Source: Formosa sediminum
GTDB lineage: Bacteria > Bacteroidota > Bacteroidia > Flavobacteriales > Flavobacteriaceae
Length of the DNA: 64,000 bases
Assembly: GCF_007197735.1 (NCBI RefSeq)
Contig: NZ_CP041637.1
Span: 3,133,001 to 3,197,000 of the forward strand
Reading direction: 5' to 3'
Shown here: piece by piece, positions 1 to 64,000 of the stretch
Position numbering within the stretch: position 1 is the stretch's first letter
Layout: the number at the start of each line of letters is the position of its first letter
Made by a program: the position numbers and the translations under genes
Notes under the pieces: model-generated
Told to the model about the DNA's origin: nothing
The model's database searches: none
The model's input: the letters and a program-made list of their open reading frames with translations, nothing else

Positions 1-881
1 GCTATACTTTGTCTCGGTAAGTTCTTAATTTGTGTATCAACTTCTTTTAAAACATCATCAATTAAAGCTTTTGATGTGGATACTAAAATCACTTGACTAT
101 CTGCACCATGTTCTGCTTGACTTAATAAATCTGAAGCTACATAACTTGCATTAGCACTATCATCTGCAACTACTAATAATTCACTTGGTCCTGCAGGCAT
201 ATCGATAGCAACGCCGTATTTTGTAGCCAATTGTTTTGCCACAGTAACAAACTGATTTCCTGGTCCAAAAATTTTATAGACTTGAGGGATGTTTTCTGTT
301 CCAAATGTTAATCCGGCAATCGCTTGAATCCCTCCTACTTTAATAATTTTTGAAACGCCACATAAATGAGCAGCAAATAAAATTTCGTTTGCAATTTTAC
401 CAGATGAATTTGGTGGAGAACACAACACTATTTCTTTACATCCCGCAATTTTAGCTGGAATGGCTAACATTAAAACAGTAGAAAACAACGGTGCTGTACC
501 TCCTGGAATATATAATCCAATTTTTTCTATGGCTCGTTTTTCTTGCCAGCAGTTTACTCCAGGCATGGTGCTAACTTGAACTTTTTCTGTTTTTTGAGCC
601 GCATGAAAACGCTCAATATTTTTATATGCAATCGTTATGGCTTCTTTAAGCTGTTCTGATACGTTTGCCTTTGCTTCTTCAATTTCTTGTTCTGTAACAA
701 TATTAGAATCTAAAGTCACCCCATCAAATTGAGTAGTATATTTAGAAATTGCAACATCCCCATTACGCTTAACATCATCAAAAATTTGAGTTACCGTATT
801 TTCTATATCGTTTACGGTTTGTGTTGGGCGTTGCAATATATTTGACCAATCTGATGGATTGGGGTTTTCAATAATGTTCAT
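1..881 (-). CDS. hisD: Histidinol dehydrogenase, C-terminus cut by window edge
   Basis: This gene encodes the enzyme that oxidises L-histidinol to L-histidine in two NAD-dependent steps, the end of histidine synthesis in the cytoplasm. The reading frame runs open from the ATG at 881 to base 1, giving the first 293 of about 430 residues. Family features visible in translation are the PGGTAPLFSTVLM segment, the IFGPGNQFV segment and the DMPAGPSELLV segment around the NAD and substrate sites. It lies 15 bp downstream of hisG on the same strand, so both are read from the his leader promoter. The zinc and active-site residues of the C-terminal part are outside the window. The identity is very secure. 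Confidence 0.96.
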   Translation of the reverse strand, partial: MNIIENPNPSDWSNILQRPTQTVNDIENTVTQIFDDVKRNGDVAISKYTTQFDGVTLDSNIVTEQEIEEAKANVSEQLKEAITIAYKNIERFHAAQKTEKVQVSTMPGVNCWQEKRAIEKIGLYIPGGTAPLFSTVLMLAIPAKIAGCKEIVLCSPPNSSGKIANEILFAAHLCGVSKIIKVGGIQAIAGLTFGTENIPQVYKIFGPGNQFVTVAKQLATKYGVAIDMPAGPSELLVVADDSANASYVASDLLSQAEHGADSQVILVSTSKALIDDVLKEVDTQIKNLPRQSI

Positions 882-896
882 TTTAAATGTCTTTAA

Positions 897-1754
897 TTAT
901 AGAACCATATTATCAATAGGACAAACAAGGATACCTTCTGCGCCAAGTGCTTTAAGTTCATCAATAATTTCCCAAAATTTATTTTTGTCGATTACTGTGT
1001 GAACAGAGCTCCAGCCTTCTTGGGCTAAAGGTAAGACTGTTGGGCTTTTCATCCCTGGTAAAATGGTAATTATTTCTTTTAATTTTTCATTAGGTGCGTT
1101 TAACAACACATATTTAGAACGACGCCCTTTTAGCACAGAATCTATTCTAAATTTAATTGTGTTTAATATCTCTAAATTGTCTTTAGAAATTAATGGAGAT
1201 GATGCTAAAACAGCCTCAGATTTTAGTAAGACTTCAACCTCTTTTAAACCATTTTTAAATAATGTACTTCCGCTAGACACAATATCAACTATAGCATCTG
1301 CAAGCCCAATGTTTGGAGCAATTTCTACCGATCCGTTAATAATATGTAACTGCGCGTTTACGTTATTTTTATCTAAAAATTGTTGCACCGTATTGGGATA
1401 AGACGTTGCAATACGCTTACCTTCTAAATCTTGCATATTATTGTATTTAACAGATTTTGGCACTGCTATAGATACTTTACAAGATGAAAAACCTAATTTT
1501 TGAATAATTTGAATGTCTCCGCCTTTTTCAATTAAAACATTCTCTCCAATAATAGCAGCATCTACAACACCGTCTTTTAGATACTGAGGAATATCTCCAT
1601 TACGTAAATAAAACACCTCTACAGGAAAGTTTTTAGCTGAAGCTTTTAATTGATCTCTTCCATTGTCTATAGATATTCCTATGTCTTTAAGAATTTGCAT
1701 AGACTCGTCGTACAGTCGACCTGATTTTTGAACTGCAATTTTTAGTTTACTCAT
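897..1754 (-). CDS. hisG: ATP phosphoribosyltransferase, long form
   Basis: HisG catalyses the first and controlling step of histidine synthesis, joining ATP and PRPP to form phosphoribosyl-ATP. The protein has 285 residues, the length of the long HisG form, which has a C-terminal regulatory HisG_C domain and needs no HisZ partner. The start (KIAVQKSGRLYDES), the middle (GLADAIVDIVSSGSTL, PRPP site) and the C-terminal stretch ending in GILVCPIDNMVL match the family. It is the first structural gene of the his operon; hisD follows after 15 bp. Expression is probably controlled by the attenuator at 1799-1923 as well as by histidine feedback on the C-terminal domain; the feedback is family knowledge, not visible here. 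Confidence 0.97.
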   Translation of the reverse strand: MSKLKIAVQKSGRLYDESMQILKDIGISIDNGRDQLKASAKNFPVEVFYLRNGDIPQYLKDGVVDAAIIGENVLIEKGGDIQIIQKLGFSSCKVSIAVPKSVKYNNMQDLEGKRIATSYPNTVQQFLDKNNVNAQLHIINGSVEIAPNIGLADAIVDIVSSGSTLFKNGLKEVEVLLKSEAVLASSPLISKDNLEILNTIKFRIDSVLKGRRSKYVLLNAPNEKLKEIITILPGMKSPTVLPLAQEGWSSVHTVIDKNKFWEIIDELKALGAEGILVCPIDNMVL

Positions 1755-1798
1755 TATTTTGGTTAATGTGTTTGAGTAAAATCATTCGGAGAAAATAA

Positions 1799-1829
1799 AA
1801 ACCCCATCTGATTAACTCAAACGGGGTTT
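1799..1829 (-). terminator. his attenuator terminator hairpin
   Basis: Read on the minus strand, AAACCCC pairs with GGGGTTT and the stem continues inward (GTTTGA with TCAGAT, using two G-U pairs), closing a GTTAA loop of five bases, followed by TTTATTTT. The G-U pairs form only in the minus-strand RNA, so the hairpin is built for that strand. It lies between the His-rich leader peptide and hisG and is the terminator arm of an attenuator. Bases 1815-1823 in its 5' arm are complementary to 1873-1881 at the end of the leader peptide, which gives the competing antiterminator. Confidence 0.88.
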
Positions 1830-1875
1830 AAAAATATATTTTTATAAAAATTTATTCAATACACTTTCTGCTCGT

Positions 1876-1923
1876 TTAAGTACAAGTATGAAAATGATGA
1901 TGATGAAATTGAATAAAGTTCAT
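1876..1923 (-). CDS. hisL: his operon leader peptide
   Basis: This 15-codon frame reads MNFIQFHHHHFHTCT and then TAA. Five of the fifteen codons are histidine, four of them consecutive, all CAT. It sits about 120 bp upstream of hisG on the same strand, directly after a promoter-like sequence and before an intrinsic terminator. This is the classic arrangement of a histidine attenuation leader: a ribosome stalled at His codons would leave 1873-1881 free to pair with 1815-1823 and break the terminator. No Shine-Dalgarno sequence is seen, as usual in this phylum. The symbol is by analogy with enterobacterial hisL; there is no sequence homology. Confidence 0.87.
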   Translation of the reverse strand: MNFIQFHHHHFHTCT

Positions 1924-1943
1924 GTCTTTGTTTTTGTTCTTTA

Positions 1944-1975
1944 CAAATATTCAGAAATTTAAAACACTTATGCAA
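1944..1975 (-). promoter_or_regulatory. Promoter of his operon
   Basis: On the minus strand TTG (1973-1975) is followed after 21 bp by AATATTTG (1944-1951), close to the Bacteroidota -33/-7 consensus TTG and TAnnTTTG, with the first base of the -7 box changed. Transcription would start near 1937, giving about 14 nt before the leader peptide ATG at 1923. Confidence 0.5.
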
Positions 1976-2001
1976 GTTTTAAATCGAAAAATATCAATTT
2001 A

Positions 2002-2817
2002 TTATTGATTTCCAAGTATAATAGGCATTCCACTATCTCCAGAACCGATTACTATAACTTTAGCATTTTGAGACTGCGATAATTTAACTGTAGCTTCTAT
2101 CCCTTTGTCTTGTAGTATTTTATCGTTTAGAGACTCACTTAAAATTCTGTTTGCATCTGCTTTACCTTGTGCTTCAATAATTTGTTTCTGAGCTTCTTTT
2201 TGAGCCGTTACTAATCTAAATTCATATTCTAAAGATTCTTGTTCTTGCTTTAATTTACGCTCAATAGCATCTTTTATAGTAGATGGTAAAGTTACATCAC
2301 GAACCAATATTTCGTTTAATTGTATGTATTGATCGTCTACAATATTTTTTGTTTCTTCAAAAATTTCTTGCTGAATCGCATCCCGCTTACTTGAGTATAA
2401 TTGTTCTGGCGTATAACGCCCTACTACACTTCTTGCAGCCGAACGAATTGCAGGAAGTAAAATACGTTCTTTATACATTTCACTTTTCTCTTGATGCAAT
2501 TTTCCTAAATTCTCAAATTGTGGTTGAAACCATGCCGAAGCTTCTAATTTAATATCTAATCCGTTAGAAGATAATACATTCATTCGTTCGTAAATTTCTT
2601 GTTGTCTTACTTCGTAAACATATACTTTATTCCAAGGTGCTACAACATGAAAGCCTTCTCCTAAAGGTGGTTCATCGGTTACAACCCCACCTCCAAATGT
2701 TTTATAAAGTACCCCTGCTTCACCAGAATCTATGGTTATAGCCGATTTAGAAATTAGAATAATTATAGCTACAATAGCTACAACAAAAGGTAATGCAATT
2801 TTAGGTAATTTGTCCAT
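2002..2817 (-). CDS. Prohibitin/SPFH domain membrane protein
   Basis: The 271-residue protein has one N-terminal membrane segment (about residues 9-28) followed by an SPFH/band 7 domain and a long charged helix rich in Glu, Lys and Gln (about residues 165-235). This is the structure of bacterial prohibitin homologues, which form large membrane-anchored rings and scaffold membrane proteins and proteases. The segment DSGEAGVLYKTFGGG and the later helix match the family. It is the last gene of a minus-strand run with the vWA protein (10 bp gap). A weak AT-rich hairpin overlaps its stop codon (1993-2009). Its specific client is unknown. Confidence 0.88.
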   Translation of the reverse strand: MDKLPKIALPFVVAIVAIIILISKSAITIDSGEAGVLYKTFGGGVVTDEPPLGEGFHVVAPWNKVYVYEVRQQEIYERMNVLSSNGLDIKLEASAWFQPQFENLGKLHQEKSEMYKERILLPAIRSAARSVVGRYTPEQLYSSKRDAIQQEIFEETKNIVDDQYIQLNEILVRDVTLPSTIKDAIERKLKQEQESLEYEFRLVTAQKEAQKQIIEAQGKADANRILSESLNDKILQDKGIEATVKLSQSQNAKVIVIGSGDSGMPIILGNQ

Positions 2818-2827
2818 TATTTATATA

Positions 2828-4855
2828 TTAAGTTAATCCGTTATATTTTCTTAAAAACCACTCTAAAGATAAGCAGAAAACAATGATTCCTAGCATATAT
2901 TTCCAGTCTATTAATCCTTGTGTGGTTTTACTACTTTTTTGAATGGTTACATATTTTTGATTAGATAATAAATCTTTTAAAAGTGATTTATAATCTGCTA
3001 TAAAATAAGAAGCCCCTTCTGTTTTTTGCGCTAACTGATTTAATTTGCCTGAATTGGCATTTAAAAACTGTTGCTCTACATTGTACTCTAAAATTGTAAA
3101 GCTTCCAGATTGTGATATATTTTCGTTAGTAGCACTAACAGTAAAATTGTATTCAGCAGCTGGTAATTGACTTAAATCGACTTGATAATTATTGTTTTTA
3201 AGAACAAAAGGGAGTTCTGTAACTGCTTTTGTTTCTCTATTTACTAATTTAATTTTTAGTGGTTCTCGACCATCAAACTCATAATTTTTATTGAAAAATT
3301 GTGCTCTAATTATCACATTATTTGTACCATCATAAAACGATTCAAAATCTACAACCAATCGTGTTTTTCTTTTAGTAGATGACAAATATTGTACCACTTT
3401 ACTTATAAAATTATCGAATGTGTTAAAAGATTTTTTATTTAAATAACTTTGTGCACGCCATTGCCAAATATTCTCTCCTAATAAAACTGCTTCACGCCTA
3501 CCTTGAGTCTCAAAAGTCGCTAATAATGGTTGATTTGTGGTAATATTACCAATTTTTTTATACAATAATATCTCATGTGGTCCGTAAAAAGATAGTTCAC
3601 CGAAAGCGGATTGTAAAGGTGGAAATGAATTAAAATCTAAATTATCTACAATAAATGTAGTGTAATTAGAATTAAACACACCTTGATACATTTCGGTTTG
3701 CGACGTGATATCATGCTCGTAATAATCTGATTGATCGTTTAAAAAAAACCAATCTGTTTGAGCTCCTGAAATTATAAATGCATTTTTATTATCGGCTTTT
3801 ATAGCTTCAAAAATAGACTTAAACTGATTATCTGGTTGGTATAAGATAAGCAAATTAAAATCGTTAAGTTTAGGATTTACTTCATTAGGATTTAAAATAG
3901 ATACAGCACGTTGTTCATTACTTTCAATACTCTTTTTTAGTGTACCTAAATCTGGATGATAAAAACTTGAAACAATAGCTATATTCATTTTTTCATCTAT
4001 AACTTCAACAGCAAAATGCTTAACGTTATTAACCTTATTTTTTTCAGATTCTAAAGGTTGTAGTATGGCTTTATAGGTAGTCACTCCAACATGACTTGCT
4101 GGTAAAGTAAATTGTAAAATTTCAGAATTATGAGTTGCTGAAAAGGTAATGTTTTTTGAAAAAATAGTTTGAGTTCCAGATGTTATAGAAAAGGTTGTAT
4201 TTACGGGTGCTTTACCGTTGTATACCAATACAGTTTCTACTGGAAATTTATTTTTAAGATAAGCATATTTGTTTACATTTAGCTGTGTAATACTTAAATC
4301 TATATATGTGGTAGTATCTCCTAAAATTATGGGATATACTGGCTGATTATAGGAGGTATATGCATAATCACTACCTAATGTCTGATTGCCATCAGTAACT
4401 AAAATTGTAGGTGCTATAGTATTTTTGTAAATAGACTTAAGGCCATCTAAAGCGGCAGCAACATCTGTTTGTTTATCTGTAAACGTTAAAGTATCTAAAG
4501 CATTTAAAGTCTTCCCAAACTTAAAATATTCAATATCAAATTTTGTATTTAACGCTGTGTGAGATTGAATAGTTTGTAAAACCTGTTTCGCATTTTTATC
4601 TTGTTCTAGTTGAGTGGTAGAACTAGAATTATCTATGGCAACTAATAGTTTTGGTTTTTCTTCGGTTAATTTAAGTTGCTCGAATTTGGGATTTATAAGC
4701 AATAAAAGTATCAGAAAAATACTAATAAATCGTAAAAAAGCAAAAAGCATGTACAATTTCGACATGCTTTTTACTTTGTATTTATACTGAAATAAAGCCA
4801 ATATTAGCGCTAAAATTCCAGCTAGAATAATATATAATAGGGTTTGTGTAGGCAT
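2828..4855 (-). CDS. von Willebrand factor A-like membrane protein
   Basis: This 675-residue protein has two N-terminal membrane helices (about residues 5-23 and 33-55), a von Willebrand A-like region, a long beta-rich periplasmic part and one C-terminal helix near residues 650-665. A MIDAS metal site is suggested by AIDNSSST (Asp75) and a downstream LVTDGNQT. The layout, with the membrane anchors at both ends, resembles the large vWA proteins found in many Bacteroidota. No MoxR ATPase or BatA/BatB neighbours are present. The gene starts 3 bp after fabG ends, so it is probably co-transcribed with fabG and the prohibitin. No precise function can be given. Confidence 0.75.
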   Translation of the reverse strand: MPTQTLLYIILAGILALILALFQYKYKVKSMSKLYMLFAFLRFISIFLILLLLINPKFEQLKLTEEKPKLLVAIDNSSSTTQLEQDKNAKQVLQTIQSHTALNTKFDIEYFKFGKTLNALDTLTFTDKQTDVAAALDGLKSIYKNTIAPTILVTDGNQTLGSDYAYTSYNQPVYPIILGDTTTYIDLSITQLNVNKYAYLKNKFPVETVLVYNGKAPVNTTFSITSGTQTIFSKNITFSATHNSEILQFTLPASHVGVTTYKAILQPLESEKNKVNNVKHFAVEVIDEKMNIAIVSSFYHPDLGTLKKSIESNEQRAVSILNPNEVNPKLNDFNLLILYQPDNQFKSIFEAIKADNKNAFIISGAQTDWFFLNDQSDYYEHDITSQTEMYQGVFNSNYTTFIVDNLDFNSFPPLQSAFGELSFYGPHEILLYKKIGNITTNQPLLATFETQGRREAVLLGENIWQWRAQSYLNKKSFNTFDNFISKVVQYLSSTKRKTRLVVDFESFYDGTNNVIIRAQFFNKNYEFDGREPLKIKLVNRETKAVTELPFVLKNNNYQVDLSQLPAAEYNFTVSATNENISQSGSFTILEYNVEQQFLNANSGKLNQLAQKTEGASYFIADYKSLLKDLLSNQKYVTIQKSSKTTQGLIDWKYMLGIIVFCLSLEWFLRKYNGLT

Positions 4856-4858
4856 AAA

Positions 4859-5605
4859 TTAAGTTAACATTCCGCCATCTACGTTTAACGTCTGTCCTGT
4901 TACGTATGCGCTTAAATCACTTGCTAAAAACACACAAACATTAGCAACATCGTCTGGGGTACCACCACGTTTTAATGGGATTCCAGCTCTCCATCCTTTA
5001 ACTGTTTCTTCATCTAACTTAGCCGTCATTTCGGTTTCTATAAAACCTGGAGCGACCACATTACTTCTAATATTTCTAGAACCTAACTCTAAAGCTACAG
5101 ATTTAGAAAATCCGATAATTCCAGCTTTAGATGCAGCGTAATTAGTTTGTCCAGCGTTTCCTTTTACACCCACAACAGAACTCATATTTATAATAGAGCC
5201 TTTACGTTGTTTAAGCATAGTGCGCTGTACAGCTTTTGTCATATTAAACACAGATTTTAAATTAACTTCTATAACCTGGTCAAAATCTTCTTCACTAATA
5301 CGCATTAATAAATTATCTTTAGTAATTCCTGCGTTGTTCACTAAAATATCTATACTTCCAAATTCTTTTACTACATCTTCTGCTAATTTTTGAGCTTCAG
5401 TAAAATCGGCAGCATTACTTTGGTAACCTTTTGCTTTTATTCCTAAATCATTTAACTCTGTTTCTAAAGCATTTGCAGCCTCTACAGATGAACTGTATGT
5501 GAATGCTACATTTGCACCATGTTGAGCGAAAATTTGCGCAATACCTTTACCTATTCCACGGCTTGCTCCAGTAATAATTGCTGTTTTTCCTTGTAATAAT
5601 TTCAT
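4859..5605 (-). CDS. fabG: 3-oxoacyl-[acyl-carrier-protein] reductase
   Basis: FabG reduces 3-oxoacyl-ACP to 3-hydroxyacyl-ACP with NADPH in fatty acid elongation. The 248-residue protein is a classic short-chain dehydrogenase: TGASRGIGKG near residue 14 for cofactor binding, NNAG in the middle, the catalytic Ser in NMSSVVG and YAASK with the catalytic Tyr and Lys, and a glycine-rich end VTGQTLNVDGGM. The length and the GMLT ending are typical of FabG rather than of a sugar dehydrogenase. It is the first gene of the run fabG - vWA protein - prohibitin. Confidence 0.93.
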   Translation of the reverse strand: MKLLQGKTAIITGASRGIGKGIAQIFAQHGANVAFTYSSSVEAANALETELNDLGIKAKGYQSNAADFTEAQKLAEDVVKEFGSIDILVNNAGITKDNLLMRISEEDFDQVIEVNLKSVFNMTKAVQRTMLKQRKGSIINMSSVVGVKGNAGQTNYAASKAGIIGFSKSVALELGSRNIRSNVVAPGFIETEMTAKLDEETVKGWRAGIPLKRGGTPDDVANVCVFLASDLSAYVTGQTLNVDGGMLT

Positions 5606-5632
5606 GTATAATTAAATAAAATTTATGAAAAT

Positions 5633-5640
5633 CAAAGATA
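5633..5640 (-). promoter_or_regulatory. -7 promoter box upstream of fabG
   Basis: The minus strand reads TATCTTTG, an exact match to TAnnTTTG, 28 bp before the fabG ATG. I see no TTG at the expected distance, so only the -7 element is supported. Confidence 0.4.
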
Positions 5641-5664
5641 CTAATTCAAAATTGACTAAATAAA

Positions 5665-5692
5665 AAAACCTCACAAATATTTGTGAGGTTTT
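5665..5692 (-). terminator. Intrinsic terminator after the M16 peptidase gene
   Basis: AAAACCTCACAAAT pairs perfectly with ATTTGTGAGGTTTT, flanked by A and T runs. It is a perfect palindrome, so the fold works on both strands, but genes on both sides are read on the minus strand and it lies 28 bp after the M16 peptidase stop. Confidence 0.85.
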
Positions 5693-5720
5693 AATGTTTA
5701 CAACATAGTTGTATAATCTG

Positions 5721-8702
5721 TTAAAGCTTAACCTTATCTGTTGTTTCGTAGTTAAATAAATAATCTACATCCATTTCTTCAACTTCGCCTAATTTTTTTA
5801 AGGCGTTAAAATCGATATCTTTTTTATTTCCAACGACCATAACATTATAGTTTTCACCTTTAATATTATCATTAAAAAAGTCTCTTAAATCGCTTATTTC
5901 CATGTTTTTTATAGTATTATACATGGCTTCGCGATTGTCCTTTTCTATACCTAATTTTTTTAATCCTTCATATTCCCAAAAAATATTAGCTTTAGTAATG
6001 CGCTCGGCAGCAATTTTCTTTAATGCTGCATCTTTAGCCGCCTGAAATTGTTTTTCTGCTTCAGGCATATCACTCATTAACGACATCATGGCCTCTACAG
6101 CTTGATCCATTTTATTGGCTTGAGTACCTATATAAGCTAATACATAATTAGAATCGTCTAGTTTACCTGCAGTATTGTAACTTGAAAAAGCCGAATATGC
6201 TAACGATTTAGATTCTCTAATCTCTTGAAATACAATAGAAGATAAACCACTACCAAAATAAGCATTAAATAAACTTGCTGCAGCCATTTTTTCAGCATCA
6301 AACGTTTGGCCTTTTGCTAAAAACACCATTTCTGACTGCACCATATCGTAATTTGCAAAATAAACATGTCCGCCAGTTTCTTTCTCTACATATGTTGTTG
6401 CTTCCGGATAATCTTTAAGAGGCATGTTTAATTTATGCTCTTTATTTAAGGCTGCTACAGCCTGGTCTACATCTTTACCATAATAAAAAATACGCTGTTT
6501 ATAGTCTTTAAGCCCTTTAACAATATCTACCAATTCTTGAGGGTCTTGAGCTTTAAGCTCAGAAGCTTTCATAATATTACGTAATCGCGAATTTTCTCCG
6601 TACTTACCATAATTTACAAGCCCATTCCATAAAATATTGCTTTTTTGAGTTTTACCATCTTGTCTTTCTTTTAAAATCTTATCAACATAATTTGCATAAG
6701 CTTCTGGATCAGATTTTGCATTTGTAATTAAATCTTCTAGCAATGCTAAGCCTTTTGGCAGATTTTCTTTCAATCCGCTTAGGCCAATATAACTTACATC
6801 ATTACGACTAAACACATAATAATTTACACCTAATTTGTAAAATTCCTTTTTTATAGTTTCTGCAGACATGGTTTCTGTTCCTAGATATTCTAAAAACCCA
6901 ACTGCTAAACTTAATTTTTTGTCATTATCTGTCCCCATATCAAAAATAATATCGAGATTAAATAAATCGTTAGTCTCATTCTCTATATATGAAACATTTA
7001 TACCATTTTCTAATGTTTTTTCTTTGATAGCAGACTTATAATCCACAAATTTAGGTTCTAGCTCATCTGGTTTTATAGCTTGAAAATCTGTTAAATATTG
7101 TGAACTTTTATCTCTGTTTAAATTTACAGGTGTAATTCCAGGATTTTCAACCTTAACAATTGAGCTGTCTTCTCCTTTTCTTTTATATACAACTACATAA
7201 TTGTCTTTATAAAAACGATTAGCAAAAGCAACTAAATCCTCTTTTGTTATGGCTTTTAATTCGTCTAAAAATTTAACTTGATCTTCCCATTTTTGATGAT
7301 GAATAAACGCATTATAATAAGCTGATGCTAAAGCTGTACTGTTTTCATATTCTCTTGTTTGACTTAATTTTAAATCGTTTACAACAGCTTCAATTAACCA
7401 ATCGTCAAACTCTCCTTTTTTAAGTTTATCAATTTGAGATAAAATTAAATCTTTAACTTCATCAAGGGTTTGCCCTTCTTGTGGGTCTCCATAAAACTGA
7501 TGTAATCCATAATCATTTAAAAACATGGTATAACATCCTGCACGTTGCACCAATTGTTTTTGATTTAAGTTTAAATCGATTAATCCGGCTTCACCATTTG
7601 TTAAAATCATATCTGCTAGAGTAACAAATTTCTCATCTTCAGAATTAACACCATTACTTCTAAAAGCTAATGTAACTCCTTCTGATGTTGGTCCAAATAC
7701 TTCTTTTGAAATGGGTGCAGTTATAGGCGCTTCTTCTGCAAGCGTTGGGTGCGACACTTCTTTATACTTTAATTTCCCAAATGTTTGATTAACAGAAGCA
7801 ATAGTTTTATCAAAATTCAAATCTCCAACAAGCACCATAGCCATGTTATTTGGGACGTAATACTTGTTAAAATAATTATTTATATCTACTAAAGACGGAT
7901 TTTTTAAATGCGCCGCAGTACCAATGGTTTGCTGTTGTCCGTATGGATGATTAGGAAATAATGCATCAAGCATTGCTGTATATACTTTTCTTCCGTCGTT
8001 ATCTTGAGATCTATTGAATTCTTCAAAAACGGCTTCTAATTCGGTGTGGAATAAACGAAGTACTAATTTGCTAAAGCGTTCACTTTCTAGCGACAACCAT
8101 TTATTTAATTCGTTTGCAGGAATTTTATTTTTATATACCGTTTCTTCAAACCAAGTATGAGCATTGGTTCCAGTAGCTCCCATTCCACTAACCATTTTAT
8201 CGTATTCGTTGGCTACGGCGTAGTTAGAAGCTTCTAAAGATACTTCGTCTATTTTTTTATAAATTTCTAATTTTTTAACTTCATCTGTTTCTGCCCGATG
8301 AGCTTCGTATAAATCTGAAATTTCTTGAATATAAGCTTGTTCTTTTTCCCAATCTATAGATCCAATTTTATCGGTTCCTTTAAAAAGCATATGCTCTAAG
8401 TAATGCGCTAAACCTGTAGAATTACTCGGATCGTAGTTTGATCCAGCACGAACAGCTATGTAAGTTTGAATTTTAGGCTCGTCGGTATTTTTACTTAAAT
8501 ACACTTGCAAACCATTTTCTAAGGTGTATAAACGTAATCCTGTAGGATCGTTATTTATAACTTCATAAGAAAATCCATTAGGATCTGTTTTTACTTCAGT
8601 TTTAACAGCTAAGTCGGCTGTGTTAGGTTCTGTGTTCTGCTTACAAGCGAAATTAAAAGTCACTAACATACAGATCACAAAAAAAGTTTTGATGTGTTTC
8701 AT
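5721..8702 (-). CDS. M16 family zinc metallopeptidase, two-module lipoprotein
   Basis: The 993-residue protein contains two tandem M16 (pitrilysin/insulinase) modules. The N-terminal module has the inverted zinc motif HYLEH (His100, Glu103, His104) with a downstream Glu in ELEAVFEEFNRS; the C-terminal module lacks this motif and is the non-catalytic half. The N-terminus is hydrophobic and ends in FNFACKQN, so Cys20 is probably lipidated and the enzyme held at the periplasmic or outer membrane. The likely role is degradation of peptides in the cell envelope. It is flanked by terminators and stands as a single transcription unit. Confidence 0.9.
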   Translation of the reverse strand: MKHIKTFFVICMLVTFNFACKQNTEPNTADLAVKTEVKTDPNGFSYEVINNDPTGLRLYTLENGLQVYLSKNTDEPKIQTYIAVRAGSNYDPSNSTGLAHYLEHMLFKGTDKIGSIDWEKEQAYIQEISDLYEAHRAETDEVKKLEIYKKIDEVSLEASNYAVANEYDKMVSGMGATGTNAHTWFEETVYKNKIPANELNKWLSLESERFSKLVLRLFHTELEAVFEEFNRSQDNDGRKVYTAMLDALFPNHPYGQQQTIGTAAHLKNPSLVDINNYFNKYYVPNNMAMVLVGDLNFDKTIASVNQTFGKLKYKEVSHPTLAEEAPITAPISKEVFGPTSEGVTLAFRSNGVNSEDEKFVTLADMILTNGEAGLIDLNLNQKQLVQRAGCYTMFLNDYGLHQFYGDPQEGQTLDEVKDLILSQIDKLKKGEFDDWLIEAVVNDLKLSQTREYENSTALASAYYNAFIHHQKWEDQVKFLDELKAITKEDLVAFANRFYKDNYVVVYKRKGEDSSIVKVENPGITPVNLNRDKSSQYLTDFQAIKPDELEPKFVDYKSAIKEKTLENGINVSYIENETNDLFNLDIIFDMGTDNDKKLSLAVGFLEYLGTETMSAETIKKEFYKLGVNYYVFSRNDVSYIGLSGLKENLPKGLALLEDLITNAKSDPEAYANYVDKILKERQDGKTQKSNILWNGLVNYGKYGENSRLRNIMKASELKAQDPQELVDIVKGLKDYKQRIFYYGKDVDQAVAALNKEHKLNMPLKDYPEATTYVEKETGGHVYFANYDMVQSEMVFLAKGQTFDAEKMAAASLFNAYFGSGLSSIVFQEIRESKSLAYSAFSSYNTAGKLDDSNYVLAYIGTQANKMDQAVEAMMSLMSDMPEAEKQFQAAKDAALKKIAAERITKANIFWEYEGLKKLGIEKDNREAMYNTIKNMEISDLRDFFNDNIKGENYNVMVVGNKKDIDFNALKKLGEVEEMDVDYLFNYETTDKVKL

Positions 8703-8722
8703 ATAAATTGTCTAGTATTAAA

Positions 8723-8754
8723 AAATCCGTTAACAAATTAGCGTTAACGGATTT
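8723..8754 (-). terminator. Intrinsic terminator after sucD
   Basis: AAATCCGTTAAC pairs with GTTAACGGATTT (12 bp) around an 8-base loop. On the minus strand the hairpin is followed by TTTTTTAAT, which fits termination after sucD. Confidence 0.82.
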
Positions 8755-8779
8755 AAATATAACAAAATTTATATAAAGT

Positions 8780-8801
8780 TTAACAGTTATAATACTGTTA
8801 A
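8780..8801. repeat. Inverted repeat between sucD and the M16 peptidase gene
   Basis: TTAACAGT and ACTGTTAA form perfect 8-bp arms around TATAAT. It lies just after the sucD stop and about 80 bp before the M16 peptidase ATG. It has no T-run, so it looks more like a protein-binding dyad or an RNA 3' end structure than a second terminator. Confidence 0.4.
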
Positions 8802-8814
8802 TGTACTGTTTATC

Positions 8815-9696
8815 TTAAGCCAATTGGCCTAAAACTTCAGCGATTTTTTTACCAATTTCAGCTGGAGAATCTACTACGTGAATTCCACAGTCTTTCATAA
8901 TTGCTTTTTTAGCTTGAGCGGTATCATCACTACCACCTACAATAGCACCTGCGTGCCCCATTGTACGTCCTGCTGGAGCAGTTTCTCCTGCTATGAAACC
9001 AACAACTGGTTTTTTACTTCCGCTAGCTTTATACCAATTTGCAGCATCTGCTTCTAACTGACCTCCAATTTCACCAATCATTACAACAGCTTCTGTTTCT
9101 GGGTCGTTTATTAAAAGCTCTACAGCTTCTTTAGTTGTTGTACCAATAATTGGATCTCCACCAATACCGATAGCAGTTGTAATACCTAAACCTTGTTTTA
9201 CAACTTGGTCTGCAGCTTCATAGGTTAAAGTTCCTGATTTAGAAACAATACCTACATTACCTTTTTTAAATACAAAACCTGGCATAATACCAACTTTAGC
9301 TTCTCCTGGAGTAATTACACCTGGGCAGTTAGGACCAATTAAACGGCAATCTTTACCTTTAATATAGTCTGCTGCTTTAATCATATCTGCAACAGGAATA
9401 CCTTCAGTAATAGTAATAATTACTTTAATCCCTGCATCTGCAGCTTCCATGATAGCGTCGGCAGCAAATGCTGGCGGAACAAAAATGATAGTTGTATCTG
9501 CTTCTGCTTCAACAACAGCATCTTTTACTGTATTAAAAACTGGACGGTCTAAATGTGTTTGACCACCTTTACCTGGAGTTACACCTCCAACTACATTTGT
9601 ACCATATTCAATCATTTGGCTAGCATGAAATGTACCTTCACTACCAGTAAATCCTTGAACTATTATTTTTGAATTTTTATTTACTAAAACGCTCAT
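8815..9696 (-). CDS. sucD: Succinyl-CoA synthetase alpha subunit
   Basis: SucD is the CoA-binding, phosphohistidine-bearing subunit of succinyl-CoA synthetase in the TCA cycle. The 293 residues include the N-terminal CoA-binding Rossmann fold ([13 protein letters not shown], then TPGKGG), [10 protein letters not shown], and GHAGAIVGG with the phosphorylated histidine. The length is normal. The beta subunit gene (sucC) is not next to it, as is common in Flavobacteriaceae; the gene stands alone between a promoter box at 9728-9735 and its own terminator. Confidence 0.96.
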
Positions 9697-9723
9697 TTTT
9701 GTTTGTTTTATTTATTTAAAAGC

Positions 9724-9737
9724 TTTACAAATGTAAA
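9724..9737 (-). promoter_or_regulatory. Dyad-embedded -7 box upstream of sucD
   Basis: The minus strand carries TACATTTG (9728-9735), an exact TAnnTTTG box, inside the near-perfect inverted repeat TTTACA-nn-TGTAAA; the arms extend to CTTTACA/TGTAAAG. The ATG of sucD is 32 bp downstream. The same 14-mer occurs at 24961-24974. No TTG lies at the usual distance. Confidence 0.5.
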
Positions 9738-9810
9738 GTTTTAACAATTATCATTAAAGATTTTTTTCGACTTTATTTAAAATTATGGTTCTTTTTATAT
9801 TCAGGTAAAA

Positions 9811-10749
9811 TTATTGAATCTCTTTTAATTTTTCCATTAATTTAGGAAGTTGTCTAAGTAAAGCAAATTCTTTTAACTTATTCCTAGATTCTTCAATAGG
9901 GGTTCCAAAATATGTTTTACCTCCTGCGACAGACTTTGTAACGCCAGTTTGCCCCATAATTACAGCTTTTGTACCTATACGAATTCCACTGGTAGTACCA
10001 ACTTGTCCCCAAATCGTAACTTCGTCTTCAATAACCACACAACCGGCAATTCCTACTTGTGATGCAATCAAACATTTTTTACCAATAACGGTATCGTGCC
10101 CTACCTGAATTTGATTATCTAATTTTGAACCTGCTCCAATTATTGTATCTCCCGTTACACCTTTATCTATAGTACACAAGGCTCCTATATGTACATTATC
10201 TTCAATTACTACTCGTCCGCCAGATTTTAACTGATCAAAACCTTCTGGTCGTTTTTTATAATAAAAAGCAGAAGCTCCTAAAATAGTTCCTGCATGTATG
10301 GTAACATTATCTCCTATTACTGCATCATCATAAATACTTACATTTGAATGAATAATACAATTTTTTCCAATAGTAACGTTATGACCAATAAAGCAATTGG
10401 GCTGGATAATAGTGCCTGCTCCAACTTTTAGTGACTCTGACACATTTTGACTAGCGCTTAGAAACGGCTTAAAAAATTGTGTTAGTGTATTAAAATCTCT
10501 AAACGGATCGTCTGACACTAATAAAGCTTTACCTGCTGGACACGCTACTTCTTTGTTTATTAAAACAATTGTTGCTGCAGATTGTAAGGCTTTATCGTAA
10601 TATTTAGGATGATCTACAAAAACAATATCTCCAGTTTCAACCACATGAATTTCATTCATGCCTAAAACAGGAAAATTATCTTCTCCCACAAATTTGCAAT
10701 CAATTAGTGCTGCAATTTGTTTTAATGTATATGGTTTAGGAAATTTCAC
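9811..10749 (-). CDS. LpxD-like UDP-acylglucosamine N-acyltransferase, second paralogue
   Basis: This 312-residue protein has an N-terminal uridine-binding-like domain (residues 1-100) followed by about ten left-handed beta-helix hexapeptide turns ([16 protein letters not shown] and similar). VGHDTVIG keeps the histidine expected for the acyltransferase site. It is clearly a paralogue of the lpxD at 13531-14544 in the same operon, but diverged and 25 residues shorter. It may transfer a different acyl chain or act on another nucleotide sugar. It follows efp by 5 bp, at the end of the lipid A cluster. Many Bacteroidota have this second copy; its substrate is not settled by the sequence. Confidence 0.82.
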
Positions 10750-10754
10750 AAGAA

Positions 10755-11321
10755 TTATTCTTTAACTCTTTCTTTGTAAGTTCCTTTATCTGTTTCAACT
10801 TTAATTTTGTCTCCTTCATTAATAAATAAAGGTACATTTACCGTAGCTCCTGTTTCAACTGTTGCAGGTTTAGTTGCATTTGTTGCTGTGTTTCCTTTCA
10901 CACCTGGTTCTGTTGCAGTAACTTCTAAAACAACACTTGCAGGCATATCTACAGATAAAGGCATATTATCTTCAGAATTAATTAAAACTGTTACAACTTC
11001 GCCTTCTTTTAATAATCCCGGATTATCTAATGCATTTACATTTAATGTAATCTGATTATAATCTTCAACATTCATAAAATGATATAAATCTCCTTCAGGA
11101 TATAAATATTGAAATTTATGAGTTTCTACACGTACATCGTCTAATTTATGTCCAGCAGAAAATGTATTATCTATAACTTTACCCGATGTAACACTTTTTA
11201 ACTTAGTTCTTACAAACGCTGGGCCTTTTCCAGGTTTTACGTGTAAAAATTCAACTACTTTATAAATATCGTGATTATATCTTATACATAATCCATTTCT
11301 AATATCTGATGTTGTTGCCAT
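10755..11321 (-). CDS. efp: Translation elongation factor P
   Basis: EF-P binds the ribosome between P and E sites and relieves stalling at consecutive prolines. The 188 residues give the usual three OB-like domains. The loop [14 protein letters not shown] carries the conserved lysine (KPGKG, the residue modified in many bacteria) and the C-terminal domain ends [19 protein letters not shown], both family hallmarks. The gene lies between lpxA and the second lpxD copy with gaps of 9 and 5 bp, an operon placement often seen in this phylum. Nothing in the window shows an EpmA/EpmB modification pathway. Confidence 0.97.
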
Positions 11322-11330
11322 TTTATTTTT

Positions 11331-12116
11331 TTAATTTGATTTAAAATATCCTTTCATAATTCCGCGTTGTGAGTCTCTAATAAACTGGAGAATTTCATCG
11401 CGTTCTGGAGTAGCTTCCCACTCTGCTTCTATAATTTCTACTGCTTGAGTATTGTTATAATTTTTTTGATATAATACACGGTAAATATCTTGTACTTCTC
11501 TTATTTTTTCTGTGCTAAAACCTCTACGTCTTAATCCTACAGAATTAATTCCTACATAAGATAAAGGCTCGCGAGCTGCTTTTACAAATGGTGGCACATC
11601 TTTTCTTACTAAAGATCCTCCCGTAACAAAAGCATGATTACCTATAGAACAAAATTGATGTACTGCAGTCATACCTGCTAAAACCACATAATTACCTACT
11701 ATTATATGTCCTGCTAAGGTACTGTTATTAGAAAAAATACAATTGTTACCCACAATACAATCGTGTGCAATATGGCAATACGCCATAATTAAGCAATTGT
11801 CTCCTATAACCGTTTTCATTCGGTCTGTTGTACCTCTGTTTATAGTAACACATTCCCGAATTGTTACATTATCTCCAATAATTGTTAATGTATCTTCGTC
11901 GTTATATTTAAGGTCTTGAGGAACACCAGAGATTACTGATCCTGGAAAGATATTACAATTTTTTCCAATTCTAGCACCTTCCATAATGGTTACATTACTT
12001 CCTATCCAAGTTCCTTCACCAATAACCACATTATTATGTATGGTTGTAAACGGATCAATAACTACATTTTTTGCAATTTTCGCACCTGGGTGCACATAAG
12101 CTAATGGCTGATTCAT
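11331..12116 (-). CDS. lpxA: UDP-N-acetylglucosamine acyltransferase
   Basis: LpxA performs the first step of lipid A synthesis, transferring a 3-hydroxyacyl chain from ACP to the 3-OH of UDP-GlcNAc. The 261 residues start with VHPGAKIAKNVVIDPF, continue as hexapeptide repeats, include HIAHDCIVGNN with the catalytic-type histidine, and end in the alpha-helical domain (GLRRRGFSTEKIREV). Length and layout match E. coli LpxA closely. It sits 8 bp after lpxC/fabZ and 9 bp before efp in one operon. Confidence 0.96.
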   Translation of the reverse strand: MNQPLAYVHPGAKIAKNVVIDPFTTIHNNVVIGEGTWIGSNVTIMEGARIGKNCNIFPGSVISGVPQDLKYNDEDTLTIIGDNVTIRECVTINRGTTDRMKTVIGDNCLIMAYCHIAHDCIVGNNCIFSNNSTLAGHIIVGNYVVLAGMTAVHQFCSIGNHAFVTGGSLVRKDVPPFVKAAREPLSYVGINSVGLRRRGFSTEKIREVQDIYRVLYQKNYNNTQAVEIIEAEWEATPERDEILQFIRDSQRGIMKGYFKSN

Positions 12117-12124
12117 GTAACGTA

Positions 12125-13531
12125 TTATTTAACTTTAGAAATTTGAGCCATTAATTCGGCTTCTGCACATAATTTTCCATTAGCGTAGGCATAACCTTGC
12201 ATATGGCAAATTCCTCTTCGAATAGGTGTAATTAAATCACATTTAAAAATTACCGTATCTCCAGGAACAACTTTTTGTTTAAACTTAACATTATCTATTT
12301 TCATAAAGAATGTAAGATAGTTTTCTGGATCTGGTACAGTACTCAATACTAAAATCCCTCCTGTTTGCGCCATAGCTTCTACAATTAAAACACCTGGCAT
12401 TACTGGAGATCCTGGAAAATGTCCTACAAAAAACGGTTCGTTCATTGTTACATTTTTCATTCCAATAACTCCACTATCTGTTAATTCAAAAATCTTATCA
12501 ATCAATAAAAATGGAGGCCTGTGTGGCAACATATTCATAATTTGATTGACATCTAATAATGGTTCTTGATTCAAATCAACTAAAGGGACATTATTACGTC
12601 TTTCGTTCTTTATAATTTTAGCCATCTTCTTTGCAAACTGGGTGTTTACAAAGTGACCTGGTTTATTTGCAATAACCTTACCTCTAATTCGTGTACCTAT
12701 TAAAGCCAAATCGCCAACAACATCTAATAATTTATGTCTGGCGGCTTCATTAGGATAATGTAAGGTTAAGTTATCTAGTATACCATTAGGTTTAACAGTA
12801 ATAGAATCTTTTTTAAAGGCTTCTTTAAGTTTTTCCATAGTTTCTGCAGATAGTTCTTTATCTACATAAACAATGGCATTGTTTAAATCTCCTCCTTTTA
12901 TTAAGCCGTGTTCTAAAAGCATTTCAATTTCGTGTAAAAAACTAAATGTTCTAGAGTTTGCTATCGTTTCTTTAAAGTCTTTTATTTGATTTAATGTGGC
13001 ATTTTGAGTTCCTAACACTTTAGTTCCAAAATCTACCATAGTAGTAATTTGGTATTCTTTAGAAGGCATTAGTAAAATTTCGCTACCACTCTCTTCATTT
13101 ATATATGAGATAACATCGGTTACTACATATTCTTCTCTGCAAGCTTCTTGTTCTATAATTTCTGCAGCTTCTAAAGCTTCAACAAAAAACTTTGAAGAGC
13201 CATCCATAATTGGTGGTTCTGCAGCACTAAGTTCTATTAAAACATTGTCTAAATCTAATCCTACAAGAGCAGCTAAGACATGTTCGCATGTTTGAATAAT
13301 GACACCATTTTTCTCTAAACAGGTCCCGCGTTCTGTATTGGTTACATAAATAGCATCAGCCTCTATTACAGGTGTGCCTTCTAAATCCATACGTTTAAAT
13401 GCAAAACCAGCATTTTCTGGCGCAGATTTAAACGTTAAAGAGACATTATTACCTGTATGCAATCCAACACCATTTAACGAGATACTATTTTTAATGGTTT
13501 TTTGTTTGATATCTGTGTTAACTATAGCCAT
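12125..13531 (-). CDS. lpxC/fabZ: Bifunctional LpxC deacetylase / FabZ dehydratase
   Basis: This 468-residue fusion joins LpxC (about residues 8-305), the zinc enzyme that deacetylates UDP-3-O-acyl-GlcNAc and commits it to lipid A, to FabZ (about 330-468), the 3-hydroxyacyl-ACP dehydratase. In LpxC the zinc site is seen as CEHVLAAL and HKLLDVVGD, with PPIMDGSS between them. In FabZ the sequence MLPHRPPFLLID and GHFPGSPVMPGVLIVEAMAQ holds the active-site His and Glu. The fusion is standard in Bacteroidota and puts the branch point between lipid A and phospholipid fatty acids on one chain. Its stop shares a base with the position of the preceding lpxD stop region. Confidence 0.96.
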   Translation of the reverse strand: MAIVNTDIKQKTIKNSISLNGVGLHTGNNVSLTFKSAPENAGFAFKRMDLEGTPVIEADAIYVTNTERGTCLEKNGVIIQTCEHVLAALVGLDLDNVLIELSAAEPPIMDGSSKFFVEALEAAEIIEQEACREEYVVTDVISYINEESGSEILLMPSKEYQITTMVDFGTKVLGTQNATLNQIKDFKETIANSRTFSFLHEIEMLLEHGLIKGGDLNNAIVYVDKELSAETMEKLKEAFKKDSITVKPNGILDNLTLHYPNEAARHKLLDVVGDLALIGTRIRGKVIANKPGHFVNTQFAKKMAKIIKNERRNNVPLVDLNQEPLLDVNQIMNMLPHRPPFLLIDKIFELTDSGVIGMKNVTMNEPFFVGHFPGSPVMPGVLIVEAMAQTGGILVLSTVPDPENYLTFFMKIDNVKFKQKVVPGDTVIFKCDLITPIRRGICHMQGYAYANGKLCAEAELMAQISKVK

Positions 13532-14544
13532 TATTTCTTTTCTAATTCGTTTATTTCTTTAACTATTTTTGGTAAGTTTTTAAAATGTACATAGGATTTA
13601 TTCCAGTCTGCATAAGAAAATGCAGGTGAACCTTGTAGTATTTCATTATCCTTAATATTTCTTCCTATACCAGATTGTGCTTGCACTTTTACATTATTAC
13701 CAATAGTAATATGTCCAACAATACCAACTTGGCCACCTATTTGGCAATTTTCGCCAATTTTAGTAGACCCAGCTATTCCTGTTTGTGCAGCTATAACTGT
13801 ATTTTTACCAATCTCTACATTGTGTGCAATTTGAATTTGATTATCTAATTTTACACCCTGCCTTATAATGGTAGATCCTAAAGTTGCTCTATCTATAGTT
13901 GTACCTGCACCAACGTCTACAAAGTTTTCAAGAATAACATTTCCTATTTGTGGCACTTTGTCATACTCGCCAGATTCGTTTGGGGCAAAGCCAAATCCAT
14001 CGGCTCCAATAATACATCCAGAATTTATAACACAATTGTTTCCAATAATGCATTCTGAATAAATTTTAGCACCAGCAAAAAGGATAGTATTGTCTCCTAT
14101 TGTTACGTTATCTCCTATATAAGAGTTAGGAAATATTTTTACGTTATCTCCCATTTTAACATTTTCACCTATATAAGTAAAAGCACCAATATAAATTTTA
14201 TTGCCATATTTAGAAGAATCGGCAATATATGAAGGCTGTTCTATTCCCTCTTTACTAAGCTTAACTGAGTTATAATACTCTAATAATTTTGAAAATGCCT
14301 TATAAGCATCGTTCACTTTTATTAGTGTAGTCTCTAATTCATGCTCAGGAATAAATGTTTTATTTACTATAGTAATAGATGCCTTAGTCGTATATATATA
14401 ATGTGTATATTTTGGATTCGCCAAAAAAGTTAGCGCACCGTCTATACCTTCTTCAATCTTAGAAAGTGTAGAAACTTCTACGTCGGGATTACCCACAACT
14501 TCTCCTTCTAAAATTCCTGCTATTTGTTCTGCTGTAAATTTCAT
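13531..14544 (-). CDS. lpxD: UDP-3-O-(3-hydroxyacyl)glucosamine N-acyltransferase
   Basis: LpxD adds the second, amide-linked hydroxyacyl chain in lipid A synthesis. The 337-residue length equals canonical LpxD. An N-terminal uridine-binding domain (about 1-100, with [12 protein letters not shown]) precedes the hexapeptide beta-helix; [17 protein letters not shown] and [22 protein letters not shown] with the catalytic histidine are diagnostic, followed by a C-terminal helix. Compared with the other copy at 9811-10749 this one has the full classical motifs, so it is the better LpxD candidate. It overlaps the lpxC/fabZ start by one base and follows the HD gene by 24 bp. Confidence 0.95.
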
Positions 14545-14568
14545 CGTGGCAAAAATAGGAAAAATGTC

Positions 14569-15789
14569 CTAAAGTTTAGCTTTAGGATAACATATATAAT
14601 ATTTAGTAACTGGTTTTGAAAGCGCTTTTAGGTTTAATTGATCCGATGCTTTCACGATATCTTGAATCTTACCCGACTTGTATAAAATTTTGATTTGCTG
14701 ACCGTTTTGCTGATATGCCTGATTAGTAATTTCGCCTTTAAACACAAAATAATCGGCCTCAAATTCACTAATGTTAAATGTAGACATTAATTCTTTTTCA
14801 TGCTTTTCTAACTCGCTTTTCTTTATTTTTTTGTTTTTAACTTTAATTTTAAGCAAGTCTCTATTTAATATCATTTCGCAAAGATTACGCAATACAAAAT
14901 CGTCGTGATATTGCCATTCTTTCATAGCCGAAATAATATCATAATCGTCTAGCTTAGAAAAAGTTTCTAATGTAAGCGTGTCAAAATCAGATTGATTAAT
15001 CTCAGTTTTCAAAAAATAAGATAATGCTCTACTAGCAACCAAATCTACATTATTATGGGTTAATTCTTTTGCACGCTTTAACACTCTTATTAATAATTGT
15101 TCTGCTACAACACTCGTTTTGTGTAAATACACCTGCCAGTACATTAAGCGGCGAGCAACAAGAAATTTTTCTACACTATAAATGCCTTTATTTTCCACCA
15201 CCAATTCATCATCTACAACATTTAACATCGTAATTAAACGTTCGCTATTTATATTGCCCTCTGCTACACCAGTATAAAAACTATCTCGTTTTAAATAATC
15301 TGCACGATCCATGTCTAATTGCGAAGAAATTAACTGACACATAAAGTTTCGGTGATACTCTCCTTTAAAAATTGAGATCGCAAGCGTTAAACTTCCGTTA
15401 AATTCATCGTTTAGCTGTTGCATAAAAAGCAATGAAATTTTCTCATGAGATATGCCATTTACAATACTATGTTCCATAGCATGAGAAAAAGGACCATGCC
15501 CAATATCATGTAAAAGTATAGCTATATTTAAAGCGATTTCTTCATCTTCAGAAATCGCAACCCCCTTAAAACGAAGTACATTAATCGCTTTTTGCATTAA
15601 ATGCATACAACCAAGTGCATGATGAAATCTGGTATGATGTGCTCCCGGATACACCAAATAAGACATTCCCATTTGGGTTATTCTTCGTAGTCTTTGAAAA
15701 TATTTATGCTCGATTAAATCAAAAATTAACGAATTTGGTATGGTAATAAATCCGTAAATTGGATCGTTTAATATTTTAAGTTTATTCAT
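14569..15789 (-). CDS. HD-domain phosphohydrolase
   Basis: The 406-residue protein carries an HD metal-dependent phosphohydrolase domain: HTRFHHALGCMHLM, then LLHDIGHGPFSHAMEH with the paired HD, and QLDMDRADYLKRDS with the third ligand. Such dGTPase/SAMHD1-like proteins hydrolyse nucleotides; the exact substrate is not readable from sequence. The N-terminus KILNDPIYGFI is typical of the conserved Bacteroidota branch. It is the first gene of the lpxD - lpxC/fabZ - lpxA - efp run and may be co-transcribed with it, though no functional link is obvious. Confidence 0.85.
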   Translation of the reverse strand: MNKLKILNDPIYGFITIPNSLIFDLIEHKYFQRLRRITQMGMSYLVYPGAHHTRFHHALGCMHLMQKAINVLRFKGVAISEDEEIALNIAILLHDIGHGPFSHAMEHSIVNGISHEKISLLFMQQLNDEFNGSLTLAISIFKGEYHRNFMCQLISSQLDMDRADYLKRDSFYTGVAEGNINSERLITMLNVVDDELVVENKGIYSVEKFLVARRLMYWQVYLHKTSVVAEQLLIRVLKRAKELTHNNVDLVASRALSYFLKTEINQSDFDTLTLETFSKLDDYDIISAMKEWQYHDDFVLRNLCEMILNRDLLKIKVKNKKIKKSELEKHEKELMSTFNISEFEADYFVFKGEITNQAYQQNGQQIKILYKSGKIQDIVKASDQLNLKALSKPVTKYYICYPKAKL

Positions 15790-15853
15790 CTATATAGTTT
15801 AGAAATGCTTAAGATGATCTTCTAAAAATGTTTAAAACATCACAAAAACATTA

Positions 15854-15861
15854 CAAATATA
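15854..15861 (-). promoter_or_regulatory. -7 promoter box of the HD/lipid A operon
   Basis: The minus strand reads TATATTTG, an exact TAnnTTTG, embedded in TTATATTTGTAA, 64 bp before the HD gene ATG. No TTG is at the right distance. It is within the short divergent region shared with porX. Confidence 0.42.
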
Positions 15862-15866
15862 ACGAT

Positions 15867-17423
15867 ATGAACAACATAAATATACTTTGGATTGATGATG
15901 AAATTGATTTACTTAAACCACACATTCTTTTCTTAGAGAAAAAAAATTATCAGGTTACCAAATGTAGTAGCGGCACAGAAGCTCTTGAAGTATTAGAAAA
16001 CAGGACTTTTGATATTGTTTTTTTAGACGAAAACATGCCTGGTTTAACTGGTTTAGAAACTTTAAATGAAATTAAGGAAAAAAACCACACCCTTCCTGTA
16101 GTAATGATTACTAAAAGTGAAGAAGAGTATATTATGGAAGAAGCCATTGGTAATAAAATTGCAGATTATTTAATAAAACCTGTAAATCCAAATCAGATTT
16201 TACTTAGCCTTAAAAAAAACTTAGACCACTCGCGATTAATTTCAGAAAAAACCACATCAAATTATCAACAGGAATTCAGAAAAATAGCGATGGATTTAGC
16301 GATGGTTAACAGTTTTGAAGATTGGGCTAATCTCTATCAAAAATTAGTGTATTGGGAAATTCAGCTTGAAAACATTGAAGATGCTGGCATGTTTGAGATT
16401 TTAGAATCGCAAAAAACTGAAGCCAATTCGTTATTTGGTAAATTTATTTCTAAAAACTACCCAAATTGGTTTGACCATAATACAGATGCTCCTACCATGT
16501 CTCACACTTTATTTAAAAATAAAGTTGTACCAGAATTAAGCAAAGATCAACCTACATTATTTGTAGTTATAGATAATTTAAGATACGACCAATGGAAATC
16601 TTTCGAGCCTTTTTTAACGCCATATTATAAAAAAGAAGCAGAAACCCCATATTACAGTATTTTACCCACTGCAACCCAATATGCTAGAAACGCAATTTTT
16701 TCTGGGTTAATGCCAAGTGACATGGAAAAACTACATCCAGAATATTGGAAAAATGACACAGACGATGGCGGTAAAAACCTCTTTGAAGGCGAATTTCTTG
16801 AAGCACAAATGAAGCGTTTGGGGTTACAAAATTTAACCTGCGAATATCACAAAATAACTAATCTTAAGACCGGTAAAAAATTAGTAGAAAATTTTAAAAG
16901 CATGAAAAACAACGATCTTACAGTTGTGGTTTACAATTTTGTAGATATGCTTTCTCATGCCAAAACCGAAATGGATGTAGTTAAAGAACTAGCCTCTAAC
17001 GATAAAGCTTACCGTTCGTTAACTCAAAGTTGGTTTAAAAATTCGCCTTTACTAGAAATTATACAACAAGCTCAACAATTAGGATTTAAATTAATTTTAA
17101 CCACAGACCACGGTACTATTAATGTTAAAAACCCATCTAAAGTAGTTGGAGATAGAGATACGTCTTTAAATTTAAGGTACAAAACAGGAAGAAGTTTAAC
17201 TTTTGACTCTAAAGATGTTTTAGAAATTAAAAATCCAAAATCTGTACATTTACCAACTTTAAATATGAGTAGCTCTTTTATATTTGCTAAAAATGATTTG
17301 TTTTTTGCTTATCCAAACAACTATAATCATTATGTTAGTTACTACAGAAATACCTACCAACACGGAGGTGTTTCCTTAGAAGAAATGATTATCCCATTTG
17401 TAGTTTTAAATCCAAAAAAATAA
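15867..17423 (+). CDS. porX: PorX-type response regulator with PglZ domain
   Basis: The product (518 residues from the ATG at 15867) has a CheY-like receiver (residues 4-125; acidic Asp10/Asp11, phosphoacceptor Asp54 in FLDENMPG, Lys in YLIKPVNP) fused to a PglZ/alkaline phosphatase-like domain (VVIDNLRYDQW, LPTATQYARNA, TTDHGTI, HGGVSLEEMI). This is the architecture of PorX, which controls type IX secretion with the kinase PorY in Porphyromonas and flavobacteria. An upstream in-frame ATG at 15828 would add 13 residues, but homologues begin close to the NILWIDDE strand, so 15867 is preferred. The kinase gene is not adjacent. Confidence 0.9.
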   Translation: MNNINILWIDDEIDLLKPHILFLEKKNYQVTKCSSGTEALEVLENRTFDIVFLDENMPGLTGLETLNEIKEKNHTLPVVMITKSEEEYIMEEAIGNKIADYLIKPVNPNQILLSLKKNLDHSRLISEKTTSNYQQEFRKIAMDLAMVNSFEDWANLYQKLVYWEIQLENIEDAGMFEILESQKTEANSLFGKFISKNYPNWFDHNTDAPTMSHTLFKNKVVPELSKDQPTLFVVIDNLRYDQWKSFEPFLTPYYKKEAETPYYSILPTATQYARNAIFSGLMPSDMEKLHPEYWKNDTDDGGKNLFEGEFLEAQMKRLGLQNLTCEYHKITNLKTGKKLVENFKSMKNNDLTVVVYNFVDMLSHAKTEMDVVKELASNDKAYRSLTQSWFKNSPLLEIIQQAQQLGFKLILTTDHGTINVKNPSKVVGDRDTSLNLRYKTGRSLTFDSKDVLEIKNPKSVHLPTLNMSSSFIFAKNDLFFAYPNNYNHYVSYYRNTYQHGGVSLEEMIIPFVVLNPKK

Positions 17424-17498
17424 AATATCAAATGCATTTCAACTTAATATATCATTAGCAATTTTAAATTTTATTACTTATAATTGCATCAATAGATT

Positions 17499-17918
17499 AT
17501 GCTAAACACAAGAAAATTTCAATTATCAGAGCTAGAACATGTTGCCAAAGATATACTTGAGAATGCAACATCAAAAACCATACTTTTTTATGGTGAAATG
17601 GGATCTGGCAAAACAACTTTAATTAAAACTTTAGTAAAAACATTGGGCTCTAACGAAGATGTAAGTAGCCCAACATTTTCAATTGTTAACGAATATAGTG
17701 TAGTTGATGGTTTGGTTTATCATTTTGATTTTTATAGATTAAATGACGAAGAAGAAGCATACAATTTTGGTATAGAAGATTATTTAGAATCTGGCGCTTG
17801 GTTATTTATAGAATGGCCAGATCAAGTAAAAAATATTCTAGCAAATGAAACTTGTAATCGTATATATATTGAAAGTTTAGACGCTACAACTAGAGCATTA
17901 AAATTTTTAACTAATTAA
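17499..17918 (+). CDS. tsaE: tRNA threonylcarbamoyladenosine biosynthesis ATPase TsaE
   Basis: TsaE is the small ATPase that, with TsaB and TsaD, makes t6A at position 37 of ANN-decoding tRNAs. The 139-residue protein has the P-loop GEMGSGKTT near residues 32-40, SSPTFSIVNEY, YHFDFYRL and FIEWPDQ, the family's ordered motifs. The length is normal. It follows porX by 75 bp on the same strand and precedes the alanine dehydrogenase group, an order common in flavobacteria. Confidence 0.95.
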   Translation: MLNTRKFQLSELEHVAKDILENATSKTILFYGEMGSGKTTLIKTLVKTLGSNEDVSSPTFSIVNEYSVVDGLVYHFDFYRLNDEEEAYNFGIEDYLESGAWLFIEWPDQVKNILANETCNRIYIESLDATTRALKFLTN

Positions 17919-17966
17919 TTTTTAAAAGTAGTTAAGATAAGACAAAAACACAAAAGCCTTAAAAAG

Positions 17967-17981
17967 TACGGTTTTACCGTA
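17967..17981. promoter_or_regulatory. Perfect dyad, candidate operator
   Basis: TACGGT and ACCGTA are perfect 6-bp arms around TTT. The site lies in the AT-rich gap after tsaE and 74 bp before the TACATTTG box at 18055. It has no T-run and stands out by its GC content, so a transcription factor site is more likely than a terminator. The binding protein is unknown. Confidence 0.4.
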
Positions 17982-18054
17982 ACACAAAACACAAAAAACG
18001 TTCTTTTTTAACATAATTTTAACATTTGGAGACAAAATCAATTATTGCATTCTA

Positions 18055-18062
18055 TACATTTG
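18055..18062 (+). promoter_or_regulatory. -7 promoter box before the small secreted peptide
   Basis: TACATTTG is an exact TAnnTTTG box, 30 bp before the ATG at 18093. The nearest upstream TTG (18026-18028) is 26 bp away, longer than the usual 19-22. Confidence 0.45.
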
Positions 18063-18092
18063 AATCTTTAATTAATTAAATCCCTTATAATT

Positions 18093-18236
18093 ATGAAAAC
18101 TAAAAAATACGTTATTGCTATTGCAATAATTGGAGGCATGTTTTTTACTGCAAAAGCTACAAACTTAATTAACTTAGATGGCCAACAAACGACAAACATC
18201 GAAAAATGGAAAATTAAAATACCTACTCACGGATAG
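18093..18236 (+). CDS. Small secreted peptide, 47 residues
   Basis: A short open frame begins MKTKKYVIAIAIIGG, continues as a hydrophobic stretch and has AKA at about residues 20-22, which reads as a signal peptide with a type I cleavage site; the mature part would be only about 25 residues (TNLINLDGQQ to IPTHG). It starts 30 bp after a good -7 box. Its last 59 bases overlap the start of the next gene in another frame, which suggests translational coupling. I do not recognise a family. It could also be a regulatory upstream frame rather than a gene for a working peptide. Confidence 0.6.
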   Translation: MKTKKYVIAIAIIGGMFFTAKATNLINLDGQQTTNIEKWKIKIPTHG

Positions 18237-18723
18237 TAGAAGTATAATAACAGGAAGTATAATTGCGACTTTTATAGCAGCTACTCCCTATCTGTTTTAT
18301 CTTTATGAGAGTGTGCCTGAAAATGTAAAAGTTTGGCACACTTTTTTATTTACTTATGAAAGTACATTTTATGGTGGTTTAGACATAGTAGCATGGACAT
18401 TAACAGGAAAGCTTGTTCCGTTATTACTCTTATTTATATGGTTTTTTACTTGCCGCCATTGGTGGTACCATGTTTTAATTGTACCTATAGCTATGTATTC
18501 TTTTCAGATTTTCACCATTTTAAATGATGATATTAATTATGTAGACAGTAACCAAATATTATACTTAATGCCTATAATGGCAATTATAATTCCGTCTATT
18601 TATTTAATACGAGCTAGAATATTTCACAGTTTGAATACAGTTGACAAATCGTTACAAGATCTTGAAGACGAATTTAAAATTTCTCCAAGAGGATTTAAAG
18701 ATAGAATGAAAGATTATTTTTAA
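18178..18723 (+). CDS. Conserved membrane protein of unknown function
   Basis: The 181-residue protein has about four membrane segments (near residues 24-44, 80-97, 100-120 and 128-146), a basic N-terminus (MANKRQTSKNGKLK) and an acidic-basic C-terminal tail. No catalytic motif is visible. The only reasonable start is the ATG at 18178, inside the reading frame of the small peptide at 18093-18236, because no other Met occurs before the second half. It sits 63 bp before the alanine dehydrogenase gene; the pairing looks conserved in flavobacteria from memory, but the function is unknown. Confidence 0.75.
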   Translation: MANKRQTSKNGKLKYLLTDSRSIITGSIIATFIAATPYLFYLYESVPENVKVWHTFLFTYESTFYGGLDIVAWTLTGKLVPLLLLFIWFFTCRHWWYHVLIVPIAMYSFQIFTILNDDINYVDSNQILYLMPIMAIIIPSIYLIRARIFHSLNTVDKSLQDLEDEFKISPRGFKDRMKDYF

Positions 18724-18786
18724 TCTCCAATATAAGATTTAAATATTATTTGTATTTTGACTACATAATTATAGGTTTAAAAACAC

Positions 18787-19986
18787 ATGTCTAAATCATT
18801 TTCTCCGTTTACACAAGAACAGTTAATTCCACAAGAAGAAACACTTGAACTCTATAAAAACAAAGGGCGTTTATACATAGGCATCCCAAAAGAGACTGCT
18901 TATCAAGAAAAACGCGTTTGTTTAACACCAGATGCTGTTTCTGCATTAATTTGTAACGGTCACCAAGTTCTAATTGAAGCAGGTGCTGGACTAGGTGCTA
19001 ATTTTACAGACAAGGATTATAGTGAAGCTGGAGCAGAAATTACTACAGATACCTCCAAGGTCTTTTCTTGCCCCATGATTTTAAAAGTAGAACCACCAAC
19101 GCTCGAACAAATTAAACTTATTAATCCGCAAACCATTTTAATATCGGCTTTGCAATTAAAAACTCAAGATAAAAAATATTTTGAAGCTTTGGCGGTTAAA
19201 CGCATCACTGCCCTAGCCTTTGAGTTTATTAGAGATGAAGACGGACATTACCCAGCTGTACGATCGTTAAGCGAAATAGCAGGTATCGGATCTATAATAA
19301 TAGCTTCAGAACTATTATCAAACATTAATCAGGGTAACGGTTTATTATTTGGAAATATTAGCGGTGTACCACCGGTAGAAGTTGTAATTATTGGAGCAGG
19401 AACTGTGGGCGAATTTTCTGCTAGAAGCGCTATAGGATTAGGTGCAAATGTAAAAATATTTGACAATTCTATTTCTAAATTACGTCGCATTCAAACTAAT
19501 TTAGGACGTCCTATTTTCACATCAACATTACAACCCAAAAACTTAACAAAAGCTTTAAAACGCTGTGACGTAGCTATTGGTGCTGTTAGAGGTAAATCAC
19601 GCTCGCCAGTTATAGTTTCAGAATCTATGGTGCAATCCATGAAAAAAGGCTCTGTTATTATAGATGTAAGTATTGATATGGGTGGATGTTTTGAAACCAG
19701 TGAAGTTACATCTCATAAAACACCTACATTTAACAAACACGATGTTATACATTATTGCGTACCAAATATTCCTGCAAGATTTTCTAGAACAGCCTCAATA
19801 TCAATAAGTAATATTTTTACACCTTATTTATTGAAAATTGCAGAGGAAGGCGGACTAGAAAATTCTTTAAGATTTGAGAAAGGTTTAAAAAATGGGTTGT
19901 ACTTTTATCACGGTATTTTAACAAACCGTTCTGTTGGAGAATGGTTTAATTTAAAATATAGTGATATTAACCTCTTAATTTTTTAA
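18787..19986 (+). CDS. ald: Alanine dehydrogenase
   Basis: Alanine dehydrogenase interconverts L-alanine and pyruvate plus ammonia with NAD. The 399-residue protein matches the AlaDh/PNT family: GIPKETAYQEKRVCLTPD near residue 33 at the N-terminus, a substrate-site lysine in MILKVEPP, and the Rossmann fold VVIIGAGTVGEFSARSA near residue 200. It carries about 20 extra N-terminal residues (SKSFSPFTQEQLIPQEE) compared with the common form. A link to the half-transhydrogenase PntAA was considered, but the C-terminal part resembles AlaDh. The DUF4258 gene follows directly at the stop codon. Confidence 0.88.
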   Translation: MSKSFSPFTQEQLIPQEETLELYKNKGRLYIGIPKETAYQEKRVCLTPDAVSALICNGHQVLIEAGAGLGANFTDKDYSEAGAEITTDTSKVFSCPMILKVEPPTLEQIKLINPQTILISALQLKTQDKKYFEALAVKRITALAFEFIRDEDGHYPAVRSLSEIAGIGSIIIASELLSNINQGNGLLFGNISGVPPVEVVIIGAGTVGEFSARSAIGLGANVKIFDNSISKLRRIQTNLGRPIFTSTLQPKNLTKALKRCDVAIGAVRGKSRSPVIVSESMVQSMKKGSVIIDVSIDMGGCFETSEVTSHKTPTFNKHDVIHYCVPNIPARFSRTASISISNIFTPYLLKIAEEGGLENSLRFEKGLKNGLYFYHGILTNRSVGEWFNLKYSDINLLIF

Positions 19987-20361
19987 ATGACACTTATACA
20001 TCGAATTGGATATTATTTAGGCGGATTTTCTTTGGGCCTTATACTTTTAGCTTTTTTTTTAAGCGGAAAAAAAACATCGTGTAGTTATGGTTTAGATGCT
20101 CGTGTAATAAAAAACATTAACACAAAAAAGATAGAATATAGTGATCATGCTAAATCTATTATAGAGGCAAAACATTTAGACACTATTATACTTAATCACG
20201 TACTACATAAAGGAGATGTAAATTTTTCTAAAAGTAATACGTCAAGCGAACCTTGTAAGACCTACTATTTAAACGGCACTTTAGAAAAGAAAACCATTGC
20301 CTTAATTGTTAAAAATTGTAAAGAAACCGCAACGGTTGAAGATATTGAGATTTTAAAATAA
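19987..20361 (+). CDS. DUF4258-like membrane-anchored protein
   Basis: The 124-residue protein has one N-terminal membrane segment (residues 8-28, GGFSLGLILLAFFLSG) and a small domain with paired cysteines (SCSYG and EPCKTYY) that I assign with moderate confidence to DUF4258. The ATG follows the alanine dehydrogenase stop with no gap, so the two are co-transcribed. No function is known to me. It ends before a strong bidirectional terminator. Confidence 0.65.
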   Translation: MTLIHRIGYYLGGFSLGLILLAFFLSGKKTSCSYGLDARVIKNINTKKIEYSDHAKSIIEAKHLDTIILNHVLHKGDVNFSKSNTSSEPCKTYYLNGTLEKKTIALIVKNCKETATVEDIEILK

Positions 20362-20375
20362 AACTTTAGTTTATT

Positions 20376-20407
20376 AAAAAAGTCAGTCTACTTAGACTGA
20401 CTTTTTT
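20376..20407. terminator. Bidirectional terminator between converging genes
   Basis: AAAAAAGTCAGTCTA pairs perfectly with TAGACTGACTTTTTT around CT. With T-runs on both strands it ends both the DUF4258 gene (plus) and proline dehydrogenase (minus). Confidence 0.9.
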
Positions 20408-20416
20408 AATTTTAAA

Positions 20417-21592
20417 TTATAATTGTTTACGTCTTTTTTTCTCTTTAGAGAGCAAATTTAATTCCCTTCCGGTCTGCCCTGCTACAGAAGTGTTTTCTTC
20501 TGCACGTCTAATTAAATATGGCATTACATCTTTTACCGGTCCAAAAGGCACATATTTAGCAACATTATAGCCAAAGTTAGATAAATTAAAACTAATATGA
20601 TCGCTCATACCATATAACTGCCCAAACCAAACACGTTTATCTGAATTTTCAATTCCTTTTTCAGCCATTAAATCCATTAATAAATATGAACTGTTTTCAT
20701 TATGAGTTCCATTAAAAATAGCGATATCATCTAAATGCTCTAAAACATAAGCTATGCCTGCATTAAAATTTAAATCTGTGGCTTGTTTACTGTCACAAAT
20801 TGGCGTTGGATATCCTAATTTTTCTGCACGTTCATTTTCTTTCTCCATATACGCACCACGAACCAATTTATATCCCAAATAAAATCCTTCAATTTTTGCT
20901 AAAGCATGCTGCTGTTTTAAAAAATCTAATCGATCATGACGATACATTTGCAACGTATTAAAAACTATTGCTTTTTCTGTATTGTATTTACGCATTAAAT
21001 CCGTAATTAAATTATCTGCTGCATCTTGCATCCAACTCTCTTCGGCATCAATTAATAACAATACATCTTTTTCTTTAGCAGCCTTACTAACCGCATCAAA
21101 ACGGTCTTTAATTCGGCTCCATTCCTCTTCTTCTTTTACTGTCAATGTTTTTTTAGCACCTATTTTCTCAAACAACGCAATTCTACCAAATCCCGAAGGT
21201 TTAAACACAGCAATTGGGATTGACTTTCTATCGTCTGCAAAATTTATTATCTTCAAAGTAATTTTAAGCGCAGCATCAAACTCCTCTTCAGACTCTTTCC
21301 CTTCTACAGAATAATCTAAAACAGAACTAACCCCTTTTTCATACATTTTATCTATAACAGGCAGGCAATTTTCTTCATTAACACCGCCACAAAAATGATC
21401 GAACACTGTGGCTCTAATTAAACCCTCTACAGGCAACTTTGCTTTAATTGCAAAATTAGTTGCAGCTGTACCTATACGTACTAAAGGCTCAATTGAAATC
21501 ATTTTGAAAAGAAAATATGCTCTTTCCAATTCAGAATCACTTTTTAGTGCAAAAGCAATTTCAGTGTCATCAAAAATGATATGTTTATTCAT
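20417..21592 (-). CDS. Proline dehydrogenase
   Basis: The 391-residue protein belongs to the proline dehydrogenase family, FAD enzymes that oxidise proline to pyrroline-5-carboxylate. It shows the TIM-barrel motifs LLIDAEESWMQ, YKLVRGAYMEKE, FNGTHNENS and the C-terminal YVPFGPVKDVMPYLIRRAEEN. It is the single-function form without the P5C dehydrogenase domain of PutA. It is monocistronic, diverging from aroB across an 89-bp gap. An Lrp-family regulator is encoded about 2 kb away, a possible controller, but this is only inferred from what Lrp proteins often do. Confidence 0.92.
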   Translation of the reverse strand: MNKHIIFDDTEIAFALKSDSELERAYFLFKMISIEPLVRIGTAATNFAIKAKLPVEGLIRATVFDHFCGGVNEENCLPVIDKMYEKGVSSVLDYSVEGKESEEEFDAALKITLKIINFADDRKSIPIAVFKPSGFGRIALFEKIGAKKTLTVKEEEEWSRIKDRFDAVSKAAKEKDVLLLIDAEESWMQDAADNLITDLMRKYNTEKAIVFNTLQMYRHDRLDFLKQQHALAKIEGFYLGYKLVRGAYMEKENERAEKLGYPTPICDSKQATDLNFNAGIAYVLEHLDDIAIFNGTHNENSSYLLMDLMAEKGIENSDKRVWFGQLYGMSDHISFNLSNFGYNVAKYVPFGPVKDVMPYLIRRAEENTSVAGQTGRELNLLSKEKKRRKQL

Positions 21593-21681
21593 TAACTAAA
21601 ACTTTTTGTAAATATAATGAAGCCGAATTTACTTTTTTACAAAAAACTCCTTATTTTCACGGTTATTTTTTACATCATTTT

Positions 21682-22755
21682 ATGAAAACTATAGAAAGCA
21701 ACTCAAATAAAATTCATTTTAATCTAAGTGCATACCAACATGTAAATGCACATATTGAAAATAGTAATCCCTCTAACATATTTATTTTAGTAGATGAAAA
21801 CACTCATGAACTTTGTTTACCACATTTATTAGCTGAAATTAAAACGACTAAAACCATTGAAATTGTTGAAATTGAATCTGGTGAAATAAATAAAACTATA
21901 GAAACTTGCGTTGGTGTTTGGAATGTGCTTTCTGAACTTGGCGGAGATCGAAAGAGTCTTGTAATAAATTTAGGTGGTGGTGTAATTACAGATTTAGGTG
22001 GTTTTGTTGCTTCTACATTTAAACGTGGCATTAGTTTTATAAACATACCTACTACGCTACTATCTATGGTTGATGCTTCTGTAGGTGGAAAAACAGGAGT
22101 TGATTTAGGGAATCTAAAAAATCAAATTGGTGTTATTAATACACCAGAAATGGTTATTATTGATACTACATACTTAAAAACATTACCACAAAATGAAATG
22201 CGATCTGGTTTAGCAGAAATGCTTAAACATGGTTTAATTCAAGATAAAGCTTATTGGGATAAATTCAAAGATTTATCTCTTTTACATACAGAGCACCTGG
22301 ACCAATTAATCTATGAGTCTGTATTAATAAAAAAACATGTTGTAGATATTGACCCTAGAGAAGACGGTTTAAGAAAAACACTTAATTTTGGACATACTAT
22401 AGGTCATGCTATTGAATCTTATTTTTTAACCAACAGCTATAAAACTACGCTTTTACATGGTGAAGCCATTGCCATTGGTATGATTTTAGCTGCTTACATT
22501 TCTACAAAGCTTACAGGTTTAAGTGAAGCTGAAAATAATGAAATTAAAAACGTAATTAACAGTATTTACGACTTCGTTAGTATTAATGAAGAAGATTACG
22601 AACCTATAATAGACCTCTTAAAATACGATAAGAAAAATTCTCATGGCAACATTAATTTTGTACTTCTTAGCGCCATAGGAGAAACTAAAATTGATTGTTT
22701 AGTCCCTAATGATCTAATTATAGAAGCGTTAAAATTTTATAACGACTCGTATTAA
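21682..22755 (+). CDS. aroB: 3-dehydroquinate synthase
   Basis: AroB makes 3-dehydroquinate from DAHP, the second step of the shikimate pathway. The 357 residues include the NAD-binding NLGGGVITDLGGFVAST, the substrate segment PTTLLSMVDASVGGKTGVD, and the metal ligands Glu in SGLAEMLKHG and His in FGHTIGHAIE and LLHGEAIAIGM. The length is normal. It diverges from proline dehydrogenase; a small unknown gene follows 79 bp later. Confidence 0.97.
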   Translation: MKTIESNSNKIHFNLSAYQHVNAHIENSNPSNIFILVDENTHELCLPHLLAEIKTTKTIEIVEIESGEINKTIETCVGVWNVLSELGGDRKSLVINLGGGVITDLGGFVASTFKRGISFINIPTTLLSMVDASVGGKTGVDLGNLKNQIGVINTPEMVIIDTTYLKTLPQNEMRSGLAEMLKHGLIQDKAYWDKFKDLSLLHTEHLDQLIYESVLIKKHVVDIDPREDGLRKTLNFGHTIGHAIESYFLTNSYKTTLLHGEAIAIGMILAAYISTKLTGLSEAENNEIKNVINSIYDFVSINEEDYEPIIDLLKYDKKNSHGNINFVLLSAIGETKIDCLVPNDLIIEALKFYNDSY

Positions 22756-22834
22756 ATCAAAATAATTTGTAAATTTAGATACCCAAGATAAGCGACATTT
22801 AACAATACTATTAAACATCTAAAACATTTTTAAG

Positions 22835-23158
22835 ATGAAAAAAGTTATTGTTGATTATAAAAAACTAACTCCTGAAATTCTTTCAAGATTGACAGAGAAG
22901 TTTCCTGATGGTTATAATGATAGAGATATTATTAGATTTGACAACCACCAAAATGAAACTATTGAAGCGGTAGAAATAACTACCAAAGACACTACATATT
23001 TAGTTAAAGTAAGTTGTAAATTACATTACACTATGACTAATTTTGATAGCAGTAATGATTTAGTGTTAAACAATCTAGGACACGTTGTTGTTGACTTCCC
23101 AGACTACCCCAACCTAACATTAGATGAAGATTTAGTATTAACAAATGAAGAAGAATAA
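22835..23158 (+). CDS. Conserved small protein of unknown function
   Basis: The 107-residue soluble, acidic protein (KKLTPEILSRLTEKFPDGY, ending LVLTNEEE) has no signal peptide or membrane segment. I do not recognise a named domain; similar short proteins occur across flavobacteria. Its codon use is like its neighbours, and it has its own strong terminator, so it is a real gene. Confidence 0.75.
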   Translation: MKKVIVDYKKLTPEILSRLTEKFPDGYNDRDIIRFDNHQNETIEAVEITTKDTTYLVKVSCKLHYTMTNFDSSNDLVLNNLGHVVVDFPDYPNLTLDEDLVLTNEEE

Positions 23159-23193
23159 AAAAAGAGCTAAAAATTAATTTTTAGCTCTTTTTT
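23158..23193. terminator. Bidirectional terminator
   Basis: A long perfect palindrome centred at 23175/23176 (arms AAAAGAGCTAAAAATT and its complement, extended by A and T runs) lies between the converging 107-residue protein gene and the Lrp gene and serves both. Confidence 0.9.
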
Positions 23194-23214
23194 ATAACTT
23201 TTATAGACTATTTA

Positions 23215-23694
23215 TTATAACTCTTTAAAGATATAGTGCATTAAACGTTTTTTATCGTTTATGCTTTCTTCTAAAGAAATCATAGTCTCTGTTCTGTATA
23301 CACCTTCAATATCATCAATCATAAAGATAACATCTTTCGCATGAGCTGTATTTCTAGCTCTTATTTTACAGAAAATATTAAACTTGCCAGTTGTGATATG
23401 AGCAACTGTAACAAAAGGTAATTCGTTAATACGCTCTAACACAAATTTGGTTTGAGATGTATTGTTTAAATAAACACCAATGTATGCAATAAAAGAATAA
23501 CCTAATTTTTTATAATCTAAAGTTAAAGAAGATCCCTTAATAATCCCAGCATCTTCCATTTTTTTAACTCTAACATGAACAGTACCAGCCGAAATCAGTA
23601 ATTTCTTAGCGATATCTGTAAATGGAACTCTTGTATTATCAATTAACATATCAAGAATTTGGTGATCTATTTCATCTAATTTAAATTTTGCCAT
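23215..23694 (-). CDS. Lrp/AsnC family transcriptional regulator
   Basis: The 159-residue protein begins with an HTH domain (LDEIDHQILDMLIDNTRVP, then ISAGTVHVRVKKMEDAGII) and ends with an AsnC-type ligand domain (RAM fold, residues about 70-150). Such regulators bind amino acids and form octamers. Its target is unknown; amino-acid genes nearby are proline dehydrogenase and alanine dehydrogenase. The M14 peptidase gene lies 73 bp upstream on the same strand. Confidence 0.93.
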   Translation of the reverse strand: MAKFKLDEIDHQILDMLIDNTRVPFTDIAKKLLISAGTVHVRVKKMEDAGIIKGSSLTLDYKKLGYSFIAYIGVYLNNTSQTKFVLERINELPFVTVAHITTGKFNIFCKIRARNTAHAKDVIFMIDDIEGVYRTETMISLEESINDKKRLMHYIFKEL

Positions 23695-23718
23695 ATCTGT
23701 ACTTTTTGTTCTTTAAAG

Positions 23719-23726
23719 CAAAAATA
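23719..23726 (-). promoter_or_regulatory. -7 promoter box of the Lrp gene
   Basis: The minus strand reads TATTTTTG, an exact TAnnTTTG, 25 bp before the ATG. The nearest TTG is 25 bp further upstream, slightly too far. Confidence 0.4.
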
Positions 23727-23767
23727 ATACATTTTTACATATTAATCTTATCAAATTATTAAGGTTT

Positions 23768-24922
23768 TCACAATTTTAATAAAAATTCTGTACCTCCAAT
23801 AGTTACGAAATCGTTTTCGAGACCTATACTTAGCTTTTGTCCATATGCACCTAAAGCCCTCATACTATTAGCTTTAACCTCTTTGTGACCATGAAATTTA
23901 TTTAGTATTGAGATGCTTTCAATCTTTGGAAAAAACTCAATTTTATTTTTAATTAATTTTTCTACATATAAGATTCCAATATCAAATATTTCAGGATTTT
24001 CATCAGTTCCTATATTTACATCTCTAATAATTATATCATAAAAACATTTATCATTTTCAGGAATTTTAAAGTAATCATTGTATTTATTTCCTGTAATTTC
24101 ATTTTTTGCGATATAATTAAATGCAGATAAATACGCTGCATAAATATAAAAACGCGTTAACTCTCTATCATAGTCATTTGCATAATGTCCCGCTTCAAAA
24201 AGTATGGTAGGTACATTAAAAGACTGAAAACTGTCCCCTACACAGTTAATATTAAAAGAATCATCGTATCGCCCTACATGATTTGGTATTAATGCTTGAA
24301 GTGTAGTATTCATTTCTGCAATAATATCCATACCTATCTTTCTTGATGCTGTAATGCTTCTATTATCGTCTTGAGCTGGAGATAAAAAAGAGACCGTTGC
24401 AGTTTTATTAGTATTTCCTGCGCTAAATATAGTTCGCTGTCCGTGTAAATTAAAACAATAGTCTGGCTTAAAATTGTTATAGGCAGCTCTTAGCACTTTA
24501 CTCTCTGGCTGAGACAAAGTTTGTGCATCTCTATTTAAATCTACGTCTACAGCATTCAATCTGGTGTATGCAGCAGCACCATCTGGATTTAAAATAGGAA
24601 TGATATAAAAGGTACACGCTTCTTTTAAATAATCTAAAACGTGATCTGGATGTTTAAGTGTATTAATAAAATCGAAAAGTGCCTTAGTGGTTGTAGATTC
24701 ATTGCCGTGCATTTGCGACCATAATAATAATCGTTTTTTTCCGGTTCCGAATTTAATCCCCCAAATGGGTTTTTCTAAAACTGAAGTTCCAATTTCTGAT
24801 ACCTCAAAACTAGAATCTAATGAATCTAAAAGTGGTTTAATATGAGAGTTGGTAATGTAACGCCCTTTTAATTCTTGCGCTTTATTAGTCTGATATAGAC
24901 TTGTAATTTCTTTAATATCCAT
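23768..24922 (-). CDS. M14 family zinc carboxypeptidase
   Basis: The 384-residue protein has the M14 zinc motif QMHGNEST (His and Glu), a third ligand histidine in NLHGQRTI, DLNRD for substrate binding, and LFEAGHYANDYDRE holding the likely catalytic Glu. No signal peptide is seen, so it is probably cytoplasmic and may trim peptides or modified amino acids. The start is set at the ATG at 24922: a longer frame from a TTG at 24943 would begin inside the -7 promoter box (24941-24948). It is the left half of a divergent pair with the XRE regulator. Confidence 0.86.
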   Translation of the reverse strand: MDIKEITSLYQTNKAQELKGRYITNSHIKPLLDSLDSSFEVSEIGTSVLEKPIWGIKFGTGKKRLLLWSQMHGNESTTTKALFDFINTLKHPDHVLDYLKEACTFYIIPILNPDGAAAYTRLNAVDVDLNRDAQTLSQPESKVLRAAYNNFKPDYCFNLHGQRTIFSAGNTNKTATVSFLSPAQDDNRSITASRKIGMDIIAEMNTTLQALIPNHVGRYDDSFNINCVGDSFQSFNVPTILFEAGHYANDYDRELTRFYIYAAYLSAFNYIAKNEITGNKYNDYFKIPENDKCFYDIIIRDVNIGTDENPEIFDIGILYVEKLIKNKIEFFPKIESISILNKFHGHKEVKANSMRALGAYGQKLSIGLENDFVTIGGTEFLLKL

Positions 24923-24940
24923 AGGTAAATTATAAGTACA

Positions 24941-24948
24941 CAAATGTA
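24941..24948 (-). promoter_or_regulatory. -7 promoter box of the M14 peptidase gene
   Basis: The minus strand reads TACATTTG. Transcription should start near 24934, just upstream of the ATG at 24922, which rules out the longer TTG start at 24943. Confidence 0.5.
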
Positions 24949-25164
24949 AACAAATAAATATTTACAAATGTAAACAGAACAAACAATGCATTTTGTATAC
25001 ATTTATATACACTTAAATAGCTGTTTAATTATACAATTTTATTTGAAGAGCTGTAAATTAGAGTCAATTATTATTTATAATACTAAATGTTATAAATCAG
25101 AGTTTTAAAAATTATTTATTAAAGTATATATTTAATATATCAGCAAGTATATTTATGTGAATTG

Positions 25165-25194
25165 TTGACTGTATTGTTCTTTTTGTTACATTTG
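25165..25194 (+). promoter_or_regulatory. Promoter of the XRE regulator gene
   Basis: TTG (25165-25167) and TACATTTG (25187-25194) are separated by 19 bp, an exact match to the phylum consensus, 31 bp before the ATG at 25226. The -7 box lies inside the dyad TTACATTTGTAA, so a repressor bound there would block it. Confidence 0.68.
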
Positions 25195-25225
25195 TAATCA
25201 CTCAATAGTATTAAATAAGTTTACA

Positions 25226-25648
25226 ATGATAAACAGCGACGAGTTTACAAAACGCCTACAAAAAGTAATTGATTTTTATGGAGAATCTGCCTCTTCTTTC
25301 TCTGAAAAAATTGGTGTACAACGTTCTTCCATTTCTCATATACTTTCTGGAAGAAATAAACCAAGTTTAGATTTTGTAATGAAAATTCTGAGCACCTATC
25401 CTGAAGTAGAACTCTATTGGTTATTAAACGGCAAAGGCAGCTTCCCTCCTGAAACTAAAAAAGCAGAATCTCCAGATTTATTTTCTGAAGAACCTACAAC
25501 AATTAAAGAACCTGTTAAACAACCTCAAGAAACACCGAATAACCCAATTTCAAATCCTGTTTTTAAATCAGACCCTACAAAACAAATTGAACGCATTGTT
25601 ATTTTTTACACAGACGGGAGCTTTAAAAACTTTGAGAACTCAATATAA
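25226..25648 (+). CDS. XRE-family helix-turn-helix regulator
   Basis: The 140-residue protein has a lambda-repressor-like HTH at residues 8-68 (ASSFSEKIGVQRSSISHILSGRNKPSLDFVMKIL, recognition helix around residues 30-40). The second half is a Pro/Glu/Lys-rich linker and a short conserved tail (IERIVIFYTDGSFKNFE) that may mediate dimer contacts. Self-regulation through the dyads in the upstream gap is an inference. A lipoprotein gene follows 30 bp later. Confidence 0.88.
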   Translation: MINSDEFTKRLQKVIDFYGESASSFSEKIGVQRSSISHILSGRNKPSLDFVMKILSTYPEVELYWLLNGKGSFPPETKKAESPDLFSEEPTTIKEPVKQPQETPNNPISNPVFKSDPTKQIERIVIFYTDGSFKNFENSI

Positions 25649-25678
25649 GTTCACTATTTTTACGCAAAAGAAAAACCT

Positions 25679-26050
25679 ATGAAACTATTTTTTCTGTGTT
25701 TACTTGTAGTATGCATGACAAGCTGTTATAATGTAGAGAGAAATTGTACAGATTTTAAAACTGGACATTATTATAGCGAGATAATTATTGATGGTTCTAC
25801 ATTTAAATCTGAATTTAACAGAACAGACAAACTGCAAATTGAAACTTATGATGGAAAAATAGACTCTTCTGAAGTACGTTGGATTAATGATTGCGAAGTT
25901 ATATTCAAAACTATAAATCCTAAAAACAGGATTGAAAGAAAAGATATTCATTTAAAAATATTACACACTACAGACTCATCTTACACTTTTGAATACTCTT
26001 ATGTTGGTGAAGACAAAAAACAAAAAGGTATAGCTATTCGCGCTAAATAA
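25679..26050 (+). CDS. Small conserved lipoprotein
   Basis: The 123-residue protein starts with a lipoprotein signal peptide (MKLFFLCLLVVCMTSCY; Cys16 in the lipobox) followed by a mostly beta domain with conserved cysteines (NCTDFKTGHYY, INDCEVIFK). Homologues beside parC in flavobacteria are, to my memory, sometimes labelled DNA topoisomerase IV in databases, but nothing in this sequence supports that; the label comes from the neighbour. It converges on parC and shares its terminator. Function is unknown. Confidence 0.78.
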   Translation: MKLFFLCLLVVCMTSCYNVERNCTDFKTGHYYSEIIIDGSTFKSEFNRTDKLQIETYDGKIDSSEVRWINDCEVIFKTINPKNRIERKDIHLKILHTTDSSYTFEYSYVGEDKKQKGIAIRAK

Positions 26051-26133
26051 ATCGATTTAAAGACTTAATTCACACAAATCTGGTGACAATACATAAAAAT
26101 GAATTAAACTCTTTAAATCATTTTTATTTCAAT

Positions 26134-26177
26134 AAAAAAAATCACCAAAAGAACATATTCTTTTGGTGATTTTTTTT
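26134..26177. terminator. Bidirectional terminator
   Basis: A 20-bp perfect stem (TCACCAAAAGAA with TTCTTTTGGTGA, extended by A8 and T8) around CATA ends both the small lipoprotein gene and parC. Confidence 0.92.
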
Positions 26178-26200
26178 TTACAATCTATATTTAATAAGAT

Positions 26201-28789
26201 TTAGAATAAAGTGGGTTCCGAATCTTGATTCAAGTCATCTATATCCAAATCTTCATCATCAATATCATTACCATCTTCTTCTCTTTCGTAAGGAAGCGGA
26301 TCTAACAAATTAATATGTTTTACTTTATCTGTAGTTAACTGATTTCCTAATGCTTTAATGCCTTTTACTGAAATAAATTCTTCAAGATTTACGTGTTGAT
26401 TTTCTTTTTGTTCTTTACCGCGTTCTTTACCAAAAACAATCTCTGCTACTGGCAACCAATCTGTAGATACTATTTCTAAATGAGATTTATCGTGTTCCGA
26501 TATAAACATTTCTTCTTTATTTTCATTATCTATTACAAATCGCTTCACGTAATAACGCTCTTTTTCTCCTTCGTAATATATTGCTGAAATTGGTTTTTCT
26601 GGAATCCATTTTTCAAGCACAACCATATCGTTATCAAAATGTGCCGTTAATTCTGGTAAAATAGTTTTCACATAACCTGACTGATTGATAATTAACAAAC
26701 GATCTTCGCCTTTAAACTCGCCTAACAACTCACCTCTACCATCTACATTTAAACGACGTACCGTGTCATCAAACCAAATTTTACGTGGTTTTAAAGTAGA
26801 CACTCCTTTTTCTTTAAGTTCTATTCTTTTAACCGGGAATTTGCTAACCAAGTTCCCTTTAGAAGCCCTACCTTTAATTAGAATATCAGAAAAATCTAAA
26901 TCCCACTTTAACTTCTTTATACTTCCTACCTGACGCAGTAAAATGGTCACAACTTCTGCTTCACCATTAGGGTTTGCAGAAAAATACAATCCGGTAGACC
27001 CTTTTGCCCCTGTAGTTAAATCGTATTCTTTATCGCGAGTAATAGCGGTAACAGCAAAACGTTTTACATAGGTAGGACCTTTAGCGCCATCTCGATAAAT
27101 CATATTATAAATAGTACGCTTATCTTTTTTCTTAAAAACAGCAACATGAATAATATCTTTACCTACAAAAGTTTTAGAATCTACCTTTGTAACCATCATT
27201 TTACCACTTTTGGTAAACACAATTATATCATCAATATCACTGCAATCTCCAACATACTCATCGCGTTTTAAAGAGGTACCTACAAACCCCTCTATTCGAT
27301 TAACATAAAGTTTTGTGTTCCGGATTATAACTTTCGTAGCGTCTACATCATCAAAAATTCTAATTTCAGTCTTGCGTTCACGCCCTTCTCCATATTCTTT
27401 TTTCAATCTTGCAAAATACGCTATAGCATAATCAATTAGATGACTTAAGTGATGTTTTACTTCAGCTATTTGCTCATCTAAAGCATCAATTTTTTGTTGT
27501 GCTTTATCAATATCAAACTTAGAAATACGCTTAATTCTAATCTCGGTTAACCTTACTATATCGTCTTCAGTAACTAAACGTTTTAAGTGCTTAACATGTG
27601 GTTTTAAACCGGAATCTATAGCTTTAATTACCCCTTCCCAAGTTTCTTCTTCTTCAATATCACGATAAATTCTGTTTTCTATAAAAATACGTTCTAGAGA
27701 AGCAAAATGCCAAAGTTCCTCGAACTCACCCAATTTGATTTCTAATTCGCTTTTTAATAACTGAACCGTATTATCGGTAGAGCGACGAAGCATTTCTGAG
27801 ACGCCTATAAATAATGGTTTATTATCTTCTATAACACATCCTAAGGGCGATACAGAAGTCTCGCAACTTGTGAATGCATACAATGCATCTATTGTTTTAT
27901 CTGGAGAAATTCCAGCGGGAAGATGTACTAATATCTCTACATCTGCAGCTGTGTTATCTTCAATTTTCTTAATTTTAATCTTACCCTTATCGTTTGCTTT
28001 AAGTATTGAATCTATAAGCGACGATGTATTTGTTCCAAAAGGAATTTCTGTGATAACTAGAGTATTTTTATCTAATTGAGAGATTTTTGCCCGAATACGC
28101 ACACGACCGCCACGTAAACCATCGTTGTAATTGGTAAAATCTGCAATTCCTGCAGTTGGGAAATCGGGTAAAATTGTAAAACGTTTACCCTTTAAATGTT
28201 TAATGGAAGCATCTATTAACTCAATAAAATTATGAGGTAAAATTTTTGTAGACAATCCTACAGCGATACCTTCACCACCTTGCGCTAATAACAAAGGAAA
28301 CATAACTGGTAAATTTACAGGCTCTTTTCGGCGACCATCGTAAGAAGCCTGCCACTCTGTAATTTTAGGATTATACACCACATCTAAAGCAAATTTAGAC
28401 AAACGTGCCTCTATATACCTGGATGCCGCTGCACTATCTCCAGTTAAAATATTACCCCAGTTCCCTTGTGTATCTATTAATAAATCTTTCTGCCCGATTT
28501 GCACCATAGCATCTGCAATACTTGCATCTCCGTGCGGATGATACTGCATAGTATGTCCTACAATATTGGCTACCTTATTATAACGACCATCATCTAAATC
28601 TTTCATAGAATGCATAATCCTACGCTGCACAGGTTTAAATCCATCTTCAATAGCAGGTACAGCACGTTCTAAAATAACATAAGATGCATAATCTAAAAAC
28701 CAATCTTTGTACATTCCAGACACCCTAGTAATTGTCTCTTGATCTTCTGGAAGATTAGTATTTAATTCGTCGTTATCACTTTCTATCAT
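26201..28789 (-). CDS. parC: DNA topoisomerase IV subunit A
   Basis: ParC is the DNA cleaving and rejoining subunit of topoisomerase IV, which separates daughter chromosomes. The 862-residue protein has the winged-helix domain with catalytic Tyr125 in AAASRYIEARLSK, the tower and coiled-coil regions, and a C-terminal beta-propeller-like half with degenerate repeats (VGDCSDIDDIIVFTKSGKMM and others), ending in an acidic tail (EDGNDIDDEDLDIDDL). Together with parE upstream in the same operon this favours ParC over GyrA. The small gene at 28796 separates it from parE; spacing is 6 bp. Confidence 0.93.
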   Translation of the reverse strand: MIESDNDELNTNLPEDQETITRVSGMYKDWFLDYASYVILERAVPAIEDGFKPVQRRIMHSMKDLDDGRYNKVANIVGHTMQYHPHGDASIADAMVQIGQKDLLIDTQGNWGNILTGDSAAASRYIEARLSKFALDVVYNPKITEWQASYDGRRKEPVNLPVMFPLLLAQGGEGIAVGLSTKILPHNFIELIDASIKHLKGKRFTILPDFPTAGIADFTNYNDGLRGGRVRIRAKISQLDKNTLVITEIPFGTNTSSLIDSILKANDKGKIKIKKIEDNTAADVEILVHLPAGISPDKTIDALYAFTSCETSVSPLGCVIEDNKPLFIGVSEMLRRSTDNTVQLLKSELEIKLGEFEELWHFASLERIFIENRIYRDIEEEETWEGVIKAIDSGLKPHVKHLKRLVTEDDIVRLTEIRIKRISKFDIDKAQQKIDALDEQIAEVKHHLSHLIDYAIAYFARLKKEYGEGRERKTEIRIFDDVDATKVIIRNTKLYVNRIEGFVGTSLKRDEYVGDCSDIDDIIVFTKSGKMMVTKVDSKTFVGKDIIHVAVFKKKDKRTIYNMIYRDGAKGPTYVKRFAVTAITRDKEYDLTTGAKGSTGLYFSANPNGEAEVVTILLRQVGSIKKLKWDLDFSDILIKGRASKGNLVSKFPVKRIELKEKGVSTLKPRKIWFDDTVRRLNVDGRGELLGEFKGEDRLLIINQSGYVKTILPELTAHFDNDMVVLEKWIPEKPISAIYYEGEKERYYVKRFVIDNENKEEMFISEHDKSHLEIVSTDWLPVAEIVFGKERGKEQKENQHVNLEEFISVKGIKALGNQLTTDKVKHINLLDPLPYEREEDGNDIDDEDLDIDDLNQDSEPTLF

Positions 28790-28795
28790 TAATAA

Positions 28796-29278
28796 TTACG
28801 CTTTATTTGAAATATTCTTTTTTACTATTTTACTTAGAGATTGCCCAATATACTTTCGTTTTCGTTGCGTCACTAAAGTTGTATTAAATCGCTCCTTTAC
28901 TGTAGCTCCACTATCACTTTTAATATACAACACTAAACACCTATATATTAGATAGTTTTTAAATTTAAAACCAATTAAATTTTCTTTATAAAACTCAATC
29001 TCATGTGTTCTATAATTAATTTTTTCAGACAATAGTAACCCTTTGTTTGTTACTACAACTTGTTCGCCATCGCTATCATACTCAAAGTATTTTCCTATTC
29101 TATATACTGCTAAAAACACTACCATAAAAACCGACAGCACAATAACAAAAGTTAATCCAAAATTAGATGTTAAGTCGCTAAATGCTTTAAAAACCGTAGC
29201 CATGATAATAGCTAAGACAATTAAAACAAAATACACTGAAATTATAGTGTTTTTTACATGCCCGTTATCCGTTCTCAT
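28796..29278 (-). CDS. Small membrane protein between parE and parC
   Basis: The 160-residue protein has two membrane helices (about residues 12-32 and 36-56) followed by a basic cytosolic domain ([22 protein letters not shown]) that looks like a small PH-like fold. It overlaps the parE stop by 14 bp and ends 6 bp before parC, so the three genes are almost certainly translated together. I recognise no named family. Whether it has anything to do with topoisomerase IV is an open question. Confidence 0.75.
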
Positions 29279-31133
29279 TTTTTTCTGCGACTAAATCTAT
29301 TTCTACTTTCAGGTTATTTATAATGAATTTTTGACGCGTAGGTGTGTTTTTTCCCATATAGAATTCTAATAACTCCTCTATAGACATATCTTTATCTAAC
29401 ATGACAGGCTCTAAACGAATATTATCACCAATAAAATGCTTAAACTCGTCTGGAGAAATTTCACCCAACCCTTTAAATCGTGTAATCTCTGGCTTAGGTT
29501 TTAATTGATCGATAGCATTAACACGCTCTTGTTCTGAGTAGCAATAAATTGTTTTTTTCTTATTTCTAACTCTAAACAATGGTGTTTGTAAAATATACAA
29601 ATGCCCTTCTTTTATAATCTCTGGGAAAAATTGTAAAAAGAATGTAATTAATAATAATCTAATATGCATTCCATCTACATCGGCATCTGTTGCAATTACA
29701 ATATTATTATACCGTAAGTCTTCCATAGACTCTTCGATATTTAATGCCGCTTGAAGTAAATTAAATTCTTCATTCTCGTACACAATTTTTTTACTTAAAC
29801 CATAGCAATTTAAAGGCTTCCCTTTTAAACTAAATACAGCTTGAGTATTTACATCTCGAGATTTTGTAATACTTCCCGAAGCCGAATCACCCTCGGTAAT
29901 AAATAACGTAGACTCTAAATTACGTTCATTTTTAATATCACCAAAATGCACACGACAATCTCTTAATTTTTTATTGTGAAGACTAGCTTTTTTAGCACGA
30001 TCTTTAGCTAATTTTCTAATTCCAGATAATTCTTTACGTTCGCGTTCTGCTTGTAGAATTTTTCGCTGAATTTTATCTGCTGAATCCGGATTTTTATGAA
30101 GAAAATTATCTAAATACGTCTTTATAAAATCATTTACATAGGTTCGCACCGTAGGCAATTCTCCTCCCATATCTGTAGAACCTAACTTTGTTTTAGTCTG
30201 GCTCTCAAAAACAGGTTCCATCACTTTTATAGCTATTGCCGTAACAATAGATTTTCTCACATCTGAAGCATCATAATTTTTACCATAAAATTCACGAACT
30301 GTTTTTACAACAGCTTCACGAAATGCAGATAAATGCGTTCCTCCTTGGGTTGTATTTTGCCCATTAACAAATGAATGATATTCTTCGGAATACTGCGTTT
30401 TACTATGCGTTAAAGCAACTTCAATATCGTCGCCTTTTAAGTGAATAATAGGATAAACCATATCACTTTCTTTAATATTTTCGCTAAGTAAATCTTTTAA
30501 ACCATTTTCACTGTAGTATTTTTCACCATTATAAACTATAGTTAAACCTGGGTTTAAATACACATAATTTTTAAGCATTTTCTCGACATACTCATTTCTA
30601 AATTTATAATTTTTAAAAATGATCTCGTCTGGAATAAAAGTCACCTTTGTTCCTTTACGTCTCGTAGTTGACTCTAAAAACTCTTGGTTTTTTAAATTAC
30701 CTTGTTCAAACTCGGCTGAAGCAGACTTTCCTTCTCTAGACGATTCTACTCTAAAATAAGAAGATAGTGCATTTACAGCTTTAGTACCTACACCATTTAG
30801 TCCCACAGATTTTTTAAAGGCTCGAGAATCATACTTCCCTCCAGTATTCATCTTAGACACGACATCTACAACTTTACCTAATGGTATACCACGCCCATAA
30901 TCGCGAACAATAACTTTACTACCCTGAATAGAAATCTCTATCGTTTTTCCGGCGCCCATTACAAATTCGTCGATAGAGTTATCCAAAACTTCTTTAAGAA
31001 GAATATAGATACCATCATCTGCAGAAGAGCCATCTCCCAGTTTACCTATATACATCCCCGGTCGCATACGAATATGTTCTTTCCAGTCTAATGAACGTAT
31101 ATTATCTTCGGTATAATTGGTTTGGTCTAGCAT
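29265..31133 (-). CDS. parE: DNA topoisomerase IV subunit B
   Basis: ParE is the ATPase subunit of topoisomerase IV. The 622 residues comprise the GHKL ATPase domain ([37 protein letters not shown]), the transducer, and the TOPRIM domain ([22 protein letters not shown]) followed by the [10 protein letters not shown] motif. The length is close to other flavobacterial ParE proteins. It is first in the parE - membrane protein - parC operon. Confidence 0.95.
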
Positions 31134-31173
31134 AGATTTTTAGAGATGAGACGCTAATATAACATTTCGGCTT

Positions 31174-31206
31174 CAAAAATAAAACACTAACCCTAGTATT
31201 TATCAA
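31174..31206 (-). promoter_or_regulatory. Promoter of the topoisomerase IV operon
   Basis: On the minus strand TTG (31204-31206) precedes TATTTTTG (31174-31181) by 22 bp; the parE ATG lies 40 bp downstream. It fits the phylum consensus with a slightly long spacer. Confidence 0.45.
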
Positions 31207-31211
31207 CAAAA

Positions 31212-31237
31212 AGAGCCAATACTTACGTATTGGCTCT
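31212..31237 (-). terminator. Intrinsic terminator after ychF
   Basis: AGAGCCAATAC pairs perfectly with GTATTGGCTCT around four bases. The minus strand continues with TTTTTG, so it ends ychF just upstream of the parE promoter. Confidence 0.88.
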
Positions 31238-31261
31238 GATATTTTATTTAAAAATTTTATG

Positions 31262-32356
31262 TTAAACGTTGAATAAGAAATGCATAACATCTCCATCTTT
31301 AACTATATAATTTTTTCCTTCTACACGCATTTTTCCTGCTTCCTTAACTTTTGCTTCACTGCCGTAGGCTATAAAATCGTCATAAGCAATAACTTCCGCT
31401 CTAATAAAGCCTTTTTCAAAATCGGTATGTATTACTCCTGCAGCCTGCGGTCCCGTTGCTCCAATATCAATAGTCCACGCTCTTACTTCTTTAACTCCTG
31501 CCGTAAAATACGTTTGCTGATTTAACAATTTATATGCAGAACGTATTAACTTAGATGCTCCTGGCTCTTCTAAACCTATATCTTGTAAAAACATCTGGCG
31601 TTCTTCAAAATCGTCTAACTCATTAATATCAGCTTCTGTTCCAACAGCTAAAACCAAAACTTCAGCATTTTCATCTTTTACTGCGTCTTTTACTAAGTCT
31701 ACGTATTTATTTCCAGTACTTGCAGCAGCTTCGTCTACATTACACACATACATCACAGGTTTTGCAGTTATATACTGTGCTGGAGCAACAAACTCATTAT
31801 AATCTTCTTCAGTAAAATCTATCGCTCTTACAGAAACCCCAGCTTCTAAACTTGTTTTAATATGCAATAATACAGCCTCTTCTTTTTGCGCATCTTTATT
31901 CCCTGTTTTTGCCGCACGCTTTACTTTTTCAAGTTTTTTATCTACTGTTTCTAAATCCTTCAATTGCAACTCCATGTCTATCGTTTCTTTATCACGAATT
32001 GGATTTACATTTCCATCTACATGCACAATATTATCATTATCAAAACAGCGTAACACATGCAATATAGCATCTGTCTCCCTAATATTTGCTAAGAATTGAT
32101 TTCCTAGTCCTTCACCTTTACTTGCACCTTTTACCAAACCAGCAATATCAACTATCTCTACTGTTGCAGGCACAACGCGTTCAGGATCAACTAATTGCTC
32201 TAACTTCTCTAATCTTGGGTCTGGCACATTTACAACACCAATATTAGGCTCGATCGTACAAAATGGGAAGTTTGCACTTTGCGCTTTAGCATTAGATAAA
32301 CAATTAAATAAAGTTGACTTTCCAACGTTTGGTAATCCTACAATTCCTGCTTTCAT
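31262..32356 (-). CDS. ychF: Redox-responsive ATPase/GTPase YchF
   Basis: YchF is an Obg-like NTPase that binds ribosomes and acts in stress responses, preferring ATP. The 364-residue protein starts with G1 motif [15 protein letters not shown] (residues 4-18), followed by [30 protein letters not shown], a coiled-coil insertion (residues 125-170) and the C-terminal TGS-like domain ([25 protein letters not shown]). Length and motifs are typical. It is a single-gene unit. Confidence 0.96.
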
Positions 32357-32415
32357 TTTTTCTTTAGGTAATTAGATTAAAGATACAATAACCAAGCCTT
32401 TGGTTTTTGCGAGTG

Positions 32416-32423
32416 CAAATGTA
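32416..32423 (-). promoter_or_regulatory. -7 promoter box of ychF
   Basis: The minus strand reads TACATTTG, an exact consensus, 59 bp before the ATG. No TTG is at the right distance. Confidence 0.45.
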
Positions 32424-32784
32424 AGTAATTATATGAATTTATTTTTATAAAAAACATCTAGCTTTTAACGCAAGCATGTAACTCCACATAAATAAATAAT
32501 CCACCTTCAATATTTAGTTTCCTATTTAACATTTTAAACTGACAAAAAAGACAAGCTAAAAAATTAAAAACCACAGCAAAATTAGGTTTCACATGATTAA
32601 AACTTATACAACTCACACTTATATTACTAAAAAAGAACGTTTTAACTAAGAATAATACAATCAAACACGATTAACAATTAACAATTCTCTAATTCTTAAC
32701 AAAATACCCCACAACTTTGCAAGTAAATTTTAGTTAAATCACTTATTTACATATCTTTAATTAACAACCAATAAAAACAACCTT
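32424..32784. other. Intergenic region upstream of the TonB receptor gene
   Basis: About 360 bp of AT-rich sequence between ychF (minus) and the TonB receptor gene (plus). A 68-residue minus-strand frame (32458-32664) has no gene-like composition. I see only a weak -7-like CAACTTTG near 32711-32719 and no clear hairpin or small RNA. Confidence 0.5.
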
Positions 32785-35502
32785 ATGAAACAATTATCCT
32801 TTTTATTACTCTCTCTTTTTTATTTTCAACTTACCTCGGGACAAACCGTAACAGGAACAATAATAGATGGTGAAGGCTTACCTGTACCTAGTGTTAATAT
32901 TATTGAAAAAGGCACTTCTAATGGCGTAGTCGCCGATTTTGATGGAAATTACAGTATAAATGTTAGCGACAACGCCACATTAGTTTTTAGCTTTGTCGGC
33001 TACAACACCAAAGAAGTTCCGGTAAATGGCCAGACAACATTAAACATTACCCTTATAGAAGGTGTTGGCCTTGATGAAATTGTACTTGTAGGCTCCAGAA
33101 ACTCAAAACGCACGATTACAGATTCTGCTGTACCCGTAGATGTTTTAGATGTTGCAGAAATAGCAACAACTACAGGTAAAGTTGAAGTTAACGAAATTCT
33201 ACAATATGCAGCACCTTCATTTAATGCCAGCAAACAATCTGGATCGGATGGCGCAGATCACGTTGTCCCTGCATCACTTAGAGGCCTAGGGCCGGATCAA
33301 ACCCTAGTATTAATTAACGGAAAACGCAGACACCAATCGTCTTTAGTAAATATTTTCGGGACCCGAGGCCGTGGAAATTCAGGGACCGATTTAAATGCAA
33401 TTCCTGCATCTGCAATTAAAAGGATTGAAGTATTAAGAGATGGCGCCTCTGCTCAATATGGTTCTGACGCAATCGCTGGTGTAATAAACATCGTACTTAA
33501 AGACAATACAGAAGGCATAACTGGAGGGCTTACTTACGGAGCTTACAGCACTGCAATTGGAGATGGATGGGAAAAAAAAACCGGAGAAACATTATATAAT
33601 GTTGAAGGCAAAAACAGACTAGACGGAAAAGATAAAAATTACGATGGAGAAACCGTTAAACTAGACCTAAACTACGGTGTAGACATTGGTAATGATGGCG
33701 GATATGTAAATTTTACAACCGAATTATTATCTCGAGACAACACATTACGCCCTGGTTTTTCTTGGCGTAAAGGTTATGGAAGCGCAGGTGTAGAAAGTTT
33801 TAATTTTATGGTAAATACAGCAATTCCTATAGGAAATACCACAGAAGTTTATGCATTTGGTGGCCGTAACTTTAGAGACACAGAAGCGTATGCTTTTTCT
33901 AGAGATAGTTTTGAAGACGGAGACAACAGAAGTGTGCCGAGCTTATACCCTGATGGGTTCACCCCTAAAATAACATCAAATATCACAGATGTTTCTGTAT
34001 CTGCTGGAGTTAAACATGAAATGAGCAATGGATGGACTTTAGATTTTAATAATACCTATGGTAAAAATAATTTTCATTATTACATAAAGGACAGTAATAA
34101 TGCGTCTATGAAAGATGCTTCGCCAGTAGATTTTGATGCTGGAGGTCACTATCTATCTCAAAATACTACTGGTATAGACTTTAACAAGTATTACGACGCT
34201 GTAGCATCTGGGCTAAGTCTTGCTTTTGGATTAGAATACCGGACTGAAAACTTTGGCATTTTTGCTGGAGAAATTGAATCTTATTCTTTGTACGACGAAA
34301 ATGGTGTTGTGCTTACAAATCCAAGTTTACAAAATGTTGCTACAGATACTAACGGCGATGTTTTACCTGGCGGATCTCAAGGTTTTCCTGGTTATAGCCC
34401 AGATAACGAAGTTGACAGAAGCAGAACAAACTATGGTATCTATTTAGATTCTGAATTAAATGTAACAGATGATTTTTTAATAGGTGGCGCATTACGATTT
34501 GAAAACTATAGCGACCTTGGAAACACTTTTAATTTCAAACTCGCTACCCGATACAAATTACTAAATGAAGCCTTAGCCATAAGAGGGTCTATCTCTACTG
34601 GGTTTAGAGCTCCTTCATTAGCACAACTGTATTATAACTTAATATTTACCAATATAGTTGCTGGAGAATCTATCCCTTCATTACTTTCTGCTAATAACAG
34701 TACAGTAACCAAAGCTTTTGGTATAGAAGATTTAAAAGAAGAAAAAGCATTTAACAGCAGCCTAGGGTTTACCTTTAAGAAAAACGGATTTACCGCAACA
34801 ATAGATGGATATTTAATTAATGTAGATGACCGCATTATTTTAACAGACAACTTTACAGATCAAGCGATTTTAGGACCTTTAAATGTTGATGCTGCTCAAT
34901 TTTTTGCAAATGGTGTAGACACACAAACCACCGGGTTAGATATTGTATTAAACTATAAATTTTCTGTAGGAAACAATAGCAATCTTAACCTTGGATTAAT
35001 AGGAAACTTAAATAAATTAAAAATTAAAAGCATTAACACTCCTGAATTTGAAGGCAGTAGCATGACAGATGAAGAAGCCGAATTAAGATTCTTTAGCCCG
35101 TTTTCACAAGCTTACTTAGAAGCAGCTGCTCCCGATTATAAATTCGGATTAAACCTTGGGTATTCTGTCTCTAAATTTAATGCAAATGTAGCTCTAACAC
35201 AGTTTAGCGAAGTTAAACTCCAAGATTTTCAATGGGTAGACTCACCTCCTGTTACTTTTGAAGAAGCAGATGCTTTAAAACTTGTAGCCACAGATACATA
35301 TAAAGCAAAACTAATTGTAGACTTAAGCTTAGGTTACGCGTTTACCGAAAACATAAATTTAACACTAGGAGCTAATAATTTATTTAACACCTACCCAACT
35401 CCGCAATTTGATGGTTGGTCGGACCAAGGTGGTCTAGCCGACTCTGTACAAATGGGATCTGACGGAAGATACATTTTTACAAGACTTGGTTTTAGTTTCT
35501 AA
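32785..35502 (+). CDS. TonB-dependent outer membrane receptor
   Basis: The 905-residue protein has a signal peptide (about residues 1-19, ending LTSG before Q), a CarboxypepD_reg-like beta-sandwich (residues 22-105, GTIIDGEGLPVPSVNII and FVGYNTKEV), a plug domain (residues about 120-240, QTLVLINGKRRH and EVLRDGASAQYGSDAIAGVINI) and a 22-strand barrel ending in aromatic RYIFTRLGFSF. It takes up an unknown ligand with TonB energy. No SusD-like partner lies next to it, so a polysaccharide utilisation locus is not supported. An A9 run at 33572-33580 lies inside the gene. Confidence 0.93.
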   Translation: MKQLSFLLLSLFYFQLTSGQTVTGTIIDGEGLPVPSVNIIEKGTSNGVVADFDGNYSINVSDNATLVFSFVGYNTKEVPVNGQTTLNITLIEGVGLDEIVLVGSRNSKRTITDSAVPVDVLDVAEIATTTGKVEVNEILQYAAPSFNASKQSGSDGADHVVPASLRGLGPDQTLVLINGKRRHQSSLVNIFGTRGRGNSGTDLNAIPASAIKRIEVLRDGASAQYGSDAIAGVINIVLKDNTEGITGGLTYGAYSTAIGDGWEKKTGETLYNVEGKNRLDGKDKNYDGETVKLDLNYGVDIGNDGGYVNFTTELLSRDNTLRPGFSWRKGYGSAGVESFNFMVNTAIPIGNTTEVYAFGGRNFRDTEAYAFSRDSFEDGDNRSVPSLYPDGFTPKITSNITDVSVSAGVKHEMSNGWTLDFNNTYGKNNFHYYIKDSNNASMKDASPVDFDAGGHYLSQNTTGIDFNKYYDAVASGLSLAFGLEYRTENFGIFAGEIESYSLYDENGVVLTNPSLQNVATDTNGDVLPGGSQGFPGYSPDNEVDRSRTNYGIYLDSELNVTDDFLIGGALRFENYSDLGNTFNFKLATRYKLLNEALAIRGSISTGFRAPSLAQLYYNLIFTNIVAGESIPSLLSANNSTVTKAFGIEDLKEEKAFNSSLGFTFKKNGFTATIDGYLINVDDRIILTDNFTDQAILGPLNVDAAQFFANGVDTQTTGLDIVLNYKFSVGNNSNLNLGLIGNLNKLKIKSINTPEFEGSSMTDEEAELRFFSPFSQAYLEAAAPDYKFGLNLGYSVSKFNANVALTQFSEVKLQDFQWVDSPPVTFEEADALKLVATDTYKAKLIVDLSLGYAFTENINLTLGANNLFNTYPTPQFDGWSDQGGLADSVQMGSDGRYIFTRLGFSF

Positions 35503-35527
35503 ATACAGAAGAAGTTGTAAAACAAAA

Positions 35528-35551
35528 AAAGCCGAGCATACGCTCGGCTTT
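35528..35551 (-). terminator. Terminator between TonB receptor and ferredoxin genes
   Basis: AAAGCCGAGC pairs with GCTCGGCTTT around ATAC. On the minus strand it is followed by seven T, so it ends the ferredoxin gene best; on the plus strand the T-run is only three bases long, a weaker terminator for the receptor gene. Confidence 0.85.
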
Positions 35552-35572
35552 CCAATTAATATTGTAATTAAA

Positions 35573-35950
<378 letters not shown>

Positions 35951-35995
35951 TTGCGGCTAAAATAAAGCCAAAACCTTTCATAACCAAATTAGACT

Positions 35996-37054
35996 ATGAA
36001 TTTAGAGCAAAGAATTAAAGCTTTTATTAAATTAGGCGATTTTATACGCCAGTTTACAAACAACATTCCTCAAAAAAAAGAGAACATTCCTTTTAATGAT
36101 TTATTTTTTGACGGCTTTAAACATCAATTAAAAATAGCTCAGGAACAAAACAAATGGTTTAACACAGACAACTTAACATTTGCACTAAACGGTTGGGCAG
36201 AATCTTTAACGGAAAACAATATTAATACCTGGCTTAAACCGTATACATTCAACTCAAATCCTGCAAAGAGAGTAGCTATAATTATGGCCGGAAATATACC
36301 CTTGGTTGGATTTCACGACTTTCTATCGGTTTTAATAACTGGGCATGAAGTAATTGTAAAACAATCGTCTAACGACAAACACCTATTACCCTTTTTAGCA
36401 AAATATTTAGAATATATAGAGCCAGAATTTAAATCTAAAATCTTATTTGTAGACGGGAAATTAGATCAGTTTGATGCGGTTATAGCAACAGGAAGCGATA
36501 ATACAGCACGTTATTTTGAATATTATTTTAAAGACAAACCGGCTATTATTAGAAAAAACAGAAACTCTGTCGCTGTTTTAACAGGAAATGAAACAACTGA
36601 AGACTTAGAAGGTTTAGCCGATGATATTTTTAGATATTACGGTTTAGGCTGCAGAAATGTTTCAAAATTATACGTGCCAAAGCAGTATGATTTTCAAAAC
36701 TTTTTTCAAGCAATGTATAAGTGGAAAGACGTAATTAACGATCATAAATATGCCAATAATTACGATTACAACAAAGCTGTATATTTAATGAGCGAGTTTG
36801 ATATGTTAGAAAATGGCTTTTTAATGATTAAAGAAGATCCAAGTTTTTCTTCGCCAATTGCAACCCTTTTTTACGAGTACTACAACGATGTAAATTCGCT
36901 AAAAAACGAATTAATTTCAAAAAAGTCTAAAATACAATGCATTGTTTCTAAAGACTTTACAGAACACGAAATTGTTTTCGGAAACACCCAATCCCCAAAG
37001 CTGTGGGATTATGCCGATAACGTTGATACTGTGGCGTTTTTATTAAAAATTTAG
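35996..37054 (+). CDS. LuxC-type acyl-CoA reductase
   Basis: The 352-residue protein matches the acyl-CoA reductase (LuxC) family, aldehyde-dehydrogenase-like enzymes that reduce acyl-CoA/acyl-protein to an aldehyde with NADPH. Visible features are AIIMAGNIPLVGFHD for cofactor binding, KNRNSVAVLTG, and YYGLGCRNVSKLYVP with the likely catalytic Cys near residue 220. No luxAB or other luminescence gene is present. It precedes serC by 78 bp on the same strand. The physiological substrate is unknown. Confidence 0.85.
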   Translation: MNLEQRIKAFIKLGDFIRQFTNNIPQKKENIPFNDLFFDGFKHQLKIAQEQNKWFNTDNLTFALNGWAESLTENNINTWLKPYTFNSNPAKRVAIIMAGNIPLVGFHDFLSVLITGHEVIVKQSSNDKHLLPFLAKYLEYIEPEFKSKILFVDGKLDQFDAVIATGSDNTARYFEYYFKDKPAIIRKNRNSVAVLTGNETTEDLEGLADDIFRYYGLGCRNVSKLYVPKQYDFQNFFQAMYKWKDVINDHKYANNYDYNKAVYLMSEFDMLENGFLMIKEDPSFSSPIATLFYEYYNDVNSLKNELISKKSKIQCIVSKDFTEHEIVFGNTQSPKLWDYADNVDTVAFLLKI

Positions 37055-37132
37055 CATAAAAAATATTAATTTTATTATATAAATTCATCAATTATTTACC
37101 ACCTTTGTGCTTATCACAAAATTATCGAAATA

Positions 37133-38197
37133 ATGAAAAAACACAATTTTAGTGCTGGCCCATGTATTCTTCCTCAAGAAGTATTACTTAAAGCTTCAGA
37201 AGCCGTAATCGATTTTAACAATAGCGGTTTATCTCTAATTGAAATATCGCACAGAAGCAAACCTTTTATTGAGGTTATGGAAAATGCTAGTGCATTAGCT
37301 ATAGAATTACTTGGCTTAGAAGGCAAAGGCTACAAAGCATTATTTTTACAAGGTGGCGCAAGCACTCAATTTTTAATGGCTGCGTACAATTTATTAGAAA
37401 CTAAAGCAGGCTATTTAAACACTGGTACTTGGGCTGCAAAATCCATAAAAGAAGCCAAACTTTTTGGAGATGTTGTAGAAGTTGCTTCGTCTAAAGACGC
37501 AAACTACAATTATATTCCTAAAGGGTTTACAGTACCTTCAGACTTAGATTATTTTCACTGTACATCTAACAACACCATATTCGGTACACAAATAAAAGAA
37601 TTTCCTACGAGTCCTGTACCTATGGTTTGCGACATGAGTAGTGATATTTTCTCTAGAACGCTAGACTTTTCTAAATTCGACTTAATTTATGCTGGTGCTC
37701 AAAAAAACATGGGGCCTGCAGGAACAACTCTTATTGTAATAAAAGAAGACGTTTTAGGTAAAGTAACTCGCGCAATCCCATCTATGCTAGATTACAAAAA
37801 TTTTATAGACAAAGACAGTATGTTTAACACACCTCCTGTTTTTGCTGTATACACCTCTATGTTAACCCTACAATGGTTAAAAGATTTGGGTGGAATTGCT
37901 GCTATTGAAAAAGAAAACGAAAAGAAAGCCCAATTAATGTATTCTGAAATAGATTTAAACCCATTATTTAAAGGGTTTGCAGCTAAAGAAGACCGCTCTA
38001 TAATGAATGCAACTTTTAACTTAGTAGACGAAAGTTTAAAAGACACTTTTGACGCTTTAGCAAAAGAAGCTGGTATGAATGGTATTAACGGACACAGAAG
38101 TGTTGGTGGATACAGAGCTTCTATGTATAACGCTTTACCTTTAAGTAGCGTTGCTGCTCTTGTTGAAGTAATGAGCGAATTGGAAAGAAAAGCATAA
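37133..38197 (+). CDS. serC: Phosphoserine aminotransferase
   Basis: SerC converts 3-phosphohydroxypyruvate to phosphoserine in serine synthesis and can also act in pyridoxal phosphate synthesis. The 354 residues begin HNFSAGPCILPQEVL and include LQGGASTQFLMAAYN and YAGAQKNMGPAGTT with the PLP lysine, closing with HRSVGGYRASMYNA. The length is normal. serA follows after about 50 bp, so serine synthesis is coded by a pair; serB is not in the window. Confidence 0.97.
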   Translation: MKKHNFSAGPCILPQEVLLKASEAVIDFNNSGLSLIEISHRSKPFIEVMENASALAIELLGLEGKGYKALFLQGGASTQFLMAAYNLLETKAGYLNTGTWAAKSIKEAKLFGDVVEVASSKDANYNYIPKGFTVPSDLDYFHCTSNNTIFGTQIKEFPTSPVPMVCDMSSDIFSRTLDFSKFDLIYAGAQKNMGPAGTTLIVIKEDVLGKVTRAIPSMLDYKNFIDKDSMFNTPPVFAVYTSMLTLQWLKDLGGIAAIEKENEKKAQLMYSEIDLNPLFKGFAAKEDRSIMNATFNLVDESLKDTFDALAKEAGMNGINGHRSVGGYRASMYNALPLSSVAALVEVMSELERKA

Positions 38198-38251
38198 TCA
38201 AACAAATTAATCAATTATAAAATCAATGTCATTTTTATGACAACAAATCTT

Positions 38252-39202
38252 ATGAAAGTATTAGCAAACGACGGTATTTCTCAAAGCGGAATTGACGCTT
38301 TAGAAAAAGATGGATTTGAAGTGATCACAACTACAGTAGCACAAGAACAATTAATTAATTACATTAACGAAAACCAAATTGTGGTGTTATTAGTTAGAAG
38401 TGCAACAACTGTACGTAAAGACTTAATAGATGCCTGCCCTAGCCTTAAAATTATTGGTCGTGGTGGTGTTGGTATGGACAACATTGATGTTGAATATGCT
38501 CGCGAAAAAGGACTAAAAGTTATAAATACTCCTGCAGCATCTTCACACTCGGTTGCAGAATTAGTTTTTGGACACCTATACGGATTGGCACGTTTCTTAC
38601 ACAACGCAAACAGAGATATGCCTTTAGAAGGTGATAAAAACTTTAAAGGATTAAAGAAAGCATACGCTAAAGGAACAGAACTTAAAGGAAAAACTTTAGG
38701 TGTACTTGGTTTTGGTCGTATTGGTCAAGCAACTGCTAAAGTTGCCCTAGGAGCAGGTATGAAAGTTGTTGCTTTCGACCCATTTTTAGAGAAAGCAGAT
38801 TTACAATTAGAGTTCTTTGATGGACAAACTGTAAGTTTTGAAATCAAAACCATATCTAAAGAAGAGGTTTTAAAACAAGCCGACTTTTTAACTTTACATG
38901 TACCAGCCCAAGATGGATATGTTATTGGTGAAACAGAATTAAATAGCATGAAAGATGGCGCTATATTAGTAAATGCTGCTCGTGGTGGGGTTGTAGATGA
39001 ACTTGCTCTTGTAAAAGCAATTGAAAGCGGTAAAATTGCTAGAGCCGCTTTAGATGTATTTGAAAAAGAACCACAACCAGAAATGGGACTATTAATGAAT
39101 CCTTCTTTATCATTAACACCACATACAGGTGCTGCAACAAATGAAGCCCAAGATAGAATTGGAACAGAATTAGCACAACAAATTGCTAGTATCTTACTAT
39201 AA
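38252..39202 (+). CDS. serA: D-3-phosphoglycerate dehydrogenase, short form
   Basis: SerA oxidises 3-phosphoglycerate, the entry to serine synthesis. The product has 316 residues from the ATG at 38252 (an ATG at 38237 would add MTTNL; homologues begin MKVLANDG). Motifs include GRGGVGMDNIDVEYA, the NAD fold LGVLGFGRIGQATA, NAARGGVVDE and PHTGAATNEAQ with the catalytic His. No ACT regulatory domain follows, so serine feedback of the usual kind is not expected. It ends at a strong terminator. Confidence 0.94.
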   Translation: MKVLANDGISQSGIDALEKDGFEVITTTVAQEQLINYINENQIVVLLVRSATTVRKDLIDACPSLKIIGRGGVGMDNIDVEYAREKGLKVINTPAASSHSVAELVFGHLYGLARFLHNANRDMPLEGDKNFKGLKKAYAKGTELKGKTLGVLGFGRIGQATAKVALGAGMKVVAFDPFLEKADLQLEFFDGQTVSFEIKTISKEEVLKQADFLTLHVPAQDGYVIGETELNSMKDGAILVNAARGGVVDELALVKAIESGKIARAALDVFEKEPQPEMGLLMNPSLSLTPHTGAATNEAQDRIGTELAQQIASILL

Positions 39203-39222
39203 TTTTATGAACATATAATTAC

Positions 39223-39259
39223 AAAAAAACCGTTTAAATAATTTTTAAACGGTTTTTTT
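39223..39259 (+). terminator. Intrinsic terminator after serA
   Basis: AAAAAAACCGTTTAAA pairs with TTTAAACGGTTTTTTT around TAATT, followed by a T-run. It lies 20 bp after the serA stop. Confidence 0.9.
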
Positions 39260-39371
39260 TATATATCATCTAATTGCTCTACTTATAAAACGATTTAAAC
39301 ACCTCTTAATACATCATTACAGCGGTCTAAAAGCTATTTTAAATCCGTTTAATCCATTTCACACATTATAT

Positions 39372-40799
39372 TCAATCTTCTTCAAAAAACTCATCTTTAA
39401 ACCCAATTAAATAAAGTTTTTCTTTAGCACGTGTTACAGCAGTATATAACCAACGCAAATAATCTTTATCTATTCCGTTAGGCAAATAGGGCTGCTCTAC
39501 AAACACCGTATTCCACTGTCCTCCTTGCGATTTATGACATGTTATTGCGTAAGAAAATTTAACCTGCAATGCATTAAAGTATTTGTTTGCTTTAACCTTA
39601 CTAAACCGCTTATAACTACTACTTTCGTCTTCATAATCTTTTAAAACCTCTTGATATAGCCTATTAGAATCTTCATAAGGCAAGGATGGAGATTCTGCAG
39701 ATATTGTATCTAAGAGCAACACCGTTTCAAAAGGGTGCATTCTTGGGTAATCTACCATTCTCACTTTAACTTCCGCAAAACGAAAACCGTATAATTCTTT
39801 AATAGAAAAAATTTCTAGAACCTCTATAATATCACCATTTGCAATAAATCCAGCTTCAGAAGAAGGCTTTAACCAAAAATAATTATTCTTAACAATCATT
39901 AAATAATCACCTGCAGACAATTCATTCTCATTGAATAATATTCTGCTTCTAATTTGCTGATTGTAAAGATTTGCACGCTTGTTACTTCTAACAATAATTG
40001 AAGTTTCTTCATTACCTAAATCGCTATAACAATCGTTAATAGCATCCATAATTTCTTGTCCACCTATTAACCTTACTATATCTTTAAATGGCAAAACATT
40101 AAACTTAAAACTATCGTAAAAAACGCCGGAAAGTGTTTCTCGAAGAATGGTTGCATTAAATAAAATACCTGAATCTTGTTCTTGCCTTACTACTTCGTCA
40201 AGTTCCATACTAACAACCTCCTTATCATAATTTAAAATTAGAGATTTTTGCTCTAAAGCTGGACTAACATCTAGTTTTACTGGTGGTAACTGTGCGGTAT
40301 CACCAATTAGCAATAGTTTACATTGATGACCACTATACACATATTGCATTAAATCGTCTAGTAAAGAGCCATTTTCAAACAGTTTAGAGTCGCCTGGAGT
40401 ATCTGGAATCATAGAGGCTTCATCTACTATAAATATAGTGTTTTTATGCTTATTAGGTTGCAACACAAATTTCACACCTCCACCTCTATCTTTTCTTGGA
40501 AAATAGATTTTTTTATGAATGGTAAACGCTTCTTTTTTAGAATAATTTGAAATAACTTTTGCAGCACGACCAGTTGGAGCCATTAAAACGGCACTTTTTT
40601 TAATTTTCCATAAATTATTCACTATAGTGCTGACAATAGTGGTTTTACCTGTTCCAGCGTACCCCTTTAGTAAATAAAGTGATTTAGGGTCTGGATTAAA
40701 AATAAATTCAGATAATTGAATTAATACAAAATTTTGTTTTTCGGTTGGATTAAACGGAAACTGCTGTTTTATAAGGGAATAAAATTGGGATGCATTCAT
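39372..40799 (-). CDS. RecD-like superfamily 1 DNA helicase
   Basis: The 475-residue protein has Walker A GYAGTGKTTIVSTIV (near residues 44-58), Walker B FIVDEASMIPD, GDTAQLPPV, and C-terminal UvrD-like motifs (FSYAITCHKSQGGQWNTVFVEQ, YTAVTRAKEKLYLIG). This is the AAA_30/RecD2-like 5'-3' helicase family seen without RecB or RecC; it lacks a nuclease domain and the long N-terminal region of true RecD2. It stands alone on the minus strand. Confidence 0.9.
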   Translation of the reverse strand: MNASQFYSLIKQQFPFNPTEKQNFVLIQLSEFIFNPDPKSLYLLKGYAGTGKTTIVSTIVNNLWKIKKSAVLMAPTGRAAKVISNYSKKEAFTIHKKIYFPRKDRGGGVKFVLQPNKHKNTIFIVDEASMIPDTPGDSKLFENGSLLDDLMQYVYSGHQCKLLLIGDTAQLPPVKLDVSPALEQKSLILNYDKEVVSMELDEVVRQEQDSGILFNATILRETLSGVFYDSFKFNVLPFKDIVRLIGGQEIMDAINDCYSDLGNEETSIIVRSNKRANLYNQQIRSRILFNENELSAGDYLMIVKNNYFWLKPSSEAGFIANGDIIEVLEIFSIKELYGFRFAEVKVRMVDYPRMHPFETVLLLDTISAESPSLPYEDSNRLYQEVLKDYEDESSSYKRFSKVKANKYFNALQVKFSYAITCHKSQGGQWNTVFVEQPYLPNGIDKDYLRWLYTAVTRAKEKLYLIGFKDEFFEED

Positions 40800-40880
40800 T
40801 TATTGAGCTTCAGAAAAAAATTTATTCAAAGATAGCAATGATTTTTACTCTCATAGGTTTTAACGAATAAAAAAAAATTG

Positions 40881-40888
40881 TAGATTTG
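40881..40888 (+). promoter_or_regulatory. -7 promoter box
   Basis: TAGATTTG, an exact TAnnTTTG, lies 38 bp before the ATG at 40927. No TTG is at the right distance. Confidence 0.42.
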
Positions 40889-40926
40889 CGTTAGACCTTT
40901 AATAAAATTAATTAACAAAAAACACT

Positions 40927-41673
40927 ATGCTTACAATAATTCTTATTGCAGTTGGTTCTATTCTGCTTACAATTGGTTTAGTTTGGCTGATTGACAAATT
41001 TTTACCATCAGGTTTAAAACCTGTTATAATTATTGCACTTTGGCTTCTTATTGCTTTTCTAGGATACCAAACATTTATGTCAGTTTACATGCCTATCCAA
41101 TTCAATCAAGTTAAACAGAAACGTTATGCTGTAGTTATCGAAAAACTTATTGACATAAGAGACGCCCAATTAGCTCACAAACAAGTTACAGGAACTTTTG
41201 CAGCAGATTTTGACCACTTAATTAAATTTATTGATACAGCTAAATACACAATTACACAACGTCGTGACTCTACTGTTATTGACGAAGAGTTAACAAAAAG
41301 ATATGGTGGTGTAGAAACTACAAAAGATATTATTATTATTGATACATTAGGGTTTGTACCTGTTAAAGATTCATTATTTAAGAATTCTTCTCGTTACAAA
41401 ACAATGATGAACCTTCCTGCTGGAATTGGTCCAGAAGGGGCTAAATTTAAAATGGAAGCTGGAACTATAGATCAAAACGATGTTAAGATTCCTGTTTTTG
41501 AAGCATCTGTTAAGAAAAATGTAATCTTATTTGATCAAGAACCAGATTTAGTTGTTCAAGAAAACCAAGTTATTGCAGTAGACGATGTAAACGGAGATGC
41601 ATTAATGGTAGGTTCTATGACAGAAGTTAAAACAAATGGTAACTGGCCAAAAACATATGGGGACGACGAATAG
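40927..41673 (+). CDS. Conserved membrane protein of unknown function
   Basis: The 248-residue protein has two N-terminal membrane helices (about residues 3-24 and 32-52) and a soluble part with a helix rich in charges (YAVVIEKLIDIRDAQLAHKQVTG) followed by beta-rich sequence (VVQENQVIAVDDVNG). No enzymatic motif is visible and I recognise no named family; the helix-plus-beta pattern after the anchor is faintly reminiscent of pilin-like folds, but only weakly. It heads the group with the DUF3822 gene and rsmD, overlapping the former by 17 bp. Confidence 0.72.
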   Translation: MLTIILIAVGSILLTIGLVWLIDKFLPSGLKPVIIIALWLLIAFLGYQTFMSVYMPIQFNQVKQKRYAVVIEKLIDIRDAQLAHKQVTGTFAADFDHLIKFIDTAKYTITQRRDSTVIDEELTKRYGGVETTKDIIIIDTLGFVPVKDSLFKNSSRYKTMMNLPAGIGPEGAKFKMEAGTIDQNDVKIPVFEASVKKNVILFDQEPDLVVQENQVIAVDDVNGDALMVGSMTEVKTNGNWPKTYGDDE

Positions 41674-42478
41674 CAACCCACATATTACAACATATAGAGA
41701 ATTGTCCATTCAAATTAGTTTGAGTGGACTTTCTTTTTGTACATTAAATCGTATTTCTAACACCATAGATGTTTTAAAACACATACAATTTGATAATTAC
41801 GAAACGCCTTACAAATTATTAGAACACGTACAGGCTCTATTTAAATCCGAAGTTTGCTTACAAGACCAATTTAATAGTATTCAATTAATTCATAGCAATG
41901 AACTATCTACTCTAGTACCTGCTCCCCTATTTAACGAAGAGCACTTAGCCGATTATTTAAAATACAACTCTAAAATATTAAAATCTGATTTTATTACTTT
42001 TGATGCAATAGATATTAATGACAGTGTAAATGTTTATGTGCCTTATGTAAACGTAAATAATTTTATTTATGAACACTTTGGAGCATTTACCTATAAACAT
42101 GCATCTACAATTTTAATTGAAAGTATTTTACAACTAGAGAAAAATGCAAACGAGCCTAAACTCTATGTACACGTTGGATTAAGAAATTTTGAAATAATTA
42201 GTGTTTTTAATGGTGCATTACAGTTTTATAATACATTTGAGTATAATACTAAAGAAGATTTTATTTATTATGTATTATTTACATTAGAGCAACTAAAATT
42301 AAACCCAGAAACAATTCAAATTGTATGTATTGGAGATATTTTAGAAGATAGTGAGTTATATACTATTGCATATAAATATGTACGTAATATATCATTTGGC
42401 ACCCACAAACAACAATATACACACAATCAACAACTAGAAACTCCACATACAGAGTTTGTGATCTTAAACAGTTTTTAA
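41657..42478 (+). CDS. DUF3822 family protein
   Basis: The 273-residue protein (from the ATG at 41657; an upstream ATG at 41636 would add seven residues and overlap the previous gene more) matches what I know of DUF3822, an uncharacterised family with an actin/ASKHA-like fold, placed beside rsmD in flavobacteria. Seen motifs include LSIQISLSGLSFC and YVHVGLRNFEIISVFNG. It overlaps rsmD by one base (TAATG), so both are translated together. Confidence 0.82.
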   Translation: MGTTNSNPHITTYRELSIQISLSGLSFCTLNRISNTIDVLKHIQFDNYETPYKLLEHVQALFKSEVCLQDQFNSIQLIHSNELSTLVPAPLFNEEHLADYLKYNSKILKSDFITFDAIDINDSVNVYVPYVNVNNFIYEHFGAFTYKHASTILIESILQLEKNANEPKLYVHVGLRNFEIISVFNGALQFYNTFEYNTKEDFIYYVLFTLEQLKLNPETIQIVCIGDILEDSELYTIAYKYVRNISFGTHKQQYTHNQQLETPHTEFVILNSF

Positions 42479-43035
42479 TGCGAATAATATCTGGATTATA
42501 CAAAGGAAGAAGAATTAATGCACCTAAAAAGTTGCCTGTTCGCCCTACAACAGATATGGCTAAAGAAGCCTTATTTAATATATTAAATAATAATTACTAT
42601 TTTGAAGATATTTCTGTTCTAGATTTATTTGCAGGAATTGGGAGTATTAGTTACGAATTCGCTTCTCGTGGCACTAAACAAATTACATGTGTAGACCAGG
42701 AATTTGGATGTACTAAATTTATAAGCGATACAGCGAAAACTTTTGAGATGCCTTTGCAGGTAATAAAAAGTGATGTATTTAAGTTTCTTGAACAAACCAG
42801 TTTAAAATCTACTATAATTTTTGCAGATCCACCGTACGCCTTTCCTTTGGAAGAATTTAGCAAAATTCCAGAACTAGTTTTTCAAAACAACCTTCTAGAA
42901 GATGATGGTTTATTAATTGTAGAGCATTCTAAACATACAGATTTATCTAATTTAGAACACTATAACCACTCAAAAAGCTATGGAGGAAACACGTTTAGTT
43001 TCTTTAGCAAACCAAACTTAGAAACAGAAAATTAA
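42478..43035 (+). CDS. rsmD: 16S rRNA (guanine(966)-N(2))-methyltransferase
   Basis: RsmD methylates G966 of 16S rRNA. The 185-residue protein starts MRIISGLYKGRRI, has PTTDMAKEALFNIL, the SAM-binding VLDLFAGIGSISYEFASRG and the catalytic FADPPYAFP (DPPY motif), the family's signature order. It shares its start with the stop of the DUF3822 gene (ATGA/TAATG overlap). The length is normal. Confidence 0.95.
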   Translation: MRIISGLYKGRRINAPKKLPVRPTTDMAKEALFNILNNNYYFEDISVLDLFAGIGSISYEFASRGTKQITCVDQEFGCTKFISDTAKTFEMPLQVIKSDVFKFLEQTSLKSTIIFADPPYAFPLEEFSKIPELVFQNNLLEDDGLLIVEHSKHTDLSNLEHYNHSKSYGGNTFSFFSKPNLETEN

Positions 43036-43237
43036 TATAAAAATTCACAAAAACACATAAACTCCTCACACAAAACACTTTACAAGCTTTAAGGTTTTTT
43101 TAAAATTAATTTAACTCAAACGTTTTCAAATTAATTTTAAAATTATTCATAAATTTCATGTTAAAATAAATATAAAATATGTAATTTAGTTTGCGTTAAT
43201 CACATAGATTATAACCGTTTAATACTTTTTGTATATT

Positions 43238-43759
43238 ATGAAAAAACTTTTATTTGTCGCATTTTCTTTAACTATTATGCTTTCGTGTAAAGAACCCGTT
43301 AAACAGTATACTACATCTTCTCCAGAAATAGAAACAATTAAAACGTTACATAAATATTTTGAAGATAATAATTATGATGCCTTAACTGAACTTTATGCTG
43401 AAGATGCAAAGATTTATGAAAATTCTTTCGAATCTAAGTCTGCTTCGGATGTTATAAAAGAAGGGAAAGAAGGACGCGAATTAATTGCGGATTACACCTT
43501 TGAAGGTGGTGTAAAATGTGAAATGATAATAAATGATGCTGGAGAAAAATGGGTTAATAGTTGGGCCCATTGGAAAGGAACCTTAAAAGGAGGTGAAAAA
43601 GTTATAGAAGTACCTATTATTTCTCGATTTTTATTTGAAGATGGTAAAATTGTAAAAGAATACAGCTATTGGGATAATTTACCTAGCTACATCGCTTTCG
43701 ATGAGATGGCTTCTAAAAAATTAGAAAATTTGGAAGAAACCTTAGAAGAAGATAAATAA
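43238..43759 (+). CDS. SnoaL-like/NTF2-like lipoprotein
   Basis: The 173-residue protein begins with a lipoprotein signal (MKKLLFVAFSLTIMLSCK, Cys18) and has an NTF2-like domain (IETIKTLHKYFEDNNYDALTE, YAEDAKIYENS, WKGTLKGGEKVIEVPIISRF). The start is the ATG at 43238; an in-frame TTG nine bases earlier is not needed. Such proteins bind small ligands or serve as enzymes, but no catalytic residues can be named. It is a single gene, converging on RNase P RNA. Confidence 0.8.
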   Translation: MKKLLFVAFSLTIMLSCKEPVKQYTTSSPEIETIKTLHKYFEDNNYDALTELYAEDAKIYENSFESKSASDVIKEGKEGRELIADYTFEGGVKCEMIINDAGEKWVNSWAHWKGTLKGGEKVIEVPIISRFLFEDGKIVKEYSYWDNLPSYIAFDEMASKKLENLEETLEEDK

Positions 43760-43808
43760 TAATATACCAACCAAATATTATATATAAACAACCAACCAAA
43801 ATGAAACA

Positions 43809-43839
43809 AAGCCCTTTTTTATACTATAAAAAAGGGCTT
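43809..43839. terminator. Terminator between the NTF2-like gene and rnpB
   Basis: AAGCCCTTTTTTATA and TATAAAAAAGGGCTT form a nearly complete palindrome (15-bp arms, a few central bases open in RNA). T-rich tails occur on both strands; it ends rnpB on the minus strand and the lipoprotein gene on the plus strand. Confidence 0.8.
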
Positions 43840-43847
43840 GTTTATAT

Positions 43848-44154
43848 AAGTAAATCTATAAGCCGAATCCTGTACTTTTTCTAAAAGAAAAAGCCCTTAT
43901 CATTTATCTGAATGTATTATTACTAATACACTTTAGCTGCCTACCCTCCAGCATCGGACGTGCCGCCCTCAAACATTGGTATACATGGCATTGCACCACA
44001 TAGAGTTTACCCGGTTTCACTACAGCATTACCTGTACATACTTTCTGTTGCACTTTTCCTAATCTCACGACTGGTGGCCATTAACCACTATGTTGCACTA
44101 TGGTGTTCGGACTTTCCTCCATTCTTAATAGAATAGCGATAAGGCGATTTACTT
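43848..44154 (-). ncRNA. rnpB: RNase P RNA
   Basis: The minus strand carries the diagnostic conserved blocks of bacterial RNase P RNA, class A-like: GGAGGAAAGTCCGAACACC near the 5' end, GAAACCGGGTAAACTC and GAGGGCGGCACGTCCGA further down, and ACAGGATTCGGCTTATA at the 3' end. The ends are set by the outer helix P1: AAGTAAATC (44146-44154) with GATTTACTT (43848-43856). The gene is about 307 nt. It ends at the terminator at 43809-43839. The 5' end could be a few bases longer. Confidence 0.95.
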
Positions 44155-44276
44155 GAGCGCAAAAATACAATAATTACTAAGTAATACTATTAAAGTTACT
44201 TTTATTAAATTTCTAAAATTGTTAATAACTCATAGTATTTTTAATCGCCATCTCTTTAAAATATACCCTTAATTTT

Positions 44277-44284
44277 TAACTTTG
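44277..44284 (+). promoter_or_regulatory. -7 promoter box of dnaX
   Basis: TAACTTTG, an exact TAnnTTTG box, lies 17 bp before the dnaX ATG. The 5' leader would be very short, about 10 nt. No TTG is at the right distance. Confidence 0.45.
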
Positions 44285-44301
44285 TTGTTCTAAGAATTTC
44301 T

Positions 44302-46053
44302 ATGGAACATTTTATTGTATCGGCTCGTAAATATAGACCTCAAACATTTAAAGATGTAGTTGGGCAACAAGCTATTACCAATACATTATTAAACGCCATA
44401 GAACATAATCATTTGGCGCAAGCACTTTTATTTACAGGGCCTCGAGGTGTTGGAAAAACCAGTTGTGCACGTATTCTAGCCAAAATGATTAACAGTAAAA
44501 AGGGAGAACATACAGATGAAGATTTTGCTTTTAATGTGTTTGAACTCGATGCCGCTTCGAATAATTCAGTAGATGATATTAGAAATCTTACAGATCAAGT
44601 AAGAATTCCTCCACAAATTGGTCAATATAAAGTATATATTATTGACGAGGTACATATGCTCTCTCAAGCCGCTTTTAATGCATTTTTAAAAACTTTAGAA
44701 GAGCCTCCAAAACATTGTATTTTTATTTTAGCAACTACAGAAAAACATAAAATTATTCCTACCATCCTATCCAGATGTCAGATATTTGATTTTAAACGTA
44801 TTACTGTTAAAGATGCTAAAGACTATTTAAAATATATTGCCGAAGAGCAAGGTATAACTGCAGAAGATGATGCTTTACACATTATTGCTCAAAAAGCAGA
44901 TGGTGCCATGCGTGATGCGCTTTCAATTTTTGATCGTGTTGTTAGTTTTTCTGGTAAAAATTTAACACGACAAGCGGTTACAGAAAATTTAAACGTACTT
45001 GACTATGAAACATTTTTTACAAGTACAGACTTTATTTTAGAACACAACATTCCTCAATTATTATTACAATTTAACACTACTTTATCTAAAGGTTTTGACG
45101 GACAGCATTATATCGCTGGTTTAGCCTCGCACTTTCGAGATTTGTTAGTATGTAAAACACCACAAACTGTTGAACTTTTAGAAGTAGGAGAAGAAACAAA
45201 GCAAAAGTATTTAGAGCAAGCAAACAAATCGCCTCAATCTTTTTTGTTACAAGGAATAGAACTTGCTAACGACTGCGATCTCAAATATAAATCTAGTAAA
45301 AACCAACGACTCCTCGTCGAACTTTGTCTCATGCAACTTGCCTCTATCACTTTTGATGGAGAAAAAAAAAATAGCAAACGTTACATAATTCCGCCTTCAT
45401 ATTTTAGAGCAAAAGGCATTACTCCTATTCCGATAAAAAAACCAGAAATATCGAGTACTAACGCCTCAGAAAATAAAGAAAAAGCCACTACAGCCCCTAC
45501 AAATACAGCTACTCAAACAGCTACAAAACAACCAACACCTTCTAAATTTGCAGATACCGATGTTCCTAAAATTGTTTTAAATAAAGAAAACAAACGTACA
45601 TCTGGCTTATCTTTAAAGAGTATACGTGCCAAAAAAGAACATGAAATTAAGCAAAATGAAGTTGTTTATGATGAAATAAATCTTCCTACAGACGATTTTA
45701 TGGAGGAAGATATGCAAGCAGCATGGAAAGATTATGTAAGTATTATTGAAACCGAGGGACAATTTAATTTGGCTTCTATTCTATCTATAGATGTACCAAA
45801 ATTAAAAGATAAAACAACCATTAGCATTGTATTTCCTAACCAAACCAATAAGGTGGAAGTTGAAAGAAATCAATTTCATTTAATGAGTTTTATTAGAAAA
45901 CGTTTAAATAATTTTGATGTTAGTTTAGAGATTGAAATTAATGAAGAAAAAGAAAAGCAATATGCATATACACCTCGCGAGAAATTTGAAAGAATGTGCG
46001 AGAAAAATCCAAATTTAGACCTATTAAGAAAAGCTTTTGATTTAGATGTTTAA
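44302..46053 (+). CDS. dnaX: DNA polymerase III subunits gamma/tau
   Basis: DnaX is the motor subunit of the clamp loader. The 583-residue full-length product has Walker A GPRGVGKTS (Lys52), Walker B/DEAH-like IIDEVHMLSQAAFNAFLKTLEEPP and sensor 1 LATTEKHK, then domain III (about 180-355), a Thr/Pro/Lys-rich linker (about 370-440) and a C-terminal tau-type domain (about 470-583). The four-cysteine zinc insertion after the P-loop, known from E. coli DnaX, is missing: NSKKGEHTDEDFAFNVFE stands in its place. An A10 run at codons 354-357 could produce a short gamma-like form. The stop overlaps the next gene by 8 bp. Confidence 0.95.
   Translation: MEHFIVSARKYRPQTFKDVVGQQAITNTLLNAIEHNHLAQALLFTGPRGVGKTSCARILAKMINSKKGEHTDEDFAFNVFELDAASNNSVDDIRNLTDQVRIPPQIGQYKVYIIDEVHMLSQAAFNAFLKTLEEPPKHCIFILATTEKHKIIPTILSRCQIFDFKRITVKDAKDYLKYIAEEQGITAEDDALHIIAQKADGAMRDALSIFDRVVSFSGKNLTRQAVTENLNVLDYETFFTSTDFILEHNIPQLLLQFNTTLSKGFDGQHYIAGLASHFRDLLVCKTPQTVELLEVGEETKQKYLEQANKSPQSFLLQGIELANDCDLKYKSSKNQRLLVELCLMQLASITFDGEKKNSKRYIIPPSYFRAKGITPIPIKKPEISSTNASENKEKATTAPTNTATQTATKQPTPSKFADTDVPKIVLNKENKRTSGLSLKSIRAKKEHEIKQNEVVYDEINLPTDDFMEEDMQAAWKDYVSIIETEGQFNLASILSIDVPKLKDKTTISIVFPNQTNKVEVERNQFHLMSFIRKRLNNFDVSLEIEINEEKEKQYAYTPREKFERMCEKNPNLDLLRKAFDLDV
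45362..45371 (+). other. A10 slippery run in dnaX
   Basis: Ten consecutive A follow G at codons GAA AAA AAA AAT (residues 354-357). A slip of one base back puts TAG (45372-45374) next; a shift forward gives TAA (45386-45388) after five codons. Either way a product of about 357-361 residues results, ending directly after domain III, as in the gamma forms of E. coli (ribosomal frameshift) and Thermus thermophilus (transcript slippage at an A run). The slip itself is an inference. Confidence 0.5.
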
Positions 46054-46627
46054 AAATTTAACTAAAAGTATTTTACAAATCTTTATTTCACTACTAATTT
46101 TAATTCTATTTAGTTGTGATGGTCAAGATAAATTACACAAAAAGCCACAACAAATTTTAGAAGAAAATGGTTTGCTAGAGTCTTTTTCTGAACGTATTAT
46201 TTACAATCCAGAAACCTATACAGAAACCGTCACAGACACCTTATTACATAGCGGATATCAGGTTCATATTAAAACTTATCTGGCTATGAACTCCAATATT
46301 ATAAAGTCTGAAATTAAAGACAGTTTAAATATTAAAACATTTTACAGAAATGCATTGGCCGAAGTCTCTGTAAGCCTAAAAAAAACTACTATTTTTAATC
46401 AAATTGTTTCAAAAACATTTATCGGTAAAAATATTAAAGGTGCAGAAGAAACTTTACAAGGCTATCGCTTAAATAGTATTTGGATTGACGATGGTAATTT
46501 TGCAGTACAAGATGCAATTTTATTACGTATATTATATTGCAAACCAGATCAGGTTACAGATACTAAATCGTATTTGCTCAAAATATTTGAAACAGGCAAC
46601 TATAAAATCACTGAATTAAAAAACTAA
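46046..46627 (+). CDS. Lipoprotein of unknown function
   Basis: The 193-residue protein has a lipoprotein signal peptide (hydrophobic residues about 10-22, LFSCDG with Cys24) and a beta-rich body; it resembles DUF4738 proteins, an assignment I hold only weakly. It overlaps the dnaX stop by 8 bp and precedes miaE by 12 bp, so dnaX, this gene and miaE form one operon. Function is unknown. Confidence 0.68.
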   Translation: MFKNLTKSILQIFISLLILILFSCDGQDKLHKKPQQILEENGLLESFSERIIYNPETYTETVTDTLLHSGYQVHIKTYLAMNSNIIKSEIKDSLNIKTFYRNALAEVSVSLKKTTIFNQIVSKTFIGKNIKGAEETLQGYRLNSIWIDDGNFAVQDAILLRILYCKPDQVTDTKSYLLKIFETGNYKITELKN

Positions 46628-46639
46628 AAATTAAAGACT

Positions 46640-47221
46640 ATGTTAGGCTTAAAATTACCAACAGATCCTAGATGGGTAAATATTGTTGAAAAAAATGTGG
46701 AAGACATTTTAACCGATCATGCCTATTGTGAACAAAAAGCAACTAGTACTGCCATTTCATTAATTGTTAGTTTTCCTGAATATACTGCTCTAGTACAAGA
46801 AATGGTAGCTTTAGTTAAAGAAGAAATTAGCCATTTTAAAATGGTTCATGATAAGATTTTAGAAAAAGGTTGGGTTTTAGGACGAGACAGAAAAGATGAA
46901 TATGTTTTAAAACTTCTTACTTTTTTTCCAAAAGGCGGAAGCAGAACTACGCAACTAGTACACCGCTTGTTGTACGCTGCTTTAATTGAAGCTAGAAGTT
47001 GTGAACGCTTTAGACTCTTATCTGAAGAATTAGCAGACAAAGAATTAGCAGAATTTTATAGAAAATTAATGGTTAGTGAAGCCAACCATTATACTATGTT
47101 TCTAGGTTATGCAAGAGAATATGGCGACAGAAATGAAGTTGATAAAAAATGGCAAGCTTTATTAGACTTTGAAGCTGAGATTATGAAAGACTTAAGTAAG
47201 AGTGAAACCATTCATGGATAG
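46640..47221 (+). CDS. miaE: tRNA-(ms2io6A37) hydroxylase
   Basis: MiaE is a non-haem diiron enzyme that hydroxylates the isopentenyl group of ms2i6A37 in tRNAs. The 193-residue protein is all helical with the expected ligand pairs: EQKATSTAIS, KEEISHFKMVH, EARSCERFRL and SEANHYTMFLGYA. It lies 12 bp after the lipoprotein gene and ends 5 bp before the converging cysteine desulfurase gene. The related tRNA enzymes MiaA and MiaB are outside the window. Confidence 0.9.
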   Translation: MLGLKLPTDPRWVNIVEKNVEDILTDHAYCEQKATSTAISLIVSFPEYTALVQEMVALVKEEISHFKMVHDKILEKGWVLGRDRKDEYVLKLLTFFPKGGSRTTQLVHRLLYAALIEARSCERFRLLSEELADKELAEFYRKLMVSEANHYTMFLGYAREYGDRNEVDKKWQALLDFEAEIMKDLSKSETIHG

Positions 47222-47226
47222 TCTAA

Positions 47227-48375
47227 CTAATTAGCCCCAAATGCTTGCAATGTTTCAATCACATAGTCTACATCTTCCTTAGTGTTATATTTAGAAAACG
47301 AGAATCTTAACGAAGGTTTCAAATATTCGTCTTCTTTTAAAATTTCAGCTAAAACATGAGACCCTTTTTGGCTTCCACTTTGGCAAGCACTACCTCGGGA
47401 GCATGCTATACCTTTTAAATCTAATTGAAATAAAAGCATTTGCGTTTTATGAGCTTTAAAAGGGAAACGCACATTTAATATGGTATAGGCAGTATGGTCT
47501 AAATTTGACGAATCTGCATTAAACGAAATCTCTGGAATTGCTTTTAAAAGTTCTGTACAAAAATAGTGTTTTAGGGCAGTAATAGCATTCCGGTCTGAAT
47601 CTAAATTTTTATACGCAAGTGTAAAAGCAATTTCTAAGCCTACAATATTATGTACAGCCTCTGTTCCTGCACGCAAACCCCGTTCTTGTTCACCTCCATG
47701 TATTAATGGATTAACTCCCGAATGTTTTCTAATAAATACAAAACCAACACCTTTAGGTCCGTGAAATTTATGAGCACTAGACACAACAAAATCTACAGGA
47801 ATATCTTGTAAGTCTAATTTATAATGCCCGATAGATTGTACCGTATCACTATGAAAAAGTGCCTTATATTTTTTACAAATTTCTGCAGTACGTTTAAGAT
47901 CTAAAATAGTTCCTATTTCATTATTTACATGCATTAATGAAACTAGCGTTTTAACATCAGATTGATGTAATATCTCTTCTAAATCATCAAATTTAACAGT
48001 CCCATCGCTATTTAAACCTACATAACTCACATCAATATTATCATTTTTAACTAAATAATCTAGGGTATGTAATACAGCGTGATGTTCTATTTTAGAAGTA
48101 ATAATTCGCTTAACACCTAAATCTCTTACAGCATTTAACAGCACTAAATTATCGGCTTCTGTACCTCCAGATGTAAAAAAAATTTCTCCTGCAGTAACAT
48201 TTAATTCCTTGGCTATATTCTTTCTAGCAGTCTCGACAATGGTTTTAGAGGCACGCCCAAAACTGTGGGAAGAAGATGGGTTTCCATAAATCGTTGTCAT
48301 AACTTCTGTCATTTTATCAATAACTTCGCTATGCATTTTCGTTGTCGCAGCACTATCAAGATAAACCTTTTTCAT
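47227..48375 (-). CDS. Cysteine desulfurase, NifS/IscS type
   Basis: The 382-residue PLP enzyme takes sulfur from cysteine for Fe-S clusters or tRNA thiolation. It begins VYLDSAATTKMH, has FTSGGTEADN, SAHKFHGPKGVGF with the PLP lysine near residue 200, and SRGSACQSGSQK with the active Cys and a loop of group I length (IscS/NifS, not SufS). No iscU or tRNA-modifying gene is adjacent, so the sulfur acceptor is unknown. The start is only about 5 bp after its -7 box. Confidence 0.92.
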   Translation of the reverse strand: MKKVYLDSAATTKMHSEVIDKMTEVMTTIYGNPSSSHSFGRASKTIVETARKNIAKELNVTAGEIFFTSGGTEADNLVLLNAVRDLGVKRIITSKIEHHAVLHTLDYLVKNDNIDVSYVGLNSDGTVKFDDLEEILHQSDVKTLVSLMHVNNEIGTILDLKRTAEICKKYKALFHSDTVQSIGHYKLDLQDIPVDFVVSSAHKFHGPKGVGFVFIRKHSGVNPLIHGGEQERGLRAGTEAVHNIVGLEIAFTLAYKNLDSDRNAITALKHYFCTELLKAIPEISFNADSSNLDHTAYTILNVRFPFKAHKTQMLLFQLDLKGIACSRGSACQSGSQKGSHVLAEILKEDEYLKPSLRFSFSKYNTKEDVDYVIETLQAFGAN

Positions 48376-48379
48376 ACCG

Positions 48380-48409
48380 CAAATTTACTTCAATTAAAAT
48401 TATTTTCAA
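48380..48409 (-). promoter_or_regulatory. Promoter of the cysteine desulfurase gene
   Basis: On the minus strand TTG (48407-48409) and TAAATTTG (48380-48387) are separated by 19 bp, an exact match to the phylum consensus. The box ends only 4 bp before the ATG at 48375, so the transcript may begin at or very near the start codon. Confidence 0.65.
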
Positions 48410-48462
48410 TAAGTCTATTTATAATTTATCAAATCATTATTTTTGTCTTTAAATTAATTTCT

Positions 48463-49383
48463 ATGCGTAAGTTTTCGTTTATTCTTTGTTTGAGTTTAGT
48501 CTCATTTATATCTTGTGATGATGGTGATATTATCACTGCTGAATTTGATTTTGATAGTACTTACGAAAATTGTGGAGAACTGGTCTTTTACAACATAAAA
48601 GACGATCCCTACGAATCACTATCCCTACAAATTACAGATCCAGAACTTACTTTAGCAGATCTTTTAGAGGTAGAAGATGATAATACTTTAGTGACTACCA
48701 TAGATATTAGTGCTTCAAACCCATTTAATTACCGGTCTTACGACAATGATCCTTCAGATTTTTTCTGTAACGATGTACCGCCATCAGATGTTACTATAAC
48801 TAACGATTTAGAAAGTACTTCTGGAGAAGCAACTATTACTACAATCTTAACAGAAGATGACAATGACGGCATTCCTGCAGATGTTGAAGATGCAAATTTA
48901 GATGGCGATGACGACCCGAGTACAAACCCAACAGATACTGATGGTGATGGTATTCCTGATTATTTAGATGATGATGATGATGGCGATAATATTAAAACCA
49001 GTAGTGAATCGCCTAACTATGATGAAGATGAAGGTGAATTTGTAGATTCATTAGATACTGATGGCGATGGTATTCCGGATTATTTAGATCCAGATGATGA
49101 CGGAGATGGCGTATTAACCAGAGATGAAGAAAATAAAACTCAAGACCAAAATCCGGCTAATGATATTACTTTTAGCAGTGTGGGTGCAGATTATTTAAAC
49201 CCAGATGTTGCTACTAAAGTTCCAGCAACAGCATACAGACAGCACACCATACAGCAATCTTATGAAGTTACAACAGTGTTAACCAATATACAATTGCCAG
49301 GTGTGAGTCAAGATGTTTTTTATTTGGGTACTTTAGATGATGACGATACAGAAACTGAACGCTACGTTACCCCAGATTTTTAA
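48463..49383 (+). CDS. Lipoprotein with calcium-binding thrombospondin type 3-like repeats
   Basis: The 306-residue protein (ATG at 48463; the frame is open further upstream but runs into the divergent gene) has a lipoprotein signal, MRKFSFILCLSLVSFISC (Cys18), and a beta-rich first half. The middle has Asp-rich calcium-binding motifs: DTDGDGIPDYLDDDDDGD and DTDGDGIPDYLDPDDDGDG, in two near-identical copies of about 40 residues. The acidic protein is probably exposed at the outer membrane. No type IX secretion signal is seen at the C-terminus (VTPDF). Its stop overlaps the converging bcp stop by 4 bp. Confidence 0.78.
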   Translation: MRKFSFILCLSLVSFISCDDGDIITAEFDFDSTYENCGELVFYNIKDDPYESLSLQITDPELTLADLLEVEDDNTLVTTIDISASNPFNYRSYDNDPSDFFCNDVPPSDVTITNDLESTSGEATITTILTEDDNDGIPADVEDANLDGDDDPSTNPTDTDGDGIPDYLDDDDDGDNIKTSSESPNYDEDEGEFVDSLDTDGDGIPDYLDPDDDGDGVLTRDEENKTQDQNPANDITFSSVGADYLNPDVATKVPATAYRQHTIQQSYEVTTVLTNIQLPGVSQDVFYLGTLDDDDTETERYVTPDF

Positions 49384-49832
49384 TCTAAAATCTGATCGGC
49401 GTGTGCTTTTGTTTTTACTTTTAAGATTATATCATCTATAATGCCGTCCTCATTAATTACAAAAGTGGTTCTGTGTATACCATCATATTCACGACCCATA
49501 AATTTTTTAGGACCCCAAACTCCAAAAGCATTAATTACAGTTTTATCTTCATCTGCTAATAAAGGATATTGAAATTCATGTTTATTTTTAAAATTTAATT
49601 GGCGTTTTTCACTATCGGCACTTACACCCAGTATTTCATAATTTAAAGCTTTAAAACGCTCAAAATTATCTCTTAAATTACATGCTTCTACAGTACAACC
49701 TGGTGTACTTGCTTTAGGATAGAAAAAAATCACTAATTTTTTTCCTTTATAATCATTTAAAGAAATTATATTGCCATTTTGATCCTTGGCAGAAAAATCT
49801 GGAGCCTTGTCTCCTATTTTTAAAGTTGTCAT
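49380..49832 (-). CDS. bcp: Thioredoxin-dependent peroxiredoxin, BCP type
   Basis: This 150-residue peroxiredoxin reduces peroxides using thioredoxin. The family core is clear: PDFSAKDQNGN, FFYPKASTPGCTVEAC with peroxidatic Cys46 and the second Cys51 typical of the atypical 2-Cys BCP group, and GVWGPKKFMGREYDGIHRTTFVI. It is divergent from nth with 29 bp between the start codons and a -7 box (TACTTTTG) at 49849-49856. Confidence 0.94.
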   Translation of the reverse strand: MTTLKIGDKAPDFSAKDQNGNIISLNDYKGKKLVIFFYPKASTPGCTVEACNLRDNFERFKALNYEILGVSADSEKRQLNFKNKHEFQYPLLADEDKTVINAFGVWGPKKFMGREYDGIHRTTFVINEDGIIDDIILKVKTKAHADQILD

Positions 49833-49848
49833 AATTATTAATTTTATT

Positions 49849-49856
49849 CAAAAGTA
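49849..49856 (-). promoter_or_regulatory. -7 promoter box of bcp
   Basis: The minus strand reads TACTTTTG, an exact TAnnTTTG, 16 bp before the ATG at 49832. It lies between the divergent bcp and nth start codons. Confidence 0.42.
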
Positions 49857-49861
49857 CAATA

Positions 49862-50521
49862 ATGACTAAACAAGAAAAAGTAGACTTTGTTATAAATACA
49901 TTAAAAGCATTATATCCAGAAATTCCAATTCCATTAGATCACAAAGATCCCTATACCTTATTAATAGCTGTACTTATGTCTGCCCAAAGTACAGATGTTC
50001 GTGTAAATCAGATTACACCACTACTTTTTGAAAAAGCAGATAATCCATACGATATGGTTAAACTTACTGTTGAAGAGATTAGAGATATTATAAAACCAGT
50101 AGGATTATCTCCTATGAAGAGTAAAGGCATTCATGGTCTATCTCAGATTTTAATTGATAAACATAATGGTGAAGTGCCTAAAACTTATGAAGAACTTGAA
50201 GAATTGCCAGCAGTAGGACATAAAACGGCTGCTGTAGTGCTTTCTCAAGCTTTTGGAATTCCTGCCTTTCCTGTAGATACACACATACAACGTTTAATGT
50301 ATAGATGGAATTTAAGTAGCGGAAAAAATGTGGTTCAAACCGAAAAAGATGCAAAACGCTTATTTCCAAAAGAATTATGGAACGACTTACATTTACAAAT
50401 TATTTGGTATGGTCGCGAGTATTCGCCTGCCCGGGGTTGGGATTTAGAAAAAGACATTATTACCAAAACCATTGGTAGAAAAACTGAACTTGAGAAGTAT
50501 TATAAAACAAAGAAACCCTGA
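49862..50521 (+). CDS. nth: Endonuclease III without Fe-S cluster
   Basis: The 219-residue DNA glycosylase/AP lyase removes oxidised pyrimidines. It has the helix-hairpin-helix LPAVGHKTAAVVLS (Lys121) and the acidic FPVDTHIQR (Asp139), the catalytic pair, with LMSAQSTDVRVN near the start. Unusually, the C-terminal loop that holds four cysteines for the [4Fe-4S] cluster in E. coli Nth is replaced by REYSPARGWDLEKD, and the whole protein contains no cysteine. Homologues with this ending seem usual in flavobacteria. Activity is expected since both catalytic residues remain. Confidence 0.92.
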   Translation: MTKQEKVDFVINTLKALYPEIPIPLDHKDPYTLLIAVLMSAQSTDVRVNQITPLLFEKADNPYDMVKLTVEEIRDIIKPVGLSPMKSKGIHGLSQILIDKHNGEVPKTYEELEELPAVGHKTAAVVLSQAFGIPAFPVDTHIQRLMYRWNLSSGKNVVQTEKDAKRLFPKELWNDLHLQIIWYGREYSPARGWDLEKDIITKTIGRKTELEKYYKTKKP

Positions 50522-50542
50522 GTATATCAACACTCCTTTGTT

Positions 50543-50683
50543 TTAATTAATACTTATTTTAAATTTTTCAGTGTTACAATTTACAATGCGTAACGATTTC
50601 GAATAATCTAAAAGAAATTTTAAAGTTTCTCTCTTAGGGTTTAATTGAAATTGATTAGATGTCTTAGAGTAAAGTTTAGCCAT
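50543..50683 (-). CDS. Small conserved basic protein, 46 residues
   Basis: The frame starts at the ATG at 50683 and encodes MAKLYSKTSNQFQLNPKRET, then LKFLLDYSKSLRIVNC and a short tail; the sequence is basic, helical in the middle and without signal peptide. Very similar short proteins (beginning MAKLYSKTS, with FLLDYSKSL) occur in flavobacterial genomes from my memory. It starts 55 bp after the sigma-factor stop on the same strand, so it may be the second gene of that unit. No promoter box is seen in the gap. Its function is unknown. Confidence 0.72.
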   Translation of the reverse strand: MAKLYSKTSNQFQLNPKRETLKFLLDYSKSLRIVNCNTEKFKISIN

Positions 50684-50738
50684 TTATATACTTTTATTGT
50701 TATAATACATATAACGGCAATTTTTTAAGTTTATTATG

Positions 50739-51323
50739 CTAATTTGTTAAAACGATATTATTTTTATCTATCATTTTTCTCATATTTATTAAAGCATAAC
50801 GCATTCTACCCAAAGCAGTATTTATACTTACACCTGTTTTATCCGAAATTTCTTTAAAACTCATATCATTATACATACGCATAAGAATTACTTCTTTTTG
50901 ATCTTCTGGTAACTCTTCTATTAAACGTCTTACATCAGTTTCAACTTGTTCTTTTATAATTTGTTTTTCAGCATTTAAAGAAGAATCACTTAAAACAGAA
51001 AAAATACTAAATGCTCCAGAATTGTCAAATTTAGGCATACGATTATTTTTTCTAAAATGATCGATAACCAGATTATGAGCAATTCGCATTACCCAAGGAA
51101 TAAATTTTCCTTCTTCATTATAATTACCCATTTTTAAAGTGTTAATCACCTTTATAAAAGTGTCCTGAAAAATATCTTCGGCGACATCTTGATCAAAAAC
51201 TTTAGAATAAATAAAACTGTATATTTTTTGCTTATGTCTTATAATTAAGGTTTCTAAAGCGGCTTCGTTTCCTCGAATGTAATGATTTACTAATACAGCA
51301 TCGGTGGTTGGTTCTTTTTGCAT
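50739..51323 (-). CDS. RNA polymerase sigma factor of ECF type
   Basis: The 194-residue protein has sigma region 2 (AALETLIIRHKQKIYSFIY, EDIFQDTFIKVINTLKMG) and region 4 (LPEDQKEVILMRMYNDMSFKEISDKTGVSINTALGRMRYAL), the structure of ECF/RpoE-like factors. No anti-sigma gene follows it; the next gene on the strand encodes a 46-residue basic protein. The 240-bp region upstream of its ATG holds no clear -7 box. The regulon is unknown; similar sigma factors are widely conserved in flavobacteria. Confidence 0.9.
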   Translation of the reverse strand: MQKEPTTDAVLVNHYIRGNEAALETLIIRHKQKIYSFIYSKVFDQDVAEDIFQDTFIKVINTLKMGNYNEEGKFIPWVMRIAHNLVIDHFRKNNRMPKFDNSGAFSIFSVLSDSSLNAEKQIIKEQVETDVRRLIEELPEDQKEVILMRMYNDMSFKEISDKTGVSINTALGRMRYALINMRKMIDKNNIVLTN

Positions 51324-51532
51324 ATCAATTTCTTTTAAGACAAAAGAAGAACGGATCTTCTTTAATTTAGGTTAAAAAGTTTTAAAAGTAATTGTGCTTT
51401 ATAGGCTGTATTTATTATTTATTGATGTGTCCAAATATATAAATATTCTTAAACAAATCATAAAAAATAATTTATAATTTATTTAACATTTTAAAGGGCA
51501 ACAATCTATTTTCTAAGCTTAAATACTTATGT

Positions 51533-51540
51533 TATCTTTG
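51533..51540 (+). promoter_or_regulatory. -7 promoter box of uvrA
   Basis: TATCTTTG, an exact TAnnTTTG box in TTATCTTTGTAA, lies 22 bp before the uvrA ATG. No TTG is at the right distance and I see no LexA-type operator. Confidence 0.45.
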
Positions 51541-51562
51541 TAAACTATACTTAAAAATAGCT

Positions 51563-54346
51563 ATGAACAAGACCCTTTCTGAAGTAAACCCTAAAGAAAA
51601 CATTATTATTAAAGGTGCAAAACTGCATAATCTTAAAAATATTGATGTTGTTATTCCTAGAAATAAACTGGTAGTAATTACAGGACTTTCAGGGTCTGGA
51701 AAATCTAGTTTGGCATTCGATACTTTATACGCAGAAGGGCAACGCCGCTATGTAGAAAGTTTATCTAGTTATGCCAGACAATTTTTAGGACGATTAAATA
51801 AACCAAAAGTAGACTACATAAAAGGTATAGCTCCCGCTATTGCAATTGAACAAAAGGTAAATTCTACAAATCCAAGATCTACTGTTGGGACAACTACAGA
51901 GGTTTATGATTATTTAAAATTATTATTCGCTAGAATAGGTAGAACATATTCACCTGTTTCTGGACATGAAGTAAAAAAAGATACAGTTACCGACGTAATT
52001 TCATATGTACAAACATTTAAAGATGGTGACAAATTATTACTCCTGGCTCCCATTGTACTTGAAGAAGGCAGAGATTTAAAAGACAAATTAAATGCTTTAA
52101 AACAACAAGGATACGCCAGAATTAAAGTTAATGGAAATGTTGTACGTATTGAAGATGCTCCTGAAAATACCACAGTTGAAGCTATTGAACTTGTTGTAGA
52201 CCGTATTATTTATAGAGCTAATGAAGATTTCTTTAATAGATTGGCCGATGCAGTACAAACAGCATTTTACGAAGGGAAAGGCAGCTGTTCTATTGAAAGT
52301 TTAAGCGATAACACCACTCGTAATTTTAGTAATAATTTTGAATTAGATGGTCTTTCGTTCTTAGAACCTAATGTTCATTTATTTAGCTTTAACAACCCTT
52401 ATGGTGCTTGTCCAACATGCGAAGGTTATGGCGATGTAGTAGGTATAGACGACGATTTAGTGGTTCCTAACACCGCACTTTCTGTTTTTGAAAATGCTAT
52501 TTTTCCTTGGCGAGGCGAAAGTATGAGTTGGTACAGAGACCAATTAGTTAATAATTCTCATAAATTTAATTTCCCTATACATAAACCTTATTTTGAATTA
52601 TCCGATGCCCAGAAACAACTCATTTGGGATGGTAATCAGTATTTTGAAGGCTTATCGAGTTTCTTTGCCGAATTAGAAGCTAAAGCTTATAAAATTCAGA
52701 ATCGTGTTATGCTTTCTCGTTATCGCGGAAAAACAAAATGTAAAACGTGCCAAGGTAAACGTTTACGAGCAGAAGCCAATTACGTTAAAATTGAAGGAAA
52801 AACCATTACCGATTTAGTAGAATTACCGTTAGATAAATTGGCTGATTTTTTTAAAGCCTTAGAGTTGAATGAGAATGATACTCAAATATCTAAAAGATTA
52901 CTTAAGGAAATTAATAGTCGTTTAGAGTTTTTATCTAATGTAGGCCTAAATTACTTAACGCTTAACAGACGATCTAACACCTTATCTGGTGGTGAAAGTC
53001 AGCGAATAAATTTAGCAACTTCTTTAGGTAGTAGTTTAGTGGGGTCTATGTATATACTAGACGAACCAAGTATTGGATTACACCCAAAAGATACAGAGCG
53101 CTTAATTGGGGTTTTAAAAGCATTACGCGATTTAGGAAATACTGTAATCGTCGTAGAACACGATGAAGATATTATGCAAGCTGCAGACGAGATTATAGAT
53201 ATCGGACCAGAAGCTGGTACATTTGGAGGAGAAGTTGTGGCTACAGGAACCTATCAAAACATACTAAACTCGGAGTCTTTAACCGCAAAATATTTAAATG
53301 GGGATTTAGAAATTAAAGTGCCTGAAAAACGCTTGACTTCTAAATATCAAATAGAAATTATTGGTGCGCGCGAACACAACTTAAAACATGTAAACGCTAC
53401 ATTTCCATTAAATATGCTTACCGTAGTAACTGGGGTTTCTGGTAGTGGAAAAAGTACATTGGTAAAAAAGATATTATACCCAGCCATTCAAAAAGAATTA
53501 ACAGGGTTTGGAGACAAGCCTGGTCAGTTTTCAGAATTAAAAGGGAATTATAGTACCATAAAACACATCGAATTTATAGACCAAAACCCTATTGGTCGAT
53601 CGTCCCGTTCTAATCCAGTTACTTACGTTAAGGCTTACGACGATATTAGAAATTTATATGCCAATCAGAAATTAAGCAAAATACGTGATTATAAAGCCAA
53701 ACATTTTTCGTTTAATGTTGATGGCGGACGTTGTGAAACCTGTAAAGGTGAAGGTGAAGTTACTATTGAAATGCAGTTTATGGCCGATGTGCATTTGCAG
53801 TGCGAAACGTGTAACGGAAAACGATTTAAAAAAGAAGTTTTAGAGGTTACGTTTCAAGATAAATCTATAGATGATGTGTTAAACATGACCATTGATGATG
53901 CTATTGCATTTTTCGATTTATATAAAGAAACCAAAATAAAAAATAAATTACAACCCTTACAAGATGTTGGTTTAGGGTATGTCACTTTAGGGCAAAGCTC
54001 TTCTACCCTATCGGGTGGTGAAGCACAACGTATAAAATTAGCTACATTTTTAGGTAAAGGAAGTACTAAAGAAAAGGCTCTTTTTATTTTTGATGAGCCT
54101 ACGACAGGATTGCATTTTCACGATATTCAAAAATTATTAAAATCGTTTAGAGCTTTGATAGACAAAGGACATTCTATTATTGTAGTAGAACACAATTTAG
54201 AGCTCATAAAATGTGCCGATTATATTATAGATCTTGGTCCTGGAGGTGGTGAATATGGTGGTGAAATTGTAGCTTTTGGTACGCCGGAAGAACTTGTAAA
54301 AAATAAAAATAGTGTAACGGCTAAATACCTAAAAGATAAAATTTAA
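51563..54346 (+). CDS. uvrA: Excinuclease ABC subunit A
   Basis: UvrA finds bulky DNA lesions and loads UvrB in nucleotide excision repair. The 927-residue protein has two ABC ATPase units: Walker [11 protein letters not shown] (Lys47) with a first zinc module (CPTCEGYG...CKTCQGKR) and signature LSGGESQRI; and [11 protein letters not shown] with a second zinc module (CETCKGEG...CETCNGKR) and LSGGEAQRI. It begins the usual INVKGARVHNLK-like way ([15 protein letters not shown]). The length is normal for class I UvrA. It is a single gene. Confidence 0.97.
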
Positions 54347-54361
54347 GTTCATATTTTATTT

Positions 54362-55333
54362 TTAATAAAACAAAAATGCAGCAGTCCCAATAATAATAAA
54401 GGCTACAGGAATAATTAGTGAGACAAATACGACTGAAATTAATGCTGCTTTTAAAACGCTAGTTCTTTTTCTGCATTTATAAAACCTATGTATTGCAAAA
54501 GACAAGTATACAAAACTTAGCACTAATATTAGAAGATTAAAAGAAGATGATAATTCAAAGAAAAAATGAGCAAGTGTAAAAACACTAAACATTATAAATA
54601 GGAAGGCAAAATAGTATAAACTAAATACTAAATGTTCTGCATAATATCTTTTTTTATAATGCATTATGTATAAAAAGAATGCAAAAATAGGTAGTAATAC
54701 AAATAATGAAATGGGTACATAATTATAAAAAGTATCTATTAATGGTGAACTACTTTTATGTTTATAAAATTTAAAAATTTGTAAGTAAAACTTTTTTTCA
54801 AAAGTACTTGCATCAGGGTTTACTTCCAGCCCTTTCAATACTTGTTCTCCAGAGGCTCCTGCTTGTACTAAAGAATCTAAAGTAAACCGATTAAATTTTG
54901 ATTTTTTACCATTATTAAATTGTATTTCAAGTTGCTCTACCTCTTCTTTATGTACATTTAAAGTATCATTTTCTACAAAAGCATCCATGACTTTAAAGTT
55001 TTGTTCTACTTCTGCATCTATACGCTGTTCATGTTTTTTCACTTGAAAAGAATACAAAAAGAAAAACAACACACTAGCAAACAAATAAAATTGTGCCGGG
55101 TTTAAATATTTTAATCGTCTACCTTCAACAAATTGAATAGCTAAAAACCCAGGTTTAAATAATAAAGGAAAAAAGCTTTTAAAAAAACGTGCATCTACAG
55201 AAAAGTAATTATTAATGGTATTTTTAAAAATGTCATTAACAGTTAATTCATCATGATAATTTTGCCCACAATTTGGGCAATACTTAAATGCTTCATCAAA
55301 ACTAAAATCGCAGTTTTTACAGGTTTTACTCAT
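54362..55333 (-). CDS. DUF3667 zinc-ribbon membrane protein
   Basis: The 323-residue protein starts with a zinc ribbon (CKNCDFSFDEAFKYCPNCG), followed by a segment (KPGFLAIQFVEGRRLKYLNPAQFYLFASVLF) characteristic of DUF3667, and about six membrane helices in the C-terminal half. The start is placed at the ATG at 55333 (MSKTCKNC); a longer frame from TTG at 55351 is not supported. Function unknown. Confidence 0.82.
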   Translation of the reverse strand: MSKTCKNCDFSFDEAFKYCPNCGQNYHDELTVNDIFKNTINNYFSVDARFFKSFFPLLFKPGFLAIQFVEGRRLKYLNPAQFYLFASVLFFFLYSFQVKKHEQRIDAEVEQNFKVMDAFVENDTLNVHKEEVEQLEIQFNNGKKSKFNRFTLDSLVQAGASGEQVLKGLEVNPDASTFEKKFYLQIFKFYKHKSSSPLIDTFYNYVPISLFVLLPIFAFFLYIMHYKKRYYAEHLVFSLYYFAFLFIMFSVFTLAHFFFELSSSFNLLILVLSFVYLSFAIHRFYKCRKRTSVLKAALISVVFVSLIIPVAFIIIGTAAFLFY

Positions 55334-55421
55334 ACAAAGAATTAAAAACAAAAAAGTGAAGATAAGTAACTTTTTAATATATCTTATAATTAATTACCTT
55401 AGTCAGATATAAAACCTATGT

Positions 55422-55997
55422 ATGAAATATAGTATAATTAAAGAAGACTTAGTTTACGATGATTTTTTTAAAATAAAAAAAGCAACCATCCTTCACGATA
55501 CGTTTAATAGTGATAGTCAAATAGAAGTAATAAGACAAAATTTTGATCGAGGAAGTGCAATTGCTATTGTTTTAGTTGAAAAAGATACCGATTCCATTTT
55601 ATTAATTAATCAATTTAGATATCCAACAGCTACACATGTTGGCTATGATGGATGGCTGATAGAAATTGTTGCTGGATGCATGGAAGAAGGTGAAGATCCT
55701 ATGGAATGTGCTAGACGTGAAGTTGAGGAAGAAATAGGCTATCAAGTTAAAAAAATGGAACTTATAGGTGAATACTTTTCTTCACCAGGCGGAAGTTCTG
55801 AAAAAGTAAATGCTTTTTATGCTGAAGTTAATTCAACAGACAAGAAATTTGAAGGCGGAGGATTAAAATCTGAACAAGAAGACATACAACTTATTAAACT
55901 CCCTATTTCAGAAATTAAACAAAAACTTAATGCCAATTTTTTTAAAGATGCTAAAACTATAATTGCCTTACAGTGGTTGTTATTACACAAATTTTAG
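55422..55997 (+). CDS. NUDIX hydrolase, ADP-sugar type
   Basis: The 191-residue protein has a Nudix box GCMEEGEDPMECARREVEEEIGY near residues 86-108, which is matched by GXMEXGE-x-P-x(2)-AxREVxEEIG, and downstream GEYFSSPGGSSEKVNAFYAEV. The overall form and length resemble ADP-ribose/GDP-mannose pyrophosphatases (GDPMK/NudF group), but the exact substrate is open. It faces the DUF3667 gene divergently. Confidence 0.86.
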   Translation: MKYSIIKEDLVYDDFFKIKKATILHDTFNSDSQIEVIRQNFDRGSAIAIVLVEKDTDSILLINQFRYPTATHVGYDGWLIEIVAGCMEEGEDPMECARREVEEEIGYQVKKMELIGEYFSSPGGSSEKVNAFYAEVNSTDKKFEGGGLKSEQEDIQLIKLPISEIKQKLNANFFKDAKTIIALQWLLLHKF

Positions 55998-56025
55998 CAG
56001 TTATAATAAAACCATATTTTAGTTA

Positions 56026-56064
56026 AATTAATCACTAATAAAAAAGATTAATTAGTGATTAATT
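56026..56064. repeat. Inverted repeat upstream of the sigma-54 promoter
   Basis: AATTAATCACTAAT pairs perfectly with ATTAGTGATTAATT around an 11-base loop. It has no T-run after it and lies about 50 to 90 bp upstream of the -24 element at 56115, the region where enhancer-binding proteins of sigma-54 promoters bind. It could also be a 3' end structure of the NUDIX mRNA (stop at 55997). Confidence 0.5.
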
Positions 56065-56114
56065 AGCAACAAAAACAAGTGTTTATTATCATTAATTCAA
56101 TAGCGTTTTCAATT

Positions 56115-56131
56115 TTGGCACGTTGTTTGTA
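56115..56131 (+). promoter_or_regulatory. Candidate sigma-54 promoter
   Basis: TTGGCACGTTGTTTGTA matches the -24/-12 sigma-54 pattern TGGCACG-N4-TTGC, with -24 GG at 56117-56118 and, ten bases on, GT instead of GC at -12. Transcription would start near 56141, 24 bp before the ATG at 56165. A dyad lies upstream. I saw no other such site between genes in this window. Confidence 0.62.
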
Positions 56132-56164
56132 ATTATTTCAATACAAACCAAAAATTGATACGCT

Positions 56165-57157
56165 ATGAAATCATTTTACACATTATTATTCTTTTCCATT
56201 TTTGCTTTTACTAGTGCTAATGCAGAGATTGTGTCTAATAAGTCAATAGAAGGCATAAACTACTCAAATACTAAATCGTTTATATTTACAGAACAGGGTG
56301 TAGAATTTTCTATATTCCAAGATGGACAATTTGATTTTTATGTATTAGGCGTTAACAAAAATGTGAATATTGCCTTTAATTCTCCAAATGTTCAGTTTAG
56401 TTTTAACACGGGCTATAACTATAATCCATATGTACAATACGATGAATATGGCGCAATTATTCAAATCCAGAATGTTCCGATATACTACGATTATTATGGG
56501 CGTATTATTGGTGCAGGTAATGTAGCCATTAATTATAATAGTCGTGGCTTAGTGTCCAATGTGGGTAATATGAATATTTTTTATAATGCTTATGGTTATA
56601 GTCACTATACTGGATTTATTAATACATACAATGTAAGTTATGTATTTAGACCATGGCATAATTATTATCGTGTACCACATACAAATTACCGTATTGTCTA
56701 TCACAAACCATATAGACAAAATTATCGCCCAATAAGACACTCTTATAAAACACCATATAAAAATAATAGAAGACCAGTAGTAAACCGTTATAAAAAAGTA
56801 AATAAAACACGGTATGTAAATCATAATACAAGTGAGCGAAATAGCACGTCATCTACCAGTTCAAAAAACAACTCGAGATATACTGCAAACAGCAACAGGT
56901 CTACCAACACATCATCACGTTACACTAATACAAAATCAAGTAAAAATAATAGTTTAATAAATAAGAGCTCTAGACAACAAGCTTCTAGAACAAATTCTAA
57001 AACGTCTAAATATGCGACTATTAAAACTAATTCAAAAAATAGATATAGTGAAAATACAAGTAAAAAACCTACACGATCATCTGTAGTTAAACCTTCTACA
57101 AAATCCAGTGATTCTAATTCCAGATCCAGTAGAACTACTGTTAAAAACAGAGGTTAA
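56165..57157 (+). CDS. Secreted protein with Tyr/Asn-rich and Ser/Thr/Asn-rich halves
   Basis: The 330-residue protein has a signal peptide (MKSFYTLLFFSIFAFTSANA, about residues 1-20). The first half is rich in Tyr, Asn and Gly (GYNYNPYVQYDEYGAIIQIQ, VPIYYDYYGRIIGAGNVAIN), with a repeated turn-strand pattern; the second half is highly basic and low complexity (Ser, Asn, Thr, Lys, Arg). I know similar proteins from flavobacteria but no function. It has no lipobox and no obvious type IX tail. Its gene stands behind the sigma-54 promoter and before its own terminator, as a single unit. Confidence 0.75.
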   Translation: MKSFYTLLFFSIFAFTSANAEIVSNKSIEGINYSNTKSFIFTEQGVEFSIFQDGQFDFYVLGVNKNVNIAFNSPNVQFSFNTGYNYNPYVQYDEYGAIIQIQNVPIYYDYYGRIIGAGNVAINYNSRGLVSNVGNMNIFYNAYGYSHYTGFINTYNVSYVFRPWHNYYRVPHTNYRIVYHKPYRQNYRPIRHSYKTPYKNNRRPVVNRYKKVNKTRYVNHNTSERNSTSSTSSKNNSRYTANSNRSTNTSSRYTNTKSSKNNSLINKSSRQQASRTNSKTSKYATIKTNSKNRYSENTSKKPTRSSVVKPSTKSSDSNSRSSRTTVKNRG

Positions 57158-57167
57158 AATAGTTACA

Positions 57168-57212
57168 AATTCTGCGTATTCGTTTTCCCAAAGGTATACG
57201 TAGGATTTTTTT
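57168..57212 (+). terminator. Intrinsic terminator after the secreted Tyr-rich protein gene
   Basis: AATTCTGCGTAT pairs with ATACGTAGGATT (12 bp, two G-U pairs) around a 16-base loop, followed by seven T. It runs up to the stop codon of the converging flippase gene. Confidence 0.72.
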
Positions 57213-58668
57213 AAGTACGTTTTAAAATTTTATTTAATAGTAGAGTAATATCATCAGACAAATTTAAATAGTAACATATGCCTCCATATAAAATTGATAT
57301 AAGTAAAGATTTTAAACCGATATTAATTATTGGATGGATTGAGAAATCCCAGAAATAAAACATAATACCACTTACTATTATAAGCATAAAAACTTTGAGT
57401 GTGTTTTTTGAAAATGGAAGTATTTTAAATTTACGATATACAAAGCTAACTTTAATAATATTGTAAATAAACACAGATATAAAAGTAGCATATGCTGCGC
57501 CATCTAAACTATATTTAGGAATAAAATACATATTGAGAAAAACAGACATTACTGCCAAAAATATTCCTTGTATTAATACCACTCTATAATAATCGCTATT
57601 AAACAAAATGGCATTGTTATTTCCTAAAAAATTATCAAATAGTTTAGCTATTCCTATTAAGAAAACTACAAAAATACCACTTCCAAATTGTTCTGGTATT
57701 AATTTATATAATTCATTAATATTCAGAATAATTAAAAGATAAATAAAACCACTAATTATAAATAAGTTTAAAGACGACTTTTTATACAAGTCTTCTAAAC
57801 TTCCTTTATCTTTTTCGTTTAAATATTTAGCTGTTAGCGGATTTGTTATTTGATGCATTGCTCTAGAAGGAACACTTACTACAGATGCAATATAAATTGC
57901 TACACTATAATATGCTACATTTTCGAGAATTTTATAAAAGCCTATCATAAATTTATCAATCTCTAAAATAATATTAGCTACAGAACCTGCAATAATGATT
58001 AAACTAGTGTATTTTAAAATAGCTGAGAGGTTAGAGAGTTTAGAAAAATAAATTACAGGTCGCTTTACACTAAAAGCATAAACCATCATAATACAGGCTC
58101 TTATTACATACATCATTACAATGGCTAGAATAAGTTCATCTACTGAAATTAGTTTTATACACACTAAAAACAATAAAAACATAGTGCATAATCTATGAAA
58201 AACTTCTTTCATAAAATTTCCAAAAACAGATTGCATTTGCACTTTTGCCCAGGAATAAAACACTTCAAAATATGCAAAAACAATAGCAGAAATATAAATT
58301 AACCAAACATAATCTTTAATTAAGCTATTATCGTTAGCCATCCATATACTTATTGTATCGAAGGCTAAATAACCTATTGCACCAAATGGGATAATAATTA
58401 CTAAAGGTAAAAATAAGATTAATGTTAAAAATGAATTCTGAGATTGTCGGGTTTTAAAAGATGAATAAAATTTTATAATAGTATTATTTACTCCAAAAGC
58501 CATTAATGGCATAAGAATATTTGCTGTTGAAAGTATAAAGGTAATTAGCCCGAAATACTCATCACTTAAAAATCGAGTAAATAAAAACAAGGTATTAATG
58601 GCTCCTAATCCAAAACCTAAATAGGTAATGATTGTGTTTTTAATAGATTGATTAATAACTGCTCCCAT
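57211..58668 (-). CDS. Polysaccharide flippase, Wzx/MATE-like
   Basis: The 485-residue protein has about 12-14 membrane helices and the organisation of the polysaccharide biosynthesis (Polysacc_synt) branch of the MVF superfamily. A start like AVINQSIKNTIITYLGFGLGAINTLFLF is typical. It would move lipid-linked sugar units across the inner membrane. It overlaps the glycosyltransferase gene by one base, at the end of the YfhO - glycosyltransferase - flippase run. Confidence 0.87.
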   Translation of the reverse strand: MGAVINQSIKNTIITYLGFGLGAINTLFLFTRFLSDEYFGLITFILSTANILMPLMAFGVNNTIIKFYSSFKTRQSQNSFLTLILFLPLVIIIPFGAIGYLAFDTISIWMANDNSLIKDYVWLIYISAIVFAYFEVFYSWAKVQMQSVFGNFMKEVFHRLCTMFLLFLVCIKLISVDELILAIVMMYVIRACIMMVYAFSVKRPVIYFSKLSNLSAILKYTSLIIIAGSVANIILEIDKFMIGFYKILENVAYYSVAIYIASVVSVPSRAMHQITNPLTAKYLNEKDKGSLEDLYKKSSLNLFIISGFIYLLIILNINELYKLIPEQFGSGIFVVFLIGIAKLFDNFLGNNNAILFNSDYYRVVLIQGIFLAVMSVFLNMYFIPKYSLDGAAYATFISVFIYNIIKVSFVYRKFKILPFSKNTLKVFMLIIVSGIMFYFWDFSIHPIINIGLKSLLISILYGGICYYLNLSDDITLLLNKILKRT

Positions 58669-59945
58669 TATACAATTTTTGAAAGCTTTTCAGTTAAAAA
58701 CCGTCTACTATAATTCTGTAAACCTATTGGTTGAGTTTCTAAACTGCCTTGTTTATAAGCCTCATAGTACTTTAATATTTCACGTTTTAAATTATTATAA
58801 TCTGTATATAAAAAATATTGCCCAGTGTTAGTTGATTTAATTATAGTTTCAACATCAGACCCTTCTGGTCCTAGAGCTATAATAGGGCGTTTAGACACCA
58901 AATATTCAAAGAGTTTTCCTGGAATGATACATTGAGTATCTGTAGAATCTATTTCAATTAACAATAATAATTGTGATTGTTGTTGATAGGTAACAGCTGC
59001 TTTATGGGATACATATCCAACATCATTAATAAAAGGACTAAGTTTAAATTTCTCTAATGATTCAAGCACATCTTCTCCTATACTACCAATTATATTAAGT
59101 TGAAAATCTTTAGCAAAATCTGCATGCTCTTTTATCAAATCACTTAATACTCGCCATAAAATTTTAGGATTACGTTTAGATAATAACGATCCAATATGCG
59201 AGAGTGTAAACTTTTTATCTAATAATATAACATCTGTTTTTACTGTATCATAACCATTAGTAATTACATGTATAGGTTGCTTAGTGATGGCTTCAAACTC
59301 CTTTTTTGTAGGATTACTTGTTACAATAATAGCATCAGCAGTGTTTAAAACTTTAGACTCCAAAGCTTTATGCTTAGCCTTAGAGGCCGAGGTAAGTTTT
59401 AATTCTTTATGATATCCAATTGTAGTCCACGGATCGCGAAAATCTGCAATCCATTTAATATTTAAATGCGTTTTAAGTTGTAGTCCAATTACATGTAAAC
59501 TATGCGGTGGACCAGTTGTAATAACTGTATCTATTTGGTGTTTTGCAATATAATTAGATAAAAAAGACACCGAAGGTTTTACCCATGATTTTCGAGCGTC
59601 AGGAATAAAAAAATTCCCCCGTATATAAAGCATTAAACGCTCTATTAGATTTTGTTTTTTAGACTCGGTTATAATTCCTTTACTAATTGTTGTGGCTTTA
59701 TTTCCAGAAAGTAAACGTGCTAATTTATAAGGCTCTTTAATAGGTGTTTTTAAAATGGTTACATCTTTAGAAACCTCGTCTTGTAGACTACGATCTATTA
59801 AAGGATAATTAGCATATTCTGGGATATAAACTATTGGATTTACATTAAACTCCGGTAAATATTTTACAAATTTAAGCCAACGTTGTACACCAGGACCTCC
59901 AGCAGGTGGCCAGTAATATGTTACAATAAGTACATTTTTTTTCAT
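58668..59945 (-). CDS. Glycosyltransferase, family 4-like
   Basis: The 425-residue protein begins LIVTYYWPPAGGPGVQRWLKFVKYLPEF, the N-terminal GT4/GTB pattern, and has ITTGPPHSLHVIGL, IADFRDPWTT, VTSNPTKKEFE and a C-terminal Glu-rich nucleotide-sugar segment (LLLIEIDSTDTQCIIPGKLFEYLVSKRPIIAL). The sugar donor is unknown. It is cytoplasmic or membrane-edge. The flippase gene follows with a one-base overlap, and the YfhO gene precedes it by 28 bp. Confidence 0.88.
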   Translation of the reverse strand: MKKNVLIVTYYWPPAGGPGVQRWLKFVKYLPEFNVNPIVYIPEYANYPLIDRSLQDEVSKDVTILKTPIKEPYKLARLLSGNKATTISKGIITESKKQNLIERLMLYIRGNFFIPDARKSWVKPSVSFLSNYIAKHQIDTVITTGPPHSLHVIGLQLKTHLNIKWIADFRDPWTTIGYHKELKLTSASKAKHKALESKVLNTADAIIVTSNPTKKEFEAITKQPIHVITNGYDTVKTDVILLDKKFTLSHIGSLLSKRNPKILWRVLSDLIKEHADFAKDFQLNIIGSIGEDVLESLEKFKLSPFINDVGYVSHKAAVTYQQQSQLLLLIEIDSTDTQCIIPGKLFEYLVSKRPIIALGPEGSDVETIIKSTNTGQYFLYTDYNNLKREILKYYEAYKQGSLETQPIGLQNYSRRFLTEKLSKIV

Positions 59946-59973
59946 TGTACAACAACATTGAATTAAATTAAAA

Positions 59974-62394
59974 TTAGATTTTAGTAATTAAACCTTTCTT
60001 AAATCCAAAAAAGAGTCCAATTAAAAGTAGTAAACCAAAAACTACAGAACTAGCTAATGCTATAGTACTACCTTTCTCTATTACTTTTGGTTCAAATTTA
60101 AATTCAATACTATGTGTTCCTGCAGGAATATCTAAACCTCGTAAAATATAATTAACACGCTCGTGAGGCACTAAATTTCCATCTATATATGCGTTCCAAC
60201 CATCGGCATAGTATATTTCTGAAAAAACTGCAAAACCATTTTGGTTATTGTTAGACTTATATTTAATATAATTAGGCTTATAAACAATAGCATTTATAGT
60301 TGCCGTAGAATCTACTACATTTTTTGTGTATTTAATAGAATTTGAAGTTGTAACCGCAACTATTTTAGTATTTAAGCTATCCAATTCCTGAATTTCTTGA
60401 TTAGCATTCTCTACAGTTTGTACACGATTAACAAACCAGGCATTGCCATTAGCATCGGTATTTTCGTAAGGGAAATATGCACCTTGTTCATCTTGAGCAA
60501 TAATGTATTTGGTATTCAACATATTTAACACGTTAATGTTGTTTTTTGAAATATAAAAATCAAATACCTCATTATAACGCCCTAGTTTCGCTGCATGATA
60601 TCCATTTAATGAATTATGAAAATAAGAAGCTCTTGCAGCTCCAGAAGTAACATCAAATACTCTAAAATGGGTAGTATCTTTTAAAATTTGCAAATCTGCT
60701 GCGTTGGGCTGAAAAGGTTTATTAACTTGACTGGACGATCTAAAATCATCGTTGTTTACATAACGTTTATCTACGCCTATTAAATCAAATAATATTAATA
60801 TAGCTAGGCTTACAACAACTACAGTTTCTGATAATTTTTGCTTTAAGTACATCCATACAACTGCTGCGGCTAGTATAACAAATAACAATGTTCTTAACGT
60901 ATCTTGTGTAAACATAGAAGCTCTGTCTGCACGTATAGCATCAATAAAATCTTGACCAAAATTTTGAGCGTAATAACCATCATTTCCACCAACAAAATCA
61001 AATAAGGTAGACTTTGTTAATAATAAAAGTACAGCTAATCCAGCAGTTATTCCAACCGAATATTTTAAAGCTTTTAGTTTATCATTATTTGTAACCGTTT
61101 CTTTAAATAATTCAACCAAACCTAAAATACCTAACACGGGGATACACAATTCTAAAATAACTTGTATAGAACTTACAGCTCTAAACTTATTATACATAGG
61201 TACAAAATCGATAAAGAAATCTGTTAATAGCCCAAAATGTTTTCCAAAAGAAAGCAATAAAGACAACACTGTACCACCAACTAACCACCATTTTACACGT
61301 CCGCTTACAAGGAATAAGCCTAAAACAAATAGAAACAATATAACTGCTCCGACATACGCTGGTGCTTCAACTATGGGTTGAATTCCCCAATATGTTGGTG
61401 CTTGTTTAACAATTTCTCTAGCTTGTAAAGGTGTAGCGCCTCGTTTTAAATTAAATTGATAATATTCTGAATCGGTACCAACATCTTCATGACTTCCGCC
61501 TCCAAAAATTCTAGGAATAAATAAATTTAGAGCTTCTAATTTCCCGTAGCTATATTCTGTAATGTAAGATTTATCTAAGCCAGAAGACGTTTCTTTTGGA
61601 GAACCATCGGCGTTAATAGTTAATTCACTTTGTCCACGTGTACTCTCTTTTACATATTCCTGAGTGGCTAAAATATTAGTTGCATTTAAACCAATAGACA
61701 GTATAACCGCACCTAATAAAATTCCAACAGCCTTAAAAAAATGAGGTAGTTCTTTTTTCTGATACGCATCAACTAAATAAGCAAGTCCTAAAATTAATAC
61801 CAACAACATTAAATAATAGGTCATCTGGTAATGATTCGCAACCAACTCTAATCCCATTGCCACGGTAGTTAACAAAAACCCAGCAATATACTTGCGCCTA
61901 AAAGTGAGTAAAATACCGCTTAAAACTAAAGGCATATACGCTATTGCGTGTGCTTTACTGTTGTGTCCTACGCCTAGTATAATAATTAAATAGGTAGAAA
62001 ATCCAAATGCTAAAGCTCCTAGAGCAGCAAGTTTAAAATCTACTTTTAAAGTCAGTAATAGAACATAAAACCCGATGAGATATAAAAATAGATAATCGGC
62101 TGGTCTTGGTAAAAACCGAATTGCTAAATCTAAAGACTTAATGTAATTATGAGGATATTTTGCCCCTAATTGGTAAGTAGGCATACCACCAAACGCACTA
62201 TTAGTCCAATACGTTTCTTCACCCGTTTGCGCTTTAAAATCTTTCTGTTGCTTAGACATGCCAATATAATGCATGATGTCGCTTTGAAAAATTTCTTTTC
62301 CTTTTAAAACTGGACTAAAATAAGCTAATGAAAGAATTACAAAGCCTATAAAAACTAATAAATGTGGTAGAAATCGTTTAATTGAAAATGACAT
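59974..62394 (-). CDS. YfhO family membrane protein
   Basis: The 806-residue protein has a dozen or so membrane helices (residues about 10-600) and a C-terminal soluble beta domain ending in one more helix. YfhO proteins are GT-C-like and act in glycosylation of cell-envelope polymers (the Gram-positive YfhO modifies lipoteichoic acid). Motifs include DIMHYIGMSKQQKDFKAQTGE with an Asp near the N-terminus and LNLFIPRIFGGGSHED. It fits the polysaccharide cluster. The acceptor is unknown. Confidence 0.85.
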   Translation of the reverse strand: MSFSIKRFLPHLLVFIGFVILSLAYFSPVLKGKEIFQSDIMHYIGMSKQQKDFKAQTGEETYWTNSAFGGMPTYQLGAKYPHNYIKSLDLAIRFLPRPADYLFLYLIGFYVLLLTLKVDFKLAALGALAFGFSTYLIIILGVGHNSKAHAIAYMPLVLSGILLTFRRKYIAGFLLTTVAMGLELVANHYQMTYYLMLLVLILGLAYLVDAYQKKELPHFFKAVGILLGAVILSIGLNATNILATQEYVKESTRGQSELTINADGSPKETSSGLDKSYITEYSYGKLEALNLFIPRIFGGGSHEDVGTDSEYYQFNLKRGATPLQAREIVKQAPTYWGIQPIVEAPAYVGAVILFLFVLGLFLVSGRVKWWLVGGTVLSLLLSFGKHFGLLTDFFIDFVPMYNKFRAVSSIQVILELCIPVLGILGLVELFKETVTNNDKLKALKYSVGITAGLAVLLLLTKSTLFDFVGGNDGYYAQNFGQDFIDAIRADRASMFTQDTLRTLLFVILAAAVVWMYLKQKLSETVVVVSLAILILFDLIGVDKRYVNNDDFRSSSQVNKPFQPNAADLQILKDTTHFRVFDVTSGAARASYFHNSLNGYHAAKLGRYNEVFDFYISKNNINVLNMLNTKYIIAQDEQGAYFPYENTDANGNAWFVNRVQTVENANQEIQELDSLNTKIVAVTTSNSIKYTKNVVDSTATINAIVYKPNYIKYKSNNNQNGFAVFSEIYYADGWNAYIDGNLVPHERVNYILRGLDIPAGTHSIEFKFEPKVIEKGSTIALASSVVFGLLLLIGLFFGFKKGLITKI

Positions 62395-62423
62395 GAATAT
62401 GTATTAATCTATGATTGCGAAAA

Positions 62424-62702
62424 TTAATCAATTTCTTCGTAATCTACATATTCACCTACATTTTTATTTGAAGTTTCTTGTTTTGGCATCTTATCAATAA
62501 CGACTTCTCCTTCTGGCTGAGAGTGTTGTCGTTTTTGTTGATTAGAATTAAATTGAGATCCAAATTTTTCTTCAACTTTTCTTGCAAAAAACTGCATGAT
62601 TAAAGGGGAGAAAAGTCTTAATAGTATCTTTCCGCCAAACCAAATCAATAAAATTATTAATATCGTTCTCATTAAACCTGGCGCCGAAGCGTATTGAAGC
62701 AT
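62424..62702 (-). CDS. DUF4834 family small membrane protein
   Basis: The 92-residue protein has one membrane helix (MRTILIILLIWFGGKILLRLF) and a Gln/Lys/Glu-rich tail; it matches DUF4834 from memory. The start is taken at the ATG at 62702 (LQYASAPGLMRT); a TTG at 62720 is in the -7 box 62718-62725 and cannot be the start. It precedes the YfhO gene by 29 bp and may be its partner. Function unknown. Confidence 0.75.
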   Translation of the reverse strand: MLQYASAPGLMRTILIILLIWFGGKILLRLFSPLIMQFFARKVEEKFGSQFNSNQQKRQHSQPEGEVVIDKMPKQETSNKNVGEYVDYEEID

Positions 62703-62717
62703 AATTATTATTTTAAG

Positions 62718-62725
62718 CAAAAATA
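62718..62725 (-). promoter_or_regulatory. -7 promoter box of the polysaccharide operon
   Basis: The minus strand reads TATTTTTG, 15 bp before the ATG at 62702. It rules out the longer TTG start. No TTG is at the expected distance upstream. Confidence 0.45.
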
Positions 62726-62755
62726 CAATTCTTATGCTTTAAAAAGAATTGTAAA

Positions 62756-62787
62756 TTGATAAAAAAAATATAAAATCTCTATATTTG
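62756..62787 (+). promoter_or_regulatory. Promoter of the transporter-like gene
   Basis: TTG (62756-62758) and TATATTTG (62780-62787) are separated by 21 bp, an exact match to the phylum consensus, 29 bp before the ATG at 62817. Confidence 0.66.
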
Positions 62788-62816
62788 GAGGCTAAGATCT
62801 CAAAAGTACTTAACCA

Positions 62817-63821
62817 ATGAAAATCTATATTACTATTATTTTATGTGCCATCCCACTTTTAAGCATGGCACAATATACAGATGTTATTAATTCAAATCGT
62901 CCTGGTGTGTCTAAAAGCGCATATGCTGTAGGAGTAAATGTTATTCAGGTAGAAGCTGGTCCTTATTATATTAAGGAAAAACACGATCCGTTAAATTATG
63001 ACGTTAGTGGGGCTGGTGTAGATTTTGCTGCACGTTATGGATTACTGTGGGAACCTTTAGAAATTATTGTAGATGGTACATTTCAAGCCGATACACAAAC
63101 TTATCACAGTTCTATAATAGATGATGAAATTTCACGCTCTAACATGAAATACTTTTCTATGGGAGCAAAATATTTAGTTTACGATCCAAATAAAAAAGCA
63201 GGAGAAGACAAACCAAACCTGTACAGTTGGAAAGCGAATAGAAAGTTTAAATGGAGCCGTTTAATTCCGGCTGTTTCAATTTATGCTGGAGCAAATTACG
63301 ATACAGAATTTAATCCTTATACACCATACGGAATTGAAGGTTTTAGTCCTAAAATAGGAATTAATACTCAACATAACTTTACTAATGGCTGGGTTTTTAT
63401 AATGAACTTATATAAAAACCGTATTGGTATGGAAGATAGTTATGGTACTGACGCTTCAGATTTACAATACATTTTTACATTAACACATAGTTTTGGGCAA
63501 AAATGGGTGGCTTTTGGTGAATATCAAGGCATTAAAAATGATTTTTATGCTGATGATTTATTTCGTTTAGGTGGTGCCTATTTATTTAGTAAAGATTTAC
63601 AATTTGATACAGCTTTAACATTTAATGTAAAAGATACCCCTTCTGTATTTAGCCTAAATTTTGGTGCATCTTACCGTCTAGATTTACATAAAGATAAAGT
63701 TATAGATAATAATGAAAACGGGACATCGGCACAAAAAGAAGCTGAACGCTTAAATAATAAAGATTATTATAAGTTTGGTGAAGATGAAGACGCAGCACCA
63801 ACAGAATATAAAATGGATTAA
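62817..63821 (+). CDS. Outer membrane beta-barrel, transporter family
   Basis: The 334-residue protein has a signal peptide (MKIYITIILCAIPLLSMA before Q19) and a beta-barrel with alternating strands (NSNRPGVSKSAYAVGVNVIQVEAG start). It fits the putative MetA-pathway/transporter outer membrane family found in flavobacteria. The C-terminal end is acidic (DAAPTEYKMD), not a typical barrel end, which is common in this family. Ligand unknown. A GNAT-like gene follows after 46 bp. Confidence 0.75.
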   Translation: MKIYITIILCAIPLLSMAQYTDVINSNRPGVSKSAYAVGVNVIQVEAGPYYIKEKHDPLNYDVSGAGVDFAARYGLLWEPLEIIVDGTFQADTQTYHSSIIDDEISRSNMKYFSMGAKYLVYDPNKKAGEDKPNLYSWKANRKFKWSRLIPAVSIYAGANYDTEFNPYTPYGIEGFSPKIGINTQHNFTNGWVFIMNLYKNRIGMEDSYGTDASDLQYIFTLTHSFGQKWVAFGEYQGIKNDFYADDLFRLGGAYLFSKDLQFDTALTFNVKDTPSVFSLNFGASYRLDLHKDKVIDNNENGTSAQKEAERLNNKDYYKFGEDEDAAPTEYKMD

Positions 63822-63867
63822 TATCCTAACATTATTATTAAATATTTGAATACGTAGAAATCATTAA

Positions 63868-64000
63868 ATGATTATATTAAAAGAAGTACAAACTAAGAAA
63901 GAATTAAAAGATTTCGTGAAATTTCCATTCGAATTATATAAAGGATCCCCGTATTGGGTTCCGCCTATAATTTCTCAAGAAATGGAAGTCTTTAACAAAG
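63868..64000 (+). CDS. Acetyltransferase-like protein, C-terminus cut by window edge
   Basis: The frame from the ATG at 63868 is open to the window end, giving the first 44 residues: MIILKEVQTKKELKDFVKFP, FELYKGSPYWVPPII and a charged end. This start is well known in a family of about 370 residues in Bacteroidota labelled GNAT-like acetyltransferase, with no proven function. Only the N-terminus is visible, so the assignment is provisional. Confidence 0.65.
   Translation, partial: MIILKEVQTKKELKDFVKFPFELYKGSPYWVPPIISQEMEVFNK

Follow-up and report, generated by a model that had tools for sequence, protein, structure and literature searches.

A histidine leader before hisG in Flavobacteriaceae: a probable ribosome-mediated attenuator whose terminator arm is contested by a third strand

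The leader of the his operon of Formosa sediminum is, with high probability, a ribosome-mediated transcription attenuator in which a real third pairing takes part, as judged from comparative sequence analysis and folding models. Ribosome stalling as the signal at this leader, which the preliminary description had proposed from the DNA alone, is very likely, being supported by a conserved and His-specific leader, by covarying pairings and by the folding logic. The terminator and the antiterminator stand as they were then described, but that anatomy is incomplete, given that a third strand before hisG (segment 7) competes for the same terminator arm. The window, meaning here the whole stretch of 64,000 nucleotides that was analysed, contains the leader and the first genes of the operon, and the features are collected in Table 1.

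The his operon is complete downstream of the leader (hisGDCBHAF-IE), with hisC, hisB, hisH, hisA, hisF and hisIE following hisD on the same strand in the genome (L032). Direct reading of the minus strand finds the 15-codon frame with five His codons as it had been claimed. The terminator hairpin AAACCCCGTTTGA-GTTAA-TCAGATGGGGTTT, at 1829-1799, has a folding energy of -18.1 kcal/mol and is followed by the U-run, which bears out the strong hairpin with T-run attributed to this position. The competing pairing inside the 5' arm is likewise exact: ACTTAAACG (1881-1873) and CGTTTGAGT (1823-1815), both in the minus-strand RNA, form 9 bp with one G-U. The G-U pairs of the hairpin itself are, again as described, confined to the minus-strand RNA. 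The 181-nt stretch folds better than 200/200 of its dinucleotide shuffles (z -3.2).

Table 1. Features of the his leader region, with positions in the window
Feature	Position	Strand	Basis
Predicted -7 promoter element AATATTTG (consensus TAnnTTTG, one mismatch), 20 nt before the leader ATG	1944..1951	minus	
TTG, possible -33 element	1973-1975	minus	
His leader ORF MNFIQFHHHHFHTCT and stop; ATG at 1923-1921, TAA at 1878-1876	1876..1923	minus	sequence reading; conserved His cluster in relatives
Segment 1 (TTTATTCAAT, leader codons 3-6), partner of segment 4	1908..1917	minus	sequence; 1:4 exchange test
Segment 3 (ACTTAAACG, at the end of the leader ORF), strand of the antiterminator	1873..1881	minus	exchange test, folding
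Segment 4 (ATTGAATAAA), partner of segment 1 when the leader is free of ribosomes	1851..1860	minus	exchange test, folding
Segment 5 and loop (AAACCCCGTTTGA + GTTAA), 5' arm of the terminator, for which segments 3, 6 and 7 compete	1812..1829	minus	
Segment 6 (TCAGATGGGGTTT), terminator 3' arm, then U-run to about 1792	1799..1811	minus	
Segment 7 (GATTTTACTCAAAC), third competitor, whose partner is the 5' arm and loop of the terminator; ends 15 nt before the hisG ATG	1770..1783	minus	
Segment 8 (TGAGTAAA, hisG start), can pair with TTTACTCA of segment 7 (weaker evidence)	1746..1753	minus	
hisG, first gene of the operon (ATG at 1754)	897..1754	minus	TIGR00070, TIGR03455
hisD, truncated by the window end	3..881	minus	

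Relatives were surveyed at three levels, where HisG was present in 41 of 59 genomes (relatives search), 107 of 130 (family) and 252 of 296 (phylum), the window's own genome being counted each time. Regions were read for 72 of the 252 phylum genomes with HisG (30 loci returned, 40 fetched, and G039 and G052), and further loci came from the best 80 of 583 relatives in the genome collection. Altogether, 269 regions upstream of hisG were read, of which 259 were distinct after removal of duplicates: 223 of Flavobacteriales type, a set that includes one region from another group of the phylum (L263) and named metagenome bins, and 36 from other orders and classes. For the pairing tests 42 of the 259 were dropped (all 36 regions outside the Flavobacteriales-type set, L051, and five in which the scan gave no terminator), leaving 217 regions that are thereby pre-filtered for a leader with at least two clustered His codons and a terminator. 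From these, 129 dissimilar representatives were taken (6-mer Jaccard below 0.30).

The His codons are kept in relatives, a check that the preliminary description had proposed. With no prior filter, at least three His within seven codons are found before hisG in 218 of the 223 Flavobacteriales-type regions, and at least two clustered His in 222, the remaining region (L051) being a contig that ends 118 nt before hisG. Among the first 41 regions read, 40 had at least three His in seven codons and L028 had two. Typical leaders are MTFIQLHHHHFHTCTQAS and MRNQNTHHHFYTCPQAS, and Flavobacterium sp. 7A (L203) is a species with a strong leader. In the 129 representatives, an ATG-started ORF with at least three His in seven codons occurs in 123, versus 1.6 in dinucleotide shuffles, and one with at least four His in 93, versus 0.0. 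Clusters of other residues stay near or below the shuffled expectation (the most frequent being Phe 18 observed and 21.2 shuffled, Ile 16 and 25.6, Leu 16 and 30.0, Asn 13 and 10.4, Lys 12 and 27.4), the largest excess among the 19 other residues being that of Asn, 2.6. Given that the His clusters are kept in relatives at frequencies far above those of shuffles, a chance origin of the leader is excluded.

A terminator below -11 kcal/mol was found by scan between leader and hisG in 217 of the 223 regions. The scan was confined to this stretch and misses U-runs that start late (L014, L119, L183 and L195); by eye, a hairpin and U-run can be seen in these four and in L051, that is, in five of the six scan-negative regions. 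In L038, a terminator-like hairpin and a matching segment 7 lie 140 nt before hisG and the U-run is missing, a hint that segment 7 may be able to outlive termination.

In other orders and classes, an ORF with a His cluster occurs in 32 of 36 regions, and 27 of these ORFs start within 240 nt of hisG; the count comes without a shuffle control, and a small number of the ORFs, long frames in G+C-rich DNA, may be due to chance. In L255-L259 (family f17, same class), His-rich leaders end 58-82 nt before hisG and no strong intrinsic terminator was found between the two; regulation there would need another mechanism, such as Rho or translation.

The leader is also preceded by promoter-like sequence. 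The Bacteroidota -7 element has the consensus TAnnTTTG, with transcription starting 4-5 nt after it (PMC6847099). Of the 129 representatives, 73 have the strict consensus no more than 70 nt from the leader ATG (8.1 in shuffles), and 113 have a relaxed form (TTTG with at least one of T and A) no more than 60 nt from it (25.4 in shuffles); in 50 of these 113 a TTG is found 18-22 nt further upstream. The end of the -7-like element is 15-24 nt from the leader ATG in 58 representatives and 5-11 nt in 26 (e.g., L023 and L024). Since the start site is expected 4-5 nt after the element, the leader mRNA of these 26 would be nearly leaderless, according to this prediction.

Along the RNA, segment 1 precedes the His run, segment 3 is the end of the ORF, segment 4 lies in the spacer, segments 5 and 6 are the arms of the terminator, and segment 7 lies before hisG. 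The pairings were evaluated by an exchange test, in which the pairing energy of the partners of one species is compared with that of partners swapped between species. The antiterminator pairing 3:5 gave -12.95 for own partners and -11.64 for swapped ones (sd 0.16, z -8.1, n=129), and the pairing 1:4 gave -7.24 and -5.61 (sd 0.18, z -8.8, n=129). The strongest signal is that of the terminator 5' arm plus loop (5L) with segment 7, -11.59 versus -8.19 (sd 0.20, z -17.2, n=108). As controls, 5L was also paired with 60 nt of sequence on the 5' side of the leader (z +1.5, n=128) and with the initial 60 nt of hisG (z +0.5, n=129), and both pairings were flat. These permutation z values are not probabilities because the 129 representatives still share ancestry, and a set of 82 disjoint pairs, described below, is the fairer test. 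Taken singly, 61 of the 129 representatives have a 3:5 pairing that beats its own shuffles at p 0.01. With 3:5 covarying and the terminator present in nearly all regions, both of the alternative pairings of the preliminary description are kept in relatives.

The third base of the arm gives a similar picture. When it is C, the opposite base is G in 12 of 12 cases in segment 3, 15 of 15 in segment 6 and 13 of 14 in segment 7; when it is T, the opposite base is A or G in 94 of 100, 103 of 103 and 68 of 69 cases, respectively. This pattern fits a single arm contested by three strands and may be taken as support for it, although this base is itself part of the best fit by which segments 3 and 7 were positioned, and the counts are not an independent test.

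Folding calculations suggest when the contest would be decided. Before the 3' arm is made, 3:5 has a mean probability of 0.93 when a ribosome sits on the second His codon; the value drops to 0.05 if the ribosome has advanced to the stop codon, and is 0.43 for the ribosome-free leader (n=129). Thus, in silico and before the 3' arm exists, the antiterminator is exclusive with the terminator and set by the position of the ribosome. Once the 3' arm is complete, the equilibrium structure is the terminator in all ribosome states (mean P(5:6) 0.97). Given that the terminator wins at equilibrium in every state, the switch must work by timing, while the 3' arm is being made.

From sequence, conservation, covariation and folding, the following steps may be proposed for attenuation. 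When His-tRNA is plentiful, the ribosome would reach the stop codon of the leader and cover segment 3, the 5:6 terminator would form, and the polymerase would halt before hisG. When His-tRNA is scarce, the ribosome would stall in the His run, 3:5 would pair, the terminator would come too late and the operon would be transcribed. If the leader is left untranslated, 1:4 would pair, segment 3 would be partly locked away, and termination would be favoured.

That the ORF encodes instead a working His-rich small protein, e.g., a metal binder (HHHHFHTC), and is not a sensor, is most improbable. The conservation of residues after the His run (TCTQAS and similar) could be read in this way, but the conserved ends of the ORF are at the same time strands of the 1:4 and 3:5 pairings, and the position and the terminator are as in attenuators. 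Moreover, the window's genus is represented by six loci, four of which (the window, at 1873-1881, L003, L005 and L006) have TAA or TAG where the other two have CAA. The ORF thus ends three codons sooner than in those two, and despite the loss of these codons the antiterminator pairing is, by eye, still kept.

The partner of segment 7 is the loop together with the 3' part of the terminator 5' arm. There is room for it in 108 of the 129 representatives, of which 62 are strong cases and 46 are weaker than -11; in the other 21 no room is left, the terminator itself being 16-28 nt away from the AUG. In strong cases the distance from the terminator to the AUG varies from 37 to 118 nt, while the end of the 5L:7 helix lies 12-20 nt from the hisG AUG in 49 of 62 and never under 12. 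Loops are 3-8 nt long. A longer gap between segment 7 and hisG was seen in L009, L044, L050, L059 and L064, in some of them with an extra small hairpin near the AUG (by eye).

Taken singly, 60 of 108 representatives have a 5L:7 pairing that beats its own shuffles at p 0.01. In the window, 5L:7 has two helical parts, of 8 and 4 bp, on either side of a small internal loop, and its energy of -11.6 kcal/mol is equalled or exceeded by 16% of the downstream regions of other species. As a guard against circularity, segment 7 was anchored on the arm part alone, which could be done for 82 of the 129 representatives, and only then was the loop part counted. Of the loop cells, 301 of 410 are paired with segment 7, versus 229 in permutations (sd 7.5, maximum 259 in 1000 permutations), and all five loop positions are paired in 36 of the 82 anchored representatives, with 16 different loop 5-mers. 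In loop positions 0-5, A-C mismatches number 16 against 36.4 permuted (sd 4.1), and G-U pairs 48 against 57.2 (sd 4.0). Given that A-C is depleted by more than half and G-U by a sixth, the data favour the sense RNA as the molecule in which 5L:7 would act.

For the fairer test, relatives were matched into 82 disjoint pairs, the source being those 164 of the 217 regions with an anchorable segment 7. At 73 differing loop positions, there were 28 compensatory double changes, 5 changes to wobble and 40 positions not kept paired; with partners swapped, a single double change was found versus the 28. Where the loop is unchanged between relatives, segment 7 nevertheless differs at 102 of 337 positions, which means that the constraint on 5L:7 is real but loose.

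Among other orders, 21 loci have both leader and terminator and 20 have downstream room; of these 20, shuffles are beaten at p 0.01 by 5L:7 in 2 and by 3:5 in 12. Since 5L:7 beats shuffles in 2 of 20 of these loci, segment 7 looks to be mainly a trait of Flavobacteriales.

The role of segment 7 is less clear than its pairing. Given that it is made after the terminator, it can have no effect on the termination of the same transcript, and its position, inside or next to the start region from -20 to +20, points to the translation of hisG. A translational role has about an even chance. In read-through RNA, the terminator is ahead of 5L:7 by a median of 4.8 kcal/mol and the mean P(5:7) is 0.04-0.05, so that in the model a kinetic role of segment 7 must overcome the equilibrium advantage of the terminator. 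The equilibrium folding model does not decide the sign of the effect.

It is possible, if tentative, that segment 7 acts as an anti-sequestrator: free, it would pair with the hisG start (7:8) and block translation, and 5L:7 would free the AUG when segment 5 is not in the terminator, making transcription and translation come on together, a coincidence that we hold equally tentatively. Forcing 5L:7 in place of 5:6 opens the AUG in 31 of the 62 strong cases and closes it in 8, and in place of 3:5 opens it in 30 and closes it in 7; however, the window's own RNA behaves in the opposite way, with an AUG openness of 0.11 under forced 5L:7 versus 0.36. With a stalled ribosome, 5L:7 and 3:5 are of equal energy (median difference -0.2). 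In many species the 5' part of segment 7 is able to pair with the start of hisG; the 7:8 exchange test gives z -4.9 in the 62 strong cases and -0.8 in the 46 weak ones, and a pairing of -9 or lower between the upstream region and the start is found in 26 of 62 strong cases, versus 7 of 49 other genes of the window and 6 of 46 weak cases. Against this, hisG does not begin with ATGAG in 22 of the 62, 7:8 shows in 57 pairs only 10 compensatory changes versus 3 when exchanged, with 28 of 39 not kept, and where loop and hisG start differ, segment 7 tracks the loop at 25 and hisG at 16 of 58 positions. Given that segment 7 tracks the terminator loop more than hisG, sequestration of the start codon by 7:8 was rejected as the whole story. 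The anti-sequestrator is placed a little ahead of a roadblock, in which the 5L:7 helix, 12-20 nt before the AUG, would repress translation until a stalled ribosome removes it through 3:5. This second arrangement is rather unlikely, even though the helix ends at that distance in most strong cases, the terminator itself ends in a similar place, 16-28 nt from the AUG, in the 21 representatives without room, and start regions of F. johnsoniae have lowered structure between -20 and +20 (PMC6847099). Segment 7 stays free as long as 5:6, the favoured state, persists, which means that the roadblock would rarely form at plentiful histidine, and the cases in which forced 5L:7 opens the AUG outnumber those in which it closes it.

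Two further readings concern 5L:7. Attenuator RNAs acting in trans exist elsewhere, as rnTrpL of Sinorhizobium, and here the hairpin loop of the terminated leader RNA could pair with segment 7 of the full-length hisG mRNA. The loop does belong to the covarying part, but it is short, the rest of the pairing needs an opened stem and the cis partner is nearer, which makes action in trans improbable. Still less probable, by a clear step, is that 5L and segment 7, which form an inverted repeat near the gene, are a DNA site for a regulator instead of an RNA helix. The 36 fully paired representatives carry 16 different loop 5-mers with matching partners, the distance between terminator and AUG in strong cases spans the wide range given above, and the unequal depletion of A-C and G-U is not expected of DNA, which would treat both alike; a DNA operator was rejected on this wobble bias and variability.

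A translational role for segment 7 would extend attenuation beyond the terminator. After read-through, segment 7 would compete for the same segment 5 and loop, and would thereby couple the state of the terminator to hisG translation. We infer that the hisG start region could sense the same switch, and that transcripts slipping past an intact terminator would be translated differently from antiterminated ones. For Flavobacteriaceae, this would be one stalled-ribosome decision read in two locks, transcription and translation, with the third strand handing the outcome to an initiation that proceeds without Shine-Dalgarno recognition, a proposal to which we give slightly less than an even chance. 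Both this proposal and the anti-sequestrator were rated lower because of the 102 unmatched changes in segment 7 and the reserve that attaches to its anchoring. If the proposal is true, segment 7 would show how a single RNA arm can be read twice, by RNA polymerase and later by the initiating ribosome, and the compensated 5L:7 pairs make the third strand ready for mutational tests. The leaders collected here are a large set of very probable natural attenuators in bacteria without Shine-Dalgarno pairing, and a direct handle on whether those bacteria couple transcription to translation.

Upstream regions of other amino-acid genes in the same genome were also inspected by eye. Just upstream of trpE (L272, G000:C1, around 274,000), a TTG-started frame with three successive Trp codons is followed by a hairpin and U-run before trpE, and is likely, from its sequence, to be a trp attenuator. 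Upstream of pheA (L273, G000:C1, around 459,700, minus strand), the frame MQNTNFTYFNFFYFFFNRRDEALYV, rich in Phe/Tyr, is followed by a hairpin and U-run just before the gene. Both frames add to the case for the his attenuator; against it, no comparable leader was seen in the region upstream of ilvD, and the two homoserine dehydrogenase loci examined stop short of the gene start.

Searches of family databases give a mixed picture of the relation to known leaders. At the gathering cut-off, the whole window has RNase P as its sole match in Rfam (class A RNA, at 43843-44155 on the minus strand). At a lax threshold, the best of 4227 Rfam families in 1700-2010 is His_leader (33.4 bits, E 0.00069), which is below its cut-off of 49; the preliminary statement that there is no similarity to the enterobacterial leader holds as regards the cut-off, and not as regards His_leader being the best-matching family. 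In 20 further loci (39,684 bases) His_leader had no match at E 0.01, a weak test given that a 33-bit match there would have an E of about 0.09. The T-box model had no match, whether at gathering across the window or, within 1700-2010, up to an E of 10. None of six leaders of relatives (20-25 aa) matched Pfam or NCBIfam up to E 10, and the window's 15 aa are under the search minimum.

Leader-peptide attenuation of his operons is classical: in enterobacteria, a short leader ORF before hisG carries a run of His codons, followed by a terminator and an antiterminator set by the ribosome. The leader described here shares with enterobacterial hisL (Rfam RF00514) the His run before hisG, the terminator and an antiterminator governed by ribosome position. 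It differs in the direct pairing between the terminator arm and the last part of the ORF, and in the extra segment 7, which is not known from E. coli hisL.

For the his genes of the superphylum, the available text of PMC8305728 names attenuation for S. enterica and E. coli only. The leader peptides of hisZ and hisS in Firmicutes (PMC2965389) are a case of His-codon attenuation outside Proteobacteria and Actinobacteria; they concern other genes, and terms in Bacteroid- or Flavobact- are absent from the main text of that paper. In Bacteroides thetaiotaomicron, short ORFs resembling leader peptides have been described in long 5' UTRs (PMC7366714). A SAM-II riboswitch before metA of Sinorhizobium meliloti (PMC9373788) combines in one leader, as is proposed here, a terminator with a separate effect on translation, but it senses a small molecule and sequesters the Shine-Dalgarno sequence, and does not rely on a stalling ribosome. 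A Flavobacterium transcriptome paper of 2021 (PMC9723704) reports, for amino-acid operons, clues to attenuation by leader peptides and, for F. psychrophilum hisG, the same gene and family as here, a 5' element that is structured, conserved in other genera and without an Rfam match. In its main-text section on this element there is neither a leader sequence nor a model of the pairings, and neither covariation nor a third strand is described, and the available text of the open-licence PMC literature yielded neither a pairing model for an attenuator of Bacteroidota nor a third strand. Attenuation at this leader is thus not unheralded, the clues to it and the hisG 5' element being already known in Flavobacterium, and what appears new relative to these sources is the third strand.
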